From Balneolales bacterium (GTDB taxonomy: Bacteria > Bacteroidota > Rhodothermia > Balneolales > Cyclonatronaceae), in the NCBI GenBank assembly GCA_020832405.1, contig JAFIET010000003.1, positions 33,769 through 96,851 of the forward strand: 63,083 nucleotides of DNA, written 5' to 3'. Numbering within the stretch: position 1 is the first letter of the stretch; each line of letters opens with the position of its first letter. Positions 1 to 63,083 of the stretch are shown here, in pieces. Made by a program: the position numbers and the translations under genes. Under the pieces are notes generated by a model that worked only from the letters and a program-made list of their open reading frames with translations, was not told where the DNA came from and did not search any database.

Positions 1-430
1 CGAGCCCAAGCTCGTTTGCAACATCATTAATGGTATTCATAATACGGCTGCGCAGCGGTGCGATCAGGTTTTCCTGACGCTCCATGAGTTCCTGCTGGTA
101 TTCCATCTGAAACTGCTGGAGACGCATAGCGAGACCGGAGAGACGCTCCTGCTCTGCCTGACGCGCGGTTTCGGAAATGACAGCTACTTTCTGCTCAAAC
201 TCCTCACGGGCCTGGAGGAATTCGGCCTCAAGCTGGGCAAATTCACGGCGCTTGCGGTTAGTGAAGCCGTCGAGCTGATCGGAAACGTTTTCAAGCTCGG
301 GCATCATCATCAGGATACGGCCGGCATCAACAACGCCGATTTTGAGATCCTGAGCCTGAGCAGATAAGTTGAAGGCCGAAAAACCAAAAACAAGAACAAG
401 TGCAAAAAAGAAAGTTGAAGCTTTTTTCAT
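1..430 (-). CDS. OmpH/Skp-like periplasmic chaperone, C-terminus cut by window edge
   Basis: This is the third member of a tandem Skp/OmpH set and the last one transcribed. The start codon is at 428-430 and the frame stays open to base 1, so about 143 residues are visible. A signal peptide (MKKASTFFFALVLVFGF..., cleavage near AQAQ) is followed by KIGVVDAGRILMMMPELENV, the usual Skp start. After it comes a long charged coiled-coil region rich in Gln, Glu and Arg, and a return helix (PLRSRIMNTINDVANELG). Skp proteins are trimeric periplasmic holdases that carry unfolded outer-membrane proteins to the BAM complex. The position downstream of bamA fits that role. The family call is firm; the division of labour among the three copies is unknown. 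Confidence 0.85.
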   Translation of the reverse strand, partial: MKKASTFFFALVLVFGFSAFNLSAQAQDLKIGVVDAGRILMMMPELENVSDQLDGFTNRKRREFAQLEAEFLQAREEFEQKVAVISETARQAEQERLSGLAMRLQQFQMEYQQELMERQENLIAPLRSRIMNTINDVANELGL

Positions 431-452
431 GATATAAGAGAAGATTTAGGAG

Positions 453-977
453 TTAGCGGTTCATACTGGCAATTACTTCATCAGTAATATTAACCGAGTG
501 CGGGTTACCCCTGATAATGAAGAAAATGGGTTCGGAATTGCTGGTTTCAGACTGAAAAACGTAGTCGAGGCCTCTTTGCTGTGCAACTGTTTCGATAGCC
601 CGGTTGATGCGCTCCACGATAGGAACAAGTAACTCAGCCCGGCGTTGTTCAAACATTACGCCAAACTCCTGCTGCATTAAGGTGAGTTCTTCAACCATTT
701 CAGACAAACGTGCTTCTTCCTGATTAACCTGAGCTTGTGAAAGCTGATTACGGCTCTCCTCAAAAAGAAAAAGGTCTTCGCTGTAACGCTCATAGAGCCG
801 GTTGTAATCCTGCTCCCACTCATTGTAGAACTCTTCCAACTGTGCTTCAATCTGATCGCGCTCCGGGATGTTATCCAGAATACGCTGCGGTTCAGCATAG
901 CCGATGCGCTGCTGCGCAACGAGCTGACTGACCCCCAGAACGAGCATCAATACGGACACAAGTATGATTCTTTTCAT
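453..977 (-). CDS. OmpH/Skp-like periplasmic chaperone (second of three)
   Basis: A 174-residue protein with a signal peptide (MKRIILVSVLMLVLGVSQLVAQ) followed by RIGYAEPQRILDNIPERDQI, the typical Skp/OmpH beginning. A long charged helical hairpin follows (about residues 40-135, many Gln, Glu and Arg), then a short C-terminal strand region containing GLDYVFQ and PIFFIIRG. The length matches the family (about 160-190 aa). It lies 22 bases before the third paralogue and 61 bases after the first, all on the minus strand downstream of bamA, so co-transcription is likely. The three copies are clearly diverged in sequence, which argues against a recent duplication. Client specificity cannot be read from the sequence. 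Confidence 0.88.
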   Translation of the reverse strand: MKRIILVSVLMLVLGVSQLVAQQRIGYAEPQRILDNIPERDQIEAQLEEFYNEWEQDYNRLYERYSEDLFLFEESRNQLSQAQVNQEEARLSEMVEELTLMQQEFGVMFEQRRAELLVPIVERINRAIETVAQQRGLDYVFQSETSNSEPIFFIIRGNPHSVNITDEVIASMNR

Positions 978-1038
978 GCGGTTTTTCGTTTAGGATTAGT
1001 ATGCTGCTTCTTATTGAAGGTCTTGAGGTGCTGCTTGT

Positions 1039-1605
1039 TTACGGCCTAACGTCTTCGTCAACCTGAATGCCAAGCTCGAGCAGTACATCAATGCTGACAT
1101 CCCACTGCGGTCTGGTATAGAAAAAAACGTAATCGCCGCTGCGGTCAAAAACAAAGTCGAATCCGTCGCGCTCGGCTACACGGCTTGCTGCTTCTGCAAT
1201 CTGTCGCTGAATCGGGCGGAGAAGTTCGCGCTGCTGGCGCAGGTAATCGCCTTCAGGGCCAAAGCGCTGATTCACAAAACGCTCCCGCTCCCGCTTTTTA
1301 CTGTCTATTTCCTGCTGTCTTTCACGCCTTACTTCGGGGGTGAAAAGAATTTCACGGGCTTCAAAATCCTGTTGCAGCTGCTCGATTTCGCGGTCGAGCT
1401 CGGTAATTTCATTACGCCATGTTTCTGTGAGCTGCCTTAGCCGCTGTTCAATACCTTCATACTCAGGGATTTTGCTGAGAATGAAGTCTGAATCCAAAAA
1501 GCCTATTTTTTGATTCTGCGCCTGAACAGGGTGAAATGCAGGCACAGCGATTATGAGTATCATCAAAAACAGCGCTATCGGCAAATATGATTTCACAATT
1601 CGCAT
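1039..1605 (-). CDS. OmpH/Skp-like periplasmic chaperone (first after bamA)
   Basis: A 188-residue protein with an N-terminal signal sequence (about residues 1-29, ending HPVQAQ). The next stretch, KIGFLDSDFILSKIPEYEGI, is the Skp/OmpH entry strand and tentacle base. Residues about 45-150 form a highly charged coiled coil containing an RERFVNQRFGPEGDYLRQQ segment, and the end has DGFDFVFDRSGDYVFF, the conserved C-terminal strand of the family. The bamA stop lies 50 bases upstream on the same strand, so this is the first chaperone of the bamA operon. The role inferred from the family is holding unfolded outer-membrane proteins in the periplasm. Confidence 0.88.
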   Translation of the reverse strand: MRIVKSYLPIALFLMILIIAVPAFHPVQAQNQKIGFLDSDFILSKIPEYEGIEQRLRQLTETWRNEITELDREIEQLQQDFEAREILFTPEVRRERQQEIDSKKRERERFVNQRFGPEGDYLRQQRELLRPIQRQIAEAASRVAERDGFDFVFDRSGDYVFFYTRPQWDVSIDVLLELGIQVDEDVRP

Positions 1606-1655
1606 TTCAGACTTTTGTTAAGTTTACGATTTTAAGCTGGCTACAGCTGGTTTCA

Positions 1656-4136
1656 TCAAAATGGCGAACCAATGTTAAACAGGAATTCCCATTGCCCGGA
1701 ATTCACAGTTGTGCCCGGAATTCCGTCGAGGCGGTAGCCGTAGCTTAGATCGATGAGGCCAAGAATTGGAAGAAACACGCGTGTACCTACACCAACCGCA
1801 CGCTTAACGCGGAAGGGATCAAAATCATTGAAATCGATATAAGAGTTACCTGCTTCAAAGAACAGATAAGGAACCAGGGTGATCTGATCAGAAGATACAG
1901 CCGGGTAACGCAGCTCAGCAATGTATTTAGAGTAGATGCTGCCCCCAATTGGCTCACCGTTCTGATAAGGTGAAATAGAACCGTTTCGGCCACCGGGGAA
2001 GCCGCGCAGCTCTATATTGTTCTGGTAGAACGTCTGCTGCTGCTGAAGTAGTGTACCACCCAGATAAAAGCGCTGATACTGACTTCTGTCCGAGTTGTTA
2101 AACCATCCCAAATAGCCATACTCAAAACCTGTTGATGCTACCAGCCTGCCTACGATGGGCACATGCTGTGTAAAGCTAAGATCCGCCAGATAATACTGAT
2201 CCATCCCGGCGAGCGGCGCTGCCATTTCGATACCAATATCGAAAGTTGAGCCGCTGTTTGGCGAAATCGGGTTATCGAGGGAGTTTCGGTTCAGACCGAC
2301 CCGAAGCGAGAGACTCTTGGAACGCCCCGGCTCAATGAGGCCCCGCGGGAAGGCGGAATCGAACATCTGAAAACGAAGTGTTGTAACCTGCGTGAAAAAG
2401 TCATCCGGGAATGTGAGTCTGCGTCCCAGCGTAACAAAACTGCTGAATTGCTCATAACGCTCATTTTGACCACTCACGTTAGAGAAGCGGAAGTAGCTGT
2501 AATTTGTCCCGAAACCGAGTGAATTCGGCTGACCAAAAAGCCAGGGTTCCTGAAAACTGAAGTTATAGCTGCGGTAGCCCCGGCCGGTTAGCTGTACCCC
2601 GAGTGAGAGGCGCTGTCCGTCGCCGCTTGGCAACGGCCGCCATGATTCGCCATTGAGGATATTACGGGCAGAAAAGTTGTTGAAATTAACCCTTGCTGAT
2701 AAGATTACCCCAAACTGACGGCCGCCAAAACCACCTGAAAGCTCGAAATTGTCTGAGCCAGCTGATTCATCGAGGCTGTAAATCACATTTACCTTACGGT
2801 TATCGAAATCCACATCGAGATCAGGCATAATATTTTCCGGCACAAAATAGCCAAGCTGAGCAAGTTCACGCACCGTGCGCTGAATGGCAGACCGGCTGTA
2901 GTTACCGCCGGGCACATTTCGCAGGTTACGCCGCACCACATGATCGTTGGTCTTGGTGTTGCCAAAAAATTCAACCCGGTTTATGGTTGCGATATCATTT
3001 TCTACAAGGCCGATGAAAATATCCAGCGAATCACCGGGCACATCCCTCAAATCAATATCAATATCCAGGAAGAGGTGTCCGATATCGTGGTATAAGGCAG
3101 TAATATCGTTATTGCGGCGGTTGCCGTACATGTTCTGCTCGAAGCGTTCCTGATCAAATACATCCCCTTTTTCAAAAGCAAGGGAGGCAATCAGTTCTTC
3201 TTCGGTATAAATGGTATTGCCTTCGAAGATCACATTTCTGACCCTGTATTGCGGGCCTTCTTCAATTCGCATAAATACGCCGATTGCTTCCCTGCCGGGC
3301 CTGCGTTCAAAAACAAATACGGAATCTTCGGATATGCGAACGTCACGAAAGCCATTCTTCTGATAAAAATTTATCAGGTTACTCTGCGCTTCAGAAAAAC
3401 TGCTCCGGTCGAAGGTCTGCCGGGTGAGCGTACGCCAGATATTGGTACGTTTTATTTCTTTAAGTTCTCCGCGGAGTTTACGGTCTGAGAAAGATTCATT
3501 CCCTTCAAAAGTGATTTCGTGAATCTGAATGCGGCGCCCGGGATCGACCTGAAACTCAAGGGTTACCCTGTTGCGGACTTCGTCGCGATCACGCTCCACA
3601 ATTACTACTTCAGTATTTCGGTATCCGCGCTCGCGGTAATAGCGCATGATAGCGTTTACGGCCTGCGCTTTAGATGATTCGGTGACTGCAAAACCCGGAA
3701 CCATAGGGATCAGGTCGCGTAAATCGCGCCGGTGTGAGCGCCTTGGCCCCGTTACTTCAAAACGGTCGAGCCTGGGCTGTTCCCGCACTTCGATTTCCAG
3801 GTGTACCTGACTGCCGGTTCGGGAAATCTGGTATATCTGAACATCGGAGAACAAACCTGTTCGGAAGAGCCGTTGTATTGCCTCACCAAGGGCCGGGCCC
3901 GGAATGGCTACCTGCTCGCCTGCACGAAGGCCCGCTGTTGCCAGAATCATAGATTCGGTACGGGTTTCAGCGCCGGTTACGTCTATCTGTGAAATAGTGA
4001 AAACCCGCGGTGATACATCCAGTGGATTTGTGATTACCGGCGGCGTATCCTGTGAGAGCACGCTGCCTGTAAAGGCTGATAGAAACAGTCCGGTAAAAAG
4101 TACAGTTGCAAACGTTATTCGAAAAAAATTCTGCAC
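1656..4136 (-). CDS. bamA: BamA outer-membrane protein assembly factor
   Basis: An 826-residue Omp85-family protein and central subunit of the BAM complex, which folds beta-barrel proteins into the outer membrane. A signal peptide (about residues 1-28) precedes a series of POTRA domains over about residues 45-440. These show as repeated modules such as ISQIDVTGAETRTESMIL, IHEITFEGNESFSDRKL, VRNVIFEGNTIYTEEEL and INRVEFFGNTKTNDHVV. The C-terminal half (about 460-826) is a 16-strand-type barrel rich in alternating aromatic residues and ends in Phe (EFLFNIGSPF), the usual C-terminal signature. The length is normal for BamA. It sits between uppS and three Skp-like genes, an arrangement typical of envelope clusters. 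Confidence 0.95.
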   Translation of the reverse strand: MQNFFRITFATVLFTGLFLSAFTGSVLSQDTPPVITNPLDVSPRVFTISQIDVTGAETRTESMILATAGLRAGEQVAIPGPALGEAIQRLFRTGLFSDVQIYQISRTGSQVHLEIEVREQPRLDRFEVTGPRRSHRRDLRDLIPMVPGFAVTESSKAQAVNAIMRYYRERGYRNTEVVIVERDRDEVRNRVTLEFQVDPGRRIQIHEITFEGNESFSDRKLRGELKEIKRTNIWRTLTRQTFDRSSFSEAQSNLINFYQKNGFRDVRISEDSVFVFERRPGREAIGVFMRIEEGPQYRVRNVIFEGNTIYTEEELIASLAFEKGDVFDQERFEQNMYGNRRNNDITALYHDIGHLFLDIDIDLRDVPGDSLDIFIGLVENDIATINRVEFFGNTKTNDHVVRRNLRNVPGGNYSRSAIQRTVRELAQLGYFVPENIMPDLDVDFDNRKVNVIYSLDESAGSDNFELSGGFGGRQFGVILSARVNFNNFSARNILNGESWRPLPSGDGQRLSLGVQLTGRGYRSYNFSFQEPWLFGQPNSLGFGTNYSYFRFSNVSGQNERYEQFSSFVTLGRRLTFPDDFFTQVTTLRFQMFDSAFPRGLIEPGRSKSLSLRVGLNRNSLDNPISPNSGSTFDIGIEMAAPLAGMDQYYLADLSFTQHVPIVGRLVASTGFEYGYLGWFNNSDRSQYQRFYLGGTLLQQQQTFYQNNIELRGFPGGRNGSISPYQNGEPIGGSIYSKYIAELRYPAVSSDQITLVPYLFFEAGNSYIDFNDFDPFRVKRAVGVGTRVFLPILGLIDLSYGYRLDGIPGTTVNSGQWEFLFNIGSPF

Positions 4137-4235
4137 GTTGGTTGGCTTGATCGAAGGAAATTTTTGTGGGTAAGAAAATGGTAAATCAGGCTTTAAAAGC
4201 CGTCAGAACACATGAACTGGCTTACTGATGAAAGT

Positions 4236-5120
4236 TTAAACGGATGATGCGGCCTTTTCTTTTTGGCCTTGCGGTAATTGTTCAGAAATCATTCCAAAAC
4301 GACGTTCGCGGTTTTGGTAGGTTTCAATAGCAGTGTACACATCATTACGGCGGAAATCAGGCCAGTATTTTTGCGAAATATACAGTTCCGTGTATGCGCT
4401 TTGCCAGAGCAGAAAGTTACTGATCCGAAACTCACCACCAGTGCGGATAAGCAAGTCAGGGTCAGGCATATCCCGTGTTGACAGGTGCCTGGAAATTAAC
4501 TCATCATTAATGTTATCCACATTAAGCACCCCTTGCTTCACCTGCTCACTAATAGATTTAACGGCATTGCCGATATCCCAGCGCCCGGAGTAGCTGAGAG
4601 CCAGGGTGATAACCATACGGGTGTTGTCTTTGGTCATCTCCATGCCTTCCTTAAGCTCTTTGAGGCAAATTGCGGGCAGCCGGTTCAGCTCGCCGATGGC
4701 ATTCAGACGAATGTCATTTTTATTGAGGCTGAGTGTCTCATTCCGGATTGTTTGGATGAGCAGCTTCATAAGTGCACTAACCTCTGCCTTGGGCCGGCGC
4801 CAGTTTTCTGTAGAAAAGGCATATAGGGTAAGGTGCCCTACACCGAGTTGGGCGCAGCATTCTACGACGTCCCGTACCGATTCTACCCCGGCTTTATGAC
4901 CCTGAATACGCAAACGGTTACGCTCTTTGGCCCAGCGCCCGTTGCCATCCATGATTACAGCAATATGTTCGGGGATTTCCCCCCTTTCTTTAAGCAGCCG
5001 TTGCTGAAGAACATCTTCTTTTGACTGCTTTTTGTTGGTTAGTGCAATTTTTTCCAAAATGGTCAGATCTGATTTAAGCCTAAGTGGGTTAAAATACGAA
5101 TAAACAAATTGCTGTACCAA
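4236..5120 (-). CDS. uppS: Isoprenyl (undecaprenyl) diphosphate synthase
   Basis: A 294-residue cis-prenyltransferase that elongates farnesyl diphosphate with isopentenyl diphosphate to make the C55 lipid carrier for peptidoglycan and O-antigen. The catalytic motif IAVIMDGNGRWAKERN lies near residue 55. LTLYAFSTENWRRP and DLLIRTGGEFRISNFLLWQS near the C-terminus complete the active site and dimer contacts. The chosen ATG gives about 35 extra N-terminal residues compared with typical UppS. No other ATG exists before the DGNGRW motif, so the true start is this one or a non-ATG codon such as the TTG near 5057. It precedes bamA by about 100 bases on the same strand. Confidence 0.93.
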   Translation of the reverse strand: MVQQFVYSYFNPLRLKSDLTILEKIALTNKKQSKEDVLQQRLLKERGEIPEHIAVIMDGNGRWAKERNRLRIQGHKAGVESVRDVVECCAQLGVGHLTLYAFSTENWRRPKAEVSALMKLLIQTIRNETLSLNKNDIRLNAIGELNRLPAICLKELKEGMEMTKDNTRMVITLALSYSGRWDIGNAVKSISEQVKQGVLNVDNINDELISRHLSTRDMPDPDLLIRTGGEFRISNFLLWQSAYTELYISQKYWPDFRRNDVYTAIETYQNRERRFGMISEQLPQGQKEKAASSV

Positions 5121-5168
5121 TCTGCCTTTGCATATACCGTTTCGGGTTCTTTACAGCTATGAACGGCA

Positions 5169-5194
5169 GCAAACCGGTAATTTAACCGGTTTGC
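5169..5194. other. Perfect intergenic hairpin between ribH and uppS
   Basis: A 10-bp perfect inverted repeat, GCAAACCGGT (5169-5178) and ACCGGTTTGC (5185-5194), with a 6-base loop. It lies in the 97-base gap between the lumazine synthase stop and the uppS start. There is no T-run on either side, so it is not a classical intrinsic terminator. It could be an RNA stability or processing element. The structure is certain; the function is unknown. Confidence 0.5.
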
Positions 5195-5217
5195 CTAATA
5201 TACTGGCCGGCATATTC

Positions 5218-5694
5218 TTAAAGCTCATTAATCTGTCTGAGTAATGACATCATTTCAATTGCGGCCATTGCAGCTTCTTCCCCTTTGTTGCCGGCTTTTG
5301 TTCCGGCTCGTTCTATGGCCTGTTCGATCGTGTCAGTTGTAAGCACGCCAAATATCACCGGGATGCCACTGCTGTGATTTACACTTAATACGCCACTGTT
5401 AGCCGCACCGGCTACGAAATCAAAGTGTGCAGTTGCACCGCGAATTACTACACCAATGGCCACAATGGCATCAAACTTTCCGGTCTCTGCCATTTTTTGC
5501 GCAGCAAGCGGAATTTCATATGAGCCGGGGCAGTAAACAATGGTGATTTGCTCGTCACTGTACCCATGTTTTTTCAGGCTGTGAACGGCACCGTCACGGA
5601 GCCGGTCAGTGATAAAATGATTCCAGCGGGAAACCAATATTCCCACATTTCCTTCATTAAAATTGAGTTTGCCTTCAATTTCTTTGATTGCCAT
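5218..5694 (-). CDS. ribH: 6,7-dimethyl-8-ribityllumazine synthase
   Basis: A 158-residue lumazine synthase, which condenses 5-amino-6-ribitylamino-uracil with 3,4-dihydroxy-2-butanone 4-phosphate in the penultimate step of riboflavin synthesis. Family signatures are present in order: [20 protein letters not shown] near the start, [14 protein letters not shown], the substrate-binding [16 protein letters not shown] with its conserved catalytic His, and the C-terminal [16 protein letters not shown] / NKGEEAA motifs. The length is normal for the icosahedral enzyme family. No other rib gene lies nearby, so the pathway is dispersed here. It is on the minus strand upstream of uppS and separated from it by a hairpin. 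Confidence 0.95.
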
Positions 5695-5799
5695 AGTTTT
5701 CTGATTGCTGTTGTTTGAAATAATGAAGCAGATTTGGTTTATGCCGCGTCTGCTCCTCTAAGTTAGTGAAATCAGGCATTAGCCGCAGCGCCGGGCTTT

Positions 5800-6642
5800 T
5801 CAATTCAGGGTGCCGTTTTTGCAATGCTTCAGGAGCTCATCTACCCAGCTTTTGTCGATATTAACCGTTCCGAACCAGGTGTGCCGCGAGCCTTCATACC
5901 CGTGAAAATCACTCCCCCCTGTTTTCAGCAGTTTCGCGGAATCGCACAATTGAAGGTATTTTTTTTGAAGATCCCAGCTGTGACTCGGATGCACACATTC
6001 AAAACCGTTTACTCCGGCATCGATGAGTTCTTTGAGTTCATTATCGCTGTAAGTAGTTCCGGGGTGGGCAACAATTGTTACCCCGCCCGCATCAGCGATC
6101 AGCCGGATAACACGATCAACCGTATCATATTCTGTTTTATGGTAGGCAGGCGCGTGGTTTCCCAGATATTTGGCAAAAACAAGCCTTTTTTGAGCGAGAT
6201 AGCCTTTGCTCACCATTAGCTGTGCAAGGTGATTCCGGCTGATATTTAGCGTACCAGATTCAGCCAGTACCTCTTCCATGGTAAGGTCAAAACCAAGGCT
6301 GTTCAGGTTTTCGACCATTTTCCTGGCACGCTTGTGGCGGCGCAGTTTCTGCCGGCTTACAAACTTTATGAGATCCTCGTTGCGGGTATCAAATCCGTAA
6401 GCTAAAACATGAATTTCCCGATCTCTGAAATCACAGGTAATTTCCATGCCCGGAAGTACCCCAATCCCTATTTCAGCGCCCCGTTGCCGGGCTGCTTCAA
6501 AGCCGTCAAATGTATCGTGATCTGTTATGGCAACGGCATAAAGGCCTTCCGTTTCCGCTTTATTGATCACAGAAACCGGCGTGCATTTCCCGTCAGATGC
6601 CGTAGTATGTAAATGAAGGTCGGCTTTGGGCTGTTTTGGCAT
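5800..6642 (-). CDS. PHP-domain metal-dependent phosphoesterase
   Basis: A 280-residue protein of the PHP superfamily (YciV / RNase AM / 3',5'-nucleoside bisphosphate phosphatase type). Metal-ligand motifs are seen in the expected order: ADLHLHTTASDGKCTP at the N-terminus, AITDHDTFDGF, GMEITCDF, VAHPGTTYS and the terminal GGSDFHG. The helical insert between the second and fourth motifs is typical of this subfamily. Its ATG overlaps the stop of the S41 protease by one base (TGATG at 6640-6644), which suggests translational coupling. Known homologues hydrolyse pAp or trim RNA 5' ends. Which activity applies cannot be settled by reading. Confidence 0.85.
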   Translation of the reverse strand: MPKQPKADLHLHTTASDGKCTPVSVINKAETEGLYAVAITDHDTFDGFEAARQRGAEIGIGVLPGMEITCDFRDREIHVLAYGFDTRNEDLIKFVSRQKLRRHKRARKMVENLNSLGFDLTMEEVLAESGTLNISRNHLAQLMVSKGYLAQKRLVFAKYLGNHAPAYHKTEYDTVDRVIRLIADAGGVTIVAHPGTTYSDNELKELIDAGVNGFECVHPSHSWDLQKKYLQLCDSAKLLKTGGSDFHGYEGSRHTWFGTVNIDKSWVDELLKHCKNGTLN

Positions 6643-8279
6643 CAGGGGGCGGACAGAATTTGAGCATATTGTTCAGGTTCTCCGAGCAGTGCAATTGCTT
6701 CCGAAACCAACGCATCAAGGCTCACACTTGTTTGCTTTCGCATATTTGAACCTTCAATGCGGGCACTCAGCTCCAGATAAATTTCCCGAAGGATGGTATC
6801 GCGTACTTCATCAATTTCCTTTAACCGCAATTGCTCAAGATCTGATTCAAGATCTTCAAGTGTTCCTGCAAATGGCCCGGCCGCATCCCCGTAATCCTGG
6901 ATGAGCTGATCGCGGAGATCAGTTAGCCTTCGCTGTGCCCGTGTTGTATAACTGAACGCTGCATTACTTAAGTAATCTCTGAAAGCCTGAATAAGCGCTT
7001 CATCATTAACACCCGGCACAGGCATTTGCGGATCATCGGCCATAAACTGATTTGCAAAATAAAAATAATGACTTCCGCGGTGCAGCTCTACTTCGAGCAT
7101 GGTTTCGGCAGGCTTTTCGAGCACGATATCCGGTTCAATACCGGTACGCTGCACAACTCTGCGGCCGCCGGCTGTTTCAAAATGCTGCGGTAACCCGGCA
7201 TCGGCTTCACCGTTATAATCTACCGACTGAATGTAGCGGCCGCTTGGGATGAAGTATTTTGAGGTGGTAATTTTTAATGCAAGCCCGTACGAAATAGGTC
7301 TGATAATCTGCACCAGGCCTTTTCCGAAGCTGCGTTCACCCATAATTACTGCCCTGTCATGATCCTGAAGGGCACCGGAAACAATTTCTGATGAACTTGC
7401 ACTGCCCCCGTTCTGAAGCACTACAACAGGCCTATCCCCAAAAAAAGACGGATTGCTTGTACTGTAGAGCTGCCTGGTCTGTGCAGCACGCCCGCGGGTG
7501 TGTACAACAGGCTCGCCTGCCGGCAGGAAAAGATCAGCTACACGAACGGCCTCAATTAACAGGCCTCCGGGGTTGTTTCGAAGGTCTAAGATAAGGCTGT
7601 TAATGGTATGCGACTGTTCCATTTCTTCTATGGCACGACGCATTTCACTGCCTGCATTCTGCCCGAAGCGGGAGAGCATAATGTAGGCTATACCCGCCTG
7701 TTCGTCAGCCATGCCGTACCAGTCTATGTTGCGCACTTCAATGCGCTCACGTTCGAGGGTAAAGCTGAGTTCGTCTGCAATGCCGAAACGGCGTACAACA
7801 AGATCAACCGTGCTTCCGATTTGCCCCCGCATCTGCAGGGTGAGATCGTCAGGGGTAAGCTCCGAAGCAGGAATGCCGTTCACCGAAACAATCACATCAC
7901 CCGCACGAACCCCTTTGCGATGCGCTGAATACCCTTCAACAGGGGCAATTATCACGAGCTCACCTCCGCGGGCACCTACTTCAATGCCAATTCCGGCATA
8001 ACTGCCTGTGCTGATTAAATCGATATCCTGCGTTTGGGATTCATCTATCAAAACCGTGTAGGGGTCGAGTGTTTCAAGCATGGCGTTAATGCCACGCCTG
8101 ATGGTACGTTCCGGATCGACCTCCACTACATATAATTCATTTACCTCCTGAATTACCTCACTGAAGATGGCGAAATTTTTCCTGATCTGGAAGAAAGTAT
8201 CGCTTGCGGTGGCAAATCCTGCAAAAAGAACGGCCGCGATTACAAGAATCGCGGCCTTTTTAGGTTTTGATAACATCAT
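6642..8279 (-). CDS. S41 family carboxy-terminal processing protease
   Basis: A 545-residue CtpA/Prc-type protease that degrades or trims envelope proteins from their C-termini. Residues about 8-25 form a signal/anchor segment. A PDZ domain lies near residues 95-180 (GIEVGARGGELVIIAPVEG, AGDVIVSVNG). The protease core includes ILDLRNNPGGLLIEAV, the nucleophile region NGGSASSSEIVSGAL, and the dyad lysine in GERSFGKGLVQ. The C-terminal 170 residues are helical and charged. It starts 6 bases after the lytic transglycosylase stop and is coupled to the PHP gene by a one-base overlap. A strong hairpin with a T-run sits within its first codons (8222-8256). Confidence 0.93.
   Translation of the reverse strand: MMLSKPKKAAILVIAAVLFAGFATASDTFFQIRKNFAIFSEVIQEVNELYVVEVDPERTIRRGINAMLETLDPYTVLIDESQTQDIDLISTGSYAGIGIEVGARGGELVIIAPVEGYSAHRKGVRAGDVIVSVNGIPASELTPDDLTLQMRGQIGSTVDLVVRRFGIADELSFTLERERIEVRNIDWYGMADEQAGIAYIMLSRFGQNAGSEMRRAIEEMEQSHTINSLILDLRNNPGGLLIEAVRVADLFLPAGEPVVHTRGRAAQTRQLYSTSNPSFFGDRPVVVLQNGGSASSSEIVSGALQDHDRAVIMGERSFGKGLVQIIRPISYGLALKITTSKYFIPSGRYIQSVDYNGEADAGLPQHFETAGGRRVVQRTGIEPDIVLEKPAETMLEVELHRGSHYFYFANQFMADDPQMPVPGVNDEALIQAFRDYLSNAAFSYTTRAQRRLTDLRDQLIQDYGDAAGPFAGTLEDLESDLEQLRLKEIDEVRDTILREIYLELSARIEGSNMRKQTSVSLDALVSEAIALLGEPEQYAQILSAP
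8222..8256 (-). terminator. Terminator-like hairpin inside the ctpA 5' coding region
   Basis: A perfect 10-bp stem (GGCCGCGATT at 8232-8241, AATCGCGGCC at 8247-8256) with a 5-base loop. On the minus strand it is followed after two bases by a T-rich run (8222-8229). It falls in codons 8-16 of the S41 protease, just after the start codon. A T-run also follows on the plus strand. It could attenuate transcription running from the upstream transglycosylase gene. The structure is certain; the role is inferred. Confidence 0.55.
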
Positions 8280-8284
8280 AAAAA

Positions 8285-10276
8285 TTAACGTGCAACCGGA
8301 ATCTGTAGGGTCTGTCCGGGACGTATGGTTGAATTTCGGAGATTATTTTGTTGCATAATGGCATTTACAGTTGTTCCGTGTGCCCTTGCAATATTGTGCA
8401 GGTTATCGTTGCGGCGCACCGTGTAACTTACGGTTTGCCCCGATGCTGCTGCAACCTGATTTTGCGGGATGCCGGCAGTTCGGCGTTCAGCCATCATCTG
8501 GCTTTTTTGCTGCCGGCTCATTTCGGTAACCCGCGAGAAATAGTCCTGCTGATTGGCAGGAACATAAATGTTCAGCCGCTGACCAACGCGGATGGTGTTG
8601 CCAATGTTGTTCCAGGAGCGGATGCGCCAGGCCTGTGTGTTGTACCACTCCGCGATATGGCCAACGGTATCGCCTGAGCGGACCGTGTAGCTAACCCGTA
8701 CAGTTCCGGCCGGGGCCGGGGCTGAAGCCGGCGAAGCAGCCGAGCCGGCACTTGCGGTAAGTGTTCTGGCTTCGCGGGCGTTCGACGGATTATTCGGGGA
8801 TATGGCCACATTTGTGCCGCCGGGTACCGGAATCACGATTTCCTGACCGGGGTGTATAAGGGAAGTGAGGTTATCGTTGGCACCGTAAAGCGCCCTTACA
8901 CTTATTCCGTAGCGGCTTGCGATAGCACCCAGTGTTTCACCGCTGCGAACCGAGTGAACAACAAGGGTCTGACGCTTGGTTTCCGGCATGTTCTGATATT
9001 CAGCCAGAAACATATCGCGGCTTCCTTTAGGAATTTTAAGAGGATAAGGCCGGGCACCAGGCGGTGTTGCAAACCGGAGCAGCTCAGGGTTCAGGTTACG
9101 CAGTTCCTGAGTGGTAATGCCTGCAAAATCAGCCAGAATACTAAGCTCAACAGAGCCTTCAATTTCTACAACATCATATTCGTACACCCGCGTAGTTACG
9201 GGAGTTTCGAAACCAAAATCCTGATGGTTCATGGCTACCAGCGCTGCGGCAATAAAACCGGGTACGTAACCGCGTGTTTCGCGGGGCAGGTGGGGGTAGA
9301 TGGTCCAGTAGTCGCGCACGCCGCCGGAAAGGTTTATAGCCCGGCGAAGCCCTCGCGGGCTAATATTGTAGCCGGCAATGGCCAGGTGCCAGTCGCCGTT
9401 CCAGGTGCGGTGCAGGTCGCGCAAATGGCGCGCAGCCGCACGGGTTGATTTTTCGGGGTCACGCCGCTCATCAATCCACCAGTTTACCTCAAGGCCGTAA
9501 GCTGCACCGGTAGCCTGCATGAACTGCCACAGCCCAACGGCACGTGCACGTGAGCGCGCAACCGGTACGAGGCCGCTTTCGATCATAGAGAGGTGAATAA
9601 GCTCCTCGGGTACGCCTTCTTCCTCGAAAATCCGCTTCATCATCGGGAAATAATAGGTTGACCGCTCCAGCCAGCGCTCCATAATCTCCGGGCGGCGCTC
9701 TGTGAGAAAATGGATCTGATTATTCACCTGCGTGTTAATAATAAGCGGCACTTCAAAATTGCGGTCATCGAAGCCGGGAGGCATGGCAAAATAGCTTCCG
9801 TCGAACCATTCATCCTGTGAGAACAAATCGTCGCGGACTTCAAAAATGTCGCCTTCCACGCTCAGCACGGGGCCGCTCATACCATAAAATTCGTGGTATT
9901 CAGCCATAACGGAACGGAATGTTTCGTTAAAACGGCGGTTACTCTGCACTTCAGGGTGCTCGTTCATCAGGCTTTGAAGCGCCTCTACGGCCTGCGTGAT
10001 GTAATCTTCTGCGCTGAGCAGATCTTCATCTACCTGAGCCTCCATCGCCATAAAATTAAGGCGGTTAATGTCGGCTATTCTTTGCAGCATCTCTCTGTTT
10101 AGCGGATCAGACTGCAAAGAAACCGGGCTCCATACGCGGCTGCCCTGCAGTTCAATCGGATTCAGAAAAGGAAGCTCAATTTCCGGTAGCGGCATATTGA
10201 GCGTTGGTTGCTGCGCCTGTGCGGGAAGCACAAACATACCGGCAAGGGCACCGGTGAGCATTATTTTTTTGAGCAT
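8285..10276 (-). CDS. Membrane-bound lytic murein transglycosylase with three LysM domains
   Basis: A 663-residue MltD-like enzyme that cleaves peptidoglycan glycan strands to 1,6-anhydro products. A signal peptide occupies about residues 1-21. The SLT domain has LIHLSMIESGL with catalytic Glu233, then AVGLWQFMQATGAAYGL and LAIAGYNISPRGL. Three LysM peptidoglycan-binding repeats follow at about residues 437, 527 and 614 (HSVRSGETLGAIA, YTVRSGDTVGHIA, YTVRRNDNLHNIA), with an Ala/Pro/Ser linker between the first two. The length suits this family. It is the first gene of a minus-strand run with the S41 protease and PHP gene. The link to envelope turnover is inferred from its neighbours. Confidence 0.93.
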   Translation of the reverse strand: MLKKIMLTGALAGMFVLPAQAQQPTLNMPLPEIELPFLNPIELQGSRVWSPVSLQSDPLNREMLQRIADINRLNFMAMEAQVDEDLLSAEDYITQAVEALQSLMNEHPEVQSNRRFNETFRSVMAEYHEFYGMSGPVLSVEGDIFEVRDDLFSQDEWFDGSYFAMPPGFDDRNFEVPLIINTQVNNQIHFLTERRPEIMERWLERSTYYFPMMKRIFEEEGVPEELIHLSMIESGLVPVARSRARAVGLWQFMQATGAAYGLEVNWWIDERRDPEKSTRAAARHLRDLHRTWNGDWHLAIAGYNISPRGLRRAINLSGGVRDYWTIYPHLPRETRGYVPGFIAAALVAMNHQDFGFETPVTTRVYEYDVVEIEGSVELSILADFAGITTQELRNLNPELLRFATPPGARPYPLKIPKGSRDMFLAEYQNMPETKRQTLVVHSVRSGETLGAIASRYGISVRALYGANDNLTSLIHPGQEIVIPVPGGTNVAISPNNPSNAREARTLTASAGSAASPASAPAPAGTVRVSYTVRSGDTVGHIAEWYNTQAWRIRSWNNIGNTIRVGQRLNIYVPANQQDYFSRVTEMSRQQKSQMMAERRTAGIPQNQVAAASGQTVSYTVRRNDNLHNIARAHGTTVNAIMQQNNLRNSTIRPGQTLQIPVAR

Positions 10277-10418
10277 GTAAGCGTCTAAACCTAATTTTTG
10301 TGATGAAAGTGATTGGTGTTGCTCAAGATTAAGTCCGCAATATAATGAAAGGAAGCCTATTTGGCGAAGAAATTACGGCTCTGTTTGCATTAAAACTTAA
10401 AAAACATCCGTAAGTGGT

Positions 10419-12101
10419 TCAGCGCTGCGAGGTCCACTGCTGCACAATCGGCAGTCTGCGGCCGCTGCCAAAAGCCTTGGCGCTCACCCGCAGCCCGGGT
10501 GCTGCCTGCCGGCGCTTGTATTCGTTCAGGTCAACGAGGCGGAGTATGCGGCGTACGGTTTCGGCCTGAGCTTCGCCCAAAGCCTCGGTAATTTGTTCCC
10601 GGCTATGCTGTAGTTCGATGTACCGGAACAGAATATCGTCGAGCAAATCGTACTCCGGCAGTGAATCGGTGTCTTTCTGATCAGGACGCAGTTCTGCGCT
10701 TGGCGGCTTGGTGATAATCGCATTTGGGATTACTTCCCGGCCGTACCAGCTATCGTTAAGCCAGCGGCACATCTCAAAAACCTCGGTTTTGTACACATCA
10801 GAAAGCACTGAAAGCCCGCCGGCCATATCGCCGTAGAGTGTGCAATAGCCCACCGCCATCTCTGATTTATTGCCCGTATTGAGCAGCATGTGCCCGAATT
10901 TGTTGGAAACTGCCATAAGCAATACCCCCCGGCTTCTGCTTTGCAGATTTTCTTCCGCTACCCCAAAATCAGTTCCCTCAAACAGAGGTGCGAGAGCTTC
11001 AAGATAACCATCGTACAGCGGTTTGATGGCTATCTGCTCAAACCGGATTCCCAGATTTTTGGCCAGTATTCTTGAATCATCTACACTTCCTAAAGAAGAA
11101 AACGCTGATGGCATCGTAATGGCCATCACATTTTCGGGACCAAGCGCCTCTGCTGCAATCACGCTTACCAGGGCGGAATCGATGCCGCCGCTAAGGCCGA
11201 GTACCACCTGTTTCCCGAAAGCGGTTTTACCCAGATAATCGCGCAAACCAAGAACCAGTGCGCGGAACAGACGCTCGGGTTTGCCCGGCAGTGTGGTTTC
11301 TGCAGGGCTGCCTTTAAGCTGCCAGCCGGCTGAAGTTTGTTCGAGCTGCACATCAGCTGTTGTGTGCTCAAACAGCGGGGGCCGCGCCATTATGCTGCCG
11401 TCTGGGTTAAGCGCCATGCTGTCGCCGTCAAAAATGAGCTCGGTATTGGCTCCGACCTGATTCACATAAATGAGCGGCAAACCAAGGTCTCTTGCGTGGT
11501 TTTGGAGCATGCGGGCGCGCAACTCCGGTTTCTTCTGGGTGAAGGGGGAGGCCGAAATATTAATGAGCACCTCTGCCCCATCCAGCTTCAGCTCTTCGGC
11601 AGGGTTGATGTCATATACATGGTAGATTACTTCATTTTCATTGTTCCAGATGTCTTCGCAGATAGTGATTCCAAGCCTTATGCCATTAAAGAGCACCGTT
11701 TTACGGCTTGTTTCCGGCTCGAAGTAGCGGAATTCGTCAAACACATCGTAGGTTGGCAACAGGCTTTTTCGGGCTGTTTGCAGTACGCTGCCGCTTTGTG
11801 CCAGAATCGCTGCATTATACAGAGGCCGGCCGGCTTTGCCCGAATTACGCACCGGCGTGCCGAATATGGCCCCGGTATCTCCCGTTTCAGATACAAAAGC
11901 CCGTACCTGCTGCTCAATGGTGGTAATAAAATCACGGCGCTCCAGCAAATCCAGGGGCGGGTACCCGCAAACGCACAGCTCGGGATATACGATCAGGTCA
12001 ATTCCGTCGGCCGCGGCCTGCTTATAGGCTACCCGCATTTGCGCCACATTGCCACGTATATCACCAATGGTTGGGTTGAGCTGAGCAAGTCTGATTTTCA
12101 T
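10419..12101 (-). CDS. nadE: Glutamine-dependent NAD+ synthetase
   Basis: A 560-residue two-domain enzyme that makes NAD+ from nicotinate adenine dinucleotide, ATP and ammonia released from glutamine. The N-terminal carbon-nitrogen hydrolase domain shows YPELCVCGYPPLDLL (Glu), RKSLLPTYDVFDE (Lys) and ITICEDIWNN (nucleophile Cys). The C-terminal synthetase has the PP-loop VVLGLSGGIDSALVSV, then GNKSEMAVGYCTLYGDMAGG and ITKPPSAELRPDQKD. The length fits the glutaminase-fused type. It is transcribed on the minus strand, divergent from the GNAT gene, with about 100 bases between them. No other NAD genes are nearby. Confidence 0.95.
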   Translation of the reverse strand: MKIRLAQLNPTIGDIRGNVAQMRVAYKQAAADGIDLIVYPELCVCGYPPLDLLERRDFITTIEQQVRAFVSETGDTGAIFGTPVRNSGKAGRPLYNAAILAQSGSVLQTARKSLLPTYDVFDEFRYFEPETSRKTVLFNGIRLGITICEDIWNNENEVIYHVYDINPAEELKLDGAEVLINISASPFTQKKPELRARMLQNHARDLGLPLIYVNQVGANTELIFDGDSMALNPDGSIMARPPLFEHTTADVQLEQTSAGWQLKGSPAETTLPGKPERLFRALVLGLRDYLGKTAFGKQVVLGLSGGIDSALVSVIAAEALGPENVMAITMPSAFSSLGSVDDSRILAKNLGIRFEQIAIKPLYDGYLEALAPLFEGTDFGVAEENLQSRSRGVLLMAVSNKFGHMLLNTGNKSEMAVGYCTLYGDMAGGLSVLSDVYKTEVFEMCRWLNDSWYGREVIPNAIITKPPSAELRPDQKDTDSLPEYDLLDDILFRYIELQHSREQITEALGEAQAETVRRILRLVDLNEYKRRQAAPGLRVSAKAFGSGRRLPIVQQWTSQR

Positions 12102-12199
12102 ATTCTCAGTAGCGATTTAGTTGAGTATCTTTGCGATTATGTGTTTGCACTTCTGTTTTCAAAACCGTTAACGAACCCGATCCGCACTCCTGAACAGGT

Positions 12200-12673
12200 A
12201 TGTCTGCATCCAGATTCCCGTATAAAAACAACTTTCCGGAGCACGTTCGTATCGAGCGGCTGCCCCGGCATGAACTTGACCGCCTTTCTGCGCTTAACTT
12301 CGAAATATTCCGCGAGAAACGCATCATTAATCATAAAACGCATCCTTTTATGGTCGTTTTAGGTGCTTTTATTCAAGATATCCCGATTGGGTTCAAAATT
12401 GGCTACGGCCGGAAAGAGGGTGAATTCTACTCCGCAAAAGGCGGCGTGCTGCCCGAGTACCGCCGGCAGAAACTCGCCGACGCTATGATGTACGAAATGA
12501 TTGAAATTGCCCGTGAAGCCCGTTTTCAGGTGTTTACCTACGATACTTTCCCGAACATGAACCCCGGCATGCTCATCTTAGGCTTAAACTATGGGTTTAA
12601 GGTCACCTACGCTGGCTACAATGCACGGTACAACGATTATCAGATAACCCTGAGCCTTGACTTGCAGCCCTAA
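12200..12673 (+). CDS. GNAT-family acetyltransferase-like protein
   Basis: A 157-residue protein with GNAT-fold features. LGAFIQDIPIGFKIGYGR looks like strands 3-4, and SAKGGVLPEYRRQKLADAMM resembles the acetyl-CoA pyrophosphate-binding motif A, where a V-x-P-x-x-R-x-x-x-x-G/A pattern is typical. The C-terminal half (FTYDTFPNMNPGMLILGLNYGF) fits the following helix and strand. The substrate is unknown. It stands alone on the plus strand between the divergent nadE and the convergent small gene at 12683. The family call is moderately secure; function is open. Confidence 0.7.
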   Translation: MSASRFPYKNNFPEHVRIERLPRHELDRLSALNFEIFREKRIINHKTHPFMVVLGAFIQDIPIGFKIGYGRKEGEFYSAKGGVLPEYRRQKLADAMMYEMIEIAREARFQVFTYDTFPNMNPGMLILGLNYGFKVTYAGYNARYNDYQITLSLDLQP

Positions 12674-12682
12674 GCTGCGGAT

Positions 12683-12922
12683 TCAGAGTTTTTGCAAAAG
12701 GGTACCAAAATCGGCGTTCATATCCATGAAACGCTGCACCACTTTCCCGCAGAAGTCGTCATCTACAAGAGCTTTCACCGCTTCCGGGTCACTTGCCATG
12801 GTTGCGTCGATCTTGAAGGTCTGCTCGTACGGACCGGCCTCAAATTTGATCAGGTAGCGGTTGTTCCACATAAATATTGTAATGAGCATCTGCGGATGCG
12901 GGATGGTTCCAAGGGTTTTCAT
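12683..12922 (-). CDS. Small conserved-looking hypothetical protein (79 aa)
   Basis: A 79-residue soluble protein beginning MKTLGTIPHPQMLITIFMW. It resembles short Bacteroidota proteins in which a strand-rich N-terminal half (NRYLIKFEAGPYEQTFKID) is followed by a helical half (DPEAVKALVDDDFCGKVVQR). No signal peptide or membrane segment is present. The reading frame has coding-like composition, and no convincing alternative gene occupies this strand. It converges on the GNAT gene with a 9-base gap. Function is unknown; I judge it real from its composition and from the absence of a better frame. Confidence 0.6.
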   Translation of the reverse strand: MKTLGTIPHPQMLITIFMWNNRYLIKFEAGPYEQTFKIDATMASDPEAVKALVDDDFCGKVVQRFMDMNADFGTLLQKL

Positions 12923-12996
12923 TGGTTCGATTTAATGGATTAAGGCGGCGCAGGGATTGTTTTATTTTCGGGGGGATGTGCCCACAGCCCTGAACA

Positions 12997-13494
12997 TCAG
13001 CTGCTGCTTGTGTGCGGCTGCTGTTTGATGAAGCGCAGCGGCAGCACCCCGTTTGCGGTCAGGGATCGGGCTGCTTCTTTCACAAAAACCGGAAAGACGG
13101 GCATTTGTGAAATTTCATCCGGGCTAAACCAGCCGATATCTTGCAGCATTTGCTTTGAAGGCGACATTTCGGGGTCATGCCCCAGTTTAATCTTCCCGGA
13201 AAGCAGGGTGCACCGGAAATAAAACTCCAGGGCGTGCCAGCGCCCGCTGATGTATTCAGAGATAAAAACGGGTTCTGCGGCCCGCACAGTAAGTCCGGTT
13301 TCTTCAAGGAGTTCGCGTTCTACAGCTGCTTCTGCTTCCTCCCGAAAAGAAATTCCGCCTCCGGGAGGCATCCAAAACGGCTCAGCCCGCGTCGGGGAGT
13401 TTATTTTTACCAGCAGCAGTCGCCCCTGCTGTACCACAAGGCCACAGGCACGAGCCCTCAGGCGGCCCTCAAACGGATTGGCAGTCTCACTCAT
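12997..13494 (-). CDS. NUDIX hydrolase
   Basis: A 165-residue NUDIX protein. The full Nudix box is present at about residues 47-69, GGISFREEAEAAVERELLEE followed by TGL, matching G-x5-E-x7-R-E-U-x-E-E-x-G-U. The N-terminal strand ACGLVVQQGRLLLVKINSPT and the PFWMPPGG lead-in are typical. Such enzymes hydrolyse nucleoside diphosphates linked to another moiety; the substrate cannot be told from sequence. The stop of pyrG lies 20 bases upstream on the same strand, so it is probably co-transcribed with CTP synthase. That suggests, but does not show, nucleotide-pool cleaning. Confidence 0.88.
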   Translation of the reverse strand: MSETANPFEGRLRARACGLVVQQGRLLLVKINSPTRAEPFWMPPGGGISFREEAEAAVERELLEETGLTVRAAEPVFISEYISGRWHALEFYFRCTLLSGKIKLGHDPEMSPSKQMLQDIGWFSPDEISQMPVFPVFVKEAARSLTANGVLPLRFIKQQPHTSSS

Positions 13495-13513
13495 GCTTTA
13501 CCGGCTGGGGTCA

Positions 13514-15175
<1,662 letters not shown>

Positions 15176-15177
15176 TC

Positions 15178-15202
15178 AGGATAGGATAGAATAGAATAGA
15201 AG
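15178..15202 (-). repeat. Pentanucleotide repeat in the pyrG leader
   Basis: Plus-strand units AGGAT AGGAT AGAAT AGAAT AGAAG, so the minus-strand pyrG leader reads as a run of pyrimidine-rich 5-mers ending 15 bases before the ATG. It may be simple slippage DNA or a regulatory leader. The sequence pattern is certain and the function is not. Confidence 0.6.
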
Positions 15203-15245
15203 GATGAAGTTCGGCAAAAAAGGCGGAAGATAAGGAATTTACCCC

Positions 15246-15593
15246 CTATTGCTCCGCAATTTTCTCCTTAAGCCAGGCATTTGCTTCCTTTATTTTGCGG
15301 TGCTGATAGGCAAAAAATATGACATTAATGATAAAGAAGACCAAAATCAGATTGAACCAGGTTGTGCTCAGCTGCGTGATTTCGTAGTAAAAACTCAGGC
15401 TGAAAAACAGAACAAACCCTAAATTCAGCAACATCATAATCATCGCTTTTTTAAACTTACCTTGAAGCAGTTGCTGCTGCCGGGCAAAACCAAGCCCCTC
15501 TGCAGATTTGCCCAGCTGAATTTCGATAAACATCCGGATTCGTTCATCCCGGTTTGCCTGGGGTGAAGCTTTTTTTTCGGCAGTTTCTGACAT
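15246..15593 (-). CDS. Small two-helix membrane protein
   Basis: A 115-residue protein with a charged N-terminal tail (SETAEKKASPQANRDERIR) and two hydrophobic segments at about residues 50-68 (MIMMLLNLGFVLFFSLSFY) and 78-95 (WFNLILVFFIINVIFFAY), then a basic helix (HRKIKEANAWLKEKIAEQ). It is predicted to be an inner-membrane hairpin. It is not recognised as a named family. It lies upstream of pyrG and downstream of another two-helix membrane protein, with a hairpin between the two, so the three genes need not form one operon. Confidence 0.65.
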   Translation of the reverse strand: MSETAEKKASPQANRDERIRMFIEIQLGKSAEGLGFARQQQLLQGKFKKAMIMMLLNLGFVLFFSLSFYYEITQLSTTWFNLILVFFIINVIFFAYQHRKIKEANAWLKEKIAEQ

Positions 15594-15629
15594 GTGTTTA
15601 ATTAAGGTGATAGTAGCATTTTAAATAAA

Positions 15630-15656
15630 GACCGGTTTTGCGGCTGCGCAAAACTG
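15630..15656 (-). terminator. Terminator-like hairpin
   Basis: A 10-bp stem with one G-T pair, CGGTTTTGCG (15633-15642) and CGCAAAACTG (15647-15656), with a 4-base loop. On the minus strand it is followed by a T-rich stretch (TCTTTATTT). It lies just after the stop of the 114-aa membrane protein gene, where a terminator is expected. Confidence 0.55.
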
Positions 15657-15660
15657 TTCG

Positions 15661-16005
15661 TTAGTTCCGGTCCTGAATAGCGCGTTCGATGGCATCCCGG
15701 GCAAGGTCGCTCACACTCCTGCGGCTGTTGAGCACTTCGTAAACCTGATACACCCCCAGCATGGTAACCACACAACCAAGCAGACTCAGAAAGGCAGCCA
15801 GCCACATCGGGCTTACGAGGTTGAGAATGGAAACCATCGTAACGATGGCACCCAGCAAAACCTGCGCGACCCCGCTGAGCAAATAAAAGAAGTTTAAAGA
15901 ACGCACATGCCTGGCAATCAGCTGCAGGCGTAAGGGGGCCTTGCGGCGCGCGCTGCTGTAAGAAGCCGACCTTTGTTTGTTCCCTAATGGCGGAAAATCA
16001 GGCAT
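15661..16005 (-). CDS. Small two-helix membrane protein
   Basis: A 114-residue protein with a basic N-terminal region (about residues 1-35, many Arg and Ser). Two hydrophobic segments follow (FFYLLSGVAQVLLGAIVTMV and PMWLAAFLSLLGCVVTMLGV), then a charged C-terminal helix (SVSDLARDAIERAIQDRN). It is predicted to lie in the inner membrane and belongs to no family I can name. It is transcribed away from rlmB, with a shared 137-base divergent promoter region, and is followed by a hairpin before the next membrane protein. Function is unknown. Confidence 0.65.
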   Translation of the reverse strand: MPDFPPLGNKQRSASYSSARRKAPLRLQLIARHVRSLNFFYLLSGVAQVLLGAIVTMVSILNLVSPMWLAAFLSLLGCVVTMLGVYQVYEVLNSRRSVSDLARDAIERAIQDRN

Positions 16006-16142
16006 AAAACGAAACCTGCTTAATTATGGAGTTAGGATGATTCCTTTCTTATGTCAAAATAAAAGGGTTTTGGGCTCTTTTCAATTCAGTATTTTAGGGT
16101 TTAACAGTCCTCAATCATGCTGAAAGGATTCTATCTTAATTT

Positions 16143-16898
16143 ATGGAAGAAAACAACGACTACATTTACGGCATTCATCCTGTACAGGAAGCGCTTAATA
16201 ACCCTCAAACAGGTGTGGAAAAAATTTACCTGCGGCAAAATATGCGAGGCGCTCCGGTAAACCGCATCACCGAAGCGGCCTCAGCAAGGAAGGTTCCGGT
16301 GCTTAATGTGCCCGGCAGCAAGCTCAACGAACTGGTAGGGCGGGTGAACGATCAGGGTGTTGTAGCGCTGCTTTCGGGTATAACTTACACCGAGCTTGAA
16401 CCCTGGCTTGAGCAGGCGGAGCTGTCTGCGCATCCATTTGTTGTGGTTTTATCAGAAATTGAAGACACGCACAATTTTGGCGCCATTCTGCGAAGCTCGG
16501 CAGCTGCGGGCGCAGCTGCGGTAATTGTGCCCAAGCACCGTCAGGCACCAGTAAATGCAACCGTTTTCAAAACTTCAGCCGGAACAGCCGGAAAGATTCC
16601 CATCATCCGGGTTACCAACCTAAATCAGGCCATAGGTACCCTTAAAGATGCCGGTTTCTGGTTCGCAGGGCTTAGCGCAGGTGCCGACCGGACGATCTGG
16701 GAGGAGAGCTACAACGCTCCTATGGGCATCGTAATCGGAAGTGAAGGCAGCGGCATCCGTCAGAAAACAGCCGAGCTCTGCGATTTCCTGCTTTCGGTAC
16801 CCATGCACAACGGAGTTGAATCCCTGAATGCTTCGGTAAGTGCCGCCCTCGTTTTGTTTGAAATTAACCGCAGAAGACAGCCCGGCACCAAACCCTGA
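16143..16898 (+). CDS. rlmB: 23S rRNA (guanosine-2'-O-)-methyltransferase RlmB-like
   Basis: A 251-residue SpoU-family methyltransferase. A short N-terminal substrate-binding domain (YIYGIHPVQEALNNPQTGVE) precedes the trefoil-knot SPOUT domain. All three SpoU motifs are present: EIEDTHNFGAILRSSAAAGA, GIVIGSEGSGIR and LSVPMHNGVESLNASVSAAL. RlmB methylates a conserved guanosine in domain V of 23S rRNA using S-adenosylmethionine. The closely related TrmH-type tRNA enzymes are the alternative, but the N-terminal domain favours RlmB. It has its own promoter region and a bidirectional terminator shared with the convergent response regulator. Confidence 0.9.
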   Translation: MEENNDYIYGIHPVQEALNNPQTGVEKIYLRQNMRGAPVNRITEAASARKVPVLNVPGSKLNELVGRVNDQGVVALLSGITYTELEPWLEQAELSAHPFVVVLSEIEDTHNFGAILRSSAAAGAAAVIVPKHRQAPVNATVFKTSAGTAGKIPIIRVTNLNQAIGTLKDAGFWFAGLSAGADRTIWEESYNAPMGIVIGSEGSGIRQKTAELCDFLLSVPMHNGVESLNASVSAALVLFEINRRRQPGTKP

Positions 16899-16918
16899 GC
16901 ATAAACGGCATACCAAGA

Positions 16919-16952
16919 AAAAAGCCCCGGCGGCTAAGCGCGGGGCTTTTGG
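16919..16952. terminator. Bidirectional intrinsic terminator
   Basis: A 9-bp perfect stem, AAAGCCCCG (16921-16929) and CGGGGCTTT (16941-16949), flanked by an A-run on the left and T bases on the right. It sits between the convergent rlmB and response regulator genes and can serve both. Confidence 0.85.
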
Positions 16953-16984
16953 TAAACGTCAAAACTTAATAATCAGATGCTGTT

Positions 16985-17683
16985 TTATGGCATCTTCATC
17001 ATGTAACCTACCCCGTGCAGGGTTACAAGATAGCGCGGATCATCGGGCTGCAACTCAATTTTGGAGCGCAGTTTTGAGATGTGCACATCAACTGTACGGG
17101 TGTTAGTGCTGTACTCGTAGCGCCAAACGTGCTCAAGCAGCGTATCGCGGGATACGGGCTCGTTAGAGTTGGCAACAAGGAAACGGATAAGCTCAACCTC
17201 GCGGGTTGTGAGGTCAATTTCCTCCCCGTCGGGCCGTTCAACCTTGCTTTGGTTCAGGTTGATGATTACTTCACCAAGCGTAACACTTTCGATCGGGCCG
17301 GGCTTGCTGTACGTGCTGATGCGGCGCAGGCGGGCCTGAATACGGGCCAGAAGTTCTTTCACCCCGAACGGCTTCGTCATGTAATCGTCAGCGCCGATGT
17401 TAAGACCGGTTACCTTATCAATTTCCTGATCGCGGGCGGTGAGCATAATAATGGGGAAGTTGAATTTCATTTCCCGCACCTTTTTGCACACCTCAAAACC
17501 GCTCATGCCGGGCAGCATAATATCGAGCAGCATTAAATCCGGCTGAAATTCAGGAATTCTCTGAATAGCGTCGTTGCCGTTTTCCACGATGAACACTTCA
17601 TAGCCTTCGTTTTCAAGGGTATCACGCAGGGTGAATACCAGGCTTGGCTCATCCTCACAGATAAGAATTTTTTTCTTAGACAT
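16985..17683 (-). CDS. OmpR/PhoB-family response regulator
   Basis: A 232-residue two-component regulator. The receiver domain has the acidic pair in KKILICEDEPSLV, the phosphoacceptor Asp54 in LMLLDIMLPGMSG, and the conserved Lys in DYMTKPFGVKEL. The winged-helix DNA-binding domain spans about residues 135-230 (DLTTREVELIRFLVANSN, TNTRTVDVHISKLRSKI, RYLVTLHGVGYMM). I chose this start because it puts the Asp at 54 as in PhoB. An in-frame ATG at 17707 would add eight residues. Its start overlaps the 3' end of the sensor kinase gene, so the two are a co-transcribed pair. Target genes are unknown. Confidence 0.93.
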   Translation of the reverse strand: MSKKKILICEDEPSLVFTLRDTLENEGYEVFIVENGNDAIQRIPEFQPDLMLLDIMLPGMSGFEVCKKVREMKFNFPIIMLTARDQEIDKVTGLNIGADDYMTKPFGVKELLARIQARLRRISTYSKPGPIESVTLGEVIINLNQSKVERPDGEEIDLTTREVELIRFLVANSNEPVSRDTLLEHVWRYEYSTNTRTVDVHISKLRSKIELQPDDPRYLVTLHGVGYMMKMP

Positions 17684-19400
17684 ATTCTGGTTTACTTTCT
17701 TCTTCATTGATTTTTTGACCGTTTAGATTTGAAAATGAGATATTGGCTGCTATCGGGAAAGACAGCGTAAATGTTGAGCCTTTACCATACGTGCTGTTCA
17801 GGGAGATTGCCCCCCCGTTTCTTTCAGTTAAGTTTTTTACAATAGAAAGGCCAAGACCGTGCCCTTTCGTTCTTGCGGTGAGGGTTTCTTCAACACGGTA
17901 AAACTTATCAAAAATAAGTTTTTGTGATTCAGGCGGGATGCCTGTTCCGTGGTCTTGAACCTCAACAAACACTTTTTTAGTGTCTGAGTAAACGCGGATT
18001 CCCAAATATTTCTCCTCAGGAGAGTATTTAACAGCGTTTTCGATCAGATTGCCTAAAATTGTTTCAAAGCTGTTCTGATCCACCATTATTTTGGGAACAT
18101 CATCTTCTATGCTGAGATCGAGCTGAACATTGTTCTGATTCAGGAACCCCTGTTGTTCTGCCAGATGCTCCTTAACCAGTTTTTCGGGCTGAAGCAAAGC
18201 CGGTTTCAGGGTTAACTGACCTGCTTCATTCCTTGCTACATCAAGCAGCTTTTCTATCATTTTTCGCAGGCGCATGGTTTCCGTAAAAATATGCTGCCCG
18301 TAAGACTGCAGGCGCTCAGGTGTTGTAACCCTGCCGTCAGCAAGGTTTTCACCGGCAGCCTGCATTACCGCAAGTGGTGTTTTAAGTTCGTGTGTTACAT
18401 TCGCCAAAAAGGAAGCCTGCCTCATACTCAGCTCCCTGTCCCGCTTGGCTGCAAGATACAGGAAAATCAGGCTGAAAATCAGCGTGAAGACCGTAACGGC
18501 AAGCACACCGATATTTCGAACAAGCGATGCTTTGGATGCTGCAACTTCAGGAGTCTCGATGTAACGCATTTTCAGGTTCCAGTCTTCAAGTACACCTGAG
18601 AACCGGGAGATAAAGTCATGATCGCGCGAGATATCCTGATTGGATTCCGCATTCGAAATCAATACCTGACCGCGGGTCCAGTCGTCGAGATATACAAGCA
18701 CACCTGACTCTTCCGAATTGCTGAAACGACGGAATATCTCCGGACCTATTACCCCGCTAATCAGATAATCGCGGTTTATGGGCATCGATAAATAGGCAAT
18801 CGTCTCGGCCTGATCCGGATTGAAGAATACAAAATTGAAGGTAAAGTATGAGTCCGTCATCATGTAGGCGGTCCATTTATAGGTAGAGGCAAGCACATTC
18901 ATTCTTGTACTCACCATGCCAATACCACGGCAAACCTGCTCGGGAACTGCCTCTGCGGGCACGAAACTGCCTACTGCAGAGTCGAACCGCATCACCCCGC
19001 TCTCCGGCGAACAAACGCGGTCGCCGTCCAGGGTATAATAAATGTCGTCGTACAGCTGATCATTACTTACATGATTCAGGTACTGAATAAGTGCAGCCGG
19101 AATCTGATCGGGGTATTCAGCAATTCGTTTCAGTTCAGATGCTTCGAGTGTCCAGAGGTTTCCACTGTTTTGCCTCATTCTAACCCGTACCCACTGCGAT
19201 AAATCCTCAAGCTGCTCCCGGTTCTTCTCCACAGAAGTTGTAACCGCACTCATATGCAGGGCATAAATCGAGTAAAGGTTCATACCCGTGAGGGCTAAAA
19301 TCCCTATAATGCCTAAAGCAAGAAGCAATCGCCTTATACTTAGAATATTCTTCATAGGGTTGTTGAGAGTAACAAATAAAAATCTTTTAATATTTTGCAT
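17676..19400 (-). CDS. Sensor histidine kinase
   Basis: A 574-residue membrane kinase paired with the adjacent response regulator. A transmembrane helix near residues 24-50 is followed by a large periplasmic sensing region of about 240 residues with no named fold I recognise. A second transmembrane helix follows (NIGVLAVTVFTLIFSLIFLY, about residues 297-317). The HisKA dimerisation domain has FLANVTHELKTPLAVMQ with His337. The ATPase domain has the N box LGNLIENAVKYSPEEK and glycine boxes VQDHGTGIPPESQ and GHGLGLSIVKNL. An alternative ATG at 19355 would shorten the N-terminus by 15 residues. The signal is unknown. Confidence 0.93.
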   Translation of the reverse strand: MQNIKRFLFVTLNNPMKNILSIRRLLLALGIIGILALTGMNLYSIYALHMSAVTTSVEKNREQLEDLSQWVRVRMRQNSGNLWTLEASELKRIAEYPDQIPAALIQYLNHVSNDQLYDDIYYTLDGDRVCSPESGVMRFDSAVGSFVPAEAVPEQVCRGIGMVSTRMNVLASTYKWTAYMMTDSYFTFNFVFFNPDQAETIAYLSMPINRDYLISGVIGPEIFRRFSNSEESGVLVYLDDWTRGQVLISNAESNQDISRDHDFISRFSGVLEDWNLKMRYIETPEVAASKASLVRNIGVLAVTVFTLIFSLIFLYLAAKRDRELSMRQASFLANVTHELKTPLAVMQAAGENLADGRVTTPERLQSYGQHIFTETMRLRKMIEKLLDVARNEAGQLTLKPALLQPEKLVKEHLAEQQGFLNQNNVQLDLSIEDDVPKIMVDQNSFETILGNLIENAVKYSPEEKYLGIRVYSDTKKVFVEVQDHGTGIPPESQKLIFDKFYRVEETLTARTKGHGLGLSIVKNLTERNGGAISLNSTYGKGSTFTLSFPIAANISFSNLNGQKINEEESKPEYV

Positions 19401-19919
19401 CTGCTGCAGGCTACAACAGACAGCAATCGGGCCCAGGCAGGTTGATTTTAAACTATGAAATGCAAGTTCATCAGGGATGAATACAATTAGCCGGAAAGGC
19501 TACTTTTTCCTCGGTTCTTTTTGACTGCAACCGTATCGGCTTAATTTACAAAATTAAGTTTACATTATCCTAAGCATTTAAACCACTGTTTTTATTGATT
19601 AACTCACCATCATCAAGCTGAAGGCCCGAATTGTAAAACAGCTCACAAAACGGAATAGGCACCCAAAAATTTTATTCCTAAGGAATAATCTGAAATATAT
19701 TTGTTTAAACAAGTCAGCCGGTCGTAACCTCGTTTTTTTTCTCCTTTTGCACGGCAACATTTCAAGGCTTGATTTCGCTGTTATCAAAGCAAAAGCCGGA
19801 AAACCCAACGAAACGATACCCGGCGGCAAATCCCAAACCATACTTGTCTTGAGATTTTTGTTGCTACAATATTAGTGTATTAGTATATTAGTACACCAAA
19901 TTAACAAAACAGACCTATC
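19401..19919. other. Divergent intergenic region, AT-rich, no gene seen
   Basis: These 519 bases separate the kinase operon (leftward) from the ABC operon (rightward) and must carry both promoters. An 80-codon frame on the minus strand (19599-19841) has a composition unlike a real protein and is not called. The only clear element is the triple repeat/palindrome at 19871-19896. The rest is AT-rich and shows no tRNA, riboswitch or mobile element. Confidence 0.6.
19871..19896 (+). promoter_or_regulatory. Likely operator of the YtrA-type GntR regulator
   Basis: Three tandem 8-mers, ATTAGTGT, ATTAGTAT and ATTAGTAC (19871-19894), overlap a 22-bp imperfect palindrome with GTGTA/TACAC ends (19875-19896, 18 of 22 positions symmetric). 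It lies 24 bases before the ABC ATPase start. YtrA-subfamily GntR regulators are known to bind palindromes upstream of their own ABC operons, and the third gene here encodes such a regulator. The role as operator is inferred. Confidence 0.7.
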
Positions 19920-20771
19920 ATGCTAACTATCCAAAACCTGAGTTTCAGCTACCCCGGGAAAAAGTTGTTTTCCGAAACACATCTCAAGCTGCAGCCTGGC
20001 AGCATTTACGGTATGCTCGGCCTGAACGGTGCCGGTAAAACAAGTCTGCTCCGCCTTATGTGCGGGCTGCTGTTTCCGCAGCAGGGAAGCTGCCTGTTCG
20101 GAAATTCCCTGATAACAGACCGCCACCCCTCTGTTTTAGGCAGCATTTACCTGATACCGGAAAAATTTACGCTGCCCGAGACCAAAATCCGTGACTTTGC
20201 TGCCCTTTACGCGCCCTTCTACCCTGCTTACCGGGAGGAAGAATTCCACGAAGCCCTTGATGCCTTCGCACTCTCCCAAACCACCTGCCTGCACCGGCTA
20301 TCCTACGGGGAGCAAAAAAAAGTACTGCTCTCGTTCGGTTTCGCGCTAAACACACCTCTGCTGCTGCTTGATGAACCCACCAACGGGCTCGACATCCCCG
20401 GCAAGAGTCAGTTTCGAAAGATGCTCTCCAGGCTCGATCCGGTAAACCGCTGTGTGGTTATCTCCACGCATCAGGTGCGGGATCTGGGCCAGACCCTCGA
20501 CCGGCTCATTCTGCTCCATGAGGGCAAAATTCTGCTTGAAGACAGCCTGGAAGCCATCAGCCGGCGCTGGCAGTGCACGGTGCTTGCTGCAACGGAACTC
20601 GACAAGGCCGTTTACAGTGAACCACAGCTGGGCGGCTATCGCGCACTTGTGCCTGCATCATCGGTGAAGTCAGAAACCGAATTTGATCTCGAGCTGTTCT
20701 TCAACGCGGCTGTTCACAAGCCCGGCGCATTGTTTCCCAACCTGAAGCCTTCACTCCAAACTGCCTTATGA
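19920..20771 (+). CDS. ABC transporter ATP-binding protein (YtrB-like)
   Basis: A 283-residue ABC ATPase. Walker A is GMLGLNGAGKTSLLRLMCGL near residue 33. The signature is HRLSYGEQKKVLLSFGFAL, Walker B is LLLLDEPTNGLDIPGKSQ, and the switch His is in CVVISTHQVRD. About 80 extra residues follow the ATPase core. It is the first gene of a four-gene run behind a repeat operator and overlaps the permease gene by four bases (ATGA). YtrB-like transporters act with a GntR regulator in responses to envelope stress or antimicrobial peptides in other bacteria. The substrate here is unknown. Confidence 0.92.
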   Translation: MLTIQNLSFSYPGKKLFSETHLKLQPGSIYGMLGLNGAGKTSLLRLMCGLLFPQQGSCLFGNSLITDRHPSVLGSIYLIPEKFTLPETKIRDFAALYAPFYPAYREEEFHEALDAFALSQTTCLHRLSYGEQKKVLLSFGFALNTPLLLLDEPTNGLDIPGKSQFRKMLSRLDPVNRCVVISTHQVRDLGQTLDRLILLHEGKILLEDSLEAISRRWQCTVLAATELDKAVYSEPQLGGYRALVPASSVKSETEFDLELFFNAAVHKPGALFPNLKPSLQTAL

Positions 20772-21589
20772 ACACAGCCGCAACCACTCAACCCGGACCC
20801 ACGACTCCCAATCCGCCCTTTTCCCTCCTGAAAATCCGGCTGCTGATCCGCTGGTACTTCACAGATCAGAAGCGGTTGTGGCTGTTCACGGCCCTGCTTT
20901 TTGGCGGCATTGTGAGCCTGCTTACGCTTATCGCAGCCATTTTCGCCAGCGACACCACCGCATTTTCATCAAATGCTGCGGAGATGTACGTGCGCTCCGA
21001 TTCTGTGAGATGGCAGCTGAGCCTCTCCTTTTACGCACTCGCGGGCTATTACTTCACCAGCCGGCTGTTTCAGGCCATGCACAGGCCCGAAAGCGGCTGG
21101 CAGCTGCTCATGCTTCCGGCCTCAGCTGCCGAAAAGTTCGCGGCTGCATGGCTGCTCACCGCTCCGGTTTACACCCTCGCGGCATTTCTGTTCCTGTGGC
21201 TGCTCAAGTTCCTGCTCATGCTAATGCTCAATGTGATAGCAGGCACAGCCTTTGTGGTTCCGGCCCTCATCTCAGTGCCGGATCTCAACATGGTTCAGTC
21301 GTACTTTTTCTGGCACGCCATCTTCCTCTGGGGGGCTGTCTTTTTCAAAAGCCATCATTTTCTGAAGGCAGCCAACACAGCCGTAGCATCTTCCCTGCTT
21401 GTTTTTCTTTTGTTTATAGGTGGATGGATGCTCACCGGAAACAGCTTCATCAGCTTTTTCACCATGCTGCCGGAGTTCCGCGAAAGCGGGCGGGTGATGG
21501 CGCTTTGGTACACCATGCGGATCGCGGTCGTGCTTTTTGTGCTGTGGCTGGGCTACAACCGCTTCACCCAAACACAGCTGAACCCATGA
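20768..21589 (+). CDS. ABC transporter membrane subunit
   Basis: A 273-residue integral membrane protein with about six hydrophobic helices, for example LWLFTALLFGGIVSLLTLIA, FAAAWLLTAPVYTLAAFLFL, SYFFWHAIFLWGAVFF and ASSLLVFLLFIGGWML. The N-terminal tail is proline- and threonine-rich. It overlaps the ATPase gene upstream and the GntR gene downstream, each by an ATGA junction, so all three are translationally coupled. Its position and topology identify it as the permease partner of the ATPase. No substrate-binding protein is encoded nearby, which points to export or a sensing/resistance role. Confidence 0.85.
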   Translation: MNTAATTQPGPTTPNPPFSLLKIRLLIRWYFTDQKRLWLFTALLFGGIVSLLTLIAAIFASDTTAFSSNAAEMYVRSDSVRWQLSLSFYALAGYYFTSRLFQAMHRPESGWQLLMLPASAAEKFAAAWLLTAPVYTLAAFLFLWLLKFLLMLMLNVIAGTAFVVPALISVPDLNMVQSYFFWHAIFLWGAVFFKSHHFLKAANTAVASSLLVFLLFIGGWMLTGNSFISFFTMLPEFRESGRVMALWYTMRIAVVLFVLWLGYNRFTQTQLNP

Positions 21590-21951
21590 AATTCGACCCT
21601 AACCAGCCCATTTACCTGCAGATTGCCGAATACTTCAGCAGCCGGATTCTCAGCCGGGAGCTGGGCGGTGGCGAGCGCATCCCCTCGGTGCGCGAAATCG
21701 CCTCCCTCGTTGAAGTGAACCCGAATACCGCCATGCGGGCCTACCATCAGCTGCAGGAGCAGGGCATTATCGAGCAGCAGCGCGGCATCGGGTATTTCAC
21801 CACGGCCCGGGCCTATGAAATCGTGCTCGAACAGAAGCGGCGTGAATTTCTGCAGCAGGAGCTCCCGCAGTTCATCGAAAAGCTGACGCAGCTCGGCTAC
21901 AGCCTCTCCGACCTCAGCTCGCTTGCAGCGCAGCACAAGCCCGACCTTTAA
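21586..21951 (+). CDS. GntR-family regulator, YtrA subfamily
   Basis: A 121-residue short GntR protein. The winged helix occupies residues 1-75 (PIYLQIAEYFSSRILSRELG, IPSVREIASLVEVNPNTAMR, YHQLQEQGIIEQQRGIGYF). The small effector/dimerisation domain of about 45 residues is typical of YtrA rather than FadR or HutC types. A longer open frame extends upstream but overlaps the permease gene in another frame. The ATG at 21586 gives the canonical family start. It probably represses its own operon by binding the repeat/palindrome at 19871-19896. The ligand or signal is unknown. Confidence 0.92.
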   Translation: MKFDPNQPIYLQIAEYFSSRILSRELGGGERIPSVREIASLVEVNPNTAMRAYHQLQEQGIIEQQRGIGYFTTARAYEIVLEQKRREFLQQELPQFIEKLTQLGYSLSDLSSLAAQHKPDL

Positions 21952-21974
21952 TATTCAGCCAAATCCTTACTGCT

Positions 21975-22481
21975 ATGAAAATCAAACTCTTTTTTGCCGG
22001 TCTGCTTGGCCTGCTTTTTATTCTGATGCTCACCGAGCTCAACCGAACAACCGAATCCAGCCCGCAGCGACCTGCTCCGGGCTCAGACGGGGCCCTCTTC
22101 AGCATGCGGGTTGAAGCCCGCGCGGATCATGAACAGCTGCGGCTCACGGAACTGCACGGCTTTGCCTTCATGGGCGAAATTGAAGCAGGCCCGGTGCGCT
22201 TCAGCTCGGTGGAAGTTTCCGTACCCCGGTTTCAGTGGCACCTGATCACGGACCGGCAAATCCACAACAATGCCTTGGAGCGACTTACGGAATCCGAAAG
22301 AGATTCGCTGGTAAGCGAGGCAGATTTTGCTTTCCTGATGCAGTACGATACCGAAAAGCTCAGTTTTGTAAGCCTGAAAGGCACTGCCTGGGAGAGCCTT
22401 GGGTTCAACTGCAGCCTGCCGTTTGGTATCAGCTGCGACGCCCGCGTTACCGATACGGGCATTGGCCGGCATCCGGATTAA
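21975..22481 (+). CDS. Membrane-anchored or secreted protein of unknown function in the ABC operon
   Basis: A 168-residue protein with an N-terminal hydrophobic segment (LFFAGLLGLLFILMLTEL, about residues 5-22) that could be a signal peptide or anchor. A short Pro/Ser/Gln-rich linker and a predicted soluble domain with alternating hydrophobic residues follow. Two cysteines lie close together near the C-terminus (FNCSLPFGISCDARV) and could form a disulfide outside the cytoplasm. It starts 23 bases after the GntR gene and ends before a clear terminator, so it is the fourth gene of the YtrA-like operon. I do not recognise the family. Confidence 0.7.
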   Translation: MKIKLFFAGLLGLLFILMLTELNRTTESSPQRPAPGSDGALFSMRVEARADHEQLRLTELHGFAFMGEIEAGPVRFSSVEVSVPRFQWHLITDRQIHNNALERLTESERDSLVSEADFAFLMQYDTEKLSFVSLKGTAWESLGFNCSLPFGISCDARVTDTGIGRHPD

Positions 22482-22506
22482 GGCCGCGCTGTCTAAACCG
22501 AACAAA

Positions 22507-22540
22507 AGAGGCTATCCGTAAACCGGATGGCCTTTTTTTG
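22507..22540 (+). terminator. Intrinsic terminator of the ABC operon
   Basis: A 10-bp stem with one G-T pair, AGGCTATCCG (22509-22518) and CGGATGGCCT (22524-22533), followed directly by a run of seven T (22533-22539). It lies 25 bases after the 168-aa gene. Confidence 0.85.
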
Positions 22541-22726
22541 TTTCGGGTCAAGGCTGAAGTATCAGAAAGCTGACACTGCATAATCGGGTCAAAATGAGCT
22601 TTTTTTTGGCTATTATGTACAAATATCCTGTTAAGATTGTATTTTGATCACGCTAAGGTATTTTCTGCAATGCATACCATCTACCCGAGCAGCGACTTCA
22701 CCCTTATACCCGTTTCTTTCTGATTT

Positions 22727-23242
22727 ATGAAACCCTTCTGGTCTGATTTAGGCAAACTCATTTCATCAAAAACTTCTCAGGAGGAAGACTTCATAAAAAA
22801 CGTACAGCTCTTCACGGATCTCACACGAAGGGAAAGACTGAAAGTTGAGCGGCTGATGCACGTGCGGGAATATCAGGCCGGGGAGTACATATTTCACAAG
22901 GGGCAGCCCGGAGCGGCATTTTATGTAATCCGCAGCGGGCTTGTGCGCATCGTAACGCCAGGTGAGCCGCCCATACTGCTGGCAGAAGTAAACCCCGGCG
23001 AGGTGATTGGCGAACTGGCCATTTTAGATGAAACACCGCGCTCGGCAAGTGCCCTCACCGCAGAGCATGCCACAACAATGGCAATTTTCAAAGGGGATTT
23101 TGATGCTTTCATGCTGAGCGAGCCCGTTATTGCGGCAAAAATTTACCGCAGGCTTGCCATTGTGATAGGCAACCGGCTCAAGGCTACCAACGCCATGCTT
23201 CAGAAACAGGCTGCCAAACAGCCCGAAACAAGGCCGGCATAA
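22727..23242 (+). CDS. Cyclic-nucleotide-binding domain protein without DNA-binding domain
   Basis: A 171-residue protein consisting almost entirely of one cNMP-binding domain (about residues 28-145). The phosphate-binding cassette is well kept, GEVIGELAILDETPRSASAL, with the Glu and Arg that contact the ribose and phosphate of cAMP or cGMP in this family. The beta-roll entry YQAGEYIFHKGQPGAAFYVI is also typical. No helix-turn-helix follows, so it is not a CRP-type regulator. Its stop overlaps the start of the PerM-like membrane gene by one base (TAATG), suggesting it regulates that protein. A putative adenylate cyclase is encoded about 9 kb downstream. Confidence 0.9.
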   Translation: MKPFWSDLGKLISSKTSQEEDFIKNVQLFTDLTRRERLKVERLMHVREYQAGEYIFHKGQPGAAFYVIRSGLVRIVTPGEPPILLAEVNPGEVIGELAILDETPRSASALTAEHATTMAIFKGDFDAFMLSEPVIAAKIYRRLAIVIGNRLKATNAMLQKQAAKQPETRPA

Positions 23243-24549
23243 TGGAGAACCCGCAAAGCGAACAGGAGATCAAACGGCGTACCCGCGTTTATGTAGCCGT
23301 GAGCAGTTTACTGCTGATTGTGACTACCGGCTATGTGCTTTGGGCCATCAGGCCGCTGCTGCTGCCCGTTATTTTCGGCGCGCTGCTTGCCTACATCAGT
23401 CAGCCGGTAGTTGCCTGGCTCATCAGGCGCGGCTTTCCGAAACTGCTCAGCGTGCTGCTGTTTGTCACCTTTTTTATCACCCTGCTTTTTTACGCCTTCG
23501 TTTTTGTAAAAAATCAAATTCCGGACCGTAACGAACAATACGAACTCCGCACGGTTGCCATGTATCAGCTCAATGAGCGGTATCAGGGACTGATAGAAAC
23601 TTCACAGCAGAACACGACCCTCGCCTTCGGGCTGCGGTTCCTGATGCAGGAAACGCATCCTCTTGTAGATAACATCAACCTCTTTCTTGCCCTCGCCCCG
23701 GAGGAACAGATGGTTTTCGAAGCCCGCATGGACAGCCTGCAGCATCAGCACCCGCGCTATGCCCGTATGCTGGGCTATCACTTTCAGAATCAGGACCTGC
23801 TGTTTTACACAAGCGGCGGGCTGCTCACCGAAGCCATCCTCATCGGGCAGCGCAGCATTAACAGCCGCGAAGAAACAGGACCGGATCAGACAGGAGGCTC
23901 TACTATTCTGCTCATTTTCGGCTTTTTTTCAACCTGGCTGATCATGCCGGTCATTTTCTTCTTTTTACTGCTTGATGAAGGCAAGTTCAGGCGTAAACTC
24001 ATTTCACTTGTTCCCAACATTTTCTTTGAAACAGCACTTACCTCATTTCACAACGTAGATAAAGCCATAGGCTCCTACCTCCGGGGTACGGTAATTGAAA
24101 GCCTTGCCGTTTTTACATGTTTCCTTGTGTTTCTGCCGTTAATCGGCTTCAACTTTACCGTATCTGTGCTGATCGGGGTTGTAGCAGCTGTAGCGAACAT
24201 TATTCCTTTTATCGGGCCAACAGTTGGCATCATTCTCGTAATTGCATACTCGCTCATCATCGATGAAATCAGCAGCGTGCTGCCGTTCATACACACAGGC
24301 AACCTGGTTTACTTTGCTGCACTTACGGCAATTCTTATTCAGGTTGCTGATAACACCCTGCTTAAACCAATGATATTAGGCGGTGCCACAGACCTTCACC
24401 CAATACTTGTATTTTTTGTAGTTGTAGCCGGAGGGGTTATGTTTGGGTTTTGGGGTGTACTTTTTTCGATACCTGTAATTGTTATTATTAAGGTTAGCGC
24501 CACAACAATACATCAACGGCTGTTGCTTTACCGCATAATTCGTTTGTAA
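23242..24549 (+). CDS. AI-2E/PerM family membrane transporter
   Basis: A 435-residue integral membrane protein of the AI-2E family transporter superfamily. N-terminal helices (VYVAVSSLLLIVTTGYVLW, PLLLPVIFGALLAYISQPVV, LLSVLLFVTFFITLLFYAFV) are followed by a soluble loop of about 150 residues that is longer than usual. The conserved C-terminal membrane block follows (IGVVAAVANIIPFIGPTVG, HPILVFFVVVAGGVMFGFWG). Members export or exchange small molecules or ions; the substrate cannot be predicted. It is translationally coupled to the cNMP-binding protein gene, which points to cyclic-nucleotide control of transport as a hypothesis. Confidence 0.88.
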   Translation: MENPQSEQEIKRRTRVYVAVSSLLLIVTTGYVLWAIRPLLLPVIFGALLAYISQPVVAWLIRRGFPKLLSVLLFVTFFITLLFYAFVFVKNQIPDRNEQYELRTVAMYQLNERYQGLIETSQQNTTLAFGLRFLMQETHPLVDNINLFLALAPEEQMVFEARMDSLQHQHPRYARMLGYHFQNQDLLFYTSGGLLTEAILIGQRSINSREETGPDQTGGSTILLIFGFFSTWLIMPVIFFFLLLDEGKFRRKLISLVPNIFFETALTSFHNVDKAIGSYLRGTVIESLAVFTCFLVFLPLIGFNFTVSVLIGVVAAVANIIPFIGPTVGIILVIAYSLIIDEISSVLPFIHTGNLVYFAALTAILIQVADNTLLKPMILGGATDLHPILVFFVVVAGGVMFGFWGVLFSIPVIVIIKVSATTIHQRLLLYRIIRL

Positions 24550-24799
24550 GGCTTACGCTTTTACCGTTTGTTTTCTGTAAAATCCCTATGGTGCAATCAG
24601 AACGGCATCGAACCGGTTTTTCCACATACAGGCCCTAATTTATATTGAATTAACCCTTTATTTTACATACTATCCTATTATACCAAACAACAAGACTTTG
24701 ATTATGGAAAACATATTTTTTTCCTTTACATCAGCTAAAAAGTTTCAGGGCGAGCCTGTGCTAAAAACACCTTCACTAAAAATCAAAAACATACCTGCC

Positions 24800-25708
24800 A
24801 TGTCTATCACTGTAAAATTCACTGCTTTGCTGTACCTCGTGCTTTTATTGGTATTTAGCCCTTCGCTTCAGCCACTTATGGCGCAGCCAATCCTGAATAA
24901 TAATGATGAACTGCTTTCGGAGGGGCGCTTTATGTTGGGCCTGAGCGGCATGGACTTCACATTCCGCGACCATGCTTTGCTTACGGTTGGGGGTGAAAAC
25001 AGCTTCACCTATCAGTTTAACGGTGATGTTTACAATGCCTTTATCGGCAGCGGCAAATTCTCCGGTATCAGCATCGGATATGGCACAAGCACCGAAACAT
25101 TTTTCTCCTCCTCACTTGCTGACGCCCTTCTTGGTTCTGAAGGCCCTGCAAATGAAGCCGATGTACGCTTTCTGAACATCAAAGCAAGTCTCGGCGGTAA
25201 CAGTCAGCTTTGGCAAAATATACTTTCGCAGGATTTAAACCTATACCTGCCAATTCGGGTGCACATCAACTTCTTCAATATTTATTATGATGCTGACGAT
25301 GCCCTGCGCGAGGTATTTAACCTTAATTTTCAGGATAATTTCCGTCCTCTCAATAAACTTGAAAGCTCGTTTAACATCGGGCTGGGTGTAAATTACCGCA
25401 CCGACCGCTTCTTCCCGCTGCTTCAGGACCGCCTGCTGTTTGACCTTCATTTTAGCAGGGGCCTTGGTGCAAATGTACAGTACACCGACGGAGACATGTT
25501 TTACGGCGGTGCGCGCCATGATGAAATAAATGGTTCTGTACACATCCTTCGCATTCTCGGCCAAACCTCTATTGTTACCGGATTCCGTCAGATCAAAGGG
25601 TGGTCAATTCAGGATGGATTTGATGACTTTTTCTCCATGCTTAACGACAGCGATGTATTCGATTCATCACACAGTTCTTTGATGTTTTTTGTCGGAATCA
25701 AATTTTGA
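24800..25708 (+). CDS. Predicted outer-membrane or periplasmic barrel-like protein, unknown family
   Basis: A 302-residue secreted protein. The frame opens at 24698, but a good signal peptide begins at the internal ATG at 24800 (MSITVKFTALLYLVLLLVF, cleavage near LMAQ), so I use that start. The mature part has many alternating aromatic and glycine residues (FMLGLSGMDFTF, FSGISIGYGTSTE, FNIGLGVNYRTDRFF, LLFDLHFSRGLGANV) and ends in Phe (LMFFVGIKF), as outer-membrane barrels do. I do not recognise the family. It precedes the NHL/TPR operon by about 190 bases and may or may not be linked to it. Confidence 0.65.
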   Translation: MSITVKFTALLYLVLLLVFSPSLQPLMAQPILNNNDELLSEGRFMLGLSGMDFTFRDHALLTVGGENSFTYQFNGDVYNAFIGSGKFSGISIGYGTSTETFFSSSLADALLGSEGPANEADVRFLNIKASLGGNSQLWQNILSQDLNLYLPIRVHINFFNIYYDADDALREVFNLNFQDNFRPLNKLESSFNIGLGVNYRTDRFFPLLQDRLLFDLHFSRGLGANVQYTDGDMFYGGARHDEINGSVHILRILGQTSIVTGFRQIKGWSIQDGFDDFFSMLNDSDVFDSSHSSLMFFVGIKF

Positions 25709-25775
25709 TCCGTTTCAGCGGGTCAAAAATCATAAGACCTTCACTTTCATAAACTGAGATACTTCAGTTACTTAT

Positions 25776-25801
25776 CGGGATGGCTTTTGGAAGCCATCCC
25801 G
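25776..25801 (+). terminator. Strong hairpin after the outer-membrane-like gene
   Basis: An 11-bp perfect inverted repeat, CGGGATGGCTT (25776-25786) and AAGCCATCCCG (25791-25801), with a 4-base loop. The following sequence is only weakly T-rich, so termination is probable rather than certain. It lies between the outer-membrane-like gene and the 1674-aa gene. Confidence 0.55.
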
Positions 25802-25894
25802 CATTTCATCCCGATCAGTTAAAGGGTATTAAACATTGCAGTCGTTAGCATTAGCTTTCATCCGAACCGGCTGATACCAAGCACGAAATAATTA

Positions 25895-28800
25895 ATGAGC
25901 CGTATGAAAAACCTGCGCTTACTTATCACCTTAACAGCCATAGCTGTACTGTGCCCCGTTGCAGCGGCACAGCAGTATGTCCAAACCCTGCCAAACCCTG
26001 CCGACGCAAGTGAGGCTTCTATCCGAAACCTTTCCGATGCTGTAAGGGATGCTGCAGGCAATTACTACCTGCTTGACAGCCGCAACGGAACCGTAATTAT
26101 GCTCAATTCTGCCGGTGAGCTGATTGAAGTTGTTAATGCTTTTGTAGGGCCGGCCGGCACCGTGCAGCTGCGAGGCCCGGTACGGATTGAAGCCGGTCCG
26201 GATAACCGGCTTTACATCGCAGACGACCGAAACAACGAAATTTATGTGCTCGAAAACCTGCAGTACATTCATAAAGCCGGCGAATCGGGCAGGATGCCGG
26301 GTCAGTTCAGCCGTATTTCAGATATCGCAGTTGACGCCGATAACTACCTTTATGTGCTCGACGAACGCGCCGGCAGGGTTGATATTTTCGATTATAAAGG
26401 GCGTTTTATTAACTGGATCGGCGGCCCGGAAAGAGGTCAGCCAAGGCTTTTTGAAAATGTTGCCGGATTGGGAATAAATGGTGCAAATCAGCTGTACGTA
26501 CTTGAGAGCAACCCGGCGAGGCTCCACATCTTCTCGGATTCCGGTCAGCACCTGCGAAGCTTCAACGAGTTGGGAAGTGCCGGCAGTCAGCTTCAGAATG
26601 CCGGTTCACTCACCGTATTTCGTAACGGACACTTCAGTATTCTCGATAAAGATTCGGGCACATTCAGCACTTTCAATTCAGACGGAGAGTTTCTGCAGCG
26701 TACAGGCCGAAGCGCGCGGGCAAGCTCACCGGGCATATTCCGGGATCCCTCTCTGCTGCGCACAACAGGTGTTAACCCGAACAGTCTTTTGGTTATAGAT
26801 AGCGGGGCATCAAACATACAGGAATACGTTTATGCATTTCCGGCTGCCGATTTCTCCCGGACCGAAAAAATTCAGCTTGAACTGGTTTCTACCTCCCTCC
26901 CTCGCTTCCATGACGCTGTATTTGCTCCTAACGGGGTGATGTATTTTATCCCTGACGGCGATCAGAGTATTGTTGTAGCACTTGATCTCGATTCCGGCGA
27001 GCAGCTTTTCCGGCTGCCGGCACAGCGGGCACACAGGCTTGCTACCGACAGCCAAAGCCGGGTTTATGTGCTCGATCAACACCGGCGATCTAACGAAATT
27101 AATGTTTTCAACAGTCAGGGTGTGCTCGAGCTTAGCCTTGGCAGGGATATTCCAAACCCTCTTCAAAGTCCCGAAGCACTTGCTGTAAAAAGCGATGGCA
27201 CCATCATCGTTGCGGATGCTTCACACGACCGGCTGCACAGCTGGGCCCGAAACGGCGAGTACCTTGGCGATACCATTTCACTGCGGCAGTTCAATTACCG
27301 CTCCATTTCTTTCATTCGTACAGACAGCAGAGATAACATTTACCTGCTCGACAGCAGCGACAATGAAATTTACCGACTTAATGCCGCCGGTATGCTCACC
27401 GATCCGCAGCCGCTCACTGTAAAGGGCTACAACCCTGCAAGGGGTAATGCCGGTATTGTATGGTTTGATATAGATCAGTCTGATCAGCTTCACCTTTTTA
27501 ACAGTGAGACCCTCCAATACTATCTGTTCGAATGGGAACCGAGCATACAGGTAATTAATGCGCCCAAACTGTTGTTTAAGTTTGGCAGGGAAGGCAGCGA
27601 CGAGCTTTCTTTCAGCCGTACCGGAAGCGTGGCGCTCAACCCCTATCAGCTTACGGCACATATCAGCAACGACCGGGGCAGGCAGATTAAATCAATTGGT
27701 ATTACGATACGACCGCCCAAACCGGACCTTGAGCTGTTTGCTTTTTCGGTTGATGGAGAAGGCTTCCTGCACATAAGCCCAAAAGCAGGTTTTGATGGGG
27801 TAACGAGCAGCTTCAGTCTTGCCGTTGAAAACCCGGAAACCGGAGCTATTGAAATCATCAGTTCTGATAACCAAACCATACAGGTACGGTACGACGGGCA
27901 GCGCAATCAGCTGCTGAATTACCGTATTCTGGGGGCAAGCGCCGGAAACCTGAGCGAGCCAAGTGAACCCTTCAGCGATTACATCGGGTATGGCCGGTAC
28001 CTTGCTTCGCAGGAGCTTTTTGTGCATGCCCTTGAGCAGTACTCCCGTGCTCCGGCTTACTACCTCAACCCGCAGCCGGAGCTGGTTAATCACATTGCCC
28101 GTGAATACATCCGCTGGGGGCAAACCCTAACCAACCGTGGTGAAGCTTACCTCACAACCCTGATACTGCGCAATGCTGCGGCCCTGCTTGATGATCGCGA
28201 CCCCCTAACCCGGAACATCAGCGAAGTGCTCATCACCCTGTATAACACGCTCGGCCGCCGGGGGGCATACGACGTGCTGATTGAAAGCACCGACAACCTC
28301 ACGGGCATCACAAGCCCTTCTGTAGTAGATGAAGTAAGCCGCACCATCGGTCAGGTTGCCGGTAATATGGCCCGCACCGGCGTTGAGCAGCGAATCCTGC
28401 AGAGCATCGATTTATATAACCGCATGCTCGACTGGGCCGAACGGCCCGAATGGGCGCTAACCGGGATGGCCGCTGCTCAGCTGGCCTATTATGAGCTGCT
28501 TGAGCGAACCAACGCGCCATATCATCTCACAAGCCTTCGCCTGAACCGCGCACAGGCCGCGATAGATGAAGCACTCGATAAAATCCGGCTCGTGAATGAC
28601 TTATACAACGAAAGCCGCATTCTTCAGATCAGAATCCTGAACAATCAGGGGCGGTATGAGCAGGCAATTGAAATTACTGAACAGGAACTCACCGATCAGA
28701 TTCCCGGCCTCGACCGGCGCTTTGAGCGGGACTACCGCTATCATGGCGGCGCTGCTATGATAGCAGCCGGCGAGTATAACCGCGCCGTTTTCAACTTCAC

Positions 28801-30919
28801 CGAACTGCTTCAGCTTGATCAGAATAACGCGCAGGTACAGCTGATGCTCGCAAATGCATTCTATAGTGATCAGCGCTATGCAGAAGCACAGGGAATCTAC
28901 CGGGAGTTGCTGCTGCGTAACCCCGATGAAGCCATCTATCAGGGATTACTCGGGCGTACGGAGCTTGCCCTGGGTAACTACGCTGAAGCTTCTTTCCAGC
29001 TGGAGCAAGCCATCCGGATTAACCCTGCTGTTAACTGGTTTTACGGTGAACTTGCACGGGCTTTTTATATGGATGGCAAATACACCGAAGCCCTGGGGTA
29101 TTTTGAACTCAGCGTAGCCGAAACACAGGCCCGCCTGGCAGCGGCACGTCAGCGTCAGCTGCCGCAGCCCGCACAGACGGAAATCAGAGCCGAGCTCGAA
29201 ACCTATCTGTTTGAGCAGGGCCTTGCTGCAACCCGCATCCGCAACTACGACACCGCTACTCAGGCCCTGCGAAGCCTGGTTGAACTAACCCCTTCGAACG
29301 CGAAATACTGGTTCGAGCTGGGTAATGTGTATGTCAATACCGGACTCGTGTATCAGGCAGAAAATGCGTTTTCGCGTGCCCTTTCCATTGATTCCCAAAA
29401 TGAAACCTACCGCAACGCCTTCAATCAGGCCCGGCAAAACAGCGATGAATATGCAACCAATCAGCCGCCGGCACGCATCCTGAGTGTGCAGGTAAACCCT
29501 GTTTTCCCGTCTGTTTACAGAAATTACACCGAGGCACAGTCGATTGGGCAGCTTGTAATTGAAAACAATACGGCATCGGTAATTACCAATGCCCGGCTTG
29601 AGGTTTCCTTCAGCCGCTTTGCTGCCGAAAGCTACTTCATCGACCTGCCGGTGATGTCGCCCCGAAGCAATACCACCGTTCCGCTGTTCATGGCTTTCAC
29701 GAGCGACATCATGAGCAACGATTCCGACACCAACGCGCAGCTCACCCTCAACCTGATTTACAACCACCGTGGCGAAGCCCTAACCGATGTGAGCAACGCA
29801 AATGTTACCATACATCGCCGCAGTGCCATCAGCTGGCGCGACAAGCGCAGCCTGGCAGCTTTCATCTCGCCCGGCAGTGAAACCATCAGGCAGTTTGTAT
29901 CAGAAATAAACTCTAATCTCGAGCCTTTTTCTGACCGTAATTTGCCGGAAGCCATTGCAATCGGAGCCCGGCTCTACAGCACCCTCAATAACAGCGGCTT
30001 CGTGTATCAGCGCGACCCGAACATCGAAACCATTTTAACAAGCGGTGTACTTGATGATATTCAGTTTCCGGCCGAAACCCTAACACTCCGCAGTGGTGAA
30101 TGCGACGATTTCGTGGTACTGTTTTGCAGCCTGTTTGAAGCGCAGGGCATACGAACGGCTTATATTGATGTGCCCGGGCACGTGTTTATGGCATTCGATA
30201 CCGGCCTCACACCCGACGACCTAAACTTTATGGGCCTTGATGCAAACCGCTTCATCACATACGAAAACAGACTCTTCCTTCCTATCGAAACAACCCTGCT
30301 TGGGCGCGGCAGTTTCATGCAGGCATGGGAAAACGCCGCCCTAAGGTGGCAACAAGAGCGCGAAGCAGGCAACATGCCGCAAATCGTACCGATTGATCAG
30401 GCACACCGGGTATATGCACCATCCGAATTTGTACCGGCTGACTTCAGGTCACCGCTGGTTTTTAGCGATAACCTTATTGCCGACTACAACTTCACCCTGC
30501 AACAGGTATTCAATAATTTCAATGCCGGAATGATTCAAAGCATTGAACAGCGCCTGATTGCAGAACCTGAAAACCTGTTTTTGGTAAATCAGCTGGGGGT
30601 GCTGCTGGCCAAAACCGGCGATACTGAAAAAGCCCGGGAAGTTTTTGAGCGCGGACTTGAAATTTTTCCGGCAAGCCCCCAAATCAACAATAACCTGGGT
30701 AATCTGTACTTCGAAGCGCGCAACTTCATTAAAGCAGCGGAACATTACCGCAAAAGCGCTGAAGCAAACAGCAACAACGCCAACGTTTATGTAAACCTGG
30801 CACGGGCCTTGTTACAGGCGGGTCAGACCGAGCCCTCACGCGACGCCATGCGGCAGGCCCTGCGTATCGATCAAGATGTACGCACCCGTTACGACTTCAT
30901 TTTTAACGAGCTATTCTGA
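25895..30919 (+). CDS. Large secreted NHL-repeat / TPR / transglutaminase-like protein
   Basis: A 1674-residue protein with a signal peptide (about residues 4-30, ending AAAQQ). Residues about 35-560 hold NHL beta-propeller-like repeats, each with motifs such as LYIADDRNNEIYVL, LYVLDERAGRVDIF and IYLLDSSDNEIYRL. A possible Ig-like segment follows, then TPR helices over about 690-1180 (YNRAVFNFTELLQLDQNNAQ, GNYAEASFQLEQAIRINP). After a strand-rich region comes a papain-like transglutaminase core with SGECDDFVVLF (Cys1403), VPGHVFMAF (His1429) and LPIETTL (Glu1465). More TPRs end the protein. It overlaps the FecR-domain gene by one base (TGATG). It is likely a periplasmic or surface sensor/scaffold; its function is not established. 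Confidence 0.85.
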   Translation: MSRMKNLRLLITLTAIAVLCPVAAAQQYVQTLPNPADASEASIRNLSDAVRDAAGNYYLLDSRNGTVIMLNSAGELIEVVNAFVGPAGTVQLRGPVRIEAGPDNRLYIADDRNNEIYVLENLQYIHKAGESGRMPGQFSRISDIAVDADNYLYVLDERAGRVDIFDYKGRFINWIGGPERGQPRLFENVAGLGINGANQLYVLESNPARLHIFSDSGQHLRSFNELGSAGSQLQNAGSLTVFRNGHFSILDKDSGTFSTFNSDGEFLQRTGRSARASSPGIFRDPSLLRTTGVNPNSLLVIDSGASNIQEYVYAFPAADFSRTEKIQLELVSTSLPRFHDAVFAPNGVMYFIPDGDQSIVVALDLDSGEQLFRLPAQRAHRLATDSQSRVYVLDQHRRSNEINVFNSQGVLELSLGRDIPNPLQSPEALAVKSDGTIIVADASHDRLHSWARNGEYLGDTISLRQFNYRSISFIRTDSRDNIYLLDSSDNEIYRLNAAGMLTDPQPLTVKGYNPARGNAGIVWFDIDQSDQLHLFNSETLQYYLFEWEPSIQVINAPKLLFKFGREGSDELSFSRTGSVALNPYQLTAHISNDRGRQIKSIGITIRPPKPDLELFAFSVDGEGFLHISPKAGFDGVTSSFSLAVENPETGAIEIISSDNQTIQVRYDGQRNQLLNYRILGASAGNLSEPSEPFSDYIGYGRYLASQELFVHALEQYSRAPAYYLNPQPELVNHIAREYIRWGQTLTNRGEAYLTTLILRNAAALLDDRDPLTRNISEVLITLYNTLGRRGAYDVLIESTDNLTGITSPSVVDEVSRTIGQVAGNMARTGVEQRILQSIDLYNRMLDWAERPEWALTGMAAAQLAYYELLERTNAPYHLTSLRLNRAQAAIDEALDKIRLVNDLYNESRILQIRILNNQGRYEQAIEITEQELTDQIPGLDRRFERDYRYHGGAAMIAAGEYNRAVFNFTELLQLDQNNAQVQLMLANAFYSDQRYAEAQGIYRELLLRNPDEAIYQGLLGRTELALGNYAEASFQLEQAIRINPAVNWFYGELARAFYMDGKYTEALGYFELSVAETQARLAAARQRQLPQPAQTEIRAELETYLFEQGLAATRIRNYDTATQALRSLVELTPSNAKYWFELGNVYVNTGLVYQAENAFSRALSIDSQNETYRNAFNQARQNSDEYATNQPPARILSVQVNPVFPSVYRNYTEAQSIGQLVIENNTASVITNARLEVSFSRFAAESYFIDLPVMSPRSNTTVPLFMAFTSDIMSNDSDTNAQLTLNLIYNHRGEALTDVSNANVTIHRRSAISWRDKRSLAAFISPGSETIRQFVSEINSNLEPFSDRNLPEAIAIGARLYSTLNNSGFVYQRDPNIETILTSGVLDDIQFPAETLTLRSGECDDFVVLFCSLFEAQGIRTAYIDVPGHVFMAFDTGLTPDDLNFMGLDANRFITYENRLFLPIETTLLGRGSFMQAWENAALRWQQEREAGNMPQIVPIDQAHRVYAPSEFVPADFRSPLVFSDNLIADYNFTLQQVFNNFNAGMIQSIEQRLIAEPENLFLVNQLGVLLAKTGDTEKAREVFERGLEIFPASPQINNNLGNLYFEARNFIKAAEHYRKSAEANSNNANVYVNLARALLQAGQTEPSRDAMRQALRIDQDVRTRYDFIFNELF

Positions 30920-31665
30920 TGAAAACAACACTGAACCTCAATCAGCTCTTTTGGGTCACATGCAGCATAATGCTGGCTGTCAGCTGTCCGGCAAAAGCAC
31001 AGCAACCGCCCCCCGGAGGCACGCAGGTACAAACTGAAGTAATCGGCACCCTCAGTTTTTTTCAGGGTAGGGTGATGATTTTTGTGGATGATGAATGGCG
31101 GCCTGCCACCATCAACCTGCCGCTAACAGCAAGCCGCCGGATACAAACCGGCCCTGCATCACAGGCTGAAATCGAATGGCGAACCGGCGACACCACCGTT
31201 ATCGGAAGCAATGAAATGCACAGCCTCGAAGCCCTTTATGTGGCTTTTCAGCAATCATCCTCACGGCAAACTGAAGGAGTCTTCAGCCGATTCAGGTCTA
31301 TGTTCAGGGGGGAAATAGCTGATTCGCGACAAGCCGAGGGAGGTATTCGTCGCGACCGGGCAGAAGTTGAACGAAAGCCCAGCCCTGGCGAACTCTACTG
31401 GTATGAAGACCCTCAGGTTGACATCGCCGATATTTTTGAACTCTACGACAGCGGTGAATACCGGCAGGCGCTTGCAAAGCTAAGCCTGTTTACCGAACAG
31501 CAGCCGCGCAGCCCTTTTATGCGGGAAGCCCTGTTCATGATGGGGCACTGTTTTATTGAACTCAACAACATCCCTCAGGCACGGGAAACCTTCAACCGCA
31601 TCGTAACACTGTTCCCGGGGGAAGCTATCTCAGCTGAAGCCCGCGAAGTGCTGCAGCAACTGTGA
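30919..31665 (+). CDS. FecR-domain and TPR-like periplasmic protein
   Basis: A 248-residue protein with a signal peptide (about residues 1-28, ending AKAQQ). The first domain resembles FecR: IGTLSFFQGRVMIFVDDEW, then ASRRIQTGPASQAEIEWRTG with the typical pattern of an imposed threshold and residue-rich strands. Residues about 165-248 form TPR-like helices (LYDSGEYRQALAKLSLFTEQ, LNNIPQARETFNRIVTLFPG). It is translationally coupled to the preceding giant gene and ends 10 bases before the CHASE2 cyclase. FecR-domain proteins commonly relay envelope signals. Here it could link the giant protein to the periplasmic CHASE2 domain; that is inference. Confidence 0.8.
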   Translation: MKTTLNLNQLFWVTCSIMLAVSCPAKAQQPPPGGTQVQTEVIGTLSFFQGRVMIFVDDEWRPATINLPLTASRRIQTGPASQAEIEWRTGDTTVIGSNEMHSLEALYVAFQQSSSRQTEGVFSRFRSMFRGEIADSRQAEGGIRRDRAEVERKPSPGELYWYEDPQVDIADIFELYDSGEYRQALAKLSLFTEQQPRSPFMREALFMMGHCFIELNNIPQARETFNRIVTLFPGEAISAEAREVLQQL

Positions 31666-31675
31666 GCCTTCTGTA

Positions 31676-33979
31676 ATGATATCAGGGGTCAATTTTCGTC
31701 TGCCAACAGGAAAACCTGGCTGGAAACTGCTCAGTTTCGTGATGATCTGCATTCTGTCGCTGTTTATCACACAGGCTTTTTCATGGGTGAACCACAACCT
31801 CACCCGCTCCCCGCTTACCGCCATTGACCTGGCCGTTGATGACCTGGCCCTGCAAATCCGCACCTTTACCGGGCAGGACAAACGCGTTTCAACACGGGAT
31901 TTCGTAATTATCGACATCGACGACTATTCCATATCTCAGCTGGGCCGCGTGCAGCTGTGGCCGCGCATGTATGATGCACAGGTGATCCGGAACATCAGCG
32001 CCGGGACCCCCAAAGTGATGCTGATTGACGCCCTCTACACCGAAGCCGACACCCTGCCGGGCGCATACGTGCAGCTGCTCACCGACCGCGGCTTCGGGCA
32101 GGCCGCCGATATCGTGAGCGCCATGAGCACCGATCACATCCTGGCCGAAGCCATTCAGCAGGCCGGAAACGTGATCCTCGGCATGTTCGATAAATCTGCC
32201 GACTTCACGGATGACGAGCGGGAATATGCACTTCGCGCCGAGCAGCTGCTGCCCCGTATCAGTGGAAACCGCCGGTCTGCCTTCGGCTACTATCAGCGCA
32301 GCGTACCCGTGCTGCCATCCCTCGCCTTTGCTGAAAATGCCCGGGCAATGGGACTGCTGAAAGTGAACCCCGACCCTGACGGCACGGTACGTTCGTACAC
32401 CCTGCTACAGCAAAGTCCGTTTCTTACGAGTGAAAGTACCAGTGATCATATCCGCCTTATCCCGTCTTTCATACTGCCTGCAGCACTCAATTTTCTGGGG
32501 CTAAATGACGAAGATGTCCGTACATCAAACACAGGTATTTACCTCGGGCCGGATATAAGAATCCCGGTAAACCCACGTGCCGAATTCAGTATAAACTGGC
32601 TGGGTTCCGGAGAAGATTTCCGCTACATCTCATTTTACAATGTGTGGAGCGGACAGGTACCCAAAGAGTTCTTCAACGACAAAATTGTATTTATAGGCAG
32701 CAGCGCCGCCGGCCTCGAAGACCTCAAAAACACACCCGTCAATCAGGTAATGCCCGGGGTTGAGGTGCACGCAACGGCCCTGTACAACCTGCTCAACGAA
32801 AGCTGGCTACGGCGTATAGACGATACCGGACTCATGTGGCTGCTCGCCGGCTTTGTCCTCTTTAGCACAGCCCTGTTTCTGTTTCTGCCCCAATGGCAGG
32901 CGCTCATCGCAGTATTCCTGCTCATTGTGCTTCAGTTTTTTGGCTATGTGCTGATGATTGTGCCTGAGCTAAAAATCCTGCTGCCCCTTTCAACCGTTGT
33001 GACCCTCACCATCAGCTCTTTCACCCTTTCGCTGGTGTACCGCAACGCGACCGAAGGCCGCGAAAAGCGGCAGCTCAAGCTGGCGTTTTCCTCCTACGTT
33101 TCGCCTCAGATTGTGGATGAGCTCATCGAGACCGGGCGCGACCCGCAGCTGGGTGGTTCGGAGAATGAGATTTCGGCTTTCTTCAGCGATATTGAAGCCT
33201 TCTCCCGGATTTCGGAAAAACTCTCGGCGCCTCAGCTCGTTGAGCTGATGAACGAATACCTGGACGCCATGACCTCCATCATCACCGAAGAGCGCGGCAC
33301 GCTCGATAAGTATATCGGGGATGCCATTGTGGCCTTTTTCGGCGCACCGCTCAAGGTAGATGATCACGCGCTGCGCTCCTGCATCGCGGCCTGCCGTATG
33401 ATGCAGGCCGAATCGGACCTCCGGCTAAAGTGGCAGGAAACCAAGCAGGGCTGGCCGCCGGAAATCCTGAAACTGCGCACCCGCATCGGCATCAATTCGG
33501 GCATGGCGGTAACCGGTAACATGGGCTCTTCCAAACGCTTCAACTACACCATGATGGGCGACACCGTGAACCTTGCTGCCCGCTGTGAGAGCGCCGCCAA
33601 GCAGTACGGCATCAGCGCGCTGGTTTCCGAGAGCACCCGCGACGCCGCCATCAAGGCAGGTGAGGACTGCGTATTCCGCCGGCTCGACCGCGTGACCGTA
33701 GTGGGCCGAAGCACCGCAGTGGAGCTTTACGAACTTGCCGGGCTTCGCGCTAAGGTCACCAAACAGCAGCTAAGCTGCATCGAAGCCTATGAAAAAGGCT
33801 TTGAAGCTTATCTGCAACAAAGTTGGGAAACGGCCGTGAGCTGTTTTGAGCAGGCGCTTGAGCTGGAAAAAAGCCCGGAACTGAATCCCTCGGCGCTGAT
33901 GCTCCGCCGCTGCGCGCAACTCCAAAAAGAGCCGCCGGGCAGCGACTGGGACGGCGTTTTTAACCTGAAATCCAAATAA
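31676..33979 (+). CDS. CHASE2-domain class III adenylate cyclase
   Basis: A 767-residue membrane cyclase. An N-terminal helix (about residues 18-36) is followed by a periplasmic CHASE2 sensor (about 45-375; DFVIIDIDDYSISQLGRVQL, FNDKIVFIGSSAAGLEDLKN). Three transmembrane helices lie at about 384-455. The cyclase catalytic domain (about 495-680) keeps metal ligands Asp505 (AFFSDIEAF) and Asp549 (YIGDAIVAFFGAP), the purine-specifying pair Lys545 and Asp629, and transition-state residues Asn632 and Arg636 (NLAARCES). The Lys/Asp pair favours ATP as substrate. A TPR-like helical pair ends the protein. It follows the FecR-domain gene by 10 bases in the same operon. Confidence 0.92.
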   Translation: MISGVNFRLPTGKPGWKLLSFVMICILSLFITQAFSWVNHNLTRSPLTAIDLAVDDLALQIRTFTGQDKRVSTRDFVIIDIDDYSISQLGRVQLWPRMYDAQVIRNISAGTPKVMLIDALYTEADTLPGAYVQLLTDRGFGQAADIVSAMSTDHILAEAIQQAGNVILGMFDKSADFTDDEREYALRAEQLLPRISGNRRSAFGYYQRSVPVLPSLAFAENARAMGLLKVNPDPDGTVRSYTLLQQSPFLTSESTSDHIRLIPSFILPAALNFLGLNDEDVRTSNTGIYLGPDIRIPVNPRAEFSINWLGSGEDFRYISFYNVWSGQVPKEFFNDKIVFIGSSAAGLEDLKNTPVNQVMPGVEVHATALYNLLNESWLRRIDDTGLMWLLAGFVLFSTALFLFLPQWQALIAVFLLIVLQFFGYVLMIVPELKILLPLSTVVTLTISSFTLSLVYRNATEGREKRQLKLAFSSYVSPQIVDELIETGRDPQLGGSENEISAFFSDIEAFSRISEKLSAPQLVELMNEYLDAMTSIITEERGTLDKYIGDAIVAFFGAPLKVDDHALRSCIAACRMMQAESDLRLKWQETKQGWPPEILKLRTRIGINSGMAVTGNMGSSKRFNYTMMGDTVNLAARCESAAKQYGISALVSESTRDAAIKAGEDCVFRRLDRVTVVGRSTAVELYELAGLRAKVTKQQLSCIEAYEKGFEAYLQQSWETAVSCFEQALELEKSPELNPSALMLRRCAQLQKEPPGSDWDGVFNLKSK

Positions 33980-34017
33980 ATGAAACACAGAACCCTATCA
34001 AGGAGCACCGGCAGCGC

Positions 34018-34860
34018 ATGATCCGAATCGAATTTCTGGGCGTGAGGGGGTCTGTTCCCACTCCCGGCCGGCAAACGCTGGCCTACGGCGGAAACACATC
34101 AGGTGTGCTGATTAGCTTCGGTAATTCTCCGCACCATCTTTTTTTGGATGCCGGCACCGGTATCGTTGAAGCCGGCAACCGGCTGGTTTCCCGCTCTGAA
34201 GCCATTGAAGGCCGCATCCTCATCACCCATGCCCACAGCGACCATATTCAGGGCATTCCGTTTTTCAAACCGCTGTATCAGCCGCAGCATCAGTTCAGCA
34301 TCCACATGCCGGAACAGGCCGGCCAAAACTGTGAGCAGGTTCTCAAAATGCTGATGGCCCCCGCCTTTTTTCCCGTCAGTACGGATGCCTTCAACGCAAA
34401 AATCAGCTATGAAACCCAGCAGCCGGGCACGACAGCGTATCCGGAAGGTTACAGCGTCACTTCGCTGAAAGCGAACCACCCCGGCAACACTTTCATGTAC
34501 AAAATAAGGATTGGAGATACCGACATCGTGTACTGCCCGGACAATGAGTTCATTCCGGACGATAAGGCCATGCGCAGCAGCATGTTTGATTTTTTTGAGG
34601 GATGTGATCTCGTGATTCACGACAGCCATGAGTCGCGGCTCAGTTATGAGAAAAAACGCGGCTGGGGGCACTCTGCCTGGGAAGATATAGCCGAACTTGC
34701 CTATGAAGCCGGTGTAAATCAGCTCTACCTCACGCATCACGCGCCTGAATCGACCGATGCCGATCTTGATCAGCGGCAGCAGGCCCTCAGCATGATGACC
34801 CGCCGCCCGCCGGTCGCACTCTTCGCCCGCGAGGGGCAGACGGTAGAGCTGAACAGCTGA
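34018..34860 (+). CDS. MBL-fold metallohydrolase
   Basis: A 280-residue beta-lactamase-fold hydrolase. The start IRIEFLGVRGSVPTPGRQTL and the metal motif ITHAHSDHIQGIPFF (His71, His73, Asp75, His76) are clear. Later ligands lie in KANHPG, VIHDSHE and LYLTHHAPE. A good AAGGAG ribosome-binding site sits 12 bases before the ATG. The family includes phosphodiesterases acting on RNA, phosphonate intermediates or cyclic nucleotides. Lying 38 bases after a class III cyclase, it could degrade the cyclic nucleotide, but that is a hypothesis from position and fold only. It may be the last gene of the 25895-34860 operon. Confidence 0.85.
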   Translation: MIRIEFLGVRGSVPTPGRQTLAYGGNTSGVLISFGNSPHHLFLDAGTGIVEAGNRLVSRSEAIEGRILITHAHSDHIQGIPFFKPLYQPQHQFSIHMPEQAGQNCEQVLKMLMAPAFFPVSTDAFNAKISYETQQPGTTAYPEGYSVTSLKANHPGNTFMYKIRIGDTDIVYCPDNEFIPDDKAMRSSMFDFFEGCDLVIHDSHESRLSYEKKRGWGHSAWEDIAELAYEAGVNQLYLTHHAPESTDADLDQRQQALSMMTRRPPVALFAREGQTVELNS

Positions 34861-34913
34861 TTACCCGCTTCTGAATAAAACCGGGGCTGTTTCCCCCCGA
34901 TCTGAAACAGGCC

Positions 34914-36233
34914 TCAATGCACCTCAAGTAAACCCAAGGTGATATCATCGCTCTGGTCGGCCTGCCCGCGGTGCAGGTCAACGTCGGTCAGTAAGTCGCT
35001 CAGCATTTGCCCGGCCCCGCCGCCTGCGGTGAAGCCTCCGGTGAGGCGCAGCAGCATCCGCTCGGCAGTGTATTCTTCCATTTCGGGGTTCATCGCTTCT
35101 GTGATGCCGTCGGTGAAAGCCACAATCACATCACCCGGCTGCAGGCTCACTTCCTCTGATTCGTACGGAAGCGCCATCACCCCAAGCATCAGGCCGCCTT
35201 TTTCGAGCGTGAACGCGGGTTTGGGCTCCGTATCCTTCCGGAATAAAAAAACCGGATCGTGTCCGGCAGAGATGCTGATCAGGCTTTGTTTTTCTTCATC
35301 CAAAAGACAAAACCAGCCCGTCACAAATTTATCCGGCGTTGTGGATTCAATCAGGAAGGCGTTCAGCGACTCCACAAAATGCTTCAGGCTGAAGGTTTTT
35401 TTGTGAATGATGAGGTAGCTGTGCGTGAACGAGTACACCGAGGAAACAATGAGCGCGGCGGAGATGCTCTTGCCGGTTACGTCGGTAATAAAAAACAGGG
35501 CCTGCGTATCGCTGATGCGGATCAGGTTGTAGTAGTCGCCGCCCAGGTGTTTGGCGGGCCGAAGCAGCGTTTTCACGGTAAAGCCGCGCAGCTCCGGCAG
35601 GGTGCCGGGCAAAATCTTCCGCTGTATAGAGCGGGCCGTTTCCAGCTCGGTGTGCATCTGCTCAGCCTCGACCTCGAACTGACCCAGCCGGTAGTTTTCA
35701 ATGGCGATGGCGCACTGCCCCGCAAGGGCTGAGAAGAAAAGCTCATCCTGCGTATCGAAGCTGCCGTCGTTCGATTTGTTCATCACCTGAATAACCCCGA
35801 TCAGTTCGCCCTTCCGCACCATGGGCGCACACAGCATGTTGCGCGTCACAAAACCGGTGCTCTGATCAAATGCGGAATTGAAACGCGCATCGGCGTAGCA
35901 GTCATCGATGCGCACTGTTTTCTTATGGGCCGCAACCCATCCCGCTATGCCTTCACCCATCCGCACTTGCCTCGATTTGATGAGGGTGCCCTTCTCCCCT
36001 TCGGCTACATAGAAAGTCAGTTTGCAGGTCTCATCGTCAAAAAGAAGCAGGGAGGAAGCCTCTGAATCGAGTAGTTTTTTGCTGGTATCAATGATGCTTC
36101 TCAGAAGTTCAGGCAGCGGTTTCTTTTCGATGATCTGATTCGAAATATCCTTAAAAAACAGCGTTTTGCGAACCAGGCTTTTAAAGGTGACGCAGTCTAA
36201 ACAGTTATGTTGGGTATCGTCAGTTAGATACAT
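34914..36233 (-). CDS. GAF-domain SpoIIE/PPM serine phosphatase
   Basis: A 439-residue RsbU-like protein. An N-terminal segment with two cysteines (HNCLDCVTF) precedes a GAF sensor (about residues 40-190; DSEASSLLLFDDETCKLTFY, VRMGEGIAGWVAA, VIQVMNKSNDGSF). A short coiled-coil linker (ETARSIQRKILPGTLPELRG) leads to the SpoIIE phosphatase domain, whose metal sites are HLGGDYYNL, FFITDVTGKSIS, VAFTDGITEAM and QSDDITL. Such proteins dephosphorylate anti-sigma-factor antagonists. No partner anti-sigma or STAS gene is seen nearby. It is convergent with the MBL gene, so it may be only a neighbour of the cyclase operon. Confidence 0.9.
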   Translation of the reverse strand: MYLTDDTQHNCLDCVTFKSLVRKTLFFKDISNQIIEKKPLPELLRSIIDTSKKLLDSEASSLLLFDDETCKLTFYVAEGEKGTLIKSRQVRMGEGIAGWVAAHKKTVRIDDCYADARFNSAFDQSTGFVTRNMLCAPMVRKGELIGVIQVMNKSNDGSFDTQDELFFSALAGQCAIAIENYRLGQFEVEAEQMHTELETARSIQRKILPGTLPELRGFTVKTLLRPAKHLGGDYYNLIRISDTQALFFITDVTGKSISAALIVSSVYSFTHSYLIIHKKTFSLKHFVESLNAFLIESTTPDKFVTGWFCLLDEEKQSLISISAGHDPVFLFRKDTEPKPAFTLEKGGLMLGVMALPYESEEVSLQPGDVIVAFTDGITEAMNPEMEEYTAERMLLRLTGGFTAGGGAGQMLSDLLTDVDLHRGQADQSDDITLGLLEVH

Positions 36234-36383
36234 TGGCGTCTGTATTCTGTCTGCAATATTGTTTGGTTATGGTTCCGATTATAATGAATTACCCGTTAAA
36301 TCTCACTTAATCTCTCAAATACTCCTCAATTTGTGTGGGTAGCCCTTAATACAACTTTGGTCTGCAATTCAACACTTCAACAT

Positions 36384-36454
36384 AAAAAAGCCTGCAAAAC
36401 CGAACTGCAGAGCTGATTTCCTAAAATCACATCTGCAAAACGGCCGGCAGGCTT
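36384..36454 (-). terminator. Terminator-like long hairpin after the lipoprotein gene
   Basis: On the minus strand an 8-bp outer stem (AAGCCTGC and GCAGGCTT, plus positions 36388-36395 and 36447-36454) encloses about 50 bases that contain further pairing, and is followed by six T. It lies 30 bases past the stop of the gene at 36484-37095, as expected for its terminator. The long loop lowers confidence. Confidence 0.5.
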
Positions 36455-36483
36455 CTGATCACAGCTGAGGCAGCTGTTGTCGT

Positions 36484-37095
36484 TTAAACTTCTTCGGTAA
36501 GCCGGAAAAGCTCAGCGCGGAAACGCGGCGCTTCGTGGCGCTCGAGATAATAGATGAAGCGGTCATTTTCCAGATCGAGCTCCATCATCCACACATTGGT
36601 TGAGGCTTCAGGCAGCATGTCGGCCGTTACGTCATCGGCATGAAAAAACTGCTGAATGGCTGAGCCGGCATCGCTTGCAAAACCGCCGTAGCCGTGGGAA
36701 TCGCCGTTTGCCACGAGCTCTTCCATTGTGCGCACTTCACCGAGGTGATCGTGAAACAGATGCAGGCCTTCTTCGCGGCGCTCAACAACCCAGGCACCAT
36801 GCCAGTAGTCGCCACCATTACGCAGCAGCTCGATGCGCACAAACTGATCGTTGCATTCCGAAACATTGGTCACGAGCACGGTGCCTACAAGGGCATGGTC
36901 CTCATTATCCGGATAGGTGGACTGCCCGGTAAAGGTTTCTCCGCAGAGGTCCTGCAGGTTCGCAAAAAAAGCATCATGTGCACTCATTTCAGGGGTTGTG
37001 TCGTAATCGGCCTGTTCGGGCGACCCGCAGGCCGCCACCATAAATACCACCAAAAGTAGTGCAGTTAAGACGTTTGAACTTTTCATAAAACTCAT
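36484..37095 (-). CDS. Predicted lipoprotein of unknown function
   Basis: A 203-residue protein with a lipoprotein signal peptide. The lipobox-like VFMVAACGSPE puts the acylated Cys near residue 23. The mature part is acidic and has no repeat or membrane segment. Visible elements include FTGQSTYPDNEDHALVG, HGAWVVERREEGLHLFHDHL and a C-terminal VWMMELDLENDRFIYYLERH. I do not recognise a family. It stands alone on the minus strand between an apparent terminator and a 90-base gap after the secreted subtilase gene. It is probably anchored in an envelope membrane facing the periplasm or surface. Confidence 0.75.
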   Translation of the reverse strand: MSFMKSSNVLTALLLVVFMVAACGSPEQADYDTTPEMSAHDAFFANLQDLCGETFTGQSTYPDNEDHALVGTVLVTNVSECNDQFVRIELLRNGGDYWHGAWVVERREEGLHLFHDHLGEVRTMEELVANGDSHGYGGFASDAGSAIQQFFHADDVTADMLPEASTNVWMMELDLENDRFIYYLERHEAPRFRAELFRLTEEV

Positions 37096-37188
37096 TATTT
37101 CAATTGGTTGAGGGTTTGTGTTTTTACAAGTAGGCTAAAATGCCGAATTATACAGGCAATTTCAAACCTGAGGCTGATAAATCAGCTC

Positions 37189-39996
37189 CTATTTCAGCAG
37201 CAGCATTTTTCCGGTCAACACCCGGCCTGCAGCGCTCAGGCGAACGAGGTAAACCCCGGATGCAAGTCCTGCTCCGCTAAACACCGCTTCATGCCGCCCC
37301 GCACTTTGTTCAGCGTCAACCAGCAGGGCTACACGGCGCCCGGTTACATCATAAACCGTGAGCCGCACCCGCGTTTGCGTGTCAATTTCATAGGGGATGA
37401 CGGTCTGCGGGTTGAAGGGGTTCGGGTAGTTGTTACCCAGCACGATGCGGAAAGGCAGCTGATAGCCCGGCGGCGGCTGTGTTGCGGCGTCGGGGAAGCG
37501 GGTCGCAGCGACATCCATAAACAGCATCTGTCCGGAAGTCCAGGGCGTGAGGCCGCCGTCGCTCTGCGAGTACCGGTAGGTCGGCGGCTGCCCCGCGCTT
37601 TCGAAGCTCCGGCTGAGCAGCTCGGCGGTGAGCAGGGAAGCCGGCAGCCGGTCCGTATCAAGGGTGATGCGAATGCCTGCTTCAAGGCCGGGGTTCAGGA
37701 AAATGCCGATGTTTCTGAGATCCAGCGGCACTTCGTTGAAACTGCGGATGTCCGCCAACGGCACACGGACAGCATTGCCAAGGGTGCGCACAACGCGGCT
37801 GCCGTCAGATGACAGCTCCACCAGCTCAGCAATCAGCGCCGGATCGCTGCCCTGCGGGAAGCTGAGCACCCCGGTATGAATCGTAGCCCGGTGCAGCAGC
37901 CCCGCCATACGAGGCAGCCGGTAAACAAACCCGTTGCCGGAATCCAGCAGAAGAGAAGCCGTGCCGGACTGATTCAGCGTGCCGTGATGCCACAGGTGCA
38001 GGGTCGTGAGCTCTTCGAGCGCGTTGCCGTCGGGCATGGCAGCCAGGGCGCTTACGACATCAAGCTTGCCCATGCCCCAGCGCGGGTGCGGCACAGGGCC
38101 GGTGAATGCATCCGTCCGGGCACCGTTCACCAGCGCTTGCTTGATGGTCGCCTGCGTGGCATCGGGGAAAGCCTGAAGCATCAGCACCGCGGCCCCCGCC
38201 GCAACCGGTGCCGCCATACTCGTGCCCGCCAGCCACACGTAATCGCCCCCGGGCTGGGTCGCGTTGCCCGAATAACTGCTGTCGCGGGAGCGCGCCGCGG
38301 CCACAAATCGCCCGGAAGCCGCAAGCTCGGGCTTCATCCGCCCGTCGCGGGTCGGGCCCACGCCCGTAAAAAAGGCCAGGCTGCCCACCGGATTCGACTC
38401 CCGCTGGAAAACCAGTCCGCTTTGGGTGAGCCAGTTGTTCTGCATCACATAGCCGCCGGTTGTGAGTACCGACCGGCCTGTGCCCGGCGTCGTTATCGTA
38501 AAATCGGTACTCGCCCCCTGCTGCGAAATCGTTTCATTGCCCACCCGGTTAAACACCATCCATGATTTAAACGGCCCGTCGTAGCCTTCAATGCTGATGC
38601 GCCAGACGCCGGCTGCGGGCGGATACTGGAGCTCATCATCCCCCACATAAAAAATCATGCGCCGGTGACCGTTGGGCTGATGGATGTAATTCTCGCCCTC
38701 AATAAAACCTTCTTCGGTTGAAGGGGCAAGTCCGAAGCTGCCGGGCTCCCATTCGTAAACGATGCCGGCGGGGGTTGTTACCCGCAGCGTAGCCGGGGCG
38801 TCGGTATCGAGCCAGATATCGAGCAGCAGGCGGTCGTTGAACGGCCCGGGGCGCGGCGTGTACGCGGGGATATTCAGGATGATGTCGTCGGTGCCCGCCT
38901 GCCCGCCGAAGTAGCGCAGCTCGGCACCGTTGTTTCCGGCCGCAGTTACCATCATCACGCCGGGGTTTTGGGTGACCTCATCCATGGCGCGCTCGGTAGC
39001 CTCGGTGCCGTCCCGGGCATGGAACAGGCCTCCGATGCTGAAATTAGCGACGATCGGCCGGCTGTAGGTCTCGCTCAGACTTGCCGAAAACTGCACGGCA
39101 TTGATGATATTGACTCCGGTGAAGGTCTGATTTCCGCCTTTGATGATCACAAGGTCGGCCTCCGGCGCGATACCCGGCAGGTCGGGTCCGCCGCCTGCCA
39201 TGATGCCCGCCACATGCGAGCCGTGCCCGTTCGTATCCCGTGAGCGGATGTTTTCACCGGCAGCGAGGGCAGCTTCGATATCAGCACGGCTGAAGAGCAC
39301 GCCGTAATCGAAGGGCGGGGGCGGCGATTGCTCGCCGGCCTGCGGCACGAGGGTCTGATCCCACACATATTTGATGCGCGAGCGCAGGGAATCGGCCGGG
39401 TGACGGAATGCGGGATGGGTGATGTCGATGCCGGTATCGAAGATTGCCGCCATCACCCCGGCGCCGGAGAGGGCGGTTTGGTTCCACAGGCCCTGATGCA
39501 GGGCGTCGGCGCCGCTTTCAGCACGGGCGCGGTTGCCGGTTGGCTCGTGCATCGCGGCAGGCTCAATCCAGCTGAAGCCGCCTGAAGCCACAAGCCCGAG
39601 CAGCTCAGCGTGTGTGAGCCGCAGCGCGTAGATGCCATCCGCAGCGCGCATCCGGCGCCCCGGGAGCCGGTCGCCCGGCCCTGCCCCGCTTGTGTACACG
39701 ATGAGGTCGTAGGTAAGCCCCGGAGCTTCATCATCCCCAAAAACCCCGCGCTGTGCCGTCTGCTGCCGGTGGCGGGCATCCTCAAGTCGTTCCTCCGGGT
39801 GCTGCAACAGCCGCTGCACCAGCGGATGCAGGTCGGCCCGGAAGCCGGCACCGCGCTGCTGCACGCTTTCATCGGGGGATAGCCCCCTCACCCAGTCCAG
39901 ACTTGTGGCTGCCTGCTGCGCTGCCAGAAATGCGGGCAGGAGCGCAAAGATCACGAGCAGGGAGACAAAACGGAAGCTATGAGACAAAAACAGCAT
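37189..39996 (-). CDS. Secreted subtilisin-like (S8) serine protease with C-terminal sorting domain
   Basis: A 935-residue secreted protease. A signal peptide (about residues 1-26) precedes a propeptide-like region. The subtilase triad is Asp187 (AAIFDTGIDITHPAF), His258 (TNGHGSHVAGIMAG) and Ser593 (LAGTSMAAPVAAGAAV), with the oxyanion Asn in VTAAGNNGAELR. The His-Ser distance of about 335 residues is roughly twice the usual and marks an inserted domain. The end is a PNPFNP sorting domain (GNNYPNPFNPQTVIPYEIDT, ...ASGVYLVRLSAAGRV), typical of type IX secretion substrates. Extracellular protein degradation is the likely role. It stands alone on the minus strand, divergent from the cysteine desulfurase gene. 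Confidence 0.93.
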   Translation of the reverse strand: MLFLSHSFRFVSLLVIFALLPAFLAAQQAATSLDWVRGLSPDESVQQRGAGFRADLHPLVQRLLQHPEERLEDARHRQQTAQRGVFGDDEAPGLTYDLIVYTSGAGPGDRLPGRRMRAADGIYALRLTHAELLGLVASGGFSWIEPAAMHEPTGNRARAESGADALHQGLWNQTALSGAGVMAAIFDTGIDITHPAFRHPADSLRSRIKYVWDQTLVPQAGEQSPPPPFDYGVLFSRADIEAALAAGENIRSRDTNGHGSHVAGIMAGGGPDLPGIAPEADLVIIKGGNQTFTGVNIINAVQFSASLSETYSRPIVANFSIGGLFHARDGTEATERAMDEVTQNPGVMMVTAAGNNGAELRYFGGQAGTDDIILNIPAYTPRPGPFNDRLLLDIWLDTDAPATLRVTTPAGIVYEWEPGSFGLAPSTEEGFIEGENYIHQPNGHRRMIFYVGDDELQYPPAAGVWRISIEGYDGPFKSWMVFNRVGNETISQQGASTDFTITTPGTGRSVLTTGGYVMQNNWLTQSGLVFQRESNPVGSLAFFTGVGPTRDGRMKPELAASGRFVAAARSRDSSYSGNATQPGGDYVWLAGTSMAAPVAAGAAVLMLQAFPDATQATIKQALVNGARTDAFTGPVPHPRWGMGKLDVVSALAAMPDGNALEELTTLHLWHHGTLNQSGTASLLLDSGNGFVYRLPRMAGLLHRATIHTGVLSFPQGSDPALIAELVELSSDGSRVVRTLGNAVRVPLADIRSFNEVPLDLRNIGIFLNPGLEAGIRITLDTDRLPASLLTAELLSRSFESAGQPPTYRYSQSDGGLTPWTSGQMLFMDVAATRFPDAATQPPPGYQLPFRIVLGNNYPNPFNPQTVIPYEIDTQTRVRLTVYDVTGRRVALLVDAEQSAGRHEAVFSGAGLASGVYLVRLSAAGRVLTGKMLLLK

Positions 39997-40217
39997 GATG
40001 AGACAAAAGTTGAAAGGTTCTTCAGGGGGAGGCAGCCGCGCCCCGATTCAGTCTAAATGATAATCAAAACAGCGGATTGATGGAGGAGCGTTTTGGGGTT
40101 TTTGAAGTGTGACACCCGCCGGGCGCCCTATGCCCTGCTCCGTGCGGAATCAAGCTATTTAATGTTTATCTTTAGGGCAGAAAACTAAAAACAGGATTTC
40201 AATAAAAACAGCACTTT

Positions 40218-41375
40218 ATGCCGGTATATTTTGACAATGCGGCCACAACGCAGACCGACGAGCGCGTGCTCGATGCCATGCTTCCGTTTTTTCGCTCGCA
40301 TTACGGCAACGCTTCGTCCATCCATGCGCTGGGCCGCCAAACCAATGTAGCCGTTGAGGAAGCCCGCGAAAAAATTGCGCGCATACTCGGGGCGGAGGTA
40401 AGCGAAATTATTTTCACCAGCGGCGGCACCGAAAGCAACAACGCAGCCCTGAAAGGCGCACTTGCCGCGTCAGAAAAGCGGCATGTGATTACCTCATCGG
40501 TTGAGCATCATGCGGTACTGCACCCGCTGGAGCATGCTGCGCAGGAGGGCGTCCAATTAACGGTACTCGATCCCGGGCCCAAAGGCTGGATCAGCGCGGC
40601 ACAGGTCGAAGCCGCCCTCACCCCCGACATCGCGCTCGTGAGCCTGATGCACGTGAACAACGAGACCGGCTGCATCAACCCGATTGAAGAAATTGCGGCC
40701 CTGTGCAGCACCCGCGGCATTCTTTTCCACACCGACTGGGTGCAGGCCGCCGGCAAGCTGCCGCTGGACGTGCGCGAAGTTCCGGTCGATTTCCTGAGCG
40801 TGAGTGCGCACAAAATTCACGGTCCGAAGGGCGCCGGCTTTTTGTACGTGCGCGGCGGCACCCCCTGGACACCCTGGATGGAAGGCGGCTCGCAGGAGCG
40901 CGGTCGCCGCGGCGGCACCCTGAACGTGCCCGGCATTGTGGGGCTTGGCGAAGCCTTCGCCCTGGCGCACAGCGAGCGGGATGCAAATGTGAGCCGGATC
41001 GCGGCCCTAAGCCAAAGCATTCAGCAGCGCATGCAGCAGCTGTTTCCGGGCGTTGCGCACCTTAACGGCGACCGCAGCCGTGCCGTGCCGCACATCCTCA
41101 ACTACAGCTTCTTCACGGATGACGGTCAGGCGCCCGACGGCGAGATGCTGCTGCTGAGCCTCGATATCGACGGTATCTGCGTTTCCAACGGCTCGGCCTG
41201 TACCTCCGGTACCGTGCTGCCCTCGCACGTACTTATCGGCCTGGGTCACGAAGAGCGGCTGGCGCTCTCTTCCATCCGCATCAGCCTCGGCAAATTCAAC
41301 ACCGAAGCCGATGTGTCGGAACTTTTCGAGAAACTGCCGGGTATCCTCAGCCGCATGATTAAACTCCCGGCTTAG
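40218..41375 (+). CDS. Cysteine desulfurase (NifS/IscS family)
   Basis: A 385-residue PLP enzyme that takes sulfur from cysteine, giving alanine and an enzyme persulfide for iron-sulfur clusters or thiolated tRNA. The start VYFDNAATTQTDERVLDAML is characteristic. The PLP lysine is Lys199 in VSAHKIHGPKGAGFLYV, and the catalytic Cys328 is in VSNGSACTSGTVLPSHVL. The active-site loop length places it in the class I IscS/NifS group. No iscU, iscA or thiI gene is adjacent, so the sulfur acceptor cannot be told from context. Transcription is divergent from the subtilase. Confidence 0.93.
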   Translation: MPVYFDNAATTQTDERVLDAMLPFFRSHYGNASSIHALGRQTNVAVEEAREKIARILGAEVSEIIFTSGGTESNNAALKGALAASEKRHVITSSVEHHAVLHPLEHAAQEGVQLTVLDPGPKGWISAAQVEAALTPDIALVSLMHVNNETGCINPIEEIAALCSTRGILFHTDWVQAAGKLPLDVREVPVDFLSVSAHKIHGPKGAGFLYVRGGTPWTPWMEGGSQERGRRGGTLNVPGIVGLGEAFALAHSERDANVSRIAALSQSIQQRMQQLFPGVAHLNGDRSRAVPHILNYSFFTDDGQAPDGEMLLLSLDIDGICVSNGSACTSGTVLPSHVLIGLGHEERLALSSIRISLGKFNTEADVSELFEKLPGILSRMIKLPA

Positions 41376-41413
41376 TGAGGCCCGGAAACACATCCCCCTA
41401 AAAACAACCAACC

Positions 41414-41851
41414 ATGCGCATGTTACCCGCTTTTTTTGTAATCCTGATGACGGGGGCCGCCCTAAGCTTTTGGGGCTGCGGCACCGCGACAGTGCCCTCC
41501 GCCGGCCCCGACAATCCGCTTGAAGCCTGCCCGGAGTCGCCCAACTGCGTGAGAAGCACCCTGGAAGTAATGGCTGAGGCCGACCGCATCCTGGAAGCCG
41601 CCCGACAAACACTCGAAAATATGGGCGCCGAAAGCATCGAAGAAACCGAAGCCGGAGGCCTGCACGCCGTTTTCCGCATCGCGGTTTTTGGGTTTCGGGA
41701 TGATGTGCACCTTGCCCTGAGCCCGCAGCCGGATGGCGGTACCTTTGTTCACATTCGCAGCGCAAGCCGCACCGGCTACAGCGATCTGGGGGTAAACTCA
41801 AGGCGTGTTGACCGCTTTTTCCGGCTGCTGACTGCCGAACTTCGGAAGTAA
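41414..41851 (+). CDS. DUF1499-like lipoprotein
   Basis: A 145-residue protein with a lipoprotein signal (lipobox ALSFWGCGTAT, Cys near residue 22). The mature part begins NPLEACPESPNCVRSTLE, the Cys-Pro-x-Ser-Pro-Asn-Cys-Val motif I associate with DUF1499. The end, FVHIRSASRTGYSDLGVNSR followed by a basic helix, also fits that family. The biochemical function of the family is not known to me. It lies 38 bases after the cysteine desulfurase gene on the same strand and may be co-transcribed, but a functional link is not evident. Confidence 0.82.
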   Translation: MRMLPAFFVILMTGAALSFWGCGTATVPSAGPDNPLEACPESPNCVRSTLEVMAEADRILEAARQTLENMGAESIEETEAGGLHAVFRIAVFGFRDDVHLALSPQPDGGTFVHIRSASRTGYSDLGVNSRRVDRFFRLLTAELRK

Positions 41852-41923
41852 TAATCTGCTACGAGCATCCGAAAGGTCTTCTCCTTCTAAGGTCCTTTTT
41901 TAAAATTATTTATCTGGTAATTC

Positions 41924-42304
41924 ATGAAATCCTTCCTCAACAACACGCATAACCTTTGGAACAGCCTGCTGTTTATGCAGCTGTACCTCATCATTGCTTA
42001 TTTTTTGTTTATCCATTTGCAGCTGGCAAACTCCGCTCTCTTCTTTGTGCCCGGTCACATTTTTATGGTGCTGACAGTTGAATTTATCTACCTCATGTAT
42101 CAGAAAACCGAAAATCCTCAGGAGGCGCGTGATTTCGGCCCGGGCTGGTTTATTTGGATTGGGCTTCTGTTTATCAATTTTGGCATTGTGCTGTTCTTTT
42201 TTACGGAGTTTTGGTTTGCCGGCATCTTCGCCATGATTCCGCTTACGCTCGGGTATCTGATTTACCTGAAATGGAAACGGCAGGATATTTTTGAGGCTGC
42301 CTGA
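41924..42304 (+). CDS. Small four-helix membrane protein
   Basis: A 126-residue hydrophobic protein with about four transmembrane helices (LLFMQLYLIIAYFLFIHLQL, LFFVPGHIFMVLTVEFIYLM, FIWIGLLFINFGIVLFFFTE, FAGIFAMIPLTLGYLIYLKW) and short polar loops. It has no signal peptide beyond the first helix and no motif I can name. Its stop overlaps the start of the CoA-transferase gene by one base (TGATG), so the two are translated together. A role alongside the CoA-transferase, for instance in transport, is possible but not shown. Confidence 0.75.
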   Translation: MKSFLNNTHNLWNSLLFMQLYLIIAYFLFIHLQLANSALFFVPGHIFMVLTVEFIYLMYQKTENPQEARDFGPGWFIWIGLLFINFGIVLFFFTEFWFAGIFAMIPLTLGYLIYLKWKRQDIFEAA

Positions 42305-43443
42305 TGATTTTAAAAGATGCCCTGGTTATTGAGCTGGCTTCGGTACTGGCCGGCCCTTCTGTGGGGATGTTCCTGGCTGAGCTGGGCGCTGAGGTCATCA
42401 AAATTGAGCACCCGCTCAACGGGGGCGACGTTACCCGGAGCTGGCGGGTGAGCGGGGAAGCCGCAGCCGGCGGACGCAGCAGCTATTTTAACGCCATCAA
42501 CTGGGGCAAGCGGACAGAGGCGCTGAATGCGAAGGATGGAGGCGACCGAAGCAGGCTTTTGGAATTAATCCGGCGGGCCGACATCGTTTTGGTGAGTTTT
42601 AAGCCGGGGGATGCGGAAAAGCTCGGCCTCAGCTGGGAGGTGCTGCGAGCTGAGAATCCGCGGCTGATTTACGCGGCCATCACCGGATACGGGGAGGCCG
42701 ACCCGCGCACAGCCTACGACGCGCTGCTTCAGGCCGAAACCGGCTTCATGCACCTGAACCGCGAGCCGGGCGGCAGCCCGATGAAGATGCCGGTTGCCCT
42801 GATCGACGTACTTGCAGCGCACCACCTCAAGCAACTGGTGCTCATCGCCTGGATTCAGCGGATGCAGACCGGCGAAGGCACCAAAGTTGAGGTTTCCCTC
42901 TTTGAGGCAGCCGTGAGTTCTCTGGTAAATCAGGCCGGAGCCTGGCTTTATGCGGGCGCAGAACCGCAGCCGCTGGGCAGCGAGCATCCTCAGATTTATC
43001 CTTACGGCGGCAGCTTCACAACTGCCTGCGGCCGCGCCATCGTGCCCGCGGTCGGAAACGATGCGCAGTTCAGGTCGCTTTGCACCCTGCTTGGCGCTCC
43101 CGAACTGCCTGATTCCCCCGACTATGCCACCAACCCCGCCCGCTCTGCGAACCGCGACGGACTTCGTAATAAACTTCAGGAGCTGTTCGCAGCGGTACCC
43201 GAAGCAGCGGGATTTCTTCAGGAACTGCATCAGGCGCGGGTGCCGGCCGCCCTGATCCGCAGCATATCAGAAGCCCTCGGAGATTACCGGAACGGCGCCG
43301 GTTTTGCCCTGCACGAAAGCAAAGACGGCGCAATGACGGGATTGCCGCAACTCACCGGGCGCATCAGCGGCGCGCGCGTAAGCCGGAACCTGAGCGAACC
43401 GCCATGCTATCCGTTTGCAGGCCGGCCTTCAGAAAAAAGCTGA
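42304..43443 (+). CDS. Class III (CaiB/BaiF) CoA-transferase
   Basis: A 379-residue family III CoA-transferase, which moves CoA between carboxylic acids. The N-terminus DALVIELASVLAGPSVGMFL and AELGAEVIKIEHPLNGGDVT are characteristic. SFKPGDAEKLGLSWEVL, the catalytic-region AYDALLQAETGFMHLN and PVALIDVLAAHH follow in the expected order. The substrate pair cannot be assigned because neighbouring genes give no pathway. It is coupled to the upstream membrane-protein gene by a one-base overlap. The length is close to that of typical members (about 390-400 aa). Confidence 0.9.
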   Translation: MILKDALVIELASVLAGPSVGMFLAELGAEVIKIEHPLNGGDVTRSWRVSGEAAAGGRSSYFNAINWGKRTEALNAKDGGDRSRLLELIRRADIVLVSFKPGDAEKLGLSWEVLRAENPRLIYAAITGYGEADPRTAYDALLQAETGFMHLNREPGGSPMKMPVALIDVLAAHHLKQLVLIAWIQRMQTGEGTKVEVSLFEAAVSSLVNQAGAWLYAGAEPQPLGSEHPQIYPYGGSFTTACGRAIVPAVGNDAQFRSLCTLLGAPELPDSPDYATNPARSANRDGLRNKLQELFAAVPEAAGFLQELHQARVPAALIRSISEALGDYRNGAGFALHESKDGAMTGLPQLTGRISGARVSRNLSEPPCYPFAGRPSEKS

Positions 43444-43597
43444 ATCCTTCCTTTTTAATTGGGATGGGATGCTGCAGCTGTTATCTTTTGCGGTTAAACA
43501 AGCAAGACCTGCGGCAGTTTTTTACCACGTGACGCTGCCGTGAGGCTTCATCATCAAAAAAAATCAACCAACCTACACGACTGCTGCGGCAGTAATT

Positions 43598-44431
43598 TTG
43601 AGTAACTCAACCATGTCTTCTTCAGCAAATGCCCCGATCGGCATATTCGACTCCGGAATTGGCGGCCTCACCGTTGTAAAAGCGGTAATGGAAAAACTCC
43701 CCAACGAAAACATTGTTTATTATGGTGATACAGCGCGGGTGCCCTACGGTATAAAATCAATAACGACCGTTCGGGAATACGCCCTGCAGATCACGGATTT
43801 CTTGCTGTCGCAGAATGTGAAAGCCGTGCTGATTGCCTGCAACACGGTTTCGGCAGCGGCGAATGAGGAAGTTAGGGCACGTTGTGGCGACATCCCGGTA
43901 CTTGATGTAGTTGATGCCGGCACGCAGGCCGCCCTTGAGATTGAGGCGAAAAGCAGCAGCATAGGCGTAATCGGCACGCTTGCGACCATCAACAGCCAAA
44001 CCTATGAGCGGGCCATTCATGCGTTCGACGAAGGAAAACGCGTGTTTTCCAAAGCCTGCCCGATGCTCGTACCCCTTGCCGAAGAGGGCTGGATCTCTAA
44101 TGAAATAAGCCGCCTCACGGTGCATGAATACCTGCAGGATTTTCGCGACAAAGACCTTGATGCGCTGATTCTCGGCTGCACGCACTATCCGCTTTTTAAG
44201 CCGGAAATTGAGGACTACCTGAAAGAAAGCGGCACAAAGGTGATTGACTCAGCGCTTTCCATCGCAACGAAAACGGAGGCCATGCTCGCAGAACGCGGCA
44301 TCCTGAATCCGGATGAGCAAACCGGCTCCTTCACCTGCTACGTGAGCGATAAGCCGCAGCGGTTTCAGATTCTGGCAGAGCGCTTCCTGGGGAAAAAACT
44401 CAATCGTATCGAAATCTCCCCTTTGCTTTAG
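43598..44431 (+). CDS. murI: Glutamate racemase
   Basis: A 277-residue racemase that supplies D-glutamate for peptidoglycan. The N-terminal IGIFDSGIGGLTVVKAVMEK and VYYGDTARVPYGIKS are typical. The two catalytic cysteines are Cys81 in LIACNTVSAAANEEV and Cys194 in LILGCTHYPLF. An alternative ATG at 43613 would shorten the N-terminus by five residues and is equally possible. The gene stands alone. A 14-bp perfect hairpin overlaps its stop codon (44417-44449) and separates it from the convergent M48 protease gene. Confidence 0.95.
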   Translation: MSNSTMSSSANAPIGIFDSGIGGLTVVKAVMEKLPNENIVYYGDTARVPYGIKSITTVREYALQITDFLLSQNVKAVLIACNTVSAAANEEVRARCGDIPVLDVVDAGTQAALEIEAKSSSIGVIGTLATINSQTYERAIHAFDEGKRVFSKACPMLVPLAEEGWISNEISRLTVHEYLQDFRDKDLDALILGCTHYPLFKPEIEDYLKESGTKVIDSALSIATKTEAMLAERGILNPDEQTGSFTCYVSDKPQRFQILAERFLGKKLNRIEISPLL

Positions 44432-44449
44432 AAAATAAAGCAAAGGGGA
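44417..44449. terminator. Perfect 14-bp hairpin overlapping the murI stop codon
   Basis: TCCCCTTTGCTTTA (44417-44430) pairs exactly with TAAAGCAAAGGGGA (44436-44449) around a 5-base GAAAA loop. The murI stop codon lies inside it. There is no long T-run on either side, so termination may need another factor, or the hairpin may protect the convergent transcripts' ends. Confidence 0.6.
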
Positions 44450-44478
44450 AACAACCTCGCTTTTGCAGGTCTGCCTTC

Positions 44479-46428
44479 CTACCCCATCAGCGGCAGCGGG
44501 ATATCCAAAGCGGCGCCAAGCGCGCGAATGAGCAGCATTTCGCGCTCGTTCACCTGCTCATCGGCACAAACCGCGTGGGCTGCGAGATCGAGGATTACGC
44601 GGCGCACATCAGCGGATGAAGCCGCAAGCTCCGTTAGGGCCGACTCCAGCGATGCCGCGGTGCAGGCCTCAGCTGATACAAGCCGCAGCGGCAGCTCTTC
44701 GGCACCGGCTACGGCATCCCCTTGTTCCTGAAGCTTGCGAAGCTCGCTCAGGGCCGCTTCGAAGGATTGCTCCGCACTGCCGCCGGATGCATGGCTGAGG
44801 GCGGATAAAACAACCGATAGCCCCGGAATAAGGCTGCTGAGCCGGGTATGGCGGATTTCCGCTTCCGGACGAATGCCAAAGTGCGCATCGAGATTGTGAA
44901 CCAGCATCTGACGCAGCGAAAACTCGAAAATGAGCTGACGCCCGTCCGCCTTGATGAGGTCCATCACCCGCGTGCGGAATTGCTCATACTGCTTTTTGTC
45001 AAGCTCCCGAAGCGCCGGCAGCGCAAGCTCAGCAAGGGCAAGTTTGCGGGTACCGCTGAGTTCGCCCATCGCCTCCGAAAGATTGAGCACGGCCTCGGCC
45101 ACATCATCCTCTTTCCCGGTTGAAAGCAGCTCGAGCTGTTTGCCGCGCACGCTTGTTTCGGTATCGAGCAGCAGGGCGTATAGGAGCTGCGGGGCATCGC
45201 CGGTGTGCTGCGCGGCATGCAGACCGGCTTCGGGCAGGGTTTCACGGAGGAGGCGGGCCTGCTCCAGCTGATCGCCTTCGATGGTACCGGCAGCCGCAAT
45301 GAGCACCTCGGGCGTGATGCCGGGCAGCCTGAGCGCATCGTGCCCGCCCAGCGGACCGCGCGACTGCCCCGAAGCCTGCTTTGCAGTTTTGTCAGCGGAA
45401 GGCTGCGGTTTCCTTGAGGACCGTGCAGCGCCCGGCTCAAGCAGATGCAGCGCATTCAGGGCCTCGAGCCTCTTGGGGATGGGCGGATGCGTGGCAAACA
45501 TGGCATTCATCCAGCTTTTTTGGCCGGTTGAAAAAAACAGATGACTCATTTCGGCGGCGTGCGCATCCTTCACATCTGAGCCTTCGGCGTGCCGCTGAAT
45601 CTTTGCCAGGGCCGATGCAATGCCTTCGGGATTACGGGTGAACTGCGCCGCAGCAGCGTCGGCCAGGAACTCCCGCTGCCGGGAAACAGCCGACTGAATC
45701 ATGCGCCCGAACAGAACGCCGAGGTAGCCAATTACCGTGAGGGCAAGCCCAAGCGCAATAATGGCGATGGTCGCGTTGTTGCGGTTCCGGCCCCCGCCGA
45801 GGCGCACATACATCTGTGAGCGCATCAGAATCATCCCCATCAGGTGAATCACCAGAATCCCGTTCAGGATACCGATCAGCCGGATATTCAGGCGCATATC
45901 ACCGTTAAAAATATGGCTGAACTCGTGCGCGATTACGCCCTGCAGCTCATCGCGGGTAAGCAGCTCCATACAGCCGCGCGTTACCCCAACAACGGCATCG
46001 CGGGTACTGTAGCCCGCGGCAAAGGCATTGATGCCGGGCTCGTTATCCATCACATACACCGCCGGCACCGGCACGCCCGAAGCAATCGACATTTCTTCTA
46101 CAATATTCATCAGCTTGCGCTCGTGCGTGTCGGTCGTGCTGCTTTTCACAAGCCGGGCGCCCATCATCTCAGCAACTGCGCTGCCTCCCTTGCTAAGCTG
46201 AGAAATCCGCCAGCCCGATCCCGCTGCTATAACCAGCAAAATTACGGTTGAAACGCCAATCAGCAGCTCCGGCACCCATAAACTGCCCATTCCGGCACCG
46301 GCACCGGCGAACAGCACAAGAAGCACAAAATAGACCGATAAAATCAGCCCGATTACAGCAAGGGCGTAGAAAAAGACCAGTTTTTTGGTGTTGCGGCGCG
46401 CATCATCCTGCGCTTTAAAAAAATCCAT
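44479..46428 (-). CDS. M48 family metalloprotease (HtpX-like) with TerB-like C-terminal region
   Basis: A 649-residue membrane zinc protease. Two N-terminal transmembrane helices (about residues 19-75) precede the M48 core, with the zinc motif GVIAHEFSHIFNGDMRL and the third ligand in REFLADAAAAQFTRNP. Two more hydrophobic segments lie around residues 185-240. The core resembles HtpX, which degrades damaged membrane proteins. The C-terminal 300 residues are extra. They are helical and end with a segment resembling TerB/DjlA-type helical domains (VCADEQVNEREMLLIRALGA). A LemA gene lies upstream on the same strand, a common pairing, with a strong terminator between them. Confidence 0.88.
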   Translation of the reverse strand: MDFFKAQDDARRNTKKLVFFYALAVIGLILSVYFVLLVLFAGAGAGMGSLWVPELLIGVSTVILLVIAAGSGWRISQLSKGGSAVAEMMGARLVKSSTTDTHERKLMNIVEEMSIASGVPVPAVYVMDNEPGINAFAAGYSTRDAVVGVTRGCMELLTRDELQGVIAHEFSHIFNGDMRLNIRLIGILNGILVIHLMGMILMRSQMYVRLGGGRNRNNATIAIIALGLALTVIGYLGVLFGRMIQSAVSRQREFLADAAAAQFTRNPEGIASALAKIQRHAEGSDVKDAHAAEMSHLFFSTGQKSWMNAMFATHPPIPKRLEALNALHLLEPGAARSSRKPQPSADKTAKQASGQSRGPLGGHDALRLPGITPEVLIAAAGTIEGDQLEQARLLRETLPEAGLHAAQHTGDAPQLLYALLLDTETSVRGKQLELLSTGKEDDVAEAVLNLSEAMGELSGTRKLALAELALPALRELDKKQYEQFRTRVMDLIKADGRQLIFEFSLRQMLVHNLDAHFGIRPEAEIRHTRLSSLIPGLSVVLSALSHASGGSAEQSFEAALSELRKLQEQGDAVAGAEELPLRLVSAEACTAASLESALTELAASSADVRRVILDLAAHAVCADEQVNEREMLLIRALGAALDIPLPLMG

Positions 46429-46447
46429 GAGGGAAACCCGTTTTCAG

Positions 46448-46478
46448 AAAAAAAGCCCGCACCGAAAGCCGGGCGGGC
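46448..46478 (-). terminator. Intrinsic terminator between lemA and the M48 protease gene
   Basis: On the minus strand a 6-bp GC stem (GCCCGC/GCGGGC, plus 46455-46460 and 46473-46478) is extended by an inner CCG/CGG pair set and is followed by seven T (46448-46454). It ends only about 20 bases before the protease start codon. This suggests either that the protease has a separate promoter or that transcription is attenuated here. Confidence 0.8.
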
Positions 46479-46538
46479 AGTGAATGGTTGATGGCCGTGC
46501 ACCTTAACTAAGCACAGCGCGGCTAAATCAGGCCCGGC

Positions 46539-47135
46539 TCAGGTGAAGGATACCCGAACATTCTGACGCTCTTCCGCAGGATTATCGAGCTCGAAGAGCG
46601 GGGCTTCATTAAAACCGTACAGATTGGCAAAAATGATGTTGGGGAATTTTTCCCGCTGTGTGTTGTAGCTCATCACCGAATCATTAAAAGCCTGCCGCGC
46701 AAAGGAAATCTTGTTTTCCGTTGAAGTAAGCTCTTCCGTGATTTGCATCATATTTTGGTTGGCCTTGAGGTCAGGGTAGGATTCTGACAGCGCAAAAAAC
46801 CGGCTCATTACCCCTGAGAGCTGCTGCTCGCTTTTCTGAAGTTTGCCGAGTGCATCAGCATTGGAAGGATCGGCCGCAACCTGCTTCTCAACCTGAACTG
46901 CCTGATTCCGTGCTTTGATTACGGCTTCGAGCGTTTCCCGCTCATGCTTCATGTAACCCTTGGCGGTCTCTACAAGATTGGGAATAAGATCATAGCGCCG
47001 TTTGAGCTGCACATCAATCTGTGAAAACGCATTTTTGTAGCGGTTGCGCATGGTCACGAGTCCGTTGTAAATGCTGATCTGCCAAATGATCAGCAAAACA
47101 GGAATCGCGATTGCCGCAATGATAAAAATCATCAT
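46539..47135 (-). CDS. lemA: LemA family protein
   Basis: A 198-residue LemA protein. A single N-terminal transmembrane helix (IFIIAAIAIPVLLIIWQISI) leads directly into the family core: YNGLVTMRNRYKNAFSQIDV, QLKRRYDLIPNLVETAKGYM, then long antiparallel helices with FALSESYPDLKANQNM and SFARQAFNDSVMSYN, and the closing FPNIIFANLYGF. The length is normal. LemA proteins commonly neighbour M48 or TPM-domain membrane proteins. Their function is unclear, with a suggested role in envelope stress or in assisting the protease. It is followed by the HtpX-like gene beyond an intrinsic terminator. Confidence 0.93.
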   Translation of the reverse strand: MMIFIIAAIAIPVLLIIWQISIYNGLVTMRNRYKNAFSQIDVQLKRRYDLIPNLVETAKGYMKHERETLEAVIKARNQAVQVEKQVAADPSNADALGKLQKSEQQLSGVMSRFFALSESYPDLKANQNMMQITEELTSTENKISFARQAFNDSVMSYNTQREKFPNIIFANLYGFNEAPLFELDNPAEERQNVRVSFT

Positions 47136-47285
47136 GGGTCTGTTTGTTTTAGGGGAATTAGAAAACCTTTGTAAAGCAATAACTTATGCGCCAATATAGG
47201 ATTTTTTACTGTTCGATAGTAAATCTTAGCCCGTTTTCCGGGAATTTAGGTAAACCGCAAAAAACGGTGGGGGCAACAGAACCTT

Positions 47286-47621
47286 CTACCGGCCGCGCCC
47301 GAGTATCAGATACCCGCTGAGGCAGGCAAAACCTCCGGTAAGCGCGCCGACCGCCCAGGTGATGACGTACATCACCCATACCGGCACCGACATTACGGCG
47401 GCTACCTGCGCCGACAGCACGAAGCCGTTCTGCCAGTCGGCAAAAAGCGCGAGTACCAGCCAGAGCCCGCCAACGCCGGTCATCCCGGCCGACAAAGCCT
47501 TGAGCCCGCGGTCAGGGCCAATGAGTCCGGCAATAAAACAGGGGATAACCAGGGTCCACCAGGGGAAAAAGAGCATCAGCCCCCAGGTGCCAAGTACAAT
47601 GATTACGACAGATGCTTTCAT
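47286..47621 (-). CDS. Small hydrophobic membrane protein
   Basis: A 111-residue protein that is almost wholly hydrophobic, with three or four transmembrane helices (VVIIVLGTWGLMLFFPWWTL, IPCFIAGLIG, GMTGVGGLWLVLALFADWQN, AAVMSVPVWVMYVITWAVGA) and a basic C-terminal end (YLILGRGR). No family is recognised. It lies 72 bases downstream of the penicillin acylase gene on the same strand and about 150 bases upstream of lemA, so it could be transcribed with either. Function is unknown. Confidence 0.7.
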   Translation of the reverse strand: MKASVVIIVLGTWGLMLFFPWWTLVIPCFIAGLIGPDRGLKALSAGMTGVGGLWLVLALFADWQNGFVLSAQVAAVMSVPVWVMYVITWAVGALTGGFACLSGYLILGRGR

Positions 47622-47693
47622 AGATTCCTGCGATTTTGAGTCTGAAAAAATGGGTTCTGTTTTTGGAGACAGCTGCGGGCTGAGGCCCTGCGC

Positions 47694-50150
47694 TTACTCC
47701 GGGAAAGTCGGGTTGTCGCGGGCCGTTTGCAGCCAGCTCATTGCCTCTTCGGGTGTTCTGAAGAAATGAAGCGGGAAGAGCTCGCCGCGTGCCCAGGGCT
47801 CGATGAAGTTGTCATAATGCCGGCTGCCGGGGCTGCCGGATTGTCCGCCGGGGTACACGCCCCAGGCCCGGATCTCATCTTCGAGGCTCACAACCATGCG
47901 CCAGCTCGGGCCGTTGGTGCCGCGCATCGAGTTTACGGCCTCGGTTGCGCCGTCCGTGCGGATGCTCATGCGGCTGAGCGGCTCAATCCGTGTGAGGTGC
48001 ATGATGCGCACCTGCTGATACCGCCACCAGCGCCACAAGCGGCGCTCTTCACCCATGCGGCGGGTGAGTTCGGCAATGGCATCATCCCATGATTTCATCA
48101 CAAGCGCAGACAGATCAGCCGGGGCAGCAGCCGGTACCGGGGCAAAATTATCGATAATGTAGGCGTACTCAGCAGGATCGGCGAGTACCTGAATGGTGCG
48201 GATATACTCCGGCACCCTGCGGTGCTGCGGGAGCAGGCCGGACAGCGGAATGTCCCAAAGGTTCGACCTGATTTGCCGCAGCCACTCATTAAAGATGACG
48301 GGCGCGTGCTCGTCGGCTTTCATCTCGTAATCCCATGCTTCGAGCTTTTCAACAAGATCGAGGTCAGGAGCGGAGAGGTTTTGAAAGCCATCGCTGCTTC
48401 TGAGCAGGTCGAGCATAACGGGCAGGCCTTCACGCGCCCTGAGGCTGAGGTCGTCGTTTTGCAGCGCCTGCATATCGCGCCAGTCGGCATTGTTCATTTC
48501 GGCAAGACGCTCATTGATGCGGGCACCACGCTCGAAAGAGGAGAAAAATCTTCCGAGATAGTACGGGTAGTCGGGCGCTGCGGGATTTTGATTCGCAGAG
48601 CTCACAAAGCCGCGGTCCGGATTGGTGATACGCGGCACTTCGTTACGGGGCACGAAAGCCTGCCAGTCGTAGGCTGCACTGCTGCCGTCGCTTATAAAAT
48701 CGCCCATCCCCTCCCATCTCAGCGGGAACAAACCATTGTGCCAGAGTGAGATGTTCCCGTGCCGGTCAGCGTAGGTGAAGTTCTGTGCCGGCGTTTCGAA
48801 ATACGGGAGCGCTGCGGTAAAGTCCTCGTAGCCGCGGGCGCGGTTTAGGGTAAAAAAAGTGCGCAGATCGGTCGTGCCGCGGTGCGCCATCCACTGCGAG
48901 GCCTGACCCCGAAGCCGGTCGCGGTCGAGCACCACAACCGGCCCGTGATGCGTGTACCACACGGTATCCTGCACGGCCGCTGACCCGCGAACGCCAATTT
49001 CCTCAATAACCATGCGGGTAGGTTTCCACTCGCCTTCGTGCAGGTATTCGGTGAGGCTGCGGTCTCGGAAGGTAACTTCATACACATCCAGCACATTGGC
49101 TCCGGAATTGGTAACGCCCCATGCCACATCCTCATTAAACCCGACAATAACAGACGGAATGCCCGGGATGGAAACCCCGTACACGTTCAGGCCGGGGGCG
49201 TTCAGCTGCACTTCATACCAGATGGCGGGCATGGTCATTTCCAGGTGCATGTCGTTGGCGAGCAGGGGCCGGCCAGTCTCCGTGCGGCTGCCGTGTACGG
49301 CCCAGGAATTGCTGCCGAGCGACGGATCCGGCAGGCGGTGCAGGTCGCCGGCGGCATCGGAAAGCAGGGTCGGGCTGAAGGGGTCCGGTGCGGGTCCCGG
49401 TGTCAGGCTTGGCGCAGGCCATTGCGTGCCCGGCGGGATGATGGGATCCATTTCAACCGGATGAGCGGGTAAAAAGCGGTCGAGGAAGGCGTCGCCCAGG
49501 GCAGCCCGCATGTGGCTCATGCGCACAGCCGAGGTGCCCCCGGCCAGGGTCGAGGCCATGTTCATGTGCATGAGGGCCACATTGATGGGCTCGAACGGTT
49601 CCGGTTTGTAGCCCAGCAGCTTGAACTCCAGCGGGATTTCCCGCCGCGGCAGCTGACCGATAAAAGCGTTGACACCAGCAGTATAAGCGTCGATGATTTC
49701 CATGAGCTCGGGCTGCTGCTGATAGGCCTCAATTTTGTTTTGAGCCCCCCAAAGCATGCCGCGCCGGCGTTCCGCGCGGTCGAGGGCTACGGTCTGCTCG
49801 CCGAGCACCTCAGAAAGCCTGCCCGCTGCACCCCTCACCTGAAGATCCATCTGCCAGAGGCGGTCCTGCGCGGTAACGAAACCCTGCGCAAAATACACAT
49901 CATGATCGTTTCGGGCGAAAATGTGCGGGACCCGCCGGTCGTCGAACACCACAAGCACGGAGTCCCGAAGGCCTTCGGCGCGCAGCCATACCGCGCCGGG
50001 TTCGTGCTGCGGCTCCGCAGTTTGCCAGAAACCACTGATTGGATTTACGAAAGGGCCGAGGGCCGGAATCATACCGGCACGGCTGTTCAGAATTAATACG
50101 AGCGCAAGGGTTACAACAACTGCCCCGCCTACTTTTAGCCATTTAACCAT
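47694..50150 (-). CDS. Penicillin acylase family Ntn-hydrolase
   Basis: An 818-residue precursor of the penicillin amidase (S45) family, which hydrolyses amide bonds of penicillins, acyl-homoserine lactones or related compounds. An N-terminal hydrophobic segment (VGGAVVVTLALVLIL) is a signal or anchor. The alpha-chain begins VFDDRRVPHIFARNDHDVYF with AQDRLWQMDLQVRGA. The beta-chain nucleophile is Ser280 in GSNSWAVHGSRT, where self-cleavage exposes the Ser. LLANDMHLEMTMPAIWYEV and GFNEDVAWGVTNSGANVLD follow as expected. The true substrate is unknown. It is convergent with no gene and sits downstream of the 1909-aa secreted protein on the same strand. Confidence 0.92.
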   Translation of the reverse strand: MVKWLKVGGAVVVTLALVLILNSRAGMIPALGPFVNPISGFWQTAEPQHEPGAVWLRAEGLRDSVLVVFDDRRVPHIFARNDHDVYFAQGFVTAQDRLWQMDLQVRGAAGRLSEVLGEQTVALDRAERRRGMLWGAQNKIEAYQQQPELMEIIDAYTAGVNAFIGQLPRREIPLEFKLLGYKPEPFEPINVALMHMNMASTLAGGTSAVRMSHMRAALGDAFLDRFLPAHPVEMDPIIPPGTQWPAPSLTPGPAPDPFSPTLLSDAAGDLHRLPDPSLGSNSWAVHGSRTETGRPLLANDMHLEMTMPAIWYEVQLNAPGLNVYGVSIPGIPSVIVGFNEDVAWGVTNSGANVLDVYEVTFRDRSLTEYLHEGEWKPTRMVIEEIGVRGSAAVQDTVWYTHHGPVVVLDRDRLRGQASQWMAHRGTTDLRTFFTLNRARGYEDFTAALPYFETPAQNFTYADRHGNISLWHNGLFPLRWEGMGDFISDGSSAAYDWQAFVPRNEVPRITNPDRGFVSSANQNPAAPDYPYYLGRFFSSFERGARINERLAEMNNADWRDMQALQNDDLSLRAREGLPVMLDLLRSSDGFQNLSAPDLDLVEKLEAWDYEMKADEHAPVIFNEWLRQIRSNLWDIPLSGLLPQHRRVPEYIRTIQVLADPAEYAYIIDNFAPVPAAAPADLSALVMKSWDDAIAELTRRMGEERRLWRWWRYQQVRIMHLTRIEPLSRMSIRTDGATEAVNSMRGTNGPSWRMVVSLEDEIRAWGVYPGGQSGSPGSRHYDNFIEPWARGELFPLHFFRTPEEAMSWLQTARDNPTFPE

Positions 50151-50317
50151 ACAGATGTGCTTGTGTTCAGAAAAGGTCTTGATTTAGTGCTGCCGGGCCG
50201 ATTCAGCTTTGAGGTGTACAAAAATCAGTTTTTGAGCTCAGCTGCGGTGAATGAAAGTAAGGAGGATGGGGCTCAGTTACAATTTCGGGGGAAGAGTCCG
50301 GAAGCGGTTAGCCCGGC

Positions 50318-53300
50318 TCAAAGCCGGCGGGCGAGCACAACCGTTTCGCGGAAGGTTTTGGTTTTGCCGGCAGCGCTGTTGTAGGCTTCAAATACCACAA
50401 TGTAGATTCCGACCCGATTTTCCATGCCGTTGTCGCGGCGGCCGTCCCAGATGAGGGTTCCGCTCAGGCCCGCCGGCCGGCCGTCGGCAAGGGTTCTTAC
50501 CAGCCTGCCGTGCCGGTCGAAGATGCGTACCCGCAGCAGGTAGTCCGGCTCATCGAGCAGATAGCTGAGGAAGAGGTTGTCGTCGAAGCCGTCGCCATCC
50601 GGGGAGAAGGGATTGGGTTCAAGCACCAGACCTTCGCGTGCCGGAAAGTCCGCGGGCTGCTGCATCAGAGAGTTCGGACTGCCGGGTGTACCGCCGGCGG
50701 GCACGACACTCGAGCCCCAGTTAGAAGCATCATTTCCGGATGCCTCCGGATTGATGCGCTCCAGGGCGATCCCGCGGGTATCCGAAAGGTTCGGATTATG
50801 CCAGCTTGCGGCATAAAATACGGAGTCGATAAGGGTGCTGTCGGCCCCGGCCAGAAACACGGCATCGGCGCTGGTGCTTAGGCTGAGCGTACTGCGGTCG
50901 GCACGGAAGAACATCGGACTTTCATCAAGCTCAAAGAAACGTGCAATTCTCGTTTCACCGAAATTTCGCTGCGGATCGGCAAACAGCACCGCGTAACCGT
51001 TGGCGGGCACCCAGGCGCTTTCGGTGCTGACAGGAAAAATGCGGCGAACCTGACCATCAAAGTCCGGCTCATCATGAATGTGGAAGCCTTCAAAATTAAC
51101 AGCATACGGCCTGCGGTTATAAAACTCTACGTACTCACTCTGGTCAGGAAACGGATTCCGGCTGCCGCTCAGCGGCTGAAACATAATTTCGTTGATCACC
51201 ACATCGCCCGCCTGCAGCTGCTGCGCCAGCGGGATGCTGAGCTCCCCCGCCCGGTTGCCCGGCACATCCCTCAGCCGGCTTACCTGCACCGTCTGTTCGG
51301 TGCCGGCGAAAGCCGTAACCGGTCCGCCGTTTGCAGCTGAGAGCAGGATGCGGTTGCCGCGCCGCTCATCGAAGTCAAAAACCGATAAGGCGAGGCCGTC
51401 GAGCGCAAAGGCGGTTTGCTCATCGGGGATGACAAATTCGCTGAACCGGAGTTCGATGTGGCCTTCGGGGGTGCGGGTCGCAAAACGGATTTGCGGCGGG
51501 CTCTGATTGGGCTCATAGGCCAGGTTTTCAGCTCCGGCGCTGTGGCCTGTTGGGTGCGCCGCCCAGTTGGAGGGATCGTTAGATGCGGACTCAGGGTCCC
51601 GGCGCTCAATAGCGCGGCCAGCTGCGGGATTTCCGCCCCACGAAGGCTCGTACCGCAGGCTGTCAACGGTGAGGCCTGCCGCATTGCGGATGAATACGGC
51701 ATCCCCGTTCTGACTGAAGGCCGGAATCGCCGGCACCCGCAGAACGCCTGCATCGCCGGACGCCAGACCGAGCAGCTCCGGCTCTTCGGTAACGACCAGA
51801 TACCCGCCCGGCCGGACCGGAATTTGACCTGAAGGGTGCGTGAGCTGAATCAGGCTTGTTGAGCGGCCCAGCTGCCAGCCCTGAAGGTCCAGATTTTCGC
51901 CGGAGCGGTTGTACACCTCCACAAAGCGGGGCGTCTGCCCGCTGACCGGCCGGTACAGGATTTCGTTGATGACCACATCGCCCTGCCCTGCAGGCACAAA
52001 ATCAAGATAAACGACCGCAGCCTGCGCTTCACCCAGCGGATTCCCGAAAATATCGGTGAGGTTTTGCAGGGTGATGCGGTATTCCCTGCCGGCTTCCAAC
52101 GCTGCGGCCGTGCGCAGCTGAATCACATCCCCGCTCACCCCTACGCTGCTGAGCCCGGGATCGGGTAGCAGCTGATAGTTTTGGATGATGCCCGCCTGCC
52201 CCGGATCCATGCTCTTGCTGAAACGAAGCTCGATCCGGTCGGGCTGCGGCGCCGTCGCGCTCAGGAGTTCGGGCGGACTCGTATCGGGCGGGATTTGATT
52301 TGGCAGCCCGGGCGTCGCGAGAAGCGGTGCAGGCGAGTTGCCCCAGTTTTCAGGATACCAGGCAGCGGCGGCTGTCGAGCGGCGCTCGAGGGCAACTTCG
52401 CGGCCGCCCCAGGCCGGACGGTAGCTCAGGGAATCGGCCAGCTGACCGTTCGGCGTTCTCAGCACGATGGCATCGCCGCCGGTTTTGAGGGCAGGGAAAC
52501 GGCTGCCCATGTCAATCAGGGGCACATCCGGGAAAATATCCCGCAGGCTTTCATCCGGGGCCAGCACGGCATAGGCGCCGGGTGCGAGCAGGTAGCTTTC
52601 CTCCGAAATCGGCCGGCGCGTGCCGGTGTCGTTGCTGAGGGTCCAGCCTGCGAGGTCGAAGGCTTCGGCTCCGGTATTGTGGAGTTCGACGAAACGGGAG
52701 TAGCCGTCAGGCCGGTCGTACATGAACTCCGTGATGAAAACCGATCCGGAATCGGGCAGCCCGACCTCAAAATAGGTGAAGCTGCGGCTCTGCTCCGGCA
52801 TCGGCACGCCGAAAATGGACCGGACATCCCGCACGCTCAGGCTGTAGCTTGTATTGTTGATGAGATCATCGGAGAGCGAAAGCTGCATTTCCCGTGGCGC
52901 GGTTTTCTGAATCAGGCTGATTTCCGCATCCCCGGAAAAATCAAAGTTTTCCGGCTGTACGGCCGATGCAGCGTCGATATGCCGGCTGAATCGTGCGATG
53001 AGGGTACGGCTGCCGCTGTACGTAAGGGCCGTAAAAACGGGCGGGGCATCATCCGGCCCTGCGGTGTTGGGCAGCCCCGGCGTGCCGAGCAGCGGATCCG
53101 TGCTTGTTGCCCAGTTTTCCGGGCTGTGGGAAATGGCATCAGCCGAGCGCCGCTCCAAAGCCCGCCCGGCCCCGCCCCATTCGGCCGGGCTATACTGCAG
53201 GGAATCGACCTGAACTTCATCCCCCGAAAAAATCCGGATGCGGTCAGCCGAAGCCCGGTTCATGGACGGGAAATTGCTGACTGCGATGGTGTTACGCGGG

Positions 53301-56047
53301 CCGAACCAGCTTTCAAATCGGGAAATCTCGCGGGTCAGCACCACGTACTCGCCGGGCAACAGCGCGCGGTCGGTGAGGGTGATGCGCCGGACCGTTGTGG
53401 TGTTGTCCTGAATCCGCCAGCCGTTCAGGTTGATGATTTTCCCGCTCCGGTTGAAAAGCTCAACATACTGCGGGGGCCCGCCCGGAAGCGCATCATCATA
53501 AAAAAACTCACTCACGACCACATCCAAAGCTTCGGCGGGTTCGAAATCGTAGTACACGACCGGCAGCTGTAAATCCCCGAGCGGGTTGCCGAAAATATCG
53601 GTGAGGTTTTGCAGGCTGATGAGGACTTCCTCCCCCGAAACCAGTCCGGAAGCCAGCAGCAGGCGGATTTCGGCGCCCTCTGCGGTGATGCTTTCGATGC
53701 CCTTATCCGGCTCGAGCTGGAAATTGGCCGGGTTTTCGGCTTCATCCTGATCCATCGGTTTTGAAAATTGCAGGGTGATGCGGTTTTCCTCGGGCATGAA
53801 GGCAGCGAGGAGTTCGGGCGGGGTTTCGTCGGGCGGGATGAGGTTGGGCGCACCCGGCGTGCCCGGTAGCGGACCGGGCGAGTCGCCCCAGTTTTCGGCG
53901 AACCAACCGGGCGCGGTTGCAGACCGGCGTTCCAGCGAAACTTCAAAACCGCCCCAATTTGGCCGGTAGCGCAGGGAATCGACCAGCACGCCTTCGGCAT
54001 CGCGAATCACGATATCATCGCCGCCCAGCTTCAGGGCCGAGAACCGGCTGCCCATGTTGATAAGGGGCAGGTTGGGGAACTGCTGCAGCAGGACGGCATC
54101 GGGGGCAAGTACGACATAGGAACCGGGCAGCAGCAGGCGGCGGTCTTCGGTAATCACCCGCTGGTTGCCCGTATCATTATTATAGGTCCAGCCGGCGAGG
54201 TCGAAGGCTTTCTCCGAGCGGTTGTAGAGCTCGATAAAGCGGGACCATCCCGGGGCGGCGCGATACATAAACTCGTTGATGATCACTTCACCCGGTGAAA
54301 CCGGCACTACAGTATAATAGGTGAAGTTCCGGCTTTGCGGCGGCATGGGAACGCCGAAAATGGTCTCGACCCCGGAAACGGTGAGGGTGTAGTCCGCAGC
54401 GGGCAGCATCGGCAGGCTCAGGCTGAGCTGCACTTCCCGGGGGGCGGTTTTCTCAGCTGCCGTTACACTGATGATACCGCTAAGCTGATAATTCCCCGGG
54501 TTTTCAGCGGTAATGCGGTCCGGTTCCCGGTCGAAGCGCAGCAGCAGGGTCTCGCTGTCCGTGAAGGTAACTTCCAGAAACTGAAGTGGTTCGGGATCGG
54601 GTTCGGCGGTGTTGGGCAGGCCGGGGGTGCCGCCAAGCGGATCGGTGCTTTCGGCCCAGTTTTCGGGGCTGTGGGAAATGGCCGTACCCGAGCGGCGCTC
54701 AAGCGCGACTCCGGCACCGCCCCAAACGGCCGGCTCGTAGCGCAGGGAGTCGATGCGCACCTCCTCGGGGTCAAAAATCTTAATCTGATCGGCAGAAGCA
54801 CGGTTCAGGCTCGGAAAGTTACCCATCTCCAGATAATTCCGCGGACCAAAGCGGTCCTCAAGGCCGGCGGCATCACCAGTTAGCACGACCATTTCCTGAG
54901 GCGCCAGGTAAAAGTCAGAAGTTGTGAGGCGGCGTACCGTCGATGTGTTATCCTGAATGCGCCAGCTGTTCAGGTTCAGGGTTTTACCCGATTGATTAAA
55001 AAGCTCAACATACTGTGGCCATCCGGCGGCGGAATCATAGAAAAACTCATTGATTACGATATCGCCGGGCAGGGCGACATCCTCTATAAAAAAGGGAATT
55101 TCGGTGTCGTCCAGTACGCCGCCGGCAGTATCGGTAACACCGGAAAGCTGCAGCAGGTAGGCGCCGCCGGGCAGGGGTTCATCAAAAAGCAGGTCGAGGA
55201 TGCGCCCCGCGCTCAGGGAAAGGCCCGGATCCGGAACCGGGCTGCCGTCGGCACGGGTGATGGTAATGGTACCGGCGTTGACGGTGGCCGGGAGCACTTC
55301 CTCTGAAAAACGCAGCTGCAGTGCAGAGGGAGAAAGCACCTGAAAACCTGCCACAAAAACCGGCATCTTTTCGATGAAAAAATCATCAAAGAAAAAACGG
55401 TCCGTGCGGGTGGCCGTGTAGGTTGCGCGTACGCCAAACCAGGATGAAGTTTCCCAGATGGTATCTGTGGCGGGAGTGCCTTCGGGCTGCGGCTCCGTTT
55501 CGGGCGCTGAGGCCACAAAAAGTGCCCATTCGCCCTCCGGATTTCGGGTTACGCGCACGCGGTACATCACATCCGGTTCAATCAGGGTTTCGCCGGTTAC
55601 GATGATGCGGGCTGCGTTGCCGTCATCAAAGCGCACGATCCGGAAAAATTTATTGCTGCCGGATTCGCCGATTCTCACGGCATAGCCGTTAACGCCCTCG
55701 CGCGAATCGGGCCGGTCGCTTATGAGAAAAACATGCGCCCGGTTGGTGTTGGAGGTCGCAAAACCGTCGAGCCGTACCGAGAACTCCCACAGCCCGTAAC
55801 CGGCAACCGAAGCCGTGCTCAGATAAGATACGCCCGCTGCTGAGGCATTCAGCCGGAGAAGGTTGTTGCCATTTTCTTCAATGATCAGCCAGTTTTCGGC
55901 ATCGCCAGTCCATTCGGGGTTTTCAGTAAAATTGCCGTCCTCAAAAGTTTCATTCAAAATGACCTGCGCAGCAGTCTGTTCCGGCAGCACAGATATAGCA
56001 GCGGCAGCTATCATCAGCAAAATCAGCCATCCGTTTTTAGGTAACAT
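50318..56047 (-). CDS. Giant secreted protein with six lamin-tail domains and gliding/FlgD-type C-terminal domain
   Basis: A 1909-residue secreted protein. A signal peptide (about residues 1-28) precedes a jelly-roll-like domain (about 30-230). Six lamin-tail domains start near residues 328, 584, 840, 1099, 1354 and 1613, each opening with an INEF/INEI-type motif such as GDIVINEFFYD, and about 257 residues apart. Ig-like (SbsA/Big_5-type) domains lie between them (LRFSEEVLPATVNAGTITIT, LQFSKPMDQDEAENPANFQL). The C-terminus (LEPNPFSPDGDGFDDNLFLS, FDRHGRLVRTLADGRPAG) resembles the gliding-motility/FlgD-type sorting end. Lamin-tail domains in bacteria are linked with extracellular or nuclease proteins; no nuclease domain is seen. 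It is likely surface-exposed or adhesive. Confidence 0.88.
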   Translation of the reverse strand: MLPKNGWLILLMIAAAAISVLPEQTAAQVILNETFEDGNFTENPEWTGDAENWLIIEENGNNLLRLNASAAGVSYLSTASVAGYGLWEFSVRLDGFATSNTNRAHVFLISDRPDSREGVNGYAVRIGESGSNKFFRIVRFDDGNAARIIVTGETLIEPDVMYRVRVTRNPEGEWALFVASAPETEPQPEGTPATDTIWETSSWFGVRATYTATRTDRFFFDDFFIEKMPVFVAGFQVLSPSALQLRFSEEVLPATVNAGTITITRADGSPVPDPGLSLSAGRILDLLFDEPLPGGAYLLQLSGVTDTAGGVLDDTEIPFFIEDVALPGDIVINEFFYDSAAGWPQYVELFNQSGKTLNLNSWRIQDNTSTVRRLTTSDFYLAPQEMVVLTGDAAGLEDRFGPRNYLEMGNFPSLNRASADQIKIFDPEEVRIDSLRYEPAVWGGAGVALERRSGTAISHSPENWAESTDPLGGTPGLPNTAEPDPEPLQFLEVTFTDSETLLLRFDREPDRITAENPGNYQLSGIISVTAAEKTAPREVQLSLSLPMLPAADYTLTVSGVETIFGVPMPPQSRNFTYYTVVPVSPGEVIINEFMYRAAPGWSRFIELYNRSEKAFDLAGWTYNNDTGNQRVITEDRRLLLPGSYVVLAPDAVLLQQFPNLPLINMGSRFSALKLGGDDIVIRDAEGVLVDSLRYRPNWGGFEVSLERRSATAPGWFAENWGDSPGPLPGTPGAPNLIPPDETPPELLAAFMPEENRITLQFSKPMDQDEAENPANFQLEPDKGIESITAEGAEIRLLLASGLVSGEEVLISLQNLTDIFGNPLGDLQLPVVYYDFEPAEALDVVVSEFFYDDALPGGPPQYVELFNRSGKIINLNGWRIQDNTTTVRRITLTDRALLPGEYVVLTREISRFESWFGPRNTIAVSNFPSMNRASADRIRIFSGDEVQVDSLQYSPAEWGGAGRALERRSADAISHSPENWATSTDPLLGTPGLPNTAGPDDAPPVFTALTYSGSRTLIARFSRHIDAASAVQPENFDFSGDAEISLIQKTAPREMQLSLSDDLINNTSYSLSVRDVRSIFGVPMPEQSRSFTYFEVGLPDSGSVFITEFMYDRPDGYSRFVELHNTGAEAFDLAGWTLSNDTGTRRPISEESYLLAPGAYAVLAPDESLRDIFPDVPLIDMGSRFPALKTGGDAIVLRTPNGQLADSLSYRPAWGGREVALERRSTAAAAWYPENWGNSPAPLLATPGLPNQIPPDTSPPELLSATAPQPDRIELRFSKSMDPGQAGIIQNYQLLPDPGLSSVGVSGDVIQLRTAAALEAGREYRITLQNLTDIFGNPLGEAQAAVVYLDFVPAGQGDVVINEILYRPVSGQTPRFVEVYNRSGENLDLQGWQLGRSTSLIQLTHPSGQIPVRPGGYLVVTEEPELLGLASGDAGVLRVPAIPAFSQNGDAVFIRNAAGLTVDSLRYEPSWGGNPAAGRAIERRDPESASNDPSNWAAHPTGHSAGAENLAYEPNQSPPQIRFATRTPEGHIELRFSEFVIPDEQTAFALDGLALSVFDFDERRGNRILLSAANGGPVTAFAGTEQTVQVSRLRDVPGNRAGELSIPLAQQLQAGDVVINEIMFQPLSGSRNPFPDQSEYVEFYNRRPYAVNFEGFHIHDEPDFDGQVRRIFPVSTESAWVPANGYAVLFADPQRNFGETRIARFFELDESPMFFRADRSTLSLSTSADAVFLAGADSTLIDSVFYAASWHNPNLSDTRGIALERINPEASGNDASNWGSSVVPAGGTPGSPNSLMQQPADFPAREGLVLEPNPFSPDGDGFDDNLFLSYLLDEPDYLLRVRIFDRHGRLVRTLADGRPAGLSGTLIWDGRRDNGMENRVGIYIVVFEAYNSAAGKTKTFRETVVLARRL

Positions 56048-56238
56048 AAGAAGAATGATTTCAGGAGATAAAAAATTACAGGCCGCATGAAAGCCCGTTC
56101 ATTTAAGAATAACGCCATAAAGAGTGAGCAGGCCGGAAAACCTTACATCACGGATTAAACCTTCAGATCACTTTAATAGCTATGTGTAATTCATTAAGTT
56201 AGGTATTCATCACTCCGGCTCATCAAAACCCGATACTT

Positions 56239-56697
56239 ATGAAAATAGCAGCCCCAAAAAAAATTGCGCTAATCGCCCATGATTCGCGGAAAAACGAAAT
56301 GGTAGAATGGGCAAACCATAACAAAGCTGTGCTTAAACATCACGCGCTTTTCGGCACAGGAACAACCGGATCGAGAATATCAAAAGAAGTTGGTCTGCCA
56401 GTGCACTGCTTCAAAAGCGGACCGCTGGGCGGCGATCAGCAGGTTGGTGCCAAAATCAGCGAAGGTGAAATTGATTTTCTCATCTTTTTCTGGGATCCGC
56501 TTTCAGCGCAACCGCATGATGTTGATGTAAAAGCTTTGCTGCGCCTTTCGGTCTATTATAATATCCCGATTGCCTGCAACCGCTCGACAGCCGACTTCCT
56601 GATAACATCACGACTTCTGGATGGCGACGATTTTGAACCTGCTGAAGAAAAGACGCCGCCCTCAGATGCTGCGTCAGCTGTGGAAAGGGAGCCTTAA
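56239..56697 (+). CDS. mgsA: Methylglyoxal synthase
   Basis: A 152-residue enzyme that converts dihydroxyacetone phosphate to methylglyoxal and phosphate, a bypass of lower glycolysis under phosphate limitation. Family motifs are clear: [20 protein letters not shown], the phosphate loop [26 protein letters not shown] with catalytic Asp66, and [20 protein letters not shown] with the conserved His-Asp. [12 protein letters not shown] closes the active site. The C-terminal 20 residues ([17 protein letters not shown]) are a disordered, acidic tail. The gene stands alone between secreted-protein genes. Confidence 0.95.
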
Positions 56698-56880
56698 GGC
56701 ACGGGAATCAAAATTCAGCGCTCAACTGGCAGAACATATTTACCTGATTTAGCAAAACCAAAGGATGTTCCGGCCATCAGAATTTTGCCGGAACCATTAT
56801 CCCGGATTTGTGTTTGTATTAAGCGTATCAATTAAATACATTGTGAATTACTTTAGTCAATCAAAACACAAATAATATCT

Positions 56881-58218
56881 ATGATGTTTAAATACAGTAC
56901 AATTGCGATTGCTGCTGCATTTGCTCTGAGTGTGTTCTCAGCTGATGCATTTGCCCAAAAAGCTCCACAAGCTACTGCAGAGCGCTCCGTAAATACAGCC
57001 CCTGTACTTCAAAATGAAGTACTTTGGGATCAAACTGACAATACCGTAACTAATGGTGCACTTGGTATTTACGACCTTGATGAACCAGAAATATGGGCCG
57101 TTGAAGCCGCTGACGATTTCGTAGTTCCCGAAGGTCAGGTTTGGACCATCACAGCTGTAGAAGCGTTAGGTTTCTATGCTGATCTAATTGGTGAGCCCTT
57201 TTTCGCTAACGTTAACTTTTATGTTGACGAATTCGACCGCCCTGCTGACTCCCCTGAGTTTGAGTTTTTTGAAGCTGAAATTACTTCTTCTGCTGACGGA
57301 ACTATTCTTGTTGAACTTCCGGAAGCTGTAGAGTTGACAGCAGGAATCTGGTGGGTATCAGTTGCTCCCCACATGGATTACTTTGCTGACGGCCGCTGGT
57401 TTTGGTTCGGTAACGGCTCTACCAATGGCGCTGAGTTTCACTGGAGAAATCCGGGCGGAGGATACGCTGACGGCGCAAATACACAATGGACCCGTCAGTC
57501 TGTTTCTTTCCCAACCTTCCCTGTACAGGATCTCGCTTTCCGTGTTTACGGAACTGCTGCTGACGACGCAGGTCCGGAGCTTGGCGCATTCAGCCTGCTT
57601 TCTCCGCCAAACGGCGTTGAAGTTGACCTGACTTTCGAAGGCGAAACTTCTATTGCTATTCAGTGGGAAGCTTCTGAAAATGCTACCGACTATGCCTGGG
57701 TTGCTCACCTCGCAGGCGGCGATCTTGAAGATCCCCTCCTTGACGTGCCAACCGGTGCTGAAACCGAACTCGTACTTACCGACGGTGCTATCTACGACAT
57801 TCTTGTAAGCCTCGGCGTTGAAGCCGGCCAAACAGTTACCATCGACTGGAGCGTAGTAGCTTCTGCCGGTGACAACAGCCGCTTCGCTGACGAAACCTGG
57901 AGTGTTACCTTCACCCTCGTACCGCCAACTAACATTGGCCGCGACGAAATCGTGAGTGGTTTCGAGCTTTCTCAGAACTACCCGAACCCGTTCAACCCAA
58001 CTACCAACATCAGCTTCACCCTGCCACAGGCTTCTGATGTTAGCCTTGAAGTATTCAACATGCAGGGTCAGCGCGTAGCTACCCTTGCTAACGGAAGCTT
58101 CTCTGCCGGTTCACACATCGTTACTTTCGATGCTGCCAGCCTTTCAAGTGGTATTTACCTCTACCGCATGACAGCAGGTGCCTTCACACAGACCAACAAA
58201 ATGATGCTGGTGAAGTAA
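56881..58218 (+). CDS. Secreted protein with C-terminal PNPFNP sorting domain
   Basis: A 445-residue secreted protein. A signal peptide (IAIAAAFALSVFSADAFAQ) precedes a beta-sandwich-like N-terminal domain of about 200 residues (PEIWAVEAADDFVVPEGQVW, IWWVSVAPHMDYF). A fibronectin- or SusE-like module follows (FSLLSPPNGVEVDLTFEGET, TIDWSVVASAG). The end is a type IX-like sorting domain (FELSQNYPNPFNPTTNISFT, SSGIYLYRMTAGAF). Codon use differs from its neighbours, with many GCT, ACT and GAA codons and AT-rich third positions, which may reflect high expression or acquisition. It has its own promoter region and a bidirectional terminator. Its role is not known. Confidence 0.88.
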   Translation: MMFKYSTIAIAAAFALSVFSADAFAQKAPQATAERSVNTAPVLQNEVLWDQTDNTVTNGALGIYDLDEPEIWAVEAADDFVVPEGQVWTITAVEALGFYADLIGEPFFANVNFYVDEFDRPADSPEFEFFEAEITSSADGTILVELPEAVELTAGIWWVSVAPHMDYFADGRWFWFGNGSTNGAEFHWRNPGGGYADGANTQWTRQSVSFPTFPVQDLAFRVYGTAADDAGPELGAFSLLSPPNGVEVDLTFEGETSIAIQWEASENATDYAWVAHLAGGDLEDPLLDVPTGAETELVLTDGAIYDILVSLGVEAGQTVTIDWSVVASAGDNSRFADETWSVTFTLVPPTNIGRDEIVSGFELSQNYPNPFNPTTNISFTLPQASDVSLEVFNMQGQRVATLANGSFSAGSHIVTFDAASLSSGIYLYRMTAGAFTQTNKMMLVK

Positions 58219-58249
58219 GCCCAACGGCTTCAAATCAGGTTTTCTAACC

Positions 58250-58289
58250 AAAAAAGGGAATCACGGCATAAGCTGTGGTTCCCTTTTTT
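58250..58289. terminator. Bidirectional intrinsic terminator
   Basis: A 15-bp stem with one G-T pair (58250-58264 and 58275-58289) with six A on the left and seven T on the right. It separates the convergent secreted-protein gene and the 2H phosphoesterase gene and just reaches the latter's stop codon. Confidence 0.88.
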
Positions 58290-58873
58290 TATGCCCAAAA
58301 ATTTTCGTCAGAGCCTGCTGAAAACGGAAATTCCATATACGTCTCCCAAAATTTTCCGTTGTGCTTTAGCAAATGAAGAGATTTTGCACAAAAAGACGCG
58401 GCAAAGCTGCGGGTTCTGAAACTCTCCCAGGCTTCGGGGAACATTTCCTCCGTGAGGTCGCGGGTTGCAATCGTGCAGTGCGGGTTTATCTGATGAGGGA
58501 TCTTTTCCGGATTCACGCCCGGGAGTTTTCGAAGGACGGGCTTCAGCGCATCATGAAGCGCCCGAACCGGTTCGGGGTTTTCCGGTTTCACAAAAATGAC
58601 GCGGGGCGGAAACGCACCAAAGCCGTTCAGGTGCAGCATAAACGGTTTTCGCGATGCCGCAAAAGCTGAAAGGCGGGCAACTATTTCCGACTCCTGATCC
58701 GGGAGCGCACGAAACGGCATTTGCAGGGTGAAATGCGGCGGCACTTTCAGGGCGTGCTTCGCACCGAAGCGGTCCCTCATTTCGTGCTTAAACGCGGTGA
58801 CCGACTCCGCAATTTCGGGGTTGCTCAGGATGGCGATGAAGTAGAGATTTTTAACGGGTTTTGTGCCTGACAT
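58289..58873 (-). CDS. 2H phosphoesterase (2'-5' RNA ligase-like)
   Basis: A 194-residue protein of the 2H superfamily, related to LigT/ThpR 2'-5' RNA ligases and cyclic phosphodiesterases. The two catalytic His-x-Thr motifs are present, in LKVPPHFTLQMPF near the first third and in INPHCTIATRDL near the last third. I start it at 58873 (MSGTKPVKNLYFIAILSNPE). The longer open frame to 58942 adds 23 residues that do not match the family. It is the only gene on this strand here and shares a bidirectional terminator. The physiological RNA or nucleotide substrate is unknown. Confidence 0.85.
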   Translation of the reverse strand: MSGTKPVKNLYFIAILSNPEIAESVTAFKHEMRDRFGAKHALKVPPHFTLQMPFRALPDQESEIVARLSAFAASRKPFMLHLNGFGAFPPRVIFVKPENPEPVRALHDALKPVLRKLPGVNPEKIPHQINPHCTIATRDLTEEMFPEAWESFRTRSFAASFCAKSLHLLKHNGKFWETYMEFPFSAGSDENFWA

Positions 58874-59046
58874 GTCGGTTTTCCTGAAATAATTTGGGAA
58901 TGTTAAATATCGGGCTAAATCAACTTCATAGCAGATTACCAAAGTTCAGACCTTTCATATTTGTCAGGCAGGATTCAGCTGGCATTCAGATCCGGAAAGA
59001 AAAAATCGCTTCAGCTCTGCCAATATGCTGATTTGAAGCCTCATTT

Positions 59047-59084
59047 TGACTCAATCGGGGACATAAATGACTCAAATGGGGACA
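59047..59084 (+). repeat. Two 17-bp direct repeats, possible mobile-element end relic
   Basis: TGACTCAATCGGGGACA (59047-59063) and TGACTCAAATGGGGACA (59068-59084) match at 15 of 17 positions with a 21-base period. They sit in the spacer before the FGE-fold gene. Closely spaced short terminal repeats of this kind resemble the ends of IS21-type elements, but no transposase is present in the window. Confidence 0.5.
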
Positions 59085-59166
59085 CTTAAAAGGAAGTCCA
59101 TTTAATAAGTTGGTTCAGTGTTTGAACAGAAACACGGTACAGAAACCAGAACTAACTTACTACCTA

Positions 59167-60687
59167 ATGAAAAAGCTGTTTTCACTTTTCATTTTGCTTT
59201 TTGTATGCCATGCTGCAAAGGCAAACGACATCCGGGTTTCAAACGGCACCCTGGGAGAACAAAATACTGCCGAGGGCTACCGGATAATTGAGTTCGACCT
59301 AAGCTGGGAGAACTCATGGCGCACAGACAACCTTTTCCCCGATGATGGCCATTCAGCCGGTAACTGGGATGCTGCCTGGGTTTTCATAAAATACAGCGCT
59401 GACTTTGGGCAGTGGCGGCACGCCAAACTCCACTACAGCGGTCACAGCACCGGCGCCGGCACACCCGCAACGCTCGATATTGGGGTACCCAACGAGCGGG
59501 AAGCTTTTCACATCTCAGACAACCCCGGAGTTGGGGCATTCATATACCGCAGTGAGGAAGGCAGCGGCACCTTTTCAACTACGGGCAACAAGCTGCGCTG
59601 GAATTACGCCATCGATGGCGTTGCCGACGACGCTTATATCACCATCCGGATCTTTGCCATTGAAATGGTGTACGTGGCTCCGGGTCCCTTTTGGCTGGGT
59701 AGCGGTGCTACAGAAACCGGCAGTTTCTTTGCGGGCGGCGAGACAGGCAGCACGCCCTTTTTGGTAACCGAAAACTGGAACGGCTGCATCCAGAATATAG
59801 CCGGCTGCCTATGGGGTAACTCTACAACGGGTAACAGCACCATTGGCGGCCCCGGCAGCCTCAACCCAGATTTCCCGACCGGTATCGACGGCTTCTACAG
59901 CATGAAATATTCCGTTAGTCAGCAACAGTACGTGGACTTCCTCAATACCTTAACCCCATCGCAGGCTACGGCCCGCGCATACACGGGCGGCGCCTTCCGG
60001 AATGGAATCAGCCTGTCCGACGGGAGGTATCAGACAAGCAACCCGTTTGTGAGCAACAATTTTATGACCTGGATGGACGGCGCTGCTTTTGCGGACTGGG
60101 CCGGTCTGAGACCCATGACCGAAACTGAATTTGAAAAAGCCGCCCGCGGCCCCGCAGCCCCTGTTCCGGGCGAGTATGCCTGGGGCAACACCTCTGCTGT
60201 ACGGGCTACAGGTCTTGCGAATGCGGGCCAGCCCAACGAGACAGCGACACCTGAAAATGCCAACGTCAATTTCATGGTTGGCGCAACGCCTGCTTTTGGT
60301 CCCATTCGTGTAGGCGCTTTTGCTTTCGGAAGCACAACACGGGAAGCATCCGGCGCCGGGTACTGGGGGATAATGGAACTCAGCGGTAATATGTGGGAAC
60401 GACCCGTTACCGTCGGGCAAGACAGAGGCCGGGCATTCACTGGTTTGCATGGGGACGGAACACTTCACCCAAGTGGCAATGGCAGGGTAGAGAACTGGCC
60501 GGGCAACGGTGCTAACGGAATTGGAGGAGCCATTGGCTCGGGGTTCCGCGGCGGCTCACTGAACGATCAGCAAATTGAGCTCTCTGTTTCGCGGCGATTT
60601 TCTGCTTCTATCGCCGATGAAAGTCGTTTTCAAAACTATGGCTTCCGCGGGGTACGGTCGCTTCCATCTGCGGTCATGAACCCGTAA
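59167..60687 (+). CDS. Secreted SUMF1/FGE-fold protein lacking the catalytic cysteines
   Basis: A 506-residue secreted protein. The ORF opens at 59110, but the signal peptide begins at the ATG at 59167 (MKKLFSLFILLFVCHAAKAN). Residues about 20-185 form a beta-rich domain often seen before FGE modules. The formylglycine-generating-enzyme fold follows (FWLGSGATETGSFF, YSMKYSVSQQQYVDFLNTLT, GLRPMTETEFEKAARGP, YWGIMELSGNMWERPV, FRGGSLNDQQIELSVSRRFS, FQNYGFRGVRS). The Cys pair that carries out oxidation in true FGE is absent in the RGGS...RR segment, so it is probably a structural or binding relative. The sorting and partner are unknown. Confidence 0.85.
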   Translation: MKKLFSLFILLFVCHAAKANDIRVSNGTLGEQNTAEGYRIIEFDLSWENSWRTDNLFPDDGHSAGNWDAAWVFIKYSADFGQWRHAKLHYSGHSTGAGTPATLDIGVPNEREAFHISDNPGVGAFIYRSEEGSGTFSTTGNKLRWNYAIDGVADDAYITIRIFAIEMVYVAPGPFWLGSGATETGSFFAGGETGSTPFLVTENWNGCIQNIAGCLWGNSTTGNSTIGGPGSLNPDFPTGIDGFYSMKYSVSQQQYVDFLNTLTPSQATARAYTGGAFRNGISLSDGRYQTSNPFVSNNFMTWMDGAAFADWAGLRPMTETEFEKAARGPAAPVPGEYAWGNTSAVRATGLANAGQPNETATPENANVNFMVGATPAFGPIRVGAFAFGSTTREASGAGYWGIMELSGNMWERPVTVGQDRGRAFTGLHGDGTLHPSGNGRVENWPGNGANGIGGAIGSGFRGGSLNDQQIELSVSRRFSASIADESRFQNYGFRGVRSLPSAVMNP

Positions 60688-60833
60688 TAAGAGTTGAATC
60701 ATTCTTTTTTCTACAACAAAAGGCCCAAATTACCTGTCAGGATCTAAAGTTCTTCCGCGCAGCTACTGTTTCGCTTGCAGCACTGCGCTGTTTGCCGGAA
60801 AATCAGTTTATAACAAAACAATACTTTCTACCT

Positions 60834-63083
60834 ATGAATACAAAACATTTCATTCTCACTCTAATCGTACTGCTGCTTGGTTCGGCAGCAGCGATGGCAC
60901 AGTTTGCCGGCGGTGAAGGCCGCGGTGATTTCATGTACAGCTTCCCGCCGGAACCCGATCCGGTGCTTCTTGTGTCAACCGAATCACTGGATTTTGGCTC
61001 GGTCCCGATCGGCAACAGCGCTTCTGAAAGCTTTACCCTCATCTATCAGGGCTTCGGGCAGCTTACTGTGAGCAGCATCACGTCCGATAACGACGCCTTC
61101 CTGGTGTCAGATGCATCTCTGATCCTCGGCTTGGGTGAAAACCGTACCGTAAGCGTTACCTTTCAGCCCGCTTTTCTCGGCCCAACAGGCGGAACCATTA
61201 CCATAGTAAGCAGTCTCGGTGAGCTTACTGTAACTGTGAACGGCAGCGGCGCAGAACCCGGCGAACTGGTGCTCAATCCGGAAAGCATCAGTTTTGAAGT
61301 GGACGAAGGTGAGGACGGCGGCTTCAGCTTTACCCTGAGCAACACCGGTGGCTTCCCCTTCGATTTCAGTATCATCAGCGGACTTACGGCTCAAAGCAGG
61401 CTGCTTTTACCGGTCGGGAAGGTCACTGAAGCCGTTACGGCTAAACCGCTGTCGGGCAGGGATATTTCATCAGGGCACGAGCTTCAGACTGCTCCTCCGG
61501 CTGGGCTTATCAGCCCGCCTACTACATCAGGTGATGCTGCATCTCCCTTGTACCGCAGTGCTTTGGACAACGAGCTTGTCCTCACGCATTCATTATCACA
61601 GAACATTACTGCAGGAGGTCCAAGATGTGGCCATTCAAGCAATACCAGAACTAGTAGTACAAGCTTTCTCCGCACTTACACCCTTGCTGATTTCGGAATT
61701 GATATCGGATTCAGCGTTACAGCGGTTCAGTTTGGTATTAGACTTGTAGATGGCCCTGCTTTACCATTACAAGCACGGATCTACCTTCTTGAAGGTGACT
61801 TCGTATTCTCTAACATGACGCTTCTGGGAAGCAGCACTGTTACTGTGGATAGCAACAACAATAACAGTGTGATTACGATACCTGTTGATGCAGTAATTCC
61901 TGCAGGCGCTACCCTGGTGGCAGAAGTGTTCGTTGACAGATCAGAATCCTCAAACTTCTTTCCAGGGGTAAATTCTGAAGGCGCAACAGCACCCTCATAT
62001 CTTGCCGCTGCTAACTGTGGCGTTCCGGAGCCTGTAACCAACGCTTCAGTTGGTTTCCCAGATTCACATCTGATCCTCAATGTGGTCGGTGAAAGCGGCG
62101 ACGGCCTTTTCGTTTTGGAACCCAAAACCGGAACCATTCCCCCGGGTGAAACCGTAGAAGTAAATGTTATGGCCCTCACATCTGAACTTGAAGCGGGAAG
62201 CTACAACGCACAGATAATTGTTTCCACCAACTCTACCCTTACCCCTTCCGGACTTTTAGAGGTAAACTTTGATGTAATCGACACCACCCCGGTCTGGAAC
62301 CAAACCTTCGACGGCACGGCGGGCTGGCGATTGGTTGGCTCTCCCGTTCGCGGTACAACCTACGGCGAGCTGCTCAGCAGCATCTGGACACAGGGCTACA
62401 CCGGTTCGGCCTCTTCCAACCCTGACGCCGACCCTAACGTGCTCTTCTATGATGAAACAGCCGGCACATGGCTGCCTCCGTCTGAGGCCGGAAATATCGT
62501 AGGATCAGACGGCAGCAGTCCGGATTTTGATAATGCCGGTCGCAGCTTTGCCGTGTTTATGTTTGATGCCGATGTGATCGGCGGTCCCGCTGTCTGGCCC
62601 AAAACCCTCAGCGCTGCCGGTGAACGCATTGCCGGAACCGTGCCGGTGGTGCTCACCCGAACAGAAGATACCGGCAGTGAAAATCAGCCGGGATGGAACA
62701 TGGTAGCCAACCCCTACCCTTTTGACATCGACTGGAATGCACTTGTGGCTGACGGCGGCCTTGAGGATGTGTTCGGTACTGTTTTTGTTTTTGATAACGA
62801 AGCCAATCTCGGCTCCGGCGCTTTCAGGCCTGCATTCGGCTTTGAAATGGACGGACTCGCCGGCAATATCGCGCACGACGGCATCATTCGCAGCTTCGAA
62901 GGATTTCAGGCGCGGGTGTTCGCCAACCGCACCAACGGCACCATCACCTTTGATGAGGCCTATGCGGCCGGTAACGGCGGCGAAGAACCAATGGGTGAAG
63001 CAGCTGTGCCCTATCTGGCGCTTTCAGTTACCGGCAACGGCCTTGCCGAACTCGCCGTCCTAACCTTTTTTGAAAATGCTGGC
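60834..63083 (+). CDS. Secreted multi-domain surface protein, 3' end cut by window edge
   Basis: The ATG at 60834 opens a frame that I translated without a stop to the last base (750 codons). A signal peptide (NTKHFILTLIVLLLGSAAAMAQ) is followed by an Ig-like choice-of-anchor/HYDIN-type domain (LDFGSVPIGNSASESFTLIY, GENRTVSVTFQPAFLG). A second such module is interrupted at about residues 180-425 by a different beta-sandwich domain with conserved cysteines (GGPRCGHSSNT, LAAANCGVPEP). The region after it contains the pattern WNQTFDGTAGWRLVGSPV. The inserted part uses more A/T-ending codons than its flanks. A C-terminal sorting domain is expected beyond the window. Function is not recognised. 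Confidence 0.85.
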   Translation, partial: MNTKHFILTLIVLLLGSAAAMAQFAGGEGRGDFMYSFPPEPDPVLLVSTESLDFGSVPIGNSASESFTLIYQGFGQLTVSSITSDNDAFLVSDASLILGLGENRTVSVTFQPAFLGPTGGTITIVSSLGELTVTVNGSGAEPGELVLNPESISFEVDEGEDGGFSFTLSNTGGFPFDFSIISGLTAQSRLLLPVGKVTEAVTAKPLSGRDISSGHELQTAPPAGLISPPTTSGDAASPLYRSALDNELVLTHSLSQNITAGGPRCGHSSNTRTSSTSFLRTYTLADFGIDIGFSVTAVQFGIRLVDGPALPLQARIYLLEGDFVFSNMTLLGSSTVTVDSNNNNSVITIPVDAVIPAGATLVAEVFVDRSESSNFFPGVNSEGATAPSYLAAANCGVPEPVTNASVGFPDSHLILNVVGESGDGLFVLEPKTGTIPPGETVEVNVMALTSELEAGSYNAQIIVSTNSTLTPSGLLEVNFDVIDTTPVWNQTFDGTAGWRLVGSPVRGTTYGELLSSIWTQGYTGSASSNPDADPNVLFYDETAGTWLPPSEAGNIVGSDGSSPDFDNAGRSFAVFMFDADVIGGPAVWPKTLSAAGERIAGTVPVVLTRTEDTGSENQPGWNMVANPYPFDIDWNALVADGGLEDVFGTVFVFDNEANLGSGAFRPAFGFEMDGLAGNIAHDGIIRSFEGFQARVFANRTNGTITFDEAYAAGNGGEEPMGEAAVPYLALSVTGNGLAELAVLTFFENAG

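Follow-up and report, generated by a model that had tools for sequence, protein, structure and literature searches.

The window (the whole stretch of DNA that was analysed, 63,083 nt) carries four plus-strand genes in close succession. The first encodes a giant secreted protein and is followed by genes for a FecR-like/TPR protein, a CHASE2 cyclase and an MBL-fold hydrolase. The giant and FecR-like genes overlap by one base, 10 bases separate the FecR-like gene from the cyclase gene, and 38 bases lie between the cyclase and MBL genes. ORF coordinates, lengths and spacing agree exactly with those given in an earlier note on this DNA. The features considered here are:

22727 to 23242, plus strand: stand-alone cyclic-nucleotide-binding protein, 171 aa (Pfam cNMP_binding); candidate cAMP effector
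23242 to 24549, plus strand: AI-2E family (UPF0118) transporter (Pfam AI-2E_transport), overlapping the cNMP-binding gene; candidate output
24698 to 25708, plus strand: 336-aa protein, probably exported, family unassigned by Pfam/NCBIfam; homologue in the sister genome
25776 to 25801, no strand: perfect inverted repeat, 11 bp with a 4-nt loop, read from the sequence
25895 to 30919, plus strand: giant, secreted, 1674 aa; NHL beta-propeller, TPR array, beta-rich domain, transglutaminase-like domain, C-terminal TPR
29795 to 30439, plus strand: transglutaminase-like domain of the giant, residues 1301-1515
30919 to 31665, plus strand: FecR-like/TPR periplasmic protein, 248 aa; FecR-like beta-domain, BamD/CpoB-like TPR, conserved GGIRR motif
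31676 to 33979, plus strand: putative CHASE2 receptor adenylyl cyclase, 767 aa (Pfam CHASE2 and Guanylate_cyc)
31811 to 32854, plus strand: CHASE2 extracytoplasmic domain of the cyclase, residues 46-393 (Pfam)
33161 to 33730, plus strand: class III catalytic domain of the cyclase, residues 496-685
34018 to 34860, plus strand: MBL-fold hydrolase, 280 aa (Lactamase_B_2); candidate cAMP phosphodiesterase

The inverted repeat lies inside the 186-bp gap 5' of the giant gene and may be an operator or a terminator. Promoter and terminator scans of the locus gave signals near chance level, so that the case for transcription as one unit comes from the gene spacing. The 336-aa protein matched nothing in Pfam or NCBIfam, and its homologue, at the same position in G001, has so far been seen in that sister genome only. 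A subtilase of family S8 is encoded at 37189-39996; its C-terminal sorting domain, of the Por secretion type, marks it as a probable substrate of type IX secretion.

The giant starts with a signal peptide, seen directly in its translation. Pfam detected NHL repeats (2.8e-10), 6-bladed propellers were among the matches, and many TPR families matched as well. In the window's own protein the transglutaminase-like domain scored just under the Pfam cut-offs, both for DUF553 (20.1 bits, cut-off 20.5) and for Transglut_core (PF01841; 18.4 bits, cut-off 23). Transglut_core matched 32 of 35 homologous giant domains at E<=0.1 (best 4.7e-6), and Cys1403 (in GECDD), His1429 (in VPGH) and Glu1465 were invariant in 52 of 52 aligned sequences. 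This conservation suggests that the giant retains an intact transglutaminase-like active site, and we propose a Cys-His-Glu triad with Glu as its third residue. The region was modelled with a pLDDT of 92.8.

LapG is a periplasmic cysteine protease of the transglutaminase superfamily that acts in a second-messenger pathway, under c-di-GMP control through LapD. It was also the closest PDB profile match to the giant's domain (4u65), at a non-significant E of 0.58. The two share a similar GDC[ED]D motif, whereas the proposed third residue of the giant is Glu, not Asp. A structural search of the PDB with the giant's C-terminal model returned match lists filled by TPR proteins. The giant may be a cysteine enzyme, possibly protease-like as LapG is. 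It was absent from the viral contigs searched.

The earlier note had called the 248-aa protein a FecR-domain/TPR protein. The TPR part of this label holds, as the translation and Pfam revealed a signal peptide and BamD/CpoB-like TPR. Pfam FecR (PF04773), in contrast, gave no match at E<=1 in this protein or in seven homologues. The protein's profile nevertheless resembled true FecR proteins (hhalign 95.3%, E 2.2e-8, with two FecR templates checked, both exceeding the Pfam FecR cut-off), and its structure model has a beta-domain at residues 41-102 followed by TPR helices. These likenesses point to a FecR-like protein rather than a FecR protein, and we keep to "FecR-like" because all eight members stayed below the Pfam FecR gathering score.

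The third protein matched CHASE2 at 2.1e-46 (159 bits, Pfam cut-off 26.3) and Guanylate_cyc at 3e-22. The metal residues D505 and D549, the adenine-type purine pair K545 and D629, and the transition-state residues N632 and R636 are all present, as the earlier note had read them, and all six are conserved in nearly all cyclase homologues linked to a giant. The enzyme is therefore of the adenylyl type by its residues and is predicted to make cAMP. The genome holds one class III cyclase and one CHASE2 protein, both of them this protein; since no second class III cyclase exists in the genome, loss of the gene should abolish the class III source of cAMP. An anti-phage reading was set aside: NCBIfam ProA (39.7 bits, cut-off 1500) and the Pycsar models match shared domains only. 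The cyclase domain matched PycC models at 6e-23, as expected of class III domains, and the giant, FecR-like and MBL proteins had no match to Pycsar effector models. Literature searches on ProA found nothing informative.

The earlier note would have been refuted by a gene order that relatives do not share; for genes 1-3 they do share it. Giant, FecR-like gene and cyclase followed one another again in G001, G006, G010, G293, G097, G019 and G392, with giant identity down to 22%. Scanning genome contigs with the giant alignment yielded 80 named giant-family loci. Their record titles comprise Balneolia, Chlorobiales, Flavobacteriales, Ignavibacteriales/Melioribacter, Calditrichaeota, Cloacimonadota, Desulfuromonadales/Desulfobacterales, Beta- and Gammaproteobacteria, Nitrospirota and Elusimicrobia. 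Neighbouring genes were called with our own profiles for NHL, transglutaminase, FecR-like, CHASE2 and cyclase domains. A CHASE2 cyclase adjoined the giant in 59 of the 80 loci, that is, in 59 of the 65 with enough flank; most of the 21 loci without one run into a contig edge, and six with enough flank lack it (L083, L091, L094, L112, L113 and L146). As genomes of the phylum have only 0-3 cyclase matches each, this adjacency is far beyond chance.

Two gene orders were observed. Giant, FecR-like, cyclase is the order at 16 loci, in Balneolia, Chlorobi/Ignavibacteria-type and Flavobacteriales records. At the other 43, from Pseudomonadota and Desulfobacterota-type records, the cyclase comes first and is followed by the giant and often by a small TPR protein, with genes that overlap or are mostly less than 130 bp apart. 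At Pseudomonadota and Desulfuromonadales loci, at most the TPR part was recognisable in the protein encoded next after the giant. Cultured bacteria such as Hylemonella and Curvibacter are among the carriers of the unit.

A search with the transglutaminase domain gave the same picture in the phylum sample. By hand count, there were 18 matches below 1e-50. All came from cyclase-bearing genomes, which make up 80 of the 296 sampled, and 14 had a cyclase within ~2 kb. Giant and cyclase distances were correlated over 53 loci (r = 0.97) and also within the two order groups (r 0.66 and 0.94), with 0/1000 Mantel permutations; these values still include the species tree. Genes 1-3 are thus a real conserved unit across many phyla, whereas the MBL gene and the upstream cNMP-binding gene, which the earlier note had linked to them, lie outside this widespread unit.

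Some loci depart from these arrangements. In a Calditrichaeota record (L083:9908-17531), the giant and FecR-like genes are followed by a Schlafen AlbA_2/NB-ARC/TPR protein instead of a cyclase. The giant gene of a Gallionellaceae MAG (L139:9749-13588) is in two ORFs, possibly through a frameshift or an assembly error. Balneolaceae-type relatives (L062:1402-7199 and L059:6575-12320) carry a unit of FecR, a 900-945-aa protein and a CHASE2 cyclase; the protein in the middle drew no match from Pfam and is distinct from the giant.

The MBL protein matched Lactamase_B_2 (Pfam, 1.5e-16) and has an HxHxDH motif, seen directly as THAHSDH. A homologue stands beside the triad in G000 and G001 only, and the whole regions of these two genomes are syntenic. 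MBL and cyclase nevertheless go together. Within the phylum, MBL homologues occurred in 58 of 80 cyclase genomes versus 18 of 216 without a strong CHASE2-cyclase match, and within the order in 31/31 cyclase-bearing versus 4/11 cyclase-less genomes. The same was seen inside genera: in genus g13, MBL was present in 4/4 cyclase genomes versus 0/6 without cyclase, and in the window's genus both genes are present in G000 and G001 and both are absent from G002, G004 and G005. Three genomes (G006, G009 and G010) have the cyclase and no MBL, and two of these are <90% complete. Moreover, on a plasmid of Ensifer sp. PDNC004 a gene for a CHASE2-type cyclase overlaps an MBL gene, the product of which is 36% identical to the window's; a cNMP-binding gene is nearby, as are divergent FecR and TPR genes. 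The Ensifer cyclase presumably contains CHASE2, as the alignment extends to query residue 78.

In G293, the MBL homologue (L221:2033-3274) carries a response-regulator receiver domain fused to its N-terminus. MBL homologues of other relatives have N-terminal extensions similar in size to this domain.

The MBL gene hence appears to be a local addition to the unit, tied to the cyclase by co-occurrence and by the independent Ensifer pair. The earlier note had suggested that its product might remove the cyclic nucleotide. The phylogenetic profile, the Ensifer linkage and a weak likeness to the cNMP-phosphodiesterase model cyc_nuc_deg_phdiest (NF041851; 40.7 bits) speak indirectly for this, although the score is far under the curated cut-off of 400, and we consider the protein to be probably a phosphodiesterase that removes cAMP. 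It is a substantial alternative that the protein is another hydrolase, RNase Z-like or acting on a small molecule, which a rearrangement placed 3' of the cyclase gene. Its top NCBIfam scores were with RNase Z models (all far under cut-off), its linkage to the triad is confined to one genus, and the 18 MBL-positive genomes without a strong CHASE2-cyclase match would also fit this explanation. The concordant presence of MBL and cyclase within genera, the Ensifer linkage, the receiver-domain fusion in G293 and contiguity with the cNMP-binding gene in G007 argue against it, and favour the phosphodiesterase.

The earlier note also named a cNMP-binding protein upstream as a possible effector. This 171-aa protein (Pfam cNMP_binding, 2.1e-20) is without a DNA-binding domain and contains the motif GELAILDETPRSAS, which was seen directly and resembles a cAMP phosphate-binding cassette. 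It is one of five cNMP-binding proteins in the genome. The adjacent gene encodes an AI-2E transporter (Pfam AI-2E_transport, 9.5e-39). Among the genomes searched, strong homologues of the cNMP-binding protein occurred only in G001, G006, G007, G010 and G293, always next to AI-2E, and in 6/6 genomes that have a strong homologue the AI-2E gene comes directly after the cNMP-binding gene. In G007, a relative from the same family, this pair and the MBL gene form one contiguous run; in G010 the pair has a cyclase fragment nearby. Linkage at the family level and co-occurrence with the cyclase give indirect support to the proposed effector, which is nonetheless outside the widespread unit. The overlapping, always-paired genes suggest a cyclic-nucleotide-controlled transporter. 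Some members of the AI-2E family are AI-2 exporters. Another, from a halophile, is a Na+(Li+)/H+ antiporter (PMC5379678).

A GAF-SpoIIE phosphatase gene is located at 34914-36233 on the minus strand of the window. In G007 (L217), too, such a gene adjoins that for the cNMP-binding protein; in G010 (L218) it lies between the latter gene and the cyclase fragment.

The view that this combination had not been described as one system proved too strong, as comparable clusters have been published. Passages of an mBio 2022 survey (PMC9239204) describe Campylobacterota clusters of a CHASE2 adenylate cyclase, a FecR-domain protein, a TPR protein and a cAMP phosphodiesterase, which are said there to spread across phyla by HGT. 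Compared by description, a CHASE2 cyclase with a TPR protein is common to both. The window's FecR-like protein has a profile-profile FecR match only and no Pfam match, and the window's candidate phosphodiesterase is an MBL hydrolase. Those passages do not name the fold of the Campylobacterota enzyme, nor do they mention NHL or transglutaminase domains.

In S. meliloti, CyaD1, CyaD2 and CyaK are likewise CHASE2 receptor cyclases encoded near a large envelope or FecR protein, and convert an outside signal into cAMP (PMC5498481, PMC7529298). The outer-membrane protein NsrA, encoded next to CyaK, is needed for signal perception (PMC7529298); this gene pair was also seen here. NsrA is an outer-membrane beta-barrel and the window's giant is transglutaminase-like. 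The S. meliloti effector is the CRP-type regulator Clr, the FecR and TPR proteins are its targets, and SMc02178 is also listed in the system. Magnetospirillum MtxA resembles the window in its signal peptide, its C-terminal TPR domain and the position of its gene, immediately 5' of one for a CHASE2 adenylate cyclase, but is a 34.7-kDa protein in which an Ig-like domain precedes the TPR, and there is no giant (PMC4439547). Burkholderia BiofilmReg has, like the window, a gene for a FecR-domain periplasmic protein 10 bp upstream of a CHASE2 sensor gene, but its FecR protein is of the LysM-FecR type, its output is a histidine kinase/response regulator, and giant and MBL are absent (PMC5192318). In the open-access literature we found no relevant report of CHASE2 and transglutaminase in one system or of an NHL/transglutaminase/TPR protein with a cyclase. 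Simpler versions of the gene set are therefore already described, and for a transglutaminase-like giant as partner of a CHASE2 cyclase no description was found in that literature.

Because the gene set is kept together in many phyla, the triad is probably an outside-to-inside signalling device, and its cyclase is most likely a receptor cyclase for an envelope signal. We think it reasonably probable that genes 1-3 form one envelope-signalling module acting via CHASE2 on cAMP, with the cNMP-binding/AI-2E pair as readout and the MBL protein for removal. We infer the protein contacts, the direction of signalling, cAMP production, phosphodiesterase activity and the transporter's place as output as follows. 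The giant, with its propeller, TPR and transglutaminase-like domain, and the FecR-like/TPR adaptor would sense or process something in the envelope and act on the periplasmic CHASE2 domain, which would control cAMP synthesis by the cytoplasmic class III domain. In the window's lineage, the probable reader of cAMP would be the stand-alone cNMP-binding protein, with its partner, the AI-2E transporter, as the pathway's output, and the MBL hydrolase would be a brake that probably removes cAMP. A bolder version, which we regard as improbable, is a cross-phylum class of receptor cyclases in which the giant's transglutaminase-like enzyme modifies either the FecR-like adaptor or the CHASE2 domain, by cleavage or cross-linking. 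The level of cAMP in the cytoplasm would then be set by this covalent step in the envelope, and in the window's lineage the cNMP-binding protein would gate AI-2E with no transcription factor involved.

It is also possible, if rather doubtful, that CHASE2 binds the signal directly and that the giant and FecR-like proteins, engaged in envelope or surface remodelling, stand at the receiving end of the cAMP pathway, as outputs or feedback targets. The S. meliloti FecR protein SMc02177, encoded beside a CHASE2 cyclase, and the TPR protein SMb20495 are cAMP-regulated (cAMP/Clr targets) and dispensable for signal perception (PMC5498481). A transglutaminase-like enzyme with a long TPR array would also suit the processing of surface proteins, and most CHASE2 cyclases of the order come without a giant. 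A mere target, however, would be less expected than a partner in a complex to form a tight unit with the cyclase in two gene orders and many phyla, and NsrA-CyaK is a case of a large envelope protein beside a CHASE2 cyclase that acts as a sensor (PMC7529298). That the four genes are mere neighbours with no common function is very improbable: synteny within the genus proves nothing alone, given that the region is found in full in the sister genome, but retention of the triad across phyla makes this unlikely for genes 1-3.

CHASE2 is a common extracytoplasmic sensor domain, the signals of which are almost unknown. The conserved unit described here names two periplasmic partners of a CHASE2 cyclase, one of them with an invariant, putative cysteine-enzyme active site, and so opens the switching of CHASE2 receptors to concrete tests.
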